DNA of 26,944 nucleotides. Origin: a virus. Positions 1 to 26,944 of the stretch are shown piece after piece (within the stretch, counting starts at the first letter, position 1; each line of letters opens with the position of its first letter). The stretch spans positions 1-26,944 of IMG/VR virus record IMGVR_UViG_3300033149_001387; one strand, given 5' to 3'. The notes under the pieces were generated by a model that saw only the letters and a list, made by a program, of their open reading frames with translations, was not told the DNA's origin and made no database searches. The position numbers and the translations under genes are program-made.

Positions 1-1263
1 TGTAAGTCCACCGGCAGCACCCCCCATTTTCGTAAGCCCAAGAGTCCAGGTGATCATCTTGACGCCGAGCTTGATCCCAGTCAACGCCGTAAGGGCAACT
101 GTAAGCTTGGCAATCAGCGGAATCCATTCCTTATGCGCTTTCGTAAACTCGATCACGCCGAGCAAAGCGTCTTTTGCCCAGACAAGAAACTTCGAGAGTT
201 CCGGCAACAGCTCGTCACCGATGACAACCTTGAGGGCGGCCCATGTATTCTTGAACATCTGGAGTTTGGAATCAAACGTCTCGTACCGTTTCGCGGCCTC
301 AATCTGGAGGGCGGTATTTTCGGTGAAAGCCGTGTTGCCGCGAACGATTGCGTCCTGAAACAAGTCAGAAGCCAGCGTAGCGCGACCCATGACATCTGCA
401 AGGCGGATTCCTTTGAGCTCCAGCTCTTCGATCTTCGTTGTGACGCTGCCGCCTTCTTTTTTGAGTCTTTCCAGTCCCTTGATAAATGAAGCCAATGCCT
501 GCGCTGGCTCCTCTGACCACTGCTTGTGGAAAGTTTCTGCCGAGACGCCTGCAACTTCAGCCCACTTTTCCATATTGCCAATACCGGCAAGAAAGTCATC
601 GTTCATGTTGCGGATAACTTGCGAGATTGCTGTGCCGCCCATCGCGGCCTTGACGCCGACGCTGGCAAGTGCAGCAGCGATCCCGAGTATATCGCCTTCA
701 GTCATACCTGCCAGCTCGCCAGCAGCAGCGATTCGTGTGCCAAGCTCCAGAATATCCTGCTCGGTCGTGGCTGTATTGTTGCCTAGATCGACGATAGACG
801 AAGCAAGGTTACTAACCATCTCTTGTGGCGTACCCGTAATGTTCATAAACTGGGCAACCATCAATGCGCCAGATTCTCCGGCGATGTTCGTTGACACCGA
901 CAGATCGGCTATCGTGCGGGTGAACGCAATGATATTCTCTTTCTTGATGCCAAGCTGTCCGGCAATCTCGCCAATCTTTGCAAGCTCGGTCGCGGCAACG
1001 GGTATCTCGGTTGAGAGCTGCAAGATTTCTTCTCGCATCTCGGCAAACTCTTCTTCGGTAGCATCAACAGTTTTGCGGATACCCGCAAACGCCGACTCGA
1101 ACGAGGCCGCTTCTTTGACGGCAGAGACGAACACTTTCGTGGCAGCCGCACCTATCGCAAATAGAGCTCCGGTGACAACCGTCGACAGATTCCTAAAGCC
1201 TCTCTGTACTTGGGTTGTGTCGCCTCGTATCGTGAGTACACCATCGCCAAGGTCAATCGCCAC
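1..1263 (-). CDS. Phage tail tape measure protein, 3' end outside window
   Basis: The frame stays open from a GTG at 1263 to the left edge (421 codons visible). This protein spans the tail tube lumen, fixes tail length and later reaches the host membrane. The N-terminal part (about residues 45-330) matches the TP901-type tape measure core: FAGIRKTVDAT, then EEFAEMREEILQLSTEIP, then LAKIGEIAGQLGI. Ala/Gly-rich hydrophobic stretches near residues 25-40 and 385-420 fit the family's membrane-active helices. I chose GTG because AAGGAA lies eight bases upstream. It overlaps the end of the frameshift product G-T by 11 bases, the usual order of chaperones followed by tape measure. The family is clear; total length and any C-terminal enzyme domain are unknown. 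Confidence 0.93.
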   Translation of the reverse strand, partial: MAIDLGDGVLTIRGDTTQVQRGFRNLSTVVTGALFAIGAAATKVFVSAVKEAASFESAFAGIRKTVDATEEEFAEMREEILQLSTEIPVAATELAKIGEIAGQLGIKKENIIAFTRTIADLSVSTNIAGESGALMVAQFMNITGTPQEMVSNLASSIVDLGNNTATTEQDILELGTRIAAAGELAGMTEGDILGIAAALASVGVKAAMGGTAISQVIRNMNDDFLAGIGNMEKWAEVAGVSAETFHKQWSEEPAQALASFIKGLERLKKEGGSVTTKIEELELKGIRLADVMGRATLASDLFQDAIVRGNTAFTENTALQIEAAKRYETFDSKLQMFKNTWAALKVVIGDELLPELSKFLVWAKDALLGVIEFTKAHKEWIPLIAKLTVALTALTGIKLGVKMITWTLGLTKMGGAAGGLT

Positions 1264-2001
1264 GACCGTATTTCCTTATCGCTTCTTCTTCTGACAGCAC
1301 AGGTTTGTCGCCCGTCTGTGTTTCTATGGCATCGAGTTTGCTCAAGGTCCACCGCATATCGACCAGCAGATTGAACTCTTCGTCTGTTACGAGATTATTT
1401 ATTTCGCAGGGGAGCTTGTGCCATTCTCCGACGAGCCGGGCGTATCCAATGGCTTCTCGTCGGTCTTTGTCCCACTCGTGGAGCCGGTCGAACTTTCTAT
1501 CTGCTGCCGTTTTTCGTATTCGATGCCCAGCTCTGACAGCCTTGCGAGCAGCCCGGACCCGCCTCCATTGGTCAGCCCAAGCGCCCGTGTGAAAGGGCCG
1601 GAGGTGATCTTCAGCACGGCCCACAGCGCGTTCTGCCATTCTGGATCACTGGCACCCGTATCCCGGTCATCAAGCTGCTCGCGGTCAGCCTCGATGTTCG
1701 GGCAATAGATATAGACCAGCTCATAGGCTTCGTCGAGCAGTTCTGAATAGGCCATGATCAGAACGTCTGCGATCTCTTCGGCCGAAACCTTGACATCCTT
1801 TGTGTTGGCAAGCCGGAACAGTTCAACGGCGCGTCGGATAAACGCCTTGTGCTTGCCTATCGCCGCCCTGAACTCTTTTGCCCGTGTCTTGGTGGTAGGC
1901 TTGATCTCATAGGTCTGGCCGGCCAGCGTTACCTCGATAGATTCATGGCCGAATACCTGCTGGTCGGTTCGCGGTGTCGTTAACGTCTCTTTCAATGCCA
2001 T
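1253..2001 (-). CDS. Tail assembly chaperone G-T, -1 frameshift product
   Basis: A second frame, -1 relative to gene G, is open across the 3' half of G and ends at 1253, inside the start of the tape measure gene. In long-tailed phages a minority of ribosomes slip -1 near the end of G to make G-T, which coats the tape measure protein and recruits tube subunits. The best slip candidate reads GAA AAA C in the G frame (codons E163-K164, bases 1509-1515). Slipping there gives a 249-residue protein: 164 residues of G plus 85 in the T frame. The T part is acidic and protein-like (VTDEEFNLLVDM, PVLSEEEAIRKYG), whereas the bypassed tail of G is Ser/Gly/Thr-rich filler. The slip point is inferred; a second in-frame start is the less likely alternative. 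Confidence 0.7.
1399..2001 (-). CDS. Tail assembly chaperone G-like protein
   Basis: A 200-residue protein encoded directly upstream of the tape measure gene, where chaperone G always sits in siphophages. It starts at ATG 2001 behind AGGAGGGG. The first 100 residues look like a compact fold (VTLAGQTYEIKPTT, then a helical middle). The last 35 residues are low-complexity Ser/Gly/Thr ending SSPAK, typical of a C-terminus that is dispensable because the functional alternative ends in another frame. It is not incorporated into virions in known systems; it protects the tape measure protein before tube polymerisation. The call rests on position, size and the overlapping -1 frame rather than on a signature motif. 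Confidence 0.78.
   Translation of the reverse strand: MALKETLTTPRTDQQVFGHESIEVTLAGQTYEIKPTTKTRAKEFRAAIGKHKAFIRRAVELFRLANTKDVKVSAEEIADVLIMAYSELLDEAYELVYIYCPNIEADREQLDDRDTGASDPEWQNALWAVLKITSGPFTRALGLTNGGGSGLLARLSELGIEYEKRQQIESSTGSTSGTKTDEKPLDTPGSSENGTSSPAK
1509..1516 (-). promoter_or_regulatory. Candidate -1 ribosomal slip site in gene G
   Basis: On the minus strand this reads CGAAAAAC, with G-frame codons GAA then AAA. A one-base backward slip leaves the A-site tRNA-Lys fully paired (AAA on AAA), while the P-site pairing becomes poor, so this is not a perfect X XXY YYZ heptamer. It is the longest homopolymer run in the G/T overlap and lies where G turns into low-complexity sequence. No strong downstream stimulator was identified by eye. 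Confidence 0.4.
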
Positions 2002-2026
2002 TGATTTACCCCTCCTGTCTGCTTGT

Positions 2027-2287
2027 CTATTCTATGGCCATATACACTTGGCCTTTCTCGAACTTGATGCTCAGGCTCACAGGCACATCCTGTTTGACCT
2101 TGGCGTAACAGCACCATTTGTCATAGCACGCCCCTTTCGCCAGCTTCTCGGTCGCATATACACCGATCAACACCCATACACCTGGCTTACGCACGGGGAA
2201 ACGTGCTCTACCGACGATGTACACCGTCTTCGCCGGTTCAGCCTTGTCGCCCTGCACCGATTTTGCCTTCGTCGATTCTGGCGCCAT
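2027..2287 (-). CDS. Hypothetical protein between tail tube and chaperone genes
   Basis: An 86-residue protein. ATG 2287 is chosen because AGGAGGGG precedes it; a longer in-frame extension to 2425 lies in the shadow of the tail tube gene and has no ribosome site. After a charged N-terminus (about 20 residues, Lys/Ala/Glu-rich) the rest alternates beta-type segments (TVYIVGRARFPV, PGVWVLIGVYATEKLAKGAC) and includes three Cys (YDKWCCYAKV). I do not recognise a family. Its place between tube and chaperone genes suggests a tail-assembly or tube-associated role, which is inference only. Confidence 0.75.
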   Translation of the reverse strand: MAPESTKAKSVQGDKAEPAKTVYIVGRARFPVRKPGVWVLIGVYATEKLAKGACYDKWCCYAKVKQDVPVSLSIKFEKGQVYMAIE

Positions 2288-2300
2288 TTTCAGACCCCTC

Positions 2301-2840
2301 CTATGAAGTGAGCGGGATGATACGGAAGTTCGAGGCGCCCTTGATTGCGCCCGCGCTGTCATCCTCTTTGCACTTGAAGTTGTACGGGGTTCCCGTGAAC
2401 TCCGTGTTCGAAATCGTGGCGACAAAATTACCGTCGTTCGCGACCTTTTTGAACCAGTAGACGTTGTTGTCTGTCACCACAGCCATGCGCACATACTTGG
2501 TCGCACCGTCTGCCGTGAGATGTTCGCCGACATGGCTGGCTTCCGGGAACGCCAATGTCAGATGTTTGTCGTCATGTCGCAACGATGCAAACGTGATGGA
2601 TTCAACTCCCATCCTGATCGGATGCTCGTCACTCGACATCATAGACCCGGCGATCCGTTTCTCTTTGACCTCACGCACCCATGTTATCACCATGCCAGCA
2701 TCGCCGTCCGGCTCATCAACCGCCGTGAACCCTTCTGCTACCCAATCGGTTGCACGCGTAACGTTTGCCGGTAGCAGGCTTCCCGGCCACGCCCCGTAGT
2801 AGATTTCGTTGTAATCGATTGCCGAGGTTTCTTGTGCCAT
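2301..2840 (-). CDS. Major tail (tube) protein
   Basis: A 179-residue protein at the standard position of the tail tube subunit, upstream of the chaperones and tape measure gene. The size fits the family (about 140-250 residues). The N-terminal segment about ten residues in (YNEIYYGAWPGSLLPAN) and the alternating beta pattern (EHPIRMGVESITFASLRHD, AVVTDNNVYWFKKV) resemble tube proteins of Gram-positive and Gram-negative siphophages. AGGAGGGT lies seven bases before ATG 2840. It would polymerise around the tape measure protein to form the DNA conduit. The call combines location, size and fold-like pattern; no invariant motif exists. Confidence 0.8.
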   Translation of the reverse strand: MAQETSAIDYNEIYYGAWPGSLLPANVTRATDWVAEGFTAVDEPDGDAGMVITWVREVKEKRIAGSMMSSDEHPIRMGVESITFASLRHDDKHLTLAFPEASHVGEHLTADGATKYVRMAVVTDNNVYWFKKVANDGNFVATISNTEFTGTPYNFKCKEDDSAGAIKGASNFRIIPLTS

Positions 2841-2854
2841 TCGTCATACCCTCC

Positions 2855-3244
2855 TTACATTTGGATCACTGAGATCGTGCTGTCACTGATCGCATCTACT
2901 GTGCCTGTATAGTCAAGCTCAATCTGGCCGATGAAGTCGCCGCTCGGCTGATTAAATGTGCCGGGATCGAACGGGCCGAATATCTTGGCCGTTGTGAGAC
3001 CGACATCAACGCCTTGCGTGACCGTGCCGGTGATGTCATCGACAGCCAACCCGTCTACCGTCCCGCCCGAGACTATGTCGAATGTCAACGTGTCAGCGGC
3101 GTCGGTGTTGATCATCAGGATATACACTCTGCCATTGTTGGCGAAAGCGTCTCCATCGCCGGTATCCGCCGCATCAACGGCGGTCTCTGTCAGCGCAACG
3201 CTTGTAAAGCTCGGCTTATCTACCGTTAGCTCTGCTCGTGCCAT
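2855..3244 (-). CDS. Virion-associated beta-rich protein, paralog of the next gene upstream
   Basis: A 129-residue, acidic, all-beta-looking protein with a GGAGGT site before ATG 3244. It matches the 3259-3630 product in layout and in a landmark near the C-terminus: FGPFDPGTFNQPSGDFIGQI here and YGPFPVERFNHRTGDHAGCV there, each followed by a short Thr/Val strand. These pairs are common among phage structural accessory proteins near head-tail genes. The fold could be an Ig-like or jelly-roll decoration domain, but this is inference. Its position just upstream of the tail tube gene suggests a tail or neck component. Confidence 0.7.
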   Translation of the reverse strand: MARAELTVDKPSFTSVALTETAVDAADTGDGDAFANNGRVYILMINTDAADTLTFDIVSGGTVDGLAVDDITGTVTQGVDVGLTTAKIFGPFDPGTFNQPSGDFIGQIELDYTGTVDAISDSTISVIQM

Positions 3245-3258
3245 TGTTATTTACCTCC

Positions 3259-3630
3259 TTATTTGAACGCCAAAAGCGTGACGCCCGTCGCATCGTCCAT
3301 TGTGAAACACACACATCCTGCATGGTCGCCTGTGCGATGGTTGAACCGCTCGACTGGGAACGGCCCGTAGACTCGGTGTTCCAACGTTGGGATCAAGAGC
3401 GTGGCGGCGGGCGTCGGCGCATCGCTCACAAACGTTACAGTGTCGCCGAACTCCGTCGGTGGCAATATCGGTGTAATGTTACATGCGCCCGCCCCGTCGT
3501 TGATTACAAGTAACAAGGTCGCGCCATCGTTCTTGAACTTGTTGCCAGCCACAAGACCAGCATCTTCAACGGTGGAAATTTGTTTGCCGGTTCGTCCGAC
3601 TGTTACTACATCAATTTCAGTATACGGCAT
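3259..3630 (-). CDS. Virion-associated beta-rich protein, first of a tandem pair
   Basis: A 123-residue protein behind GGAGGTGCGGAA ATG. It is a diverged copy of the following gene: a Thr/Val-rich strand start, a segment reporting a measurable entity in beta strands (TLLLVINDGAGA versus VYILMINTDAAD), then the shared GPF...F(N)...GD block and a final strand. The gap between the two genes is 14 bases and holds only the ribosome site. Function is not recognised; a decoration or fibre-base role is plausible because such beta modules often duplicate in tandem in virion genes. Confidence 0.7.
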   Translation of the reverse strand: MPYTEIDVVTVGRTGKQISTVEDAGLVAGNKFKNDGATLLLVINDGAGACNITPILPPTEFGDTVTFVSDAPTPAATLLIPTLEHRVYGPFPVERFNHRTGDHAGCVCFTMDDATGVTLLAFK

Positions 3631-3655
3631 TTCCGCACCTCCTTTTCGCCAGGCG

Positions 3656-5548
3656 CTATCCCGCGCCCAGCTTTACGTGAAAGAACACGAGCACATATCG
3701 CCACGGCGGATTTGTGCCAGGTTCCGTTATCTGTTGCCCTTCCGTCTCAATACGCCCTCTCATGTATCGCCCCGAATCCACATAGACGGCATGTGAATTT
3801 CGGATACGGTTACAGAAAACGCGGGCCACATCTTCTGCACCATCCCATCCGTCTGTACCGCCATAACACTTTGCCTGCAACGCGACTTCGCTCAGTCTGT
3901 CGCCACGAGGTCTGCCGCCCCGGGTTGATATGACAATTCCTTTCTGGCGCCGTCCGTCCCAGATGCTTGTCGGCGGCGCTTCCGGGATGTACACGTCCCC
4001 GGCCACCTGCGCATACAAGGCCGTCGCAGGCATGGTCAGAAACTCCTTCAGAACAGCTTTGTCGATAACCGTGTCGGCGGTTCCTGTACCCGCCCCAAGC
4101 GTACCATCAAACTCTGTGCCAGCAGCGCCGTAGCTGATACCAACCCGCACGTTGGCTTCGGCGGGAACGGTGAGTGTGCCGACAGACGCACCGCTCTGGA
4201 ATATCACGCCTTCTTCGACATCGCCGACAGGGGGATAGTCGCAAACTTCGCCTGCAAGATTGAGCAATGCTCCACCGTCTGCGTATCGGTCAAACGCGCC
4301 ACCTTCTGGATAGTCGATATGAACTGTACCGTTTGGCGCTTTCAGATAGATATCGATCCGCAGTTTACCGGCAGCCGCAGCCGTATGAGCGACGGTCATT
4401 GTCTGCCACGAAGCGTAATCGTCATAATCCCATGTGACGGCTCCAGGCGTTGACGTGGCTATCGTACCATCGGCTTTCAATTCTGTGATAGTAAAATAGA
4501 GTTCCGTCTCGTCCAAATCGCCCGCGAACGGATCGCCTGCCTGCATCTGAGCGTACATAGTATAATTATGAGCTGCCGTATCCGCGACGTTGACGAAATG
4601 CGTGGACACTATCGGCGTGTTCAACCCACAAGTAGCGTTTGACTGGAACCGTAACCCCTGTACTCCACCGCCAGCACGAGCATACGTCGCGTCAGAATCA
4701 ATTTCGCCCCCATACTGGAACTGCCACTGTCGGCCTTTGTCCAGCGCGGGGGTGTCGAAATCGAAGCCGTCGCTATACACTGACGCTGGATGAATCTTTG
4801 TCCCTGGAATCACAGGGACATAAACATTTGTTGTGCAAGAAGTAAACGTACAATTTCTTAATAGAACTGTATCTTGTGCATAGGCCGCGTTCCCACAATT
4901 CTCAAAAGAGCAGTCTTCCAAAACAGCCGTACCAGTTTCAACTCGTACCCCCGTCCTATCTGTCGAAAAAGGATCGAAACTACATCTTGAGGCGTATACA
5001 AACCCACTATCAACACGAATGGCTCCACGGTATATAGCATGATCGCCATTGTTCGTAAACGTACAATCATAAAACTCAGCAAGAACCCCTGGGTCGGCTA
5101 TGTTCACACCATACCTGTATGCCTCTTGGATTGTACAATCAACGAACTGTGTATTACGAGAAGTTCCCGATATGGCTATGTTAGAAACCCCGGAATTTAA
5201 GAACCGCAACCGCTCAAACCACAAGAAGTTATCACCATCTATCAAGAGTGTATGAGCCGCCCCGTTGAAATCTATGGTCGGCAGCACGTCAGAACCGTCA
5301 GTCCACGGATCGTTTGTTACAGAATCGCAGCCGATGATCTTGATGAACTGGTTGATGTCACCGTCCACACTTGGCGTAATGTCAGCAGCATCGCATGTCC
5401 AAGTCTGGTTGGCCCGGACATATATCGTGTCACCAGCAACGACACCTTGCGCGGCTTGGAGTGCGAAATGAATGTCGCCCCACGGATCAAGCAACGAGCC
5501 ATCCCCGAGGTTGTTGGGAATACTGAAGTCCACGTAATATGTAGCCAT
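3656..5548 (-). CDS. Beta-helix virion protein with C-terminal tail-terminator-like domain
   Basis: A 630-residue protein. It opens like right-handed parallel beta-helix proteins (YYVDFSIPNNLGDGSLLDPW, then AGDTIYVRANQTW) and continues with repeated short turns (FVDCTIQEA, FYDCTFTNNG, LEDCSFENCG, LRNCTFTSC) to about residue 240. A beta-rich middle of carbohydrate-binding type follows to about residue 440. Residues about 455-480 (LTVPAEANVRVGISYG) resemble a linker found in phage virion proteins. Residues about 496-630 resemble DUF3168-type tail terminators: KGIVISTRGGRPRGDRLSE, then ALQAKCYGG, then DVARVF, then EPGTNPPWRYVLVFFHVKL. The gene sits exactly where the tail terminator is expected, and no other terminator gene is visible. 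ATG 5548 overlaps the upstream stop as TGATG. Confidence 0.75.
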   Translation of the reverse strand: MATYYVDFSIPNNLGDGSLLDPWGDIHFALQAAQGVVAGDTIYVRANQTWTCDAADITPSVDGDINQFIKIIGCDSVTNDPWTDGSDVLPTIDFNGAAHTLLIDGDNFLWFERLRFLNSGVSNIAISGTSRNTQFVDCTIQEAYRYGVNIADPGVLAEFYDCTFTNNGDHAIYRGAIRVDSGFVYASRCSFDPFSTDRTGVRVETGTAVLEDCSFENCGNAAYAQDTVLLRNCTFTSCTTNVYVPVIPGTKIHPASVYSDGFDFDTPALDKGRQWQFQYGGEIDSDATYARAGGGVQGLRFQSNATCGLNTPIVSTHFVNVADTAAHNYTMYAQMQAGDPFAGDLDETELYFTITELKADGTIATSTPGAVTWDYDDYASWQTMTVAHTAAAAGKLRIDIYLKAPNGTVHIDYPEGGAFDRYADGGALLNLAGEVCDYPPVGDVEEGVIFQSGASVGTLTVPAEANVRVGISYGAAGTEFDGTLGAGTGTADTVIDKAVLKEFLTMPATALYAQVAGDVYIPEAPPTSIWDGRRQKGIVISTRGGRPRGDRLSEVALQAKCYGGTDGWDGAEDVARVFCNRIRNSHAVYVDSGRYMRGRIETEGQQITEPGTNPPWRYVLVFFHVKLGAG

Positions 5549-5877
5549 CAGATTTCTACCGCCTGTGCGCTCATGATTTGCGCCTTAGCTTCATCCCATG
5601 TTTTGCCCGTTAGTGTTTTACCCTGCAACTTCGCCAGCACTTCATCGATCTCGTCACGCTCAACAGGCATATTCGCTTCAGCTTCAACCGCCGCATCGAG
5701 ATCGGCCTGCACGATGTCTACAGCCTGCTGGAGCAAATCCTTATCAGAAACACTGCCCTGCTCGATATACGGCCACCATGAACGCAGAGTGCCGTCGTCG
5801 AGCGTCACAACGATCTTGACGCGTTCGCGCTTGCTGCCCGGCATGCCCTGTCGATTGAGAATCTTGGCTGTCATCAT
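5548..5877 (-). CDS. Hypothetical small protein in the neck cluster
   Basis: A 109-residue protein starting with tandem ATGs at 5877/5874 that overlap the stop of the gp10-like gene (ATGATGA), so it is translationally coupled. An N-terminal basic beta segment (KRERVKIVVTLDDGTLRSWW) is followed by a long acidic helical region (about residues 45-109, rich in Ala/Asp/Glu). I do not recognise a family. It lies between the gp10-like protein and the tail-terminator-like fusion, so a role in the head-tail joint is possible. Confidence 0.72.
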   Translation of the reverse strand: MMTAKILNRQGMPGSKRERVKIVVTLDDGTLRSWWPYIEQGSVSDKDLLQQAVDIVQADLDAAVEAEANMPVERDEIDEVLAKLQGKTLTGKTWDEAKAQIMSAQAVEI

Positions 5878-6296
5878 GCGATCTTCGTTAGTGCCCGTTT
5901 CAGTTCCGGTTGATCTGCTTCATATGCCGGATAAACGTATGGCCCGGTTGTCTTCTTCATTCGTCGCGTACCCACCTCCAGATACCCGCCATAGCCGCTC
6001 GACGTTGCCACTATGACAGACGGCTCGCCCCGCGGTGACGTTTTGCCAGAGCCTTCGCTGCTTGTTTTACCAACCGCGGTCGTGAGTGGGCCGAACCCCG
6101 TCTGGTCGGGTCCAGACGCAGCCCAACCGATCCGTCGCGTATTGTTACCCGTCTGATCTGTATACGGATGGTTCTTTTTCGCAGTAGCCACAATCCGCTG
6201 TGCCGATTTGACATATTGAACCATGATTGGCAGAATCAGCTCTTTCTTGATCGCGTCTTTATTCAGCCGCACAACCACATCGCTCTTCCACGCCAT
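5874..6296 (-). CDS. HK97 gp10-like head-tail joining protein
   Basis: A 140-residue protein in the canonical place after connector and head-closure genes. Features of the HK97-gp10 group are visible: basic N-terminal helices (KDAIKKELILPIMVQYVKSA, AKKNHPYTDQTGNNTRRIGW), then the GYGGYLEVGTRRM segment (the family's 'Y..fvEfGT' signature) and a C-terminal YPAYEADQPELKRAL helix. In this group the protein acts at the neck between head and tail or in tail completion. ATG 6296 overlaps the upstream stop (TAATG). Confidence 0.83.
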   Translation of the reverse strand: MAWKSDVVVRLNKDAIKKELILPIMVQYVKSAQRIVATAKKNHPYTDQTGNNTRRIGWAASGPDQTGFGPLTTAVGKTSSEGSGKTSPRGEPSVIVATSSGYGGYLEVGTRRMKKTTGPYVYPAYEADQPELKRALTKIA

Positions 6297-6712
6297 TACT
6301 GAATCCCTTTAATCAACACTTCCGTATGATGTTCTTGCGCCGCGGCATCGTCGGGCCTGCCAACTACGCTGAACACAGCCTCGATGTCCGTGTCAGTCCT
6401 ATCTTGCGACACAGCGATGCTCGCACCCGCGCTGTTCTTGAGATCGGTTATCCGGTCATCTTTCGAGATTGACTGCGAGCTTTCCAAAAACAGCCGGAAG
6501 TCCGCGCTCACGATTTCGCCGCCTATCGCCACGACATCTGTACTCTTAATCGGGTCTGGCCGACATGCTACGCCGGTATCGGTATCCGTGATATAGTCAT
6601 AGATCGGAATGTTGCCGCTGTCCACACCGACGGCGGTCTTGTGCTGCACGGTGCAGGTGTGCGTCAACAGCCCGACATAATCCATCGCAGCTAGCACGGA
6701 GGCAAGAGACAT
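6296..6712 (-). CDS. Head closure (stopper) protein
   Basis: A 138-residue protein between the connector and gp10-like genes. The pattern of a small beta barrel fits the head-closure family: THTCTVQHKTA, ITDTDTGVACRPDP, a strand pair around VSADFRLFLESS, then ISKDDRITDL and FSVVGRPD. In known phages this ring closes the portal channel and provides the tail docking surface. It is coupled to its upstream neighbour by TGATG. The assignment depends on gene order and the barrel-like pattern. Confidence 0.72.
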   Translation of the reverse strand: MSLASVLAAMDYVGLLTHTCTVQHKTAVGVDSGNIPIYDYITDTDTGVACRPDPIKSTDVVAIGGEIVSADFRLFLESSQSISKDDRITDLKNSAGASIAVSQDRTDTDIEAVFSVVGRPDDAAAQEHHTEVLIKGIQ

Positions 6713-7077
6713 CAGCCGCTCCTCATAGCATCGTTGATCACGATTTGCCGGGCGGTCATGTCGGTATGGGCAAACTCGATCACGCCGACAGCGGCGGGGG
6801 CCGAGGGCGTCGTCACCATCTTGTCGAAAGCGGCGGCCATATCCTCGTACGCCTTCGCCATAGATTTGCGGTCGATGCTGTAGTTGCCGATCTTCTCAGA
6901 TCGATGCTGCAACACTGCCGGGACTGCCAACGCTCGACACGCCAGGGCAGACGCGGCGAACACATTCTCCGTGCCGCCGATTGCCGAGAGTGCTAGGAAT
7001 GCCTGAATCTCGGCGACGGAGAACAGGGCCGCGGCGGTATCGCCGATCAATAGCTGCACGGATTCAACGTTCGTCAT
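6712..7077 (-). CDS. Head-tail connector (adaptor) protein
   Basis: A 121-residue, mainly helical protein. It begins VESVQLLIGDTAAALFSVAEIQAFL, close in style to phage connectors whose first lines combine an 'LIGD' turn with a helix that counts substrate residues. It is followed by Ala-rich helices and a YSIDRKSMAKAYEDMAAAF segment typical of gp6/gp15-like adaptors. It forms a ring beneath the portal. GGAG nine bases upstream of ATG 7077 is supplied by the end of the previous gene, whose last codons and stop read ACG GAG TAA. Confidence 0.78.
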   Translation of the reverse strand: MTNVESVQLLIGDTAAALFSVAEIQAFLALSAIGGTENVFAASALACRALAVPAVLQHRSEKIGNYSIDRKSMAKAYEDMAAAFDKMVTTPSAPAAVGVIEFAHTDMTARQIVINDAMRSG

Positions 7078-7083
7078 TAGGGG

Positions 7084-7617
7084 TTACTCCGTGTATTCGT
7101 GGAACCCGATGTAGAAATCTATCTCGGAATTGTCGGTCGCATTCCATGCCTGTAACCACACCTTGTCGATACCGCAGCGTAACCGCGGCGTGATAAGATT
7201 CGTTGGGAATCCTGCTGACTCTTGTGGCGACGTCGAATCAAAATGCACCATAAATTCACTGTACTGATCGGCGGTGATAGCGTCGGCCATAGTACCTGCA
7301 CCCCAAACGAACCGCAGTTTATACGGTGTGTCGTGGTCGACAGCCACAACGAAAAAGCGGTGCAGATGAAACATTGTCATACCTGCACGCACAGGCGTAT
7401 CATCTGTACCGAGCAGTTTCGCTGCATCGTCGGCATCAGTGCCATATGTGTTGTTGCCCGAAATCGCAACATACGCGTTTAACGTATCGGCCGCCCAGTT
7501 GTCACCGCTCTGGTCGGCGCTGATACCACGCCATGTCTCTCGGTTATGTACGTGATAGTCCACTGCTTGCAGCTCTATCAGTAGAGGGTCTTTACCGTCA
7601 ACTCGCAGATAGCCCAT
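7084..7617 (-). CDS. Hypothetical virion-region protein
   Basis: A 177-residue protein between a structural membrane-protein block and the connector. It is rich in aromatic residues and Asp, with beta-type segments such as MTMFHLHRFFVVAVDHD and PYKLRFVWGAG and a C-terminal strand set ending IDFYIGFHEYTE. No family is recognised. It starts at ATG 7617, one base into the stop of the preceding gene (TAATG), with AAAGGAG 11 bases before. A head decoration or fibre role is possible but not shown. Confidence 0.75.
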   Translation of the reverse strand: MGYLRVDGKDPLLIELQAVDYHVHNRETWRGISADQSGDNWAADTLNAYVAISGNNTYGTDADDAAKLLGTDDTPVRAGMTMFHLHRFFVVAVDHDTPYKLRFVWGAGTMADAITADQYSEFMVHFDSTSPQESAGFPTNLITPRLRCGIDKVWLQAWNATDNSEIDFYIGFHEYTE

Positions 7618-7991
7618 TATACAGCCGCTCCTTTACCAACCGACCGCCACGTGACCTCCAAACCCCAGGTCACTTGACTGGCGTTCGGGTATGCGAACGT
7701 GACGATGTCGTTTTCATGCAATATCTGACCGTCACTACCATCACCGAACATGAATGTGGTATCTGACAAACCGTTCATGGGTACCGTGAGCAGCACACAA
7801 TTGTAGACGACGCCCGATGCAGAAGTGATTTGTGCCGTAAAATCCTCAACCCCGGACGGGCCGCTCAGGTGTAGCCGGACTTGCATGAGGCGCCAGAGTT
7901 CGTCTGACGTAACGTCAACAGACATAGCAACGCCGACACCGGTATGATAAGAGAATCGGACATTGCTTTCATTCACCGTGATGCCGCTCAT
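7617..7991 (-). CDS. Hypothetical virion-region beta-rich protein
   Basis: A 124-residue protein, mostly predicted strands (VRFSYHTGVGVAMSVDV, FTAQITSASGVVYNCVLL, DIVTFAYPNASQVTWGLEVTW). No family is recognised. GGGAGG precedes ATG 7991, which overlaps the stop of the small membrane protein (TAATG). Together with the 7084-7617 product it forms a coupled pair of unknown structural-looking proteins. Confidence 0.74.
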   Translation of the reverse strand: MSGITVNESNVRFSYHTGVGVAMSVDVTSDELWRLMQVRLHLSGPSGVEDFTAQITSASGVVYNCVLLTVPMNGLSDTTFMFGDGSDGQILHENDIVTFAYPNASQVTWGLEVTWRSVGKGAAV

Positions 7992-8188
7992 TAGTCTATC
8001 GCCTCCCGCACTGCCTGAAGTGCTGCAATTGCCTTACCATGCAGTTCGACCTTATCGGACAGGCCGTTGGTCAATATACGCTCAATCGCCGTCAGGCGGG
8101 CCGATATAGAGCCCTGACGGTATAGCCAGGCACCGGCGTTGCCTAGACAGGCAAGCACTATCACCACTCCTTCTGGTGATACAGTCAT
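7991..8188 (-). CDS. Small single-pass membrane protein
   Basis: A 65-residue protein. ATG 8188 is chosen: GGAGG lies eight bases before it, whereas an in-frame TTG further upstream overlaps that ribosome site. Residues about 7-25 form one hydrophobic segment (GVVIVLACLGNAGAWLY); the remainder is a charged amphipathic helix (LTAIERILTNGLSDKVELHG) that could form a coiled coil. Short one-helix proteins of this layout occur in phages as holin-like or Rz-like components or as unknowns. No lysis enzyme is adjacent, so the function stays open. Confidence 0.72.
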   Translation of the reverse strand: MTVSPEGVVIVLACLGNAGAWLYRQGSISARLTAIERILTNGLSDKVELHGKAIAALQAVREAID

Positions 8189-8211
8189 TCCATTTTCCTC
8201 CAAAATTCAGC

Positions 8212-8280
8212 CGGGCCGAAAGGATACGTTTTTCCACAACCGCACAATGCGGCAGGAGGGGCGTGTACCCTCCCGGCCCG
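8212..8280 (-). ncRNA. Branched RNA structure after the capsid gene
   Basis: Between the capsid stop (8300) and the next ribosome site the minus-strand RNA can form a three-way junction. The outer stem is CGGGCCG (8280-8274) with CGGCCCG (8218-8212), 7 bp. Hairpin A is GGAGGG/CCCTCC (8273-8255) with a 7-base loop; hairpin B is CCGCA-TTG-TGCGG (8252-8240). A 21-base linker with an A5 run (8239-8219) closes the junction. There is no U tract, so it does not look like an intrinsic terminator. It could stabilise capsid mRNA, act as a processing site, or modulate the next gene. Structure is inferred by eye. Confidence 0.5.
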
Positions 8281-8299
8281 CTGTGTGAAGTTGCCATTG

Positions 8300-9457
8300 T
8301 TAAGTCGTGCCGTCGGAAGCCCAACATGCCTGAGGCTCAACTGCCGCGCCGGCGAATACATGCCGCACCCGATAGAAGATGTTGTCGGTGGCAAAATCGC
8401 CTGTGAACGATGACAGTTCGCCTGTGCCGCCGAGTCCGACTTTGTCCGAGTTCTTCATACAGATTTCCGGGTTCTCGTGTCCTTTCAGGAACGAAATCTC
8501 ACCGGCTGCGATCTGTTTCGGATCGCTGAACAGCGCCCATGCCGTCGTCGGTGACGTGGTGTCGACGAATGGCTGCCACTCGTTGACAATGAGCTCAAGC
8601 CCCTGCTCCGCGATCACATTCCTGGTCGGCATCGCTACCGGAGCGAACGCGCCGGCGGCGTTGAGATCTGTTATCCACTGCTTTGTCACACTCTTGAGGA
8701 TCTGCTCTGCCGTGAACTTGAGCGCCGGTGGTACGACCAGATACTTCGGCGCGTTCATGATCGGTTCGTTGGTGTCCGGATGCCGATACGCGATCATCTG
8801 CTCGTACGCCGTCTCAAGAGCGCCGATTGTCAGCCCGGCAGTGGCCGCCGCAGCGTTGCCGAAGTTGGCGGCGATAGGCCCGGCAGCGTTCCAAAACATG
8901 GATGTGATGTACCATTCGATTGTGTTCTGGACAGCCGTCGCCAAGTCCTGGGCGCACTGGCTGAACAAGCCGAGATCGTCGTTGAGGAACGCTTCCCACG
9001 AGAAGTCAAGTTGTCGGCCCCACTTCTTCAACTCATACTGCGTCCGATCTTCTTCATACTCTTGCGCCAGATATTCGCCCTTCTCTCCAACCTGTTGCAG
9101 GCGCATGGTGACGAAACCGCTTTTGCGGAAAGTCTTGATCGTGCGGAAGTCTGCAACTGGAGTGCGAGGCCGAAGAATCCGCATCATCTTCGGCTGCACG
9201 GCCTTGTAGTGGCTTAACAGTTCGCGGGCCACGCTGTCACCGAACAGCAGCGGGAAATCGCTCGTTGTCATGGCTTCCTGGAGCTGATAGAGCCAGCGGT
9301 GAGTCGGTAGCCTATCTCGATTTTCCATCAACCCGTTGAACTGGTCAAGCCGTGCAAGATGGTCGGGCGTGTTGACCCGGGCAAGATGATTCTCCTTGTA
9401 CCCAGCCCAATCCGCGCTTTCGTTCATCTCTTTCAGCGTCATCATTTCTAGAGGCAT
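8300..9457 (-). CDS. Major capsid protein, HK97 fold
   Basis: A 385-residue protein, the expected size for an unprocessed or modestly processed HK97-type capsid subunit. Typical parts are visible: an N-terminal helical arm (about residues 1-60), a spine-helix region with DFRTIKTFRKSGFVTMRLQQ and EYLAQEYEEDRTQYELKKW (E-loop/P-domain style), the QLDFSWEAFLNDDLG segment common in this capsid group, LVVPPALKFTAEQIL, and a C-terminal beta block. It lies downstream of the protease/scaffold and decoration genes. AGGAG lies eight bases before ATG 9457. It would form the icosahedral shell. Confidence 0.9.
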   Translation of the reverse strand: MPLEMMTLKEMNESADWAGYKENHLARVNTPDHLARLDQFNGLMENRDRLPTHRWLYQLQEAMTTSDFPLLFGDSVARELLSHYKAVQPKMMRILRPRTPVADFRTIKTFRKSGFVTMRLQQVGEKGEYLAQEYEEDRTQYELKKWGRQLDFSWEAFLNDDLGLFSQCAQDLATAVQNTIEWYITSMFWNAAGPIAANFGNAAAATAGLTIGALETAYEQMIAYRHPDTNEPIMNAPKYLVVPPALKFTAEQILKSVTKQWITDLNAAGAFAPVAMPTRNVIAEQGLELIVNEWQPFVDTTSPTTAWALFSDPKQIAAGEISFLKGHENPEICMKNSDKVGLGGTGELSSFTGDFATDNIFYRVRHVFAGAAVEPQACWASDGTT

Positions 9458-9476
9458 TCCTTATGCTCCTTTCTTT

Positions 9477-9725
9477 TTACGTTTCAGCTTTACCCGAGCC
9501 GCTTTGTGTTTTCGCTTCTTCCGCAACAGCGGTCTGCTGAGCCTGCCAATCGCCTTCGGTACGCTGTACTTCTTGCAAGGCCGCTTCGAGCTTCTCGGTT
9601 TCCCGATCAATCTCGTCGATCTCACGCTGCGCTATATACCGCTTGCGGGCCAGCAGCATTAGTCTGCCGGTGTAGCTCTGCTTGCGCTTGCTCAGGCTGT
9701 CTCGTAGAGTCGTGTCTGCACCCAT
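9477..9725 (-). CDS. Small coiled-coil protein next to the capsid gene
   Basis: An 82-residue, highly charged protein. Residues about 10-65 form one long predicted helix with heptad-like spacing (RLMLLARKRYIAQREIDEID, then RETEKLEAALQEVQRTEGDW); the tail is Ser/Gly/Thr-rich. Its ribosome site AGGAGGGG is the Glu-Gly-stop end of the preceding gene. A capsid assembly accessory is possible, as small helical proteins often flank capsid genes, but no family is recognised. Confidence 0.75.
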   Translation of the reverse strand: MGADTTLRDSLSKRKQSYTGRLMLLARKRYIAQREIDEIDRETEKLEAALQEVQRTEGDWQAQQTAVAEEAKTQSGSGKAET

Positions 9726-9729
9726 TCGT

Positions 9730-10056
9730 TTACCCCTCCTGTGGCGCTTCTGTGACGCGTCTTACAAGTTCTACATCAGCCCGGCTAAATCCCTTAAATG
9801 AGTCGATAGCGGCTTTGACCCGCTCCCACTCTGCTTCTTCCAAAAGAACCTCGCCGTCAGCACGTTCGATCTTCATGGCCAGCACATTCTGTCTGACCAG
9901 CTCGGCGCCGCCTAACCGCAGGTCTGGATGAAACATCAGATTGAGCAGACCATCCTTCATGTTGAACGGATAGTCAGTCTCAATTATCTCGCCCAGCTTC
10001 ATGTGATCCGGCGTCCTTACTTTGAACGTGTAGTTTGTAAGGTCTAACTTACGCAT
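9730..10056 (-). CDS. Conserved-type phage protein of unknown function
   Basis: A 108-residue protein between decoration and capsid genes. It begins with a beta segment (LDLTNYTFKVRT) and contains KDGLLNLMFHPDLRLGGAELVRQN and ADGEVLLEEAEWERVKAAIDSFKG, which fit a small-protein type seen in phage head modules; its function is not known to me. It ends GluGly because its last codons, GAG GGG TAA, double as the ribosome site of the next gene. AGGAGGGG also precedes its own ATG at 10056. Confidence 0.76.
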   Translation of the reverse strand: MRKLDLTNYTFKVRTPDHMKLGEIIETDYPFNMKDGLLNLMFHPDLRLGGAELVRQNVLAMKIERADGEVLLEEAEWERVKAAIDSFKGFSRADVELVRRVTEAPQEG

Positions 10057-10083
10057 TATTTACCCCTCCTTGTTTGGCTATTA

Positions 10084-11169
10084 TTAGCCGACTGCGCTTG
10101 CAAACATCATGTACGCGACCTGGCCGCCTGGTAACAGGCATCGGGCCGAGTACGCATAGTTGGTTTCTGTAGTGGACTCTTCGACGATATTACCGCCAGC
10201 AATGGCGCCACCGGTAAGAACAAGCAGATATGCTTTATCGTCAACATCTGCGATGCCCGCTGCGTCGCCCGCGTTGGTGCAACGGATAAACGACAGTTCG
10301 GTTACGGCTGCCGGGTCGGCTGCTGCGCCGAAAGAATATATCTCCGGCATGACAGCCGCGTATGTACCGCCTGCCGCCATCGCGACATCGGGAAGTCCAA
10401 GAGTTGCGCGACACGCAACGCCCAATCCCGTCACGGCTCCGCCCGTAGTGCTTTCGCCGAATCCCGCCGAGACGTGGAGGCCAAACACGTTAGCTGCCGC
10501 GACGCCAACAACATCGGCATAGAGCCGCATACAGTCGCCGCCGCCGCCTGCGCCAGTGTAGTATACCCGGAGATATTCACCGCGGTTATCGCCGCTTGTT
10601 GCGCCCGAGTCGTAGCGGAACTGTCGGAATGTCGTGTCTGGCGTATCGTTCACATACGGTGCGCCAGCGACGCCACAAAGCGGTTCGCAAACGACTGACC
10701 AGTACGGATCCCAATGGACTTTGACCGGGACAACAGACGCTGTTGAGTCGCCGGTGATTGTTACGGTGTTCAGGGCGTAACCGAACGGTCGGTTCGTGTT
10801 CGCATTTCGGATCTTCGACAATACGGCGGTTGTCACGTTGATGAATATCTGGTCGCCGAACACGATGTCGCTGTTGCCAAGATCGTCTTCCGAGACAACA
10901 TTCAGATACCAGATACCTTCGGTGTCGACATTGACGAAATCGGTCACAGCCGCCGCGCTGTTGAACGCTACGCCGACTCCGCCGTAATTGGACTGACCCA
11001 GATCGTTAAATATGATCGGGTCGCCTTTATCGACAAGGTTGTCGCTGTGGGTCGGATGTGTCAAATCGGTTTCGAGGACGCTGATAAGTCGCCCTTCGTA
11101 CGTGCTTGAACACTCTGAACCCGCAACCATGCCAGCGGCATAGCCGCCTCCTGCTGCAAATGTTGGCAT
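10084..11169 (-). CDS. Head decoration-type protein (DUF2190-like) with C-terminal extension
   Basis: A 361-residue protein. Residues about 45-150 read like the DUF2190/decoration group: GDPIIFNDLGQ, VGVAFNSAAAVTDFVNVDTE, DIVFGDQIFINVTTAVLSKI and RPFGYALNTVT, ending at VPVKVHWDP. The remaining 200 residues are a second Gly/Ala-rich beta domain (YYTGAGGGGDCMRLYADVVG, EIYSFGAAADPAAVTELSFI), not recognised. It begins three bases after the scaffold gene stop, behind AGGGGAG. Decoration proteins bind the expanded capsid and strengthen it; the long second domain could be surface-exposed. Confidence is good for the first domain only. Confidence 0.76.
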   Translation of the reverse strand: MPTFAAGGGYAAGMVAGSECSSTYEGRLISVLETDLTHPTHSDNLVDKGDPIIFNDLGQSNYGGVGVAFNSAAAVTDFVNVDTEGIWYLNVVSEDDLGNSDIVFGDQIFINVTTAVLSKIRNANTNRPFGYALNTVTITGDSTASVVPVKVHWDPYWSVVCEPLCGVAGAPYVNDTPDTTFRQFRYDSGATSGDNRGEYLRVYYTGAGGGGDCMRLYADVVGVAAANVFGLHVSAGFGESTTGGAVTGLGVACRATLGLPDVAMAAGGTYAAVMPEIYSFGAAADPAAVTELSFIRCTNAGDAAGIADVDDKAYLLVLTGGAIAGGNIVEESTTETNYAYSARCLLPGGQVAYMMFASAVG

Positions 11170-11171
11170 TG

Positions 11172-11606
11172 TTATCTCCCCTTCACGTAGGTTGTGGCCA
11201 TTCTCTCAGCCTCTTCGTTACTGCAACCCTGCTCGATATAGTGTTCCTTCATGCTCTCGTACAGCCGCTTTTCAGCGTCGCCGTTCTCTGCCGGCGCGGG
11301 CGTTGTGATACCGAGGTCTTTGATCTTCCCAGCCTCGCTCAACGCCGCTAACTCTGTCTTGGCGGCTTCAATCGCTTCTGCAACACCGTCTACCGAGCCC
11401 GCCTCTTTGAACTGTTCAGTCAGTCTGGCTTTGGTCGGGTCGGGTAGCTCGGCGTCTTTGATCAAGGTAGCGATCTCACCTTGAGCCGTTCGCTTCGCCT
11501 CCTCCGCTTCCGTAGCCTCAACTTTCATTGTCAGCTCTTCATTCCGGGCGGTTAGGGTTTGGTTGCTCTCTTTGAGCTCCTTCAGTTCCTTCTCGATTTC
11601 AGTCAT
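11172..11606 (-). CDS. Scaffold protein from an internal start
   Basis: An in-frame internal start (ATG 11606, residue 480 of the protease polyprotein) is preceded by a perfect AAGGAGGT at 11614-11621 with seven bases between. That is stronger than most gene starts here. The product would be 144 residues: an N-terminal coiled coil (IEKELKELKESNQTLTARNE, then ELTMKVEATEAEEAKRTAQG), an acidic Ala/Glu-rich middle, and a basic-ended C-terminus (YIEQGCSNEEAERMATTY). This copies the lambda C/Nu3 arrangement, where scaffold is made both fused to protease and separately in larger amounts. The start is seen; the scaffolding role is inferred from the coiled coil and the location before decoration and capsid genes. 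Confidence 0.68.
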   Translation of the reverse strand: MTEIEKELKELKESNQTLTARNEELTMKVEATEAEEAKRTAQGEIATLIKDAELPDPTKARLTEQFKEAGSVDGVAEAIEAAKTELAALSEAGKIKDLGITTPAPAENGDAEKRLYESMKEHYIEQGCSNEEAERMATTYVKGR

Positions 11607-13043
11607 TCCTGCTACCTCCTTACCGAGCTTCTCTTTGACGGCAGCCTCGATAAGCTCGATCAAATCGGGTCTGCGCTCTCTCAACCCCTCCTCGGTCACT
11701 ACGTCAACATCGTACTCGTCTTCCGGCTGAGCGGACTCATAGCATTCGACCATGCCACCCGCGCCGGGGTACGTCACAAAGTCTACTGAGCGGCCATGCA
11801 CGAGCCGTTCAATGAAGTCTGTCTTGTGCCCTTCCACTTCCGTCTTGTAGCCTTGCCCGGCTGCTACAATAGACGTGCCCATCTCGGTGAGCGAACCGGA
11901 TGCTTTCAGGTTTGCCAGCGTCTCTTTGAACCACGGCGCATGAATAGTTGCCCTGGCCTTGATACTGCCGCCCTCGTCAACGAACACGCTCTTGATCGAG
12001 CCTACCCACGACCGAATCGATCTCTCTGGCCGAGCCCGCTCCTCCGCCGCCGTCTGGTGGTCGGCAAACATCTTCAGGCCCTCGAACACCTTGTAGTCGC
12101 GAGCCAATGTCTCATGCGGATAGAATCGCTTTTTACTCGTATTAAATCCAGGCCTGATCACGGTTACGGTCACTTCGCCCTTGTCGTCGTTGTAGTCGGC
12201 CTCTGATAGGGCTGAGGCCTCTCGCGCGATCAATCGTTCCATAGGTTCTGCCTCCCGTACTGATTTCGGAATGTTCTTCGGTTCCACTTTCAAGGCTCTG
12301 TATGCAGCCCGTATACGCCCCTTCACTTTAGCAACCTCGCCGCTTGGTATTTGGACCCGTTGTCCTCTGTGGCCCCCTGGCGAAAAGGCTGCGGCTGCTG
12401 CACCCAACATTGCCCGTGTGACCTTCATCGTCTTGTCCCATAAGCGCAATTTCCACGTGCTCGGTTTCGTCGAATCGGGCACATAGGCAAACGCCTTGGC
12501 GGGATACTTCACGCCGTCCTCGGTCTTCATCACAGCGGCCTCTTGAATTGCGGCAAATACAGAATTGATTAAGGCATTGTTGAATGAAGATGGAACCTCG
12601 ATAATGTCCTTGATCGTATCGCTATACACCTCCGGCACTTCCCGCTCGGTACACAGCAGCAACAGTTCATCAAGCGTATGCGACTCTTGTGCCGTTGCCC
12701 CCCGCATAGCCGCACCGCATTTCGGGCACTTGACCTCAACGCACGGCGTACCACGATCATGTTTGACCTGAGCCTTACAGTTCGGACAAACGCATTGGTC
12801 TGCGCCGCCATCCTGCTGCCGGTCGCTACCTACGCCCATACCTTGACCGCGAGCTTCTTCCATGTCGACCTCCCGAATCACGCCGTTGGCTATTCTGAAT
12901 GCTTGCCCTTCACAATCTTTACCTCCCTCCTTTTGACATGCCGCATAAGTTGCGTTCCAGATTGCCGCCCATCGGGCCCGTACCTTTTCGGGCAATCCTT
13001 TGACGTGGGCCGGTAAGTTCGCGCTGGTGGCTGTATATGGCAT
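11172..13043 (-). CDS. Prohead protease-scaffold fusion with ChaB-like and zinc-ribbon N-terminus
   Basis: A 623-residue protein starting at ATG 13043 (GGAGATGAT just before; an upstream extension lacks a ribosome site and crosses a terminator). Residues about 10-58 resemble ChaB (LPEKVRARWAAIWNATY ... AFRIANGVI). A zinc ribbon follows, with C86xxC89 and C106xxC109. Residues about 120-252 are a module often attached to phage proteases (FAYVPD, PSTWKLRLWD, SPGGHRGQRVQIP, VKGRIRAAYRAL). The protease spans about 287-435, with FADHQ (H329), MGTSI (S391) and RSVDFVTYPGAGG, the arrangement of Mu I-type and related prohead proteases. Residues 480-623 are the scaffold. It would cleave the scaffold and capsid arm during maturation. 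Confidence 0.85.
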   Translation of the reverse strand: MPYTATSANLPAHVKGLPEKVRARWAAIWNATYAACQKEGGKDCEGQAFRIANGVIREVDMEEARGQGMGVGSDRQQDGGADQCVCPNCKAQVKHDRGTPCVEVKCPKCGAAMRGATAQESHTLDELLLLCTEREVPEVYSDTIKDIIEVPSSFNNALINSVFAAIQEAAVMKTEDGVKYPAKAFAYVPDSTKPSTWKLRLWDKTMKVTRAMLGAAAAAFSPGGHRGQRVQIPSGEVAKVKGRIRAAYRALKVEPKNIPKSVREAEPMERLIAREASALSEADYNDDKGEVTVTVIRPGFNTSKKRFYPHETLARDYKVFEGLKMFADHQTAAEERARPERSIRSWVGSIKSVFVDEGGSIKARATIHAPWFKETLANLKASGSLTEMGTSIVAAGQGYKTEVEGHKTDFIERLVHGRSVDFVTYPGAGGMVECYESAQPEDEYDVDVVTEEGLRERRPDLIELIEAAVKEKLGKEVAGMTEIEKELKELKESNQTLTARNEELTMKVEATEAEEAKRTAQGEIATLIKDAELPDPTKARLTEQFKEAGSVDGVAEAIEAAKTELAALSEAGKIKDLGITTPAPAENGDAEKRLYESMKEHYIEQGCSNEEAERMATTYVKGR

Positions 13044-13057
13044 ATCATCTCCAATCC

Positions 13058-13112
13058 AAAAAGAAAAGCGGCACACCATCAAGCCTCGTCGTGAGACCTG
13101 TTAGTATGCCGC
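13058..13112 (-). terminator. Rho-independent terminator upstream of the protease gene
   Basis: On the minus strand GCGGCATAC (13112-13104) pairs with GTGTGCCGC (13076-13068), 9 bp with one U-G, and runs straight into TTTTCTTTTT (13067-13058). The 27-base loop can form an inner hairpin (AGGTCTC/GAGGCTT around ACGAC). It lies inside the late operon, just before the protease-scaffold-capsid genes. It probably attenuates rather than ends transcription unless a promoter follows; none is obvious. Confidence 0.7.
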
Positions 13113-13119
13113 GACTGCG

Positions 13120-13155
13120 ACCCGTGATCGGCTGCGGGTAGCGAACCGGGAGCCG
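13120..13155 (-). ncRNA. Possible H-type pseudoknot before the terminator
   Basis: On the minus strand CGGCT (13155-13151) can pair with AGCCG (13133-13129), while ACCCG inside that loop (13139-13135) can pair with CGGGT downstream (13124-13120). The two 5 bp stems interlock as an H-type pseudoknot with 11-, 1- and 4-base connectors. The rest of the 13113-13197 gap holds no ORF. Two short stems can occur by chance in GC-rich sequence, so this is a modest call. Confidence 0.3.
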
Positions 13156-13197
13156 TAGGTTTGTGCAGTGGGGGGCTATTCAGTTGTGGTTATGATT

Positions 13198-13842
13198 CTA
13201 TTTCCGACTCCTTATCGCCAAACGTATATCGCGCACGTCAATCTTGTCGCCCTTGGCTGGCGTGACGTCGAACAGGTCAATGCCCTCTTTCTCGGCCAGC
13301 ACAACCGCTGCCCTGGACGCACGAATAGGTTTCCGCTCCGGCATAGGCGGTTGCTGTTCGCCAAGCTCCTCGTTGAGAATCTCATGAAGCGGACGCTCCG
13401 GCATAGGCCCTTGATCGGCAAGCGCCTCAGTCACAGTCTCTGTCGCAACTACCGTAGCCGCCGCATGCTCTGCCAGTCGCTTGTCCACAATAGCATTGAT
13501 GTCTGCCTCTGATGTGGGCATTGGCGTCTCGGTCGCGACGCCAGCTTGCAGGGATAGCGGTATGTCAACCGACTCGCCGTTGGCGTGGGCGACGATGATA
13601 TCATAGGCGTCCTTCGGGAACACTGCATATCCGTGATAGCCCTGACAGTTGGCGTCTTTCAGCGCAGGCATTTGGTACGGCTGGCCGGTAGCCGGGTCGC
13701 GTTTCTTGTCCACCGCCCGCTTGCAGAGCCGCAAGAAATCGGCGAAACATCGAGCACAATCCACGACAAGCTCGTCGCCTTCCATATGTACGCTGAGGCG
13801 CGGTTTGTTTCCGCTCACCATGATCCTGATTCTGCTTGCCAT
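13198..13842 (-). CDS. Head-region protein with C-terminal E3-binding-like domain
   Basis: A 214-residue protein between minor head and protease genes. The N-terminal 70 residues carry several Cys (VDCARCFADFLRLC, KDANCQGYHGY) and may bind metal. A Pro/Glu/Ala-rich linker covers about 105-170. Residues about 172-212 match the peripheral subunit-binding (E3-binding) fold of acyltransferases: ASRAAVVLAEKEGIDLFDV, then KGDKIDVRDIRLAI. In 2-oxo acid dehydrogenases this small domain is a protein-docking module, and copies occur in phage proteins. Here it could dock the protein to another virion or scaffold component. ATG 13842 follows AAGGAGG; spacing is ten bases. The gene's overall role is unknown. 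Confidence 0.74.
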   Translation of the reverse strand: MASRIRIMVSGNKPRLSVHMEGDELVVDCARCFADFLRLCKRAVDKKRDPATGQPYQMPALKDANCQGYHGYAVFPKDAYDIIVAHANGESVDIPLSLQAGVATETPMPTSEADINAIVDKRLAEHAAATVVATETVTEALADQGPMPERPLHEILNEELGEQQPPMPERKPIRASRAAVVLAEKEGIDLFDVTPAKGDKIDVRDIRLAIRSRK

Positions 13843-13844
13843 AT

Positions 13845-13949
13845 CTAGCTACCCTCCTTGTTCAGCTTATACTTCTTCTCGATCGCCTTACATATCAGCA
13901 GCAGTCCGCGCCGCAGGGCGATCCATAAACTCTTCTGTTCGTCTGTCAT
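13845..13949 (-). CDS. Mini-protein of 34 residues
   Basis: A short frame from ATG 13949 to TAG 13845, filling the gap between minor head and the E3-binding-like gene. The product is one amphipathic helix (EQKSLWIALRRGLLLICKAI) followed by a basic end. It resembles short phage proteins of the form 'W.ALR.GLLLI..AIE'. Its last codons (AAG GAG GGT AGC TAG) contain the ribosome site of the next gene, as in other couplings here. Its own ribosome site is weak. Confidence 0.55.
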   Translation of the reverse strand: MTDEQKSLWIALRRGLLLICKAIEKKYKLNKEGS

Positions 13950-13978
13950 AGTCTATCACGCCGTTTTGGTTGTGTCAA
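13950..13978 (-). promoter_or_regulatory. Weak internal promoter candidate
   Basis: On the minus strand TTGACA (13978-13973), a 17-base spacer, then TAGACT (13955-13950). The -35 is perfect and the -10 matches four of six. It overlaps the end of the minor head gene; a start point near 13943 would cut off the mini-gene start but serve the next gene. It may be coincidence. Confidence 0.3.
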
Positions 13979-14940
13979 GGCTCAATTCCCAACAGTTTAG
14001 CGACCCCCGCTTCCGTCGCGCCGAAGTAGAGCCCGTCACAATGGCACCCTATATGGTACGGCGGCCGCATATGTCCGCTTGAAAACGCCTGGTCCATCGG
14101 AATGCGCCCATCAGCTTCATTGTCGGCACAAAAATCAGGGAAGTCCGTTGTCTGGAGCGATTCCTTTTCGTCGGCACCTACAGCCTTGTTGGCTTCATAC
14201 GCGCCCTCGCTGATAGCTTCGGCCATTTCGTGTTCTGCAATCAGCTTCGACTTATACGACCCGATCTCCTCGAACCGATCGCGTAGTATCTTAGCGAGCT
14301 GGGTCGGGCTCTTGTTTGTCTTCAAGGCGTCGGCGATCACAGTCGATAGCTGTTTAGCCGTATCATCCGTCACGCCCTTCACAAGCTCGCCGGCATGTTC
14401 CATAGCCCGTTTGACAACCGAGTCCGGCAGCATGGCAGACGCATCAAACGGTGGAGCGGCCAGCTTGAACTCGTCAATCCATGCTTGCAGGTCACCCTCG
14501 AATCCAGCGGCCAGCCCCTCTTGAATGCTACTGTTCATCAGGACTTCGAACTGCTCGATGCCGTCCTCCAGCCATTCGGTGAACAGGACGAAGAAGTCGT
14601 CGACGTCGGTAGCGGCCTCAGTCAATTCGGGAGGAGTAGCACGAACGCATTGGCCCGGCACTGCTGAATACAAAGCGATCATGTCGGCTTCTAGCATCTT
14701 TTTGAGCCGCTTGACGTACAGGCTGGACACCTTCGCCACGGGCAGCGTCTTAGCCTGGGCCCTGAACCACGCCAGCACTTTACGCTCTGTGCGCTCCGTG
14801 AGCCGCTTACCTTCGGGGCTGTTCGGGCCAACGCGTTTCGCTTTGTTCACGGCCTCGGCGGATCGTTCGAGCAGACGGTGGAGTTGAGGCCGCCACCGAT
14901 CGTCATGCAGATGCGCATATCGTGTTAAGCAGGTGTGCAT
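13975..14940 (-). CDS. Minor head protein, Mu gpF / SPP1 gp7 family
   Basis: A 321-residue protein downstream of portal, as usual for this family, which joins the portal/capsid and is needed for head morphogenesis and DNA delivery. The conserved C-terminal region is clear: AEHEMAEAISEGAYEANKA, DEKESLQTTDFPDFC, DGRIPMDQAF and PPYHIGCHC, the pattern of metal-binding His/Cys seen in Mu F-like domains. The N-terminal 200 residues are helical and charged. ATG 14940 overlaps the end of the zinc-ribbon mini-gene by 16 bases and has only a weak ribosome site, so coupling to upstream translation is likely. Confidence 0.86.
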   Translation of the reverse strand: MHTCLTRYAHLHDDRWRPQLHRLLERSAEAVNKAKRVGPNSPEGKRLTERTERKVLAWFRAQAKTLPVAKVSSLYVKRLKKMLEADMIALYSAVPGQCVRATPPELTEAATDVDDFFVLFTEWLEDGIEQFEVLMNSSIQEGLAAGFEGDLQAWIDEFKLAAPPFDASAMLPDSVVKRAMEHAGELVKGVTDDTAKQLSTVIADALKTNKSPTQLAKILRDRFEEIGSYKSKLIAEHEMAEAISEGAYEANKAVGADEKESLQTTDFPDFCADNEADGRIPMDQAFSSGHMRPPYHIGCHCDGLYFGATEAGVAKLLGIEP

Positions 14941-15158
14941 ATCTTATTGTCTCTGTCTGGATAGCGCAGGTCAAGCGCATGGCATGAACATATGTCTATC
15001 TGTTTTAGGCATTCTAGACACTTAAAGCTCATCGGCCCTGTTATTACTATCCATTCATATGTTGCACTGCCGGATATGACTGGTTCCAACTTCAACTCAT
15101 TACCGCATTGGCAACGAATCAGGACGGCGGCGTTCTTATCTTTTCCTGTTGTTGGCAT
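14925..15158 (-). CDS. Zinc-ribbon mini-protein, paralog of its upstream neighbour
   Basis: A 77-residue protein with CxC (RCQCGNELKLEP) and CxxC (KCLECLKQIDIC) motifs that could hold one zinc ion. It is a shortened copy of the 15136-15444 product; landmarks align as VLIRCQCGNELKLEP ... ATYEW against ILIQCACGNRLELNP ... ATDEW. GGAGGGG precedes ATG 15158, which lies inside the end of the previous gene. No function is known; it may be a nucleic acid or protein adaptor. Confidence 0.72.
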   Translation of the reverse strand: MPTTGKDKNAAVLIRCQCGNELKLEPVISGSATYEWIVITGPMSFKCLECLKQIDICSCHALDLRYPDRDNKICTPA

Positions 15159-15444
15159 CGTTCACCCCTCCCTCTTTCCCAAACCCTCTCAAATCAACAG
15201 CGCATTGCTCATTGCTCGGAAGCTCCACGTTAATATAGCGGCCACATTGCCCGCAGATCCACGTTTCTATCTTCGTCACCAGCGACCATTCATCTGTCGC
15301 GCCATGCGAAAGGTCTGGATTCAGCTCCAGCCGGTTGCCGCAAGCGCACTGTATGAGAATGCCGATGTGTCTGGCGGCTGGCGGCTCGCGTTCTGGCACC
15401 AGCTTGCCTAATGGATACGGATCAACATACTCGTCTCTGTCCAT
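15136..15444 (-). CDS. Zinc-ribbon mini-protein, first of a tandem pair
   Basis: A 102-residue protein with a polar N-terminus, a CxC pair (QCACGNRLELNP), a strand region (ATDEWSLVT) and a CxxC pair (ICGQCGRYINVEL). The spacing suggests a zinc ribbon. Compared with its paralog it has about 20 extra residues at the N-terminus. AGGAGGGG lies before ATG 15444. It belongs to the mini-gene array between portal and minor head genes. Confidence 0.72.
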   Translation of the reverse strand: MDRDEYVDPYPLGKLVPEREPPAARHIGILIQCACGNRLELNPDLSHGATDEWSLVTKIETWICGQCGRYINVELPSNEQCAVDLRGFGKEGGVNDANNRKR

Positions 15445-15456
15445 CGTTCACCCCTC

Positions 15457-15603
15457 CTATCCAAAATACCCGTCTGCTTGCAACCGCCACAACAGCTCAC
15501 GTGCAACCAGACAGCGCGAATTCCATGCGTCACGAGCAATCCGATAGAGCGTCATACGCTCCTGCATCTTGACGAGCTGTGCCATTGTCAGCCTCTTGCG
15601 CAC
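15457..15603 (-). CDS. Mini-protein of 48 residues with GTG start
   Basis: A short frame from GTG 15603 to TAG 15457, preceded by AAGGAGGGGTAACCT, which is also the Lys-Glu-Gly-stop end of the previous gene. The product is basic and helical (LVKMQERMTLYRIARDAW, then RCLVARELLWRLQADG). The stop sits in the ribosome site of the next gene (TAGGAGGGG). Family unknown. Confidence 0.6.
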   Translation of the reverse strand: MRKRLTMAQLVKMQERMTLYRIARDAWNSRCLVARELLWRLQADGYFG

Positions 15604-15606
15604 AGG

Positions 15607-15807
15607 TTACCCCTCCTTCGGCAGACGTAGAAACTCGGGTCGCCCCTGTCCTTCTTGTCCAACACCACAAAGCCTACAGATTCCGTCATCGTTCCACCAA
15701 TGAGCTCCGTAATAACAACAGATCGCGCCAACATCATTGAGTATTTTGATTTGCCGATCAATTGATTGTATTAGTTCTTGCCCTTCGGTTTTTGTCAATG
15801 GCATCAT
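15607..15807 (-). CDS. Small Cys-containing protein
   Basis: A 66-residue protein with tandem ATG codons at 15807 and 15804. The start touches the TGA of the previous gene directly. An N-terminal helix (TEGQELIQSIDRQIKILNDV) is followed by a Cys/aromatic segment (GAICCYYGAHWW) and CRLCGVG, which could form a metal site of the CC ... CxxC kind. It ends KEG because that sequence forms the next ribosome site. Family not recognised. Confidence 0.68.
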   Translation of the reverse strand: MMPLTKTEGQELIQSIDRQIKILNDVGAICCYYGAHWWNDDGICRLCGVGQEGQGRPEFLRLPKEG

Positions 15808-15987
15808 TCACCCCTCCAGCGGCTCGGCCATAATCTCGGCCACGAGCGCGTCGACGTCGGTTGCCAGCAGGGCTTGCACATAGCAGTTGCACATCTCTTC
15901 AACTAGTTGCTCGCGGCTAATTGCTGGTACCATGACATGCTCGCCGGTCTCGAAAGGAAATCCTATCCATTCATAGTTACCCATCAT
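15808..15987 (-). CDS. Mini-protein of 59 residues
   Basis: A frame from ATG 15987 (or 15984) to TGA 15808, with GGAGGGGTGA immediately before the start. The product begins with MMGNYEWIGFPFETG and continues as an acidic helix with two Cys (EEMCNCYVQALLATDVDALV), ending LEG. The TGA is directly followed by the next ATG, and the GGAGGGG before it serves the next gene. Unknown function; translation signals are convincing. Confidence 0.62.
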   Translation of the reverse strand: MMGNYEWIGFPFETGEHVMVPAISREQLVEEMCNCYVQALLATDVDALVAEIMAEPLEG

Positions 15988-16137
15988 TCACCCCTCCAGT
16001 TGATGTGCCGCCATCGCTTGCTCTAGGCTCTCGATACGTTCATCTAGATTCTTGAGTAGTTCAAACAAAGAGCGTAGGGCGAACTCAGATTCGCTTTGCA
16101 AGTTTAGGAACGCCATAGATTGTTCAATACCCATCAT
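15988..16137 (-). CDS. Mini-protein of 49 residues, likely coiled coil
   Basis: A frame from ATG 16137 (or 16134) to TGA 15988 behind GGAGGTGA. It starts with MMGIEQSMAFLNL and then forms a leucine-rich amphipathic helix (FALRSLFELLKNLDERIESL) with heptad-like spacing, ending LEG with the built-in ribosome site of the next gene. It shares the MMG start with its neighbour. It may oligomerise; function unknown. Confidence 0.62.
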   Translation of the reverse strand: MMGIEQSMAFLNLQSESEFALRSLFELLKNLDERIESLEQAMAAHQLEG

Positions 16138-16196
16138 TCACCTCCACACATCAACACATATTTAGGCCTAAATCCGCCGAACCATTTAATCATCAT
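16134..16196 (-). CDS. Very short ORF of 20 residues in the mini-gene array
   Basis: ATG 16196 (second ATG 16193) to TGA 16134, with GGAGGGGTGA before the start and an ATGA overlap with the next gene. The product is MMIKWFGGFRPKYVLMCGGE. Its spacing and coupling match neighbours exactly, but at this length it may exist only to carry ribosomes to the next start. Confidence 0.4.
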   Translation of the reverse strand: MMIKWFGGFRPKYVLMCGGE

Positions 16197-16319
16197 TCAC
16201 CCCTCCCGTTTCCGTTCTTTCCAGTCTTTCCAGTACAGATAGAATATCCGTCCTTCAGCGGCAAACGCCGCGCCGCACAGAACGAATATGATACAACATA
16301 ATACACGTACAAGGTTCAT
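16197..16319 (-). CDS. Small membrane or exported protein, 40 residues
   Basis: ATG 16319 to TGA 16197, with AGGAGGGG from the end of the portal gene upstream. Residues 3-20 are strongly hydrophobic (LVRVLCCIIFVLCGAAFAAE), followed by an aromatic/basic tail (FYLYWKDWKERKR). The AFA-AE stretch resembles a signal peptidase cleavage site; alternatively it is a single-pass inner-membrane protein. It could be a superinfection or lysis accessory, but nothing proves this. Confidence 0.6.
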   Translation of the reverse strand: MNLVRVLCCIIFVLCGAAFAAEGRIFYLYWKDWKERKREG

Positions 16320-16326
16320 GTTAGAT

Positions 16327-17865
16327 TCACCCCTCCTGTTGCTTCACCACTTCACGCAGGAAGCTGTGTACCTGCGCCACTACATTGTGGCCTGGTATCT
16401 TCCCGAACGCCTCAGTCAACTCTGCCATGACCTCGCTCGGGTTGCTCACGCCAAGCAAACTCAGCGCGTACTTTGCCAACTCATCGCTATCGGCCAACAT
16501 CGGGAACGTGCGTACCATCTTCTCGATCCCGTCTACCTTCGGCGCGGTATCTTCTTTGCGAATCGCCTCACCGGTAACCGTCACCTTGCGCTGCTCTTCC
16601 GGCACGCCCATCTGTTCCAACGCCCACTCGAATATCAACTGATACGCGTCACGCCACAGTTCTTGCCATGCAGCGAACCCCTTGAACATCGGCGGTTCCA
16701 TCGAGTCGGCGGTCGCAAGTCGGAAACTGTTACCAAGGCCGTAATAGTGCGGGAAGACGCCGCTGCCGACGCCTACCTGTTGCATGAATAGTTCAGCGTC
16801 AACCTTGGCTGATGCGGCTCCGGTCTCTTGGCGCACGGTCGAATAGCTCGCGCCGGCGTTCTCCAAGAATGTCGACCCGGCGACGGGTGGCGGGTTAGTC
16901 TCGCCGCTCGATCCGCCCAGACCTGTGCCGAGCTGCGCTGCGGCTGCTGATAGACCGGCGGCGTCGGTAAGCATCTTGAGTTTGGCCGGGAACATCGCTA
17001 TCGCCCGGGCAACGGCAGCCCTGCTTGTCATAAACGCCCGGTACTGTTTGGCCCAATCCATGTCGGCTATCAGCCTGGATTCGCCACGTAGTCCACGACC
17101 GGCGGCTTTGAGATGGAACACTACGGCGTCGGCCTGTTCGCCCGACACGGCGTGACCCTGCGCGTCCAGCACTTCACCTTGTCCATCCCACATCCAGTCT
17201 CGATAGAGCAGCGTTTTCTCCTGTGTGCCGACGAAATACTTGCGCACGTAGACCCAGGGTTCGCTCCTGTCCTCCGGATTTGTCAAAACAGACACGATCT
17301 CCAGCGGGTCAATCGTGCGCACCTTGACCGTCTCACGCTCGGCGAACAGCGCAAAGAAGACCTCGCCGTCTGTGTAGAGCGCATCTGACAGGTCCCGTTG
17401 ACCCTGCGTCGAGAACATCTTGCGGTTCCATACAGATGTGGTAAACTCGTCGATGACTTCTCGCGCCCTCTCGGCTTCTTCGCCGACCGTCCACTTGAAG
17501 CCTTTACCGACGGCAAAGTTTGTGTACAGCGCGACTGTCTGTTTGACACTGCCGTCGTGGCGCACGTATTGCCGGGCTCGACGCACGATAGCGGTGCGTA
17601 AAGCGCCAGGCATGTCCAGCGAGCTGCCGTCTGTTAGCCGATGCCAACCAATATCGTCGCGGATCAAGTCCATTGACATGAGGCTGGACTCGTGCATATC
17701 GACCGCCCGGAGGATGTGACCGGCCATGTCTTCACGCTGTATCTGCCGAGTCGCATAGCTCAAGGCCTGCTCGAACCAAGGGAACTCGTCGCCGTTGTCA
17801 GCGCCGGGGCCAAGCTGCTGGTATCCGGGCTCGTTTATGGTTTGCTCGGTTTGTGTTTGTGGCAT
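16327..17865 (-). CDS. Portal protein
   Basis: A 512-residue protein directly downstream of the terminase genes, the expected size and place for the dodecameric portal through which DNA is pumped. Portal-type features include an N-terminal helical stretch, SLDMPGALRTAIVRRARQYV, TDGEVFFALFAERETVKVRT followed by IDPLEIVSV, VVFHLKAAGRGLRGESRLIA with a following stem helix, and a C-terminal helical crown. A Gly/Ala-rich stretch (about 310-330) may be a tunnel loop. GAAGGG precedes ATG 17865. It ends QQEG, whose codons are the ribosome site for the next mini-gene. Confidence 0.88.
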   Translation of the reverse strand: MPQTQTEQTINEPGYQQLGPGADNGDEFPWFEQALSYATRQIQREDMAGHILRAVDMHESSLMSMDLIRDDIGWHRLTDGSSLDMPGALRTAIVRRARQYVRHDGSVKQTVALYTNFAVGKGFKWTVGEEAERAREVIDEFTTSVWNRKMFSTQGQRDLSDALYTDGEVFFALFAERETVKVRTIDPLEIVSVLTNPEDRSEPWVYVRKYFVGTQEKTLLYRDWMWDGQGEVLDAQGHAVSGEQADAVVFHLKAAGRGLRGESRLIADMDWAKQYRAFMTSRAAVARAIAMFPAKLKMLTDAAGLSAAAAQLGTGLGGSSGETNPPPVAGSTFLENAGASYSTVRQETGAASAKVDAELFMQQVGVGSGVFPHYYGLGNSFRLATADSMEPPMFKGFAAWQELWRDAYQLIFEWALEQMGVPEEQRKVTVTGEAIRKEDTAPKVDGIEKMVRTFPMLADSDELAKYALSLLGVSNPSEVMAELTEAFGKIPGHNVVAQVHSFLREVVKQQEG

Positions 17866-18071
17866 GGCAGATTCCCTTCTGGCACCATCCTCGTTGAGTA
17901 TATATCAAAATACCACGGCGGTATGTCTTTTTCGGCAACCTCAACATGCCGCACGCTGCGTTCTGGCTCTGATTGATTCATGAATTCTGACAGCTTCTTC
18001 AGTGCTTCCAGACACTCGGCCGGAGTTGGCGCAGCGCGCGCTATATCATGTATAACGGTGGCTTGGTTCAT
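17835..18071 (-). CDS. Hypothetical small protein before portal
   Basis: A 78-residue protein that overlaps the portal start by 31 bases. An N-terminal helix (ATVIHDIARAAPTPAECLEA, then LKKLSEFMNQ) is followed by an acidic middle and a terminal segment with a basic end (CHKHKPSKP). GAGGGTGGG lies before ATG 18071, which overlaps the previous stop (ATGA). Not recognised. Confidence 0.65.
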   Translation of the reverse strand: MNQATVIHDIARAAPTPAECLEALKKLSEFMNQSEPERSVRHVEVAEKDIPPWYFDIYSTRMVPEGNLPCHKHKPSKP

Positions 18072-18247
18072 GCACCCACCCTCGTTTCTTGTGGTTCAAG
18101 AATACATCGGAAGTTCGTTGGCGGATGCAGTGGTGGTTCCTCCTGCCATATCTTGGCTAGGGCCTCCGCTGATATTGGCGAAGGGCCTACAATCTTATAG
18201 GCTCTGCAATCTTCCGAATCCTTTGTTATCCATTCGACGAGGTTCAC
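18068..18247 (-). CDS. Hypothetical small protein with GTG start
   Basis: A 59-residue protein from GTG 18247, chosen over longer extensions because CAGGAGGGTAGGAGC lies right before it and the extension reads through another gene. The sequence begins VNLVEWITKDSEDC and ends with Pro/Arg-rich LHPPTNFRCILEPQET. Start and stop overlap both neighbours (GTGA and ATGA), marking a coupled trio. Related in flavour to the next protein (both contain a Pro-Pro segment), but homology is not clear. Confidence 0.62.
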   Translation of the reverse strand: MNLVEWITKDSEDCRAYKIVGPSPISAEALAKIWQEEPPLHPPTNFRCILEPQETRVGA

Positions 18248-18378
18248 GCTCCTACCCTCCTGTTCACGCCTCGCATTACGCGGGCGGCCATTCGCACAGC
18301 CCAGATACACGGTAGCAGAATCGTGACGCGCACGATGTCCAGGCACAGGCCCGCGATGAATCGGGTTGGGCGGTTCAT
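18244..18378 (-). CDS. Small membrane-type protein, 44 residues
   Basis: ATG 18378 is preceded by AAGGAGG with correct spacing, ten bases after the terminase stop; TGA is at 18244. A hydrophobic central segment (FIAGLCLDIVRVTILLPCIW) is flanked by Arg residues, suggesting one membrane helix or an amphipathic helix. It overlaps the next gene as GTGA. Function unknown; translation signals are strong. Confidence 0.6.
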   Translation of the reverse strand: MNRPTRFIAGLCLDIVRVTILLPCIWAVRMAARVMRGVNRRVGA

Positions 18379-18387
18379 TCTGCCTCC

Positions 18388-19671
18388 TTACATCCCGTCA
18401 AAAGCCCCCACAAGTCCACCGCCCGCCACGTCACGGTACGCATCATATACCACGAGCTGCTCTTGTGTCAAGGGGTCTGGTGGCCGGTGGTGTGTCCACA
18501 TGGCATACCGGAATGCGTCCATCGCGTGGTTGAACTTATCCACGGGCACGTCCATCGGGTTGCCGTCCTTATCGACGCGCCACTTATACGCCTCGTTCTC
18601 GGCGTTCAAGTTGACGTTATCTTCCCGCGTATGCGTCTGCATCGTCTTACAGAAATCGATACCCTTCCGAACACTGTCGGCTCCTTTGTGCGCCGGATAG
18701 ATGTTGTATCCCGCCAGCTTGATCTCATGGATTCTATCGGGCTCCGCCGAGTCCCCGTACATGCAGCAGCGCTTGTCAACGCCATTCTCGTTCATCCACT
18801 CGATAAACTGGGCGTTCGTATATTTGCTCTCGTAGAACAGCTCGGTCAGATATACAACCCTGTCCCGGATACCAACCTCAATCAGGGCCGTCGGGTTGTT
18901 CCAGCCGAAGTCTACGCCATAAATGATCTCGTCGAAGGTCTCGGGATACGGCCCTCGTAGAAATGGCTTGTATACAAGGCCTGTCAAGTCGCCCCATTGT
19001 CCCAACGCATAGATGCCATGATACCCCTCGTCAATATCAGCCAGCCCTTCCAGCTCCTCGGCATAAGCTTCGTCACAGTGCGGGTTATCGATATAGGTGG
19101 TCAGATGCACGGTCGTATTCGGTCTCTCGACGTCGACAAACCGCTTTTTGAGCCAGTGCATCCGGCTGATAGGATTGAACGTGAGTATATGTTGAAAGTA
19201 GCTCTCGGTCTCGCCTCGCATCCTGAGGTTGAGCTGTATCAGGTCTTTCTCGGTCAGTTCGGTGGTTTCTTCGTGCCAGAACGATGTGACGCCCTGAATC
19301 GATTTGACCTTCTCGGCGTCATCGAGCCCAAGGGTCAATATCTGATTTCCGTTCGGTAGATATGTAAACTCTTTATCAGACTTGTTGATCTGAAAGAAGC
19401 GTACAACATCCCACCGTCGGAGCAGCTCGATAATCTCGGCGAACACGCTATTCTTGATGGTGCGGGCAACCTTGCGTGTACAGACGATCTTGCTGCGCTC
19501 GGGCTGCATAGTGCGGAGCAACGTCTTCTGTGCTGCGAACACGGACTTACCGGAACCCGAGCCGCCATACTCAACCAGGAACCGATCGGTATTGTAGAAG
19601 TCGTCATAGAAGCACGGATTGATTTCTTCCGCGAGATCAATCGTTCTTGTCTGTGCGGTTGCCGTTGTCAT
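18388..19671 (-). CDS. Terminase large subunit
   Basis: A 427-residue packaging motor. The ATPase half shows Walker A GGSGSGKS (36-43), an adenine/coupling region around CTRKVARTIKNSVFAEI, and Walker B SFWHEETTE (about 130-138). The nuclease half shows IIYGVDFGWNNPTAL (first Asp), MYGDSAEPDRI (second Asp) and PVDKFNHAMDAFRYAMW (third acidic site), the standard RNase H-like arrangement of the Terminase_3/PBSX-like group. The length is normal. ATG 19671 lies within the end of the small subunit gene (35-base overlap), with only a weak ribosome site, so coupled translation is likely. Confidence 0.95.
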   Translation of the reverse strand: MTTATAQTRTIDLAEEINPCFYDDFYNTDRFLVEYGGSGSGKSVFAAQKTLLRTMQPERSKIVCTRKVARTIKNSVFAEIIELLRRWDVVRFFQINKSDKEFTYLPNGNQILTLGLDDAEKVKSIQGVTSFWHEETTELTEKDLIQLNLRMRGETESYFQHILTFNPISRMHWLKKRFVDVERPNTTVHLTTYIDNPHCDEAYAEELEGLADIDEGYHGIYALGQWGDLTGLVYKPFLRGPYPETFDEIIYGVDFGWNNPTALIEVGIRDRVVYLTELFYESKYTNAQFIEWMNENGVDKRCCMYGDSAEPDRIHEIKLAGYNIYPAHKGADSVRKGIDFCKTMQTHTREDNVNLNAENEAYKWRVDKDGNPMDVPVDKFNHAMDAFRYAMWTHHRPPDPLTQEQLVVYDAYRDVAGGGLVGAFDGM

Positions 19672-20032
19672 CTGTGCTCGGTGGTAGAATGAATTGGATT
19701 GGGCCGCCGTCCGGGCCGCTTACTTCCACGCGATCATGTTGTCCTAGATGATGTTTGCCAAGGTGCATCTGCATTCGCTCGCTGCCGTTCAGTGTCTCAA
19801 CGGTCTTGTTGCAATGCGGACACTTCACTTTGCCGCCGACGCCTTTCAGCCATTGAGCACGGCGCAACTTAGTTTTGCCGTCACCGCGAGCTAGCTCGAT
19901 CTTGTCCGCAAAACGGCGCTCCAGCGTATCAACGCTACAGCCAAGGGACGCGGCCATTTCCTTATAGGTACATCCGACCTCTGCCAAGAGCTTGAGCTTC
20001 TTTTCGTCGATCTTGATCTTGGGTCGAGCCAT
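19637..20032 (-). CDS. Terminase small subunit with zinc-finger-like insert
   Basis: A 131-residue protein upstream of and overlapping the large subunit. Residues 10-45 form a helix-turn-helix of the small terminase type (KLKLLAEVGCTYKEMAASLG, then CSVDTLERRF), the part that reads the packaging site. An unusual insert follows: C71-P-H-C74 ... H90 ... H94/H95, a plausible C2H2-type zinc site (KCPHCNKTV, MQMHLGKHH). The C-terminus is Pro/Asp-rich. ATG 20032 follows GAGAGGT; the gene begins only 16 bases after the 3' end of a tRNA gene, so one transcript could carry both. Confidence 0.85.
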   Translation of the reverse strand: MARPKIKIDEKKLKLLAEVGCTYKEMAASLGCSVDTLERRFADKIELARGDGKTKLRRAQWLKGVGGKVKCPHCNKTVETLNGSERMQMHLGKHHLGQHDRVEVSGPDGGPIQFILPPSTDDNGNRTDKND

Positions 20033-20048
20033 AAGCTACCTCTCGCGT

Positions 20049-20135
20049 TGGCGGAACAGCCAGGAGTCGAACCTGGGCTTCCAATGGAAGGCCACGGGTT
20101 AGCAACCCGGCGCATTGCCTCTCTGCCACTGTTCC
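20049..20135 (-). tRNA. tRNA-Ser (anticodon GCU)
   Basis: An 87-base cloverleaf with encoded CCA. The acceptor GGAACAG pairs with CTGTTCC. The D arm is GCA/TGC; the anticodon loop TTGCTAA gives GCU (reads AGC/AGU); a long variable arm (GGCCTTCC-ATT-GGAAGCC) marks a class II serine tRNA; the T arm is CCAGG-TTCGACT-CCTGG. One oddity is a C-U mismatch at the base of the anticodon stem. It lies four bases after the other serine tRNA. Confidence 0.93.
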
Positions 20136-20139
20136 ATAC

Positions 20140-20224
20140 TGGCGGCTGGTGAAGGACTCGAACCCTCAAACCCTGAAGGCTACCGGTTTTCAAGACCGGG
20201 GACGTACCATTCGTCAAACCAGCC
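20140..20224 (-). tRNA. tRNA-Ser (anticodon UGA)
   Basis: An 85-base cloverleaf with encoded CCA. Acceptor GGCTGGT/ACCAGCC; D stem GACG/CGTC with GG in the loop; anticodon stem CCGGT/ACCGG around loop CTTGAAA, giving UGA (reads UCA and probably other UCN). The variable arm has about 15 bases and the T arm is GAGGG-TTCGAGT-CCTTC. The identity is serine from anticodon and arm layout. Its 5' end is about nine bases from the -10 box of the leftward promoter candidate, so it may begin the transcript. Confidence 0.93.
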
Positions 20225-20232
20225 ATACCCCG

Positions 20233-20263
20233 ATCATACCACGTCCCACCACCCCCGTGTCAA
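20233..20263 (-). promoter_or_regulatory. Leftward promoter for tRNAs and late operon (candidate)
   Basis: On the minus strand TTGACA (20263-20258), a 19-base spacer and TATGAT (20238-20233), preceded by TGG, an extended -10 (TGn). The spacer is long but tolerable with the extended element. The start point would fall at about 20226, just before the first tRNA gene. The remaining sequence to the rightward promoter (20264-20354) contains no ORF that I support. Confidence 0.5.
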
Positions 20264-20354
20264 CCCGCCTCGGCAAACGATCCCAAGGGGGCAGGTTTCG
20301 GCCCTTTTCGAACACCCCATAACCCTATACCACTACAAGACTTACACAAGGGGC

Positions 20355-20383
20355 TTGACAGACACCCTCGAATATGGTATACT
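20355..20383 (+). promoter_or_regulatory. Early rightward sigma70 promoter 1
   Basis: TTGACA (20355-20360), exactly 17 bases, then TATACT (20378-20383; five of six). Start point near 20390. It would drive the leader ORF, hairpin and the first early genes. The second early promoter uses the same hexamers and spacing. Confidence 0.82.
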
Positions 20384-20411
20384 TTACATAGGATTAAGGA
20401 GATCGAATGGA

Positions 20412-20543
20412 ATGAACGCTCAGAGTACAAACCAACTGGCCCGCCCAGGTGTGTCCGTCTGGAATACCCACCACCGTATTCCGTTCGTTCTCCTTCCTCA
20501 TGCCTGGGCGGCCTTTTTTATCAAGGGAGAACGGGGACAATGA
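20412..20543 (+). CDS. Leader ORF of 43 codons containing an attenuator hairpin
   Basis: The frame runs from ATG 20412 to a TGA that overlaps the next gene's ATG (ACAATGACA). AAGGAG lies ten bases upstream; an ATG-GAA-TGA triplet at 20407 sits closer and overlaps this ATG. The product begins MNAQSTNQLARPGVSVWNTH and ends AFFIKGERGQ. The second half encodes a terminator-like stem. It may be a leader peptide whose translation controls folding, or a genuine small protein coupled to the next gene. No family is recognised. Confidence 0.5.
   Translation: MNAQSTNQLARPGVSVWNTHHRIPFVLLPHAWAAFFIKGERGQ
20438..20519 (+). terminator. Branched terminator/attenuator in the early leader
   Basis: GGCCCGCCCAGG (20438-20449) pairs with CCTGGGCGGCC (20503-20513) as 11 bp with one bulged C, followed directly by TTTTTT (20514-20519). 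The 53-base loop holds a perfect 7 bp hairpin GGAATAC/GTATTCC (20461-20482). TCTCCTT (20489-20495) in the loop is complementary to the leader ribosome site AAGGAGA (20396-20402). Because the gene continues downstream, this is more likely a regulated attenuator than a plain terminator. Which fold dominates is not known. Confidence 0.65.
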
Positions 20544-20547
20544 CACA
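20522..20547 (+). repeat. Duplicated translation start region, copy 1
   Basis: A 26-base segment carrying the ribosome site and ATG (20540) of the first early gene. It recurs at 21053-21077 with a single G missing. Both copies end in ATGACACA. Confidence 0.8.
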
Positions 20548-20950
20548 CCGACACCAAGCTCATTACTTTGAGCAACGGCTAAGAGCGGCTGGGTTCGAGG
20601 TGCCGTATAATACCGACCACTCCAACATGCTTTGGGCCCAGGGCATCCCGACCTATCGAAGAAACGGCTGGGAACTCAAGGGGGCATCCGACTACTTTGA
20701 GATCGATGTGAGTTGTTGGGTTGACGAAGACGAACAGCCGATATATGAGATCGCCGACTACCGCACGGAACATGAAGCGATGGAGCCGATGTACTACGGT
20801 GAGTTTTCGGTTCGCTTTGCCGATCATGCTCAGGTACCGGGTGGAGGGTTCAGCCAGGCGCGGCAAGAACGCATGGGCGAAGCGACTATCAGCATCGACT
20901 CGACGACTGGGTTGACATGGCGTGACATTTGTTGGTGGCTGGGAATCTAA
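20540..20950 (+). CDS. Hypothetical early protein 1
   Basis: A 136-residue acidic protein, first full gene after early promoter 1. ATG 20540 follows GGGAGAACGGGG and overlaps the leader ORF stop. The N-terminus is basic/aromatic (RHQAHYFEQRLRAAGFEVPY); the middle is rich in Tyr, Trp, Asp and Glu (GWELKGASDYFEIDVSCWVD) and looks like mixed alpha/beta. The end is TGLTWRDICWWLGI. No family is recognised. Early, small and acidic proteins in this position often modify host processes, but nothing specific can be claimed. Confidence 0.75.
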   Translation: MTHRHQAHYFEQRLRAAGFEVPYNTDHSNMLWAQGIPTYRRNGWELKGASDYFEIDVSCWVDEDEQPIYEIADYRTEHEAMEPMYYGEFSVRFADHAQVPGGGFSQARQERMGEATISIDSTTGLTWRDICWWLGI

Positions 20951-20967
20951 CATGGAGGGGTTGACAA

Positions 20968-21375
20968 ATGCGAGACAATAGCGCCAAGCTAGAACCGAAA
21001 TCGCTCTATCAGGTCATGGCAGAGCACGAGGCGGCCAAGTTGCCGTCCAAACCAAGGGAGAACGGGACAATGACACATCAAGCCGAAGTGTTGAGAATGA
21101 TGGAGACATCAGACGATGGCGCTGCAAGAGTAGCAGCAGCCGTAATCCGACAAGAGGCGGCGAAGATGCCGGCCAGGATAGATTCGAGTATTGCTATTTC
21201 CTGGACCGAATGGCATAGAGTTCGGGCAAGTCGTTTGGCGTTTATGCTCGGCGCCATGCAATCCCACCTTCAGACTTGCGGCAAAACTAAGGATGAAGTA
21301 GCGGAACTCGAAACACAAGCTGATGAAGATTGGCACAGGATATTTCCAGAAGATGCAAAGGTTTATGACGAATGA
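20968..21375 (+). CDS. Hypothetical early protein 2, with a second possible start
   Basis: A 135-residue protein from ATG 20968 behind GGAGGGG. Residue 35 (ATG 21070) is preceded by a near copy of the ribosome site of the 20540 gene, so a 101-residue short form is possible. The sequence is helical and charged: YQVMAEHEAAKLPSKP before the internal start, then VLRMMETSDDGAARVAAAVI and WHRVRASRLAFMLGAMQSHL. Family unknown. The TGA at 21373-21375 overlaps an ATG, but the frame after it lies in a structured region. Confidence 0.72.
   Translation: MRDNSAKLEPKSLYQVMAEHEAAKLPSKPRENGTMTHQAEVLRMMETSDDGAARVAAAVIRQEAAKMPARIDSSIAISWTEWHRVRASRLAFMLGAMQSHLQTCGKTKDEVAELETQADEDWHRIFPEDAKVYDE
21053..21077 (+). 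repeat. Duplicated translation start region, copy 2
   Basis: A 25-base match to 20522-20547 with one G deleted, lying inside the coding frame of early protein 2 and including ATG 21070 in frame. The ribosome site is intact, so the copy may be functional. Confidence 0.8.
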
Positions 21376-21382
21376 ACTCCCT

Positions 21383-21491
21383 GCGGCAGAGGCGACCGGC
21401 GGCAACTACCTCATCCGACTATACGGCCAATCCGGTTGCTGCCGACCCTGCAAGCCGATGTGCCGCCGAACATCGGTTACGCCTCTGCCGC
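21383..21491 (+). ncRNA. Three-way-junction RNA candidate
   Basis: Three stems fit without conflict. P1: GCGGCAGAGGCG (21383-21394) with CGCCTCTGCCGC (21480-21491), 12 bp, all Watson-Crick. P2: CGGCGGCAAC (21397-21406) with GTTGCTGCCG (21435-21444), 10 bp with one G-U, 28-base loop. P3: 21453-21461 with 21470-21478, 9 bp around an 8-base loop (core CCGATG/CATCGG). Junctions are 2, 8 and 1 bases. It fills the 181-base gap between early proteins 2 and 3. A 49-codon frame (21372-21521) crosses it but looks unconvincing. I could not match it to a riboswitch or ribozyme consensus I know. Confidence 0.6.
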
Positions 21492-21556
21492 GCTCCCGCA
21501 GACATGCTCGTCTCGCTGTGAGGCGATTGAACAGCAGCAGGTAACAGGAGGGGTAA

Positions 21557-21817
21557 ATGATGAAGCGTGAACAGATACTGTGTGACCGGTGTGTGCGTGA
21601 CATTCTGCCAGCCGACGCCAAGGGCAAAATCGAGATTCAGGTCACAGAATATGACGCTGATGGCATAGGCAGCTGTGTGATCTGGTATCACGACTATGAC
21701 AATCTCGATGCACGGTGCAAAAAGACATTGCTCGGCGAGTTAGACGTTTTCATCGCCGGGTATCTGAAGAAACGCAAGAAGCTGTTGGGAGGTGATGCGC
21801 CAGACCCATCTGAATAG
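21557..21817 (+). CDS. Hypothetical early protein 3
   Basis: An 86-residue protein with tandem ATGs (21557, 21560) behind AGGAGGGG. It opens with a CxxC motif (ILCDRCVRDILPADAKGKIE), continues with beta-type segments (IEIQVTEYDADGIGSCVIWY) and ends with a helix rich in Lys (DVFIAGYLKKRKKLL). Only one clear CxxC pair plus a later Cys is present, so metal binding is uncertain. It is flanked on both sides by structured non-coding elements. Family unknown. Confidence 0.76.
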   Translation: MMKREQILCDRCVRDILPADAKGKIEIQVTEYDADGIGSCVIWYHDYDNLDARCKKTLLGELDVFIAGYLKKRKKLLGGDAPDPSE

Positions 21818-21899
21818 CCGAAATGCCGGGGTGTTGTGTAAATGCATGTGTTGTAGTAGACCACACTTACTCAGCTTCTAGCAAGCCCCGGCATCTGGC
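21817..21899 (+). ncRNA. Second branched RNA candidate between early genes
   Basis: It begins at the last base of the preceding stop codon. The closing stem is GCC (21817-21819) with GGC (21897-21899), an internal loop GAA/CT, then ATGCCGGGGT (21823-21832) with GCCCCGGCAT (21885-21894), 10 bp. Inside, TGTGTAA (21835-21841) pairs with TTACTCA (21867-21873) with one mismatch, GTGT/ACAC continues past a 6-base bulge, and GCT-TCT-AGC forms a small hairpin. No U tract follows. It lies in the 133-base gap before the next gene. Confidence 0.5.
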
Positions 21900-21950
21900 G
21901 GCGATGGTCGTCCGTCACTGAAGAGGCAGGCCGAGATGGAGGGAGAAACC

Positions 21951-22337
21951 ATGAACGACAAAACCTACCGAGACGAGCACAACGAGCCGGCCACCTTCGC
22001 CGAGCAGGACCACCTCGAAGCGCAGGCCGAAGAGCGCAAGACTGCCGAGTGCGGCATGTGTCTCGAACGCATTGACCCCGACGACTTGGTGAAGCGGTAC
22101 TTCTGGCGTGAGGGCGCGCGCAAAACGATCAACCTATGCTCGGGCTGTTGTGGCAGATGGGACGGTAAATCCAGCGGCTACTATGATACGTGTATCGTAT
22201 GCCGTGCAGGATGCGTCAGTTTGGGCGACGACAGTGTGGCCGTAACAGCGCTCGTCTTGCAGCACGGCAAATTCAATCGGCTGATTGCAGGCGCCCTGTG
22301 CGCGGAATGTTGCGAGAGTTGGGGGATTGAGGTATGA
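21951..22337 (+). CDS. Cysteine-rich zinc-ribbon protein
   Basis: A 128-residue protein from ATG 21951 (GGAGGGAG before it; an ATG at 21936 is in frame but without a site). An acidic N-terminus is followed by Cys motifs in the order CGMC, CSGCC, CIVCRAGC and CAECC, enough for two zinc sites. The layout resembles tandem treble-clef or rubredoxin-like ribbons. It ends 10 bases before early promoter 2. A DNA/RNA-binding or host-protein-binding role is plausible; no family is recognised. Confidence 0.78.
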   Translation: MNDKTYRDEHNEPATFAEQDHLEAQAEERKTAECGMCLERIDPDDLVKRYFWREGARKTINLCSGCCGRWDGKSSGYYDTCIVCRAGCVSLGDDSVAVTALVLQHGKFNRLIAGALCAECCESWGIEV

Positions 22338-22346
22338 ATTTTTCCC

Positions 22347-22375
22347 TTGACATCCGGGCCGCGGTAGTGTATACT
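22347..22375 (+). promoter_or_regulatory. Early rightward sigma70 promoter 2
   Basis: TTGACA (22347-22352), 17 bases, then TATACT (22370-22375), the same hexamers and spacing as promoter 1. Start point near 22382, 120 bases before the DUF1376-type gene. It separates the small early genes from the replication block. Confidence 0.82.
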
Positions 22376-22419
22376 GGGTGACGGTGATACTATGAGAGTG
22401 CATTTAGATGAAAAGAAAT

Positions 22420-22491
22420 TGGGCCGAAAGGTAGTCACATCTTGCCTTCACTGTCATGGTGTCACCTCTACTGGACGGCCCATACTTTTTT
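22420..22491 (+). promoter_or_regulatory. Leader stem with U tract after promoter 2
   Basis: TGGGCCG (22420-22426) pairs with CGGCCCA (22476-22482), followed after three bases by TTTTTT (22486-22491). Inside, AGGT/ACCT and CACTG/TGGTG can form. The stem is shorter and the U tract is displaced compared with promoter 1's leader, so termination would be weak. A 52-codon frame (22392-22550) crosses it and overlaps the next gene; it has no good ribosome site. Confidence 0.4.
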
Positions 22492-22504
22492 CAGGATCAC
22501 GGTT

Positions 22505-23260
22505 ATGGCAAAGTCGCCAGCGTTTCAGTTCTATCCGGGCGACTGGTTGAGTTCGGAGAAGATCATGTTGATGACACCGGCGCAAGAGGGCGCGTATATC
22601 AGGTTGCTGGCAGTCGCGTGGGGCGCGGAAGATTGTGGACTCCCCGATGATGACGAGCGGCTTGCTATTTTGAGCCGCCTTGGCGAAGGGTGGTTCAAGG
22701 GTGGTTCACAGGTGGTTCGTGAATGTTTCTTTTCTGAGGATGGTCGATTGTACAATGCGCGGCTCTTAGAAGAGCGGCAAAAGCAAAAAGAGTGGCGCGA
22801 AAAGTCGGCGGCTGGAGGTCGGAAGTCTGGTAAAGTTAGGCGGCGTAAGAAGTTAGCTATAGCGAAGGGTGGTTGCGAAATGGTTGCAACCAAACGCGAA
22901 CCAAAGGGCAACTCTTCATCTTCATCTTCATCTTCATCTTCTATAAAAGAATATTGTCGGAATTCAGAGCCATTCCGACTCGCTAAATTACTGTTTTCGC
23001 TGATCCAGGAACGGCTGCCGAAAGCCAAGAAACCGAACCTCCAGAGATGGGCGCGGGACGTTGACCTGATGATCCGGCGTGAGAACCGAACTGTTGACGA
23101 GATTGAAGCTGTGATCCAATGGTGCCAGCACGACAGCTTCTGGCGGAAGAATATACGGTCACCCGCAAAGCTACGAGAAAAGTTCGACCAGCTTCAGGAT
23201 ACGATGCAGGGCGCCGTAGACAATGAACCAGTTGAGGAGTGGTTTGATGTTCCAGATTGA
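22505..23260 (+). CDS. DUF1376-type replication protein with poly-serine linker
   Basis: A 251-residue protein from ATG 22505 (AGGA eight bases before). The N-terminal 90 residues match the DUF1376 pattern: FQFYPGDWLSSEKIMLMTPA, EGAYIRLLAVAWG, LPDDDERLAILSRL, FSEDGRLYNARL. A basic coiled region (about 95-140) and ten serines follow, then a C-terminal helical domain (EPFRLAKLLFSLIQERL; WARDVDLMIRRENRTVDEIE; SPAKLREKFDQL) resembling primosomal or loader C-termini. Such genes sit before DnaB helicases in phages, suggesting an initiator or helicase-loading role. It overlaps the helicase start by 14 bases. Confidence 0.82.
   Translation: MAKSPAFQFYPGDWLSSEKIMLMTPAQEGAYIRLLAVAWGAEDCGLPDDDERLAILSRLGEGWFKGGSQVVRECFFSEDGRLYNARLLEERQKQKEWREKSAAGGRKSGKVRRRKKLAIAKGGCEMVATKREPKGNSSSSSSSSSSIKEYCRNSEPFRLAKLLFSLIQERLPKAKKPNLQRWARDVDLMIRRENRTVDEIEAVIQWCQHDSFWRKNIRSPAKLREKFDQLQDTMQGAVDNEPVEEWFDVPD
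22913..22942 (+). repeat. Hexanucleotide repeat encoding ten serines
   Basis: Four copies of TCTTCA followed by TCTTCT in frame, alternating UCU and UCA codons. Copy-number change in six-base steps would keep the frame and vary linker length. It separates the DUF1376-type N-terminal part from the C-terminal domain. Confidence 0.9.
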
Positions 23261-24530
23261 CAAAGCGCTACCACATTCAGGGCTTGATGAACAACAGGTA
23301 CTCGGCGCATGTATGTGTGACGCCAGCGCTATGCGAGAAGTTGCAGAGACGATGCTTGCGCCGGAACATTTCTATTCGACAGAACACACAGAGATCTTCA
23401 CCGCGATTCTGGCTGTCTACCATTCAAGTGAATACGTGAATACGGTCTCCGTCTACAACCAAAATACAAACATCAGTGCGGCGTACCTTGCACAGCTACA
23501 ACGTGAAACCGTGAGTGTCGGTGGTATGGCAAAGTACGCGAAGATGATAAAAGCGGCGGCGCATGACCGCAACCTGCTCAATTCGTTCACCCGCGGGATC
23601 CAAGACATTCAAGGCGGCACATCTTCTGCCACAGTCGTTGAGGCTATATTGTCTGCCAGCCAAAACAGCGAGAGCGAGACGCAGGACACACCCGCAAAGC
23701 TGGTGGACATAACATCGCCAGCCATAGCTGGGATCGAGGCTCGCATGAAAACAGGCGGGATTGTAGGTATACCGACAGGCTTTACTGACTTGGACATTCT
23801 ACTCTCAGGCCTACACAAGGGTGAGTTGGTGACAATTGCGGCGCGAACGTCGGCTGGTAAGTCAAGTCTGGCTCGCCAGATCGCTGTGAACGTGGGGTTG
23901 GCAGGTAACACAGTCGCCATATTCTCCTTAGAAATGAGCGCCAGCTTAATCGCCGAACTCATGTTGTGTATGCGGGCCGAGATCAACTTACACGAACTTC
24001 AGAAGGGTATCGGTAGCGGCTCGGAACAGATCGAGAAATTAGTATACGCCGCACAGACGCTTCAGAGCGCCAGCGTTTACATAGATGCCACAGCCAGCCG
24101 GGTTGAACAGGTCTGTAGCCGGAGCCGTAAACTTGCGTCTCGCCGCGGGCTTGACCTTATAATCATCGACTATCTACAACTTATTGAGGGTGAGAAAGGA
24201 CAGAGTCGGGAACGTGAAGTTGCGTCTGTGTCTCGCGCGCTCAAACTGTTGGCTTCTGAGTTAAACGTGGCGGTTATAGCATTGTCACAGTTGAACCGGC
24301 GCGTTGATTTCCGGCAAGGCGGGCCGCGATTGAGCGACCTGCGAGAGTCGGGCGCCATTGAACAAGACTCGGATGTGGTGATATTTCTGGAACGGGTCAA
24401 CATGACAAAGGAGCCGAACGCACTGGGCAACGTACGGCTCACGGTGAAGAAACAACGTAGCGGGCCGATCGGAATTGTGTGGCTTACGTTCCGAAAAGAA
24501 TATACGCGGTTTGAAAATGCGGCAAGGTAA
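23247..24530 (+). CDS. Replicative DNA helicase, DnaB family
   Basis: A 427-residue protein from ATG 23247, chosen for GAGGAG seven bases before; an ATG at 23223 is in frame but has no site. The N-terminal domain starts LDEQQVLGACMCD and carries FYSTEHTEIFTAIL. The RecA-like core has IPTGFTDLDILLSGLHKGEL, Walker A ARTSAGKSSLA, VAIFSLEMSASLIAE, Walker B LDLIIIDYLQLIEG, and SQLNRRVDFRQGGPRLSDLR followed by ESGAIEQDSDVVIFLER. It would form the hexamer that unwinds the phage fork on the lagging strand. It lies right after the DUF1376-type gene, its probable partner. The length is slightly short of bacterial DnaB. Confidence 0.95.
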   Translation: MFQIDKALPHSGLDEQQVLGACMCDASAMREVAETMLAPEHFYSTEHTEIFTAILAVYHSSEYVNTVSVYNQNTNISAAYLAQLQRETVSVGGMAKYAKMIKAAAHDRNLLNSFTRGIQDIQGGTSSATVVEAILSASQNSESETQDTPAKLVDITSPAIAGIEARMKTGGIVGIPTGFTDLDILLSGLHKGELVTIAARTSAGKSSLARQIAVNVGLAGNTVAIFSLEMSASLIAELMLCMRAEINLHELQKGIGSGSEQIEKLVYAAQTLQSASVYIDATASRVEQVCSRSRKLASRRGLDLIIIDYLQLIEGEKGQSREREVASVSRALKLLASELNVAVIALSQLNRRVDFRQGGPRLSDLRESGAIEQDSDVVIFLERVNMTKEPNALGNVRLTVKKQRSGPIGIVWLTFRKEYTRFENAAR

Positions 24531-24545
24531 GCAGGAGGGATAGAC

Positions 24546-25484
24546 ATGGATCACGAGATTCGTAAGACAGGCATCAGCGGTACGGACATAGCGGCGATCT
24601 GTGGGGTCAACCCGCATAAGACAGCGTTCCGGGTATGGGAAGAAAAGACAGGCAAGGCTGAGCCGATTGAACAGACGCGGCAGATGAAATGGGGCCACAT
24701 CCTTGAGCCGGTCGTGGCGACTCAGTTTCGGTTGGCGCATCCTGAGTTTGCTAAGCGCATGAAGATGAACAAAACGACGTTCGTCAACCCGGATAACGCG
24801 CTCGTGGTAGGCACACCCGACTACTTGCTGCCTCCAGAAGAAGGGCTTGAGGTCAAGGCGCATAGTTACTTCGCGGCGGCCCGGCTTGGCTTTGGTGAGC
24901 AAGGCACAGATGATGTGCCGAAGCACCACTACCTCCAGTGCGAGTGGTACATGATACTGATGGACGTATACCGCTGGCATCTGGCAGTGCTGATCGACAC
25001 ATCCGACTACCGCGAATATCAGATTGAGCGCAAACCCGCTCTCGACGAGAAGCTGTTGGACATCGCCGCCCGCTTCTGGGACAAACATGTCAAGGCCGAC
25101 GAACCGCCACCGCTCGACGGGTCGAAGGACGTTGCCAACTATCTCAAGCGCACATTCCCAACGCACACAGACATGTTGCCGGTTGCCACAGACGAGCAGA
25201 CAGCGATTTATGACGAGTATTGGCATCATCGGCGTGCACGTGACCTTGCAGTCGCCGAGATGGATCGGCTTGAGAACGTGCTCAAGTTTCACGTTGGCGA
25301 CACGGCGGGGCTTGTCTTCAAGAACGGCAAGCTGACATGGAAGCGGTGCAAAGATGGTAGTAAAACGGACTGGAAAGCGGTCGCAATAGCCGCTGGAGCG
25401 ACGACCGAGCAGATCGCCGAGTATACTACCGCGCGCCCAGGCGTTCGGCGGTTCCTGGCGAAACTGACGGAACAGGAGGGGTAA
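24546..25484 (+). CDS. YqaJ-type viral exonuclease
   Basis: A 312-residue protein behind AGGAGGGATAGAC ATG. The YqaJ / lambda exonuclease pattern is clear: RKTGISGTDIAAICGVNP (opening), RQMKWGHILEPVVATQF, VVGTPDYLLPPEEGLEVKAH with the catalytic D...ExK (D in GTPDYLL, E and K in GLEVKAH), and HHYLQCEWYMILM. The C-terminal 100 residues form a helical and basic extension. The enzyme would digest one strand of duplex ends to expose a 3' tail for the annealing protein encoded downstream. It ends TEQEG, with the codons acting as the next ribosome site. Confidence 0.92.
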   Translation: MDHEIRKTGISGTDIAAICGVNPHKTAFRVWEEKTGKAEPIEQTRQMKWGHILEPVVATQFRLAHPEFAKRMKMNKTTFVNPDNALVVGTPDYLLPPEEGLEVKAHSYFAAARLGFGEQGTDDVPKHHYLQCEWYMILMDVYRWHLAVLIDTSDYREYQIERKPALDEKLLDIAARFWDKHVKADEPPPLDGSKDVANYLKRTFPTHTDMLPVATDEQTAIYDEYWHHRRARDLAVAEMDRLENVLKFHVGDTAGLVFKNGKLTWKRCKDGSKTDWKAVAIAAGATTEQIAEYTTARPGVRRFLAKLTEQEG

Positions 25485-25488
25485 GACA

Positions 25489-26097
25489 ATGGGTATAGAT
25501 GCGCGAATGCTTGTGAAAACAAAGGAAGCGGTGACAGAAGAACAGGTGCGCCAGTGGGCGTACCATCTTGCTGAGCGATTCGGCTATAGGAAGTTTTGGA
25601 TATTCCGCGAACTGATTTATGGCGGGCAGCAACACTGCTTGTCAATCATAGACGAGTTACAGCAAGATGATGGTTCGACTGTCAAGCCAGAAGAAGGAGG
25701 GACATTGGTCAACGTTCATTTAGCGTCGCGTTATTATGGATGCGAAGGCTATGAGCGCGGCGACTTGCCGCTCATTATAAATGTAGCTCGATTCCTTGAA
25801 GAAACGATACCGGGTGCGTCAATCTGGTATGGCGGCGATTCGGTTTGTATGGAGCCGTTTGGCGCAGAAGTGCGGGAACAATACTGGCGGCATTTTGTTG
25901 AGGTCGGAAGTGAGCCGTACGAGCGTCATTTCGGAAAAGAAGAGCCGCCACTTTGTGACTTTTGCCAATACCCCATGATGGAATGTGGATGGGGCGGCGG
26001 CAAAACTCTCTTTCGGTGTAACGGCTGTGGGCTAGAGATTTATCGGGATGCGGCGACGGGTGAAATTACTGAACGAACAGGAGGGGCAAGACAATGA
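25489..26097 (+). CDS. Zinc-ribbon protein between exonuclease and RecT genes
   Basis: A 202-residue protein from ATG 25489, with GGAGGGG from the previous gene's end. The N-terminal 140 residues are mixed alpha/beta and include FWIFRELIYGGQQHCLSIID and DLPLIINVARFLEETIPGAS. The C-terminal part carries CDFCQYPMMECGWGGG and RCNGCGLEIY, a probable zinc ribbon. The TGA overlaps the RecT ATG (ATGA), so it is co-translated with the recombination genes. It could be a helper or single-strand binding partner of the exonuclease-annealase pair; no family is recognised. Confidence 0.78.
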   Translation: MGIDARMLVKTKEAVTEEQVRQWAYHLAERFGYRKFWIFRELIYGGQQHCLSIIDELQQDDGSTVKPEEGGTLVNVHLASRYYGCEGYERGDLPLIINVARFLEETIPGASIWYGGDSVCMEPFGAEVREQYWRHFVEVGSEPYERHFGKEEPPLCDFCQYPMMECGWGGGKTLFRCNGCGLEIYRDAATGEITERTGGARQ

Positions 26098-26944
26098 CAG
26101 TTGAAAAGGACAAGCAGCAAGAAAAACCAAAGTCAAAAGCGTTGGTTTTAAGAGAGACACTGGAAGGATCACGAGCGAAGTTTCAGTCAGTCATGCCAAG
26201 AACGCTTGGCTCGATTGATACGCGGGTTGAATGGTTGATGCGATCATTTCTGCTGGCGGCGGTTGACAACCCTCTGCTCTATGATTGCACGTGGACATCA
26301 ATCTTACAAACGGTTCTTGATACAGCGGCTCTCGGACTCGATTTCTCGAAGACGCTCGGACAAGCAGCCCCGGTGCCATACAAGATCAAAGGGGTGATGA
26401 CTTGTACCTTAAACGTCATGTACCGTGGCCTTGTCGGGCTTGCGCGGCGTAGCGGCGATGTCGTAATGGTTGAGGCGCGCAACGTTTATGGCTGTGACGA
26501 TTTCGACATTCAATATGGCACATGTCCGCAGATTTATCACAAGCCGAAAGCAGAATATGAACCCGACGAAGAGTTTATCGGCAGCTATGCCGTAGCAACT
26601 ATGCCAGACGGGACCAAGCAGTTTGACTGGATGACCGCGAAGGACATCGACCGCATTCGTCGCAGAAGCAGGGGAAAGGACAAGGGGCCGTGGGTGACTG
26701 ATATTGCCGAAATGCGCAAAAAGACTGTCGTGCGGCGGCTGCTGAAGATGGTACCGATGTCGCCGGAGTTGGCAAGAGTATTGGAGGCCGAAGATCGAGC
26801 CGAAGCTGGTGCGCCCAGCGGCGATCTAATTGATGTGACACCACCTGCGGTGCCCGACAAGGCGGCCGAGATAGGCGACGACATTGATGCGGCCAAGGAC
26901 CGGCTCGACCTGAAGGAGCCGGCAACGGCTGACGATGTGGATAC
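26094..26944 (+). CDS. RecT-family single-strand annealing protein, 3' end outside window
   Basis: The frame is open from ATG 26094 to the right edge (283 codons). RecT features are visible: LGSIDTRVEWLMRSFLLAAV, DNPLLYDCTWTSILQTVLDT, AALGLDFSKTLGQAAPVPYK, LNVMYRGLVGLARRSGDVVM and TDIAEMRKKTVVRRLLKMVP. The C-terminal tail is acidic with Pro/Ala, as usual. The protein coats and anneals single strands made by the YqaJ-type nuclease, supporting recombination and concatemer formation. GGAGGGG from the previous gene serves as ribosome site. The visible part already includes the conserved core. Confidence 0.93.
   Translation, partial: MTVEKDKQQEKPKSKALVLRETLEGSRAKFQSVMPRTLGSIDTRVEWLMRSFLLAAVDNPLLYDCTWTSILQTVLDTAALGLDFSKTLGQAAPVPYKIKGVMTCTLNVMYRGLVGLARRSGDVVMVEARNVYGCDDFDIQYGTCPQIYHKPKAEYEPDEEFIGSYAVATMPDGTKQFDWMTAKDIDRIRRRSRGKDKGPWVTDIAEMRKKTVVRRLLKMVPMSPELARVLEAEDRAEAGAPSGDLIDVTPPAVPDKAAEIGDDIDAAKDRLDLKEPATADDVD

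Follow-up and report, generated by a model that had tools for sequence, protein, structure and literature searches.

A conserved three-way-junction RNA in an early intergenic gap of an uncultivated phage

The gap between two early genes of the phage studied here holds a 109-nt element (21383-21491) that folds into a three-way junction, and this fold is real and evolutionarily conserved. The analysed stretch of DNA (the window) covers one complete IMG/VR viral record (26,944 bases), with the late genes on the minus strand and the early genes on the plus strand. The early genes run from small proteins without family to a DnaD-like helicase loader, a DnaB-like helicase and a YqaJ/RecE-type exonuclease, and the junction occupies the 181-nt gap (21376-21556) between the ORFs of 135 and 86 amino acids (Table 1). 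Two adjacent serine tRNA genes (anticodons GCT and TGA; 20049-20224, minus strand) lay where the late operon starts, immediately ahead of the gene for a small terminase-like protein. A late-operon stem of 16 bp with an inner hairpin (8280-8212, minus strand; z of -3.4 for the 150-nt fold) directly followed the major head protein gene. A PADLOC hint of AbiEi identity for a 136-aa protein (E 0.022) was too weak and was discarded.

Table 1. Coordinates of the junction, its neighbours and related features (positions refer to the window unless a contig is named)
Feature	Position	Strand	Remark
P1 5' arm GCGGCAGAGGCG	21383-21394	+	Perfect 12-bp inverted repeat; in the minimum-free-energy (MFE) fold
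J1/2 linker AC	21395-21396	+	ACAAUA in L002; length varies between phages
P2 5' arm CGGCGGCAACU	21397-21407	+	11-bp stem
P2 terminal loop	21408-21433	+	Small 3-bp hairpin inside; sequence differs in L002
P2 3' arm GGUUGCUGCCG	21434-21444	+	Pairs with 21397-21407
J2/3 linker ACCCUGCA	21445-21452	+	8 nt; plus the preceding G, GACCYUGC
P3 5' arm AGCCGAUGU	21453-21461	+	9-bp stem including one G-U
P3 3' arm ACAUCGGUU	21470-21478	+	Pairs with 21453-21461
P1 3' arm CGCCUCUGCCGC	21480-21491	+	Perfect 12-bp inverted repeat; in the MFE fold
Early promoter TTGACA-17-TATACT	20355-20383	+	About 1 kb upstream of the junction, which it would transcribe
Upstream cistron, 135 aa, no family	20968-21375	+	Stop codon 7 nt before P1 (11 nt in L002)
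Downstream cistron, 86 aa, Cys-rich small protein	21557-21817	+	In L002 the homologue likewise follows the RNA directly
Window leader 1	20404-20511	+	Promoter-proximal; interleaved stems 20404-20414/20477-20487 and 20441-20453/20499-20511 followed by a U6 tract; a neighbour of the junction, separate from it
Interleaved leaders	window 20384-20535; window 22376-22504; L002 3452-3562; L045 3248-3370; L044 453-575		Similar stem spacing
Second intercistronic element	21823-21894 (wider stretch 21777-21894)	+	Between the 86-aa and 133-aa genes; closing stem AUGCCGGGG/CCCCGGCAU
PBSX-type large terminase	18388-19671	-	Best match 47%, Thermoanaerobacterium phage THSA-485A
Portal	16327-17865	-	Late gene
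Head protease/major head protein	8300-9457	-	Late gene

The three-way junction was the computed MFE fold of the gap, and its helices were joined by linkers of 2 (AC), 8 (ACCCUGCA) and 1 (A) nt. A first-pass annotation had described a 12-bp closing stem with arms 85 nt apart, a 10-bp stem with one G-U pair and a 9-bp stem joined by 2, 8 and 1 unpaired bases. The perfect P1 (21383-21394/21480-21491) was found as described, the computed structure reproduced the 9-bp stem and the three linkers, and the 10-bp stem was extended by a terminal U-G pair to the 11 bp of P2. P1 was the sole perfect inverted repeat of at least 12 bp within 130 nt across 19800-26944. The element lacked a U tract, as had been remarked, and neither a terminator nor a promoter of its own was found at the site.

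The pairing exceeded chance, in agreement with the earlier claim. The 135-nt window segment reached an MFE of -64.6, shuffles averaged -42.1 (z of -6.27), and none of 200 dinucleotide shuffles was as stable. Since P1 by itself could drive this value, the interior was also shuffled alone with P1 held fixed; its z was -4.15, with 2 of 1500 shuffles as stable, and two stems of at least 9 bp arose in only one of 1500 shuffles of the interior with P1 held apart. The corresponding segment of a related contig (L002) gave a z of -5.70 (0 of 200 shuffles as stable), and for its interior alone 4 of 1500 shuffles were as stable while none of the 1500 contained two stems of at least 9 bp.

The plus strand folded better than the minus strand in both phages (-60.5 vs -58.6 in the window, -55.7 vs -48.9 in L002), and the helices contained three G-U pairs in the window and six in L002. 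Because G-U pairs become A-C mismatches on the other strand, these results pointed to an RNA read in the direction of the early operon. An element acting as DNA, for example a cruciform or single-strand hairpin at an origin or recombination site, would suit the palindromic and sequence-conserved P1 and the replication genes 1-2 kb downstream, but the confinement of the G-U pairs and of the better fold to the transcribed strand in both phages makes it highly improbable.

Conservation was seen in L002, a distantly related phage contig that held the one relative of the 86-aa protein among the viral contigs (42-49% identity) and that also shared the following 133-aa protein (44%) and the exonuclease (76%). 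The gap before the 86-aa gene of L002 contained a 119-nt segment (3783-3901) whose own MFE fold was the same junction, with a P1 of 13 bp, a P2 of 10 bp and a P3 of 10 bp. The gene upstream of it was a different one in L002, and its stop codon preceded the junction by 11 nt; the element thus occupied the same syntenic slot in both phages, closely behind a stop codon and ahead of the 86-aa gene. When the two junctions were aligned helix by helix, with the alignment fitted to the structure, all 30 compared pairs were kept and 13 of them had changed on both sides. The two-sided changes were concentrated in P2 (6 of 10 pairs) and P3 (6 of 8), so that 12 of the 18 pairs of these helices had been replaced and none broken, while P1 retained 10 identical pairs together with one one-sided and one two-sided change. 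The outer nine bases of P1 were identical, and both changed pairs lay further in. The compensatory stem changes that the first-pass annotation had named beforehand as a test were therefore found in the homologous gap. The comparison covers the only two sequences that carry the junction (window and L002), and because the alignment was structure-fitted, the case for L002 rests on its independent folding, its genomic slot and its near-identical P1 and not on the pair counts alone.

The unpaired parts evolved differently from the helices. The linkers measured 2/8/1 nt in the window and 6/13/3 nt in L002, the P2 loops (26 and 25 nt) had no common motif, and the sole unpaired run common to the two was GACCYUGC in J2/3. 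A protein-coding explanation fared poorly in the same comparison. ORFs of 49 and 50 codons that start from the upstream stop codon span the element in both phages (window ATG 21372, L002 ATG 3771), but 36 frame pairs showed no significant similarity (best score 39, equalled by 3 of 60 shuffles), and the P1 arms cannot share one frame, since the interiors of 91 and 101 nt differ by 10 nt, which is not a multiple of three. No reading frame was thus conserved over the element, so that the shared frame named by the first-pass annotation as a refutation was absent, and an overlapping short gene is the least credible of the explanations considered. In L002, start and stop codons overlapped in series (TAATG, TGATG, TAAATG) across the junction gap at 3771-3998, which suggests translational coupling, and a 25-codon ORF with a CxxC motif lay within it.

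Database searches agreed with the earlier view that the element belonged to no recognised RNA class, since the comparison with Rfam gave no matching family. At the gathering threshold of Rfam 15, the window gave two tRNAs only and L002 and two further contigs (L044 and L045) gave none, and nothing relevant appeared at the element when the threshold was relaxed to E up to 5. A hint of a type II hammerhead at 21880-21935, off the element, was rejected as chance level (18.5 bits vs a cut-off of 37). Searched at the nucleotide level, phage and plasmid records yielded no homologue of the element, and the plasmid matches were chance pieces of 28-44 nt. Scanning viral contigs for the pattern of the P1 arms gave 40 stretches, about the number expected by chance, of which the only relative was L021 (the same contig as L002); the others seen folded into unrelated shapes. 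A covariance model built from the single sequence found L002 weakly (21.7 bits, E 0.027, mostly from P1), a score within the 20-23 bits obtained for chance loci that carry identical P1 arms, so that the homology of L002 rests on synteny and independent folding. Further junction homologues were found neither among 79 loci of DnaB relatives nor in the remainder of the two relatives' records. The structured leaders of four DnaB relatives (L099, L102, L113 and L116) resembled ordinary terminators (GGGTGCGG..CCGCACCC with T runs downstream) and were set aside.

Maintenance of the helices while linker lengths and the P2 loop differ would be expected if the shape of the element is selected, and we infer that it acts by shape rather than through a ligand pocket. 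The junction would be a structured domain on the plus strand, forming part of the early polycistronic mRNA. P1 could stack on P3 (21 bp from 12 + 9 in the window, 23 bp from 13 + 10 in L002) or on P2. The resulting double-stranded RNA, some two helical turns long, would match the substrate size of a host enzyme of the RNase III type and could also be a barrier to exonucleases and to ribosome run-on. The early mRNA might be segmented in this way and the flanking cistrons expressed at different levels. The position after a stop codon, the two-turn shape and the freely evolving loops fit processing, stability or insulation best, and we tentatively regard a cis-acting intercistronic element of this RNase III type as its most likely role. 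The RNase III helix length of about 20 bp is attained by P1 and P3 only if they stack across the linker of 1-3 nt, and RNase III substrates are not known to carry a sequence signature that could be tested here. The sequence of P1 was conserved far beyond what helix length alone would need, which hints at sequence-specific recognition.

A metabolite riboswitch or a small ribozyme with a three-way-junction core is very unlikely on the same evidence. The topology resembles several riboswitches and the hammerhead, and GACCYUGC offers one shared unpaired run; however, there was no Rfam match at gathering and nothing relevant to E 5, the linkers changed from 2/8/1 to 6/13/3, and no conserved unpaired base was present beyond GACCYUGC, whereas a pocket for a ligand would depend on residues of the junction being conserved. 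The earlier suggestion of a riboswitch-like element was further disfavoured by the absence of a terminator and by a Shine-Dalgarno pairing that was strong only in L002. The P2 loop, put forward as a ligand or pairing site, differed in sequence in L002 and had no conserved partner outside; the top candidates for pairing between the junction loops and outside sequences differed between the phages and were at chance level. Of the first-pass interpretation, the structured RNA of no recognised class was retained, and the P2-loop site and the riboswitch were not. A trans-acting small RNA or decoy, cut from the early transcript to titrate a host RNA-binding protein or to pair with a host RNA, would be served by a compact and very stable domain that could survive processing and whose structure is conserved more than its loop sequence. 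We consider it rather doubtful, since the element has neither promoter nor terminator of its own and its loops, which are the usual pairing sites, differ between the window and L002.

Control of translation of the 86-aa protein, with the junction or a protein bound there (perhaps the 86-aa product itself) setting access to the downstream Shine-Dalgarno sequence via the pyrimidine run directly 3' of P1, deserves more weight but is still unlikely. The junction and the 86-aa gene co-occurred in the window and L002, and L045 showed neither between its early genes. Bases 3901-3909 of L002, right after P1, paired with the Shine-Dalgarno sequence CAGGAGGGG with a probability of up to about 0.99, but the same pairing reached only 0.16-0.19 in the window, formed equally well in L002 without the junction, and the distance from P1 to the start codon was 65 nt in the window and 99 nt in L002. 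A pairing that is weak in one phage and independent of the junction in the other implied that there was no conserved expression platform.

Structured RNA was also found elsewhere in the early region. The promoter pattern TTGANA-17-TATACT occurred six times in four records (the window, L002, L044 and L045), and five of the six occurrences opened early units (window 20355, window 22347, L002, L045 and L044). Downstream of each of these five promoters, no more than about 125 nt away, lay two strong stems in the interleaved order 1-2-1'-2', an arrangement reproduced in 0 of 1500 shuffles in each case. When 896 stretches of the window were ranked by this measure of interleaved stems, its two leaders took the first and third places and the fifth fell to the second intercistronic element (21777-21894). 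Segment 1 of the leaders held the Shine-Dalgarno sequence or the start codon of a short leader ORF, and at promoter 1, segment 1' could pair with the Shine-Dalgarno sequence of the first real gene too (12 bp in the window, 20484-20495/20524-20535). Within 20477-20535 of the window, segment 1' thus had two alternatives, the leader Shine-Dalgarno sequence and start at 20404-20414 or that of the first gene at 20524-20535, and comparable alternatives were present in L002 and L045. These alternatives in window leader 1 possibly form a translational switch. By the order of their segments, the interleaved leaders would be pseudoknot-like, and they are possibly a new class of leader RNA.

The second intercistronic element was present in L002 (4207-4336) and L045 (3506-3572) as well, with a conserved closing stem UGCCGGGG/CCCCGGCA; the window and L002 also shared the inner motif UGUUGUAGU..ACCAC, and in both an interleaved stem may form with the end of the 86-aa gene. 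In L045, three perfect 13-bp hairpins (loops of 42, 44 and 41 nt) stood in tandem at 3297-3572, in the interval that separates the early promoter from the first gene. The first 110 bases of L044 (1-110) and the end of L045 overlapped by about 110 bases, and both contigs came from metagenome 3300033153; they are probably one phage split in assembly, and appear to represent a third relative. The junction could be one module of an RNA-based early control in which interleaved switching leaders and intercistronic RNA domains, not an antiterminator protein, set gene order and dosage, but this proposal is doubtful.

Conservation has been demonstrated for few structured RNAs from uncultivated phages. 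The junction passed the key evolutionary test, in that its helices were kept while their sequence was replaced, and, having no catalogued family, qualifies well as a candidate new RNA motif of phages. Together with the interleaved leaders, which may be more interesting than the junction itself, it provides a concrete case for the organisation of early expression by RNA folds in some phages, a case open to testing with reporters and without phage culture.

Among known systems, the put RNA of phage HK022 consists of two stem-loops of about 70 nt, located at the promoter or no more than about 270 nt from it, and suppresses pausing and termination via the zinc-binding domain of the RNA polymerase beta' subunit (PMC9378689). 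The window element is likewise a phage-encoded, cis-located structured RNA of an early transcript; unlike the two adjacent stem-loops of put, it is a single three-way junction of 109 nt, and unlike promoter-proximal put, its nearest forward consensus promoter (20355-20383) lies about 1 kb upstream. A nascent junction that binds RNA polymerase during elongation and keeps it from pausing or terminating further along the early operon would agree with the phage early operon, the cis position, the conserved double-helical fold and the structured RNA that follows both early promoters of this phage. Such an action is nevertheless improbable, as a single three-way junction about 1 kb from the promoter resembles put in neither geometry nor position, and the terminator-like sites of the region were no commoner than in shuffles, with all but one on the other strand. 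The phi29 packaging RNA (Rfam RF00044) is a phage RNA with a three-way junction; in contrast to it, the window gave no such Rfam match and encodes a PBSX-type large terminase, not the phi29 motor. The hammerhead ribozyme contains a three-way junction too, and no hammerhead match was obtained at the window element. The T7-type sites at which RNase III processes phage early mRNA are irregular hairpins. The window element, a three-way junction for which RNase III cleavage is only predicted, differs from these hairpins in form, but resembles them in being an intercistronic double-stranded structure of an early polycistronic mRNA, with about two helical turns if its helices are stacked.
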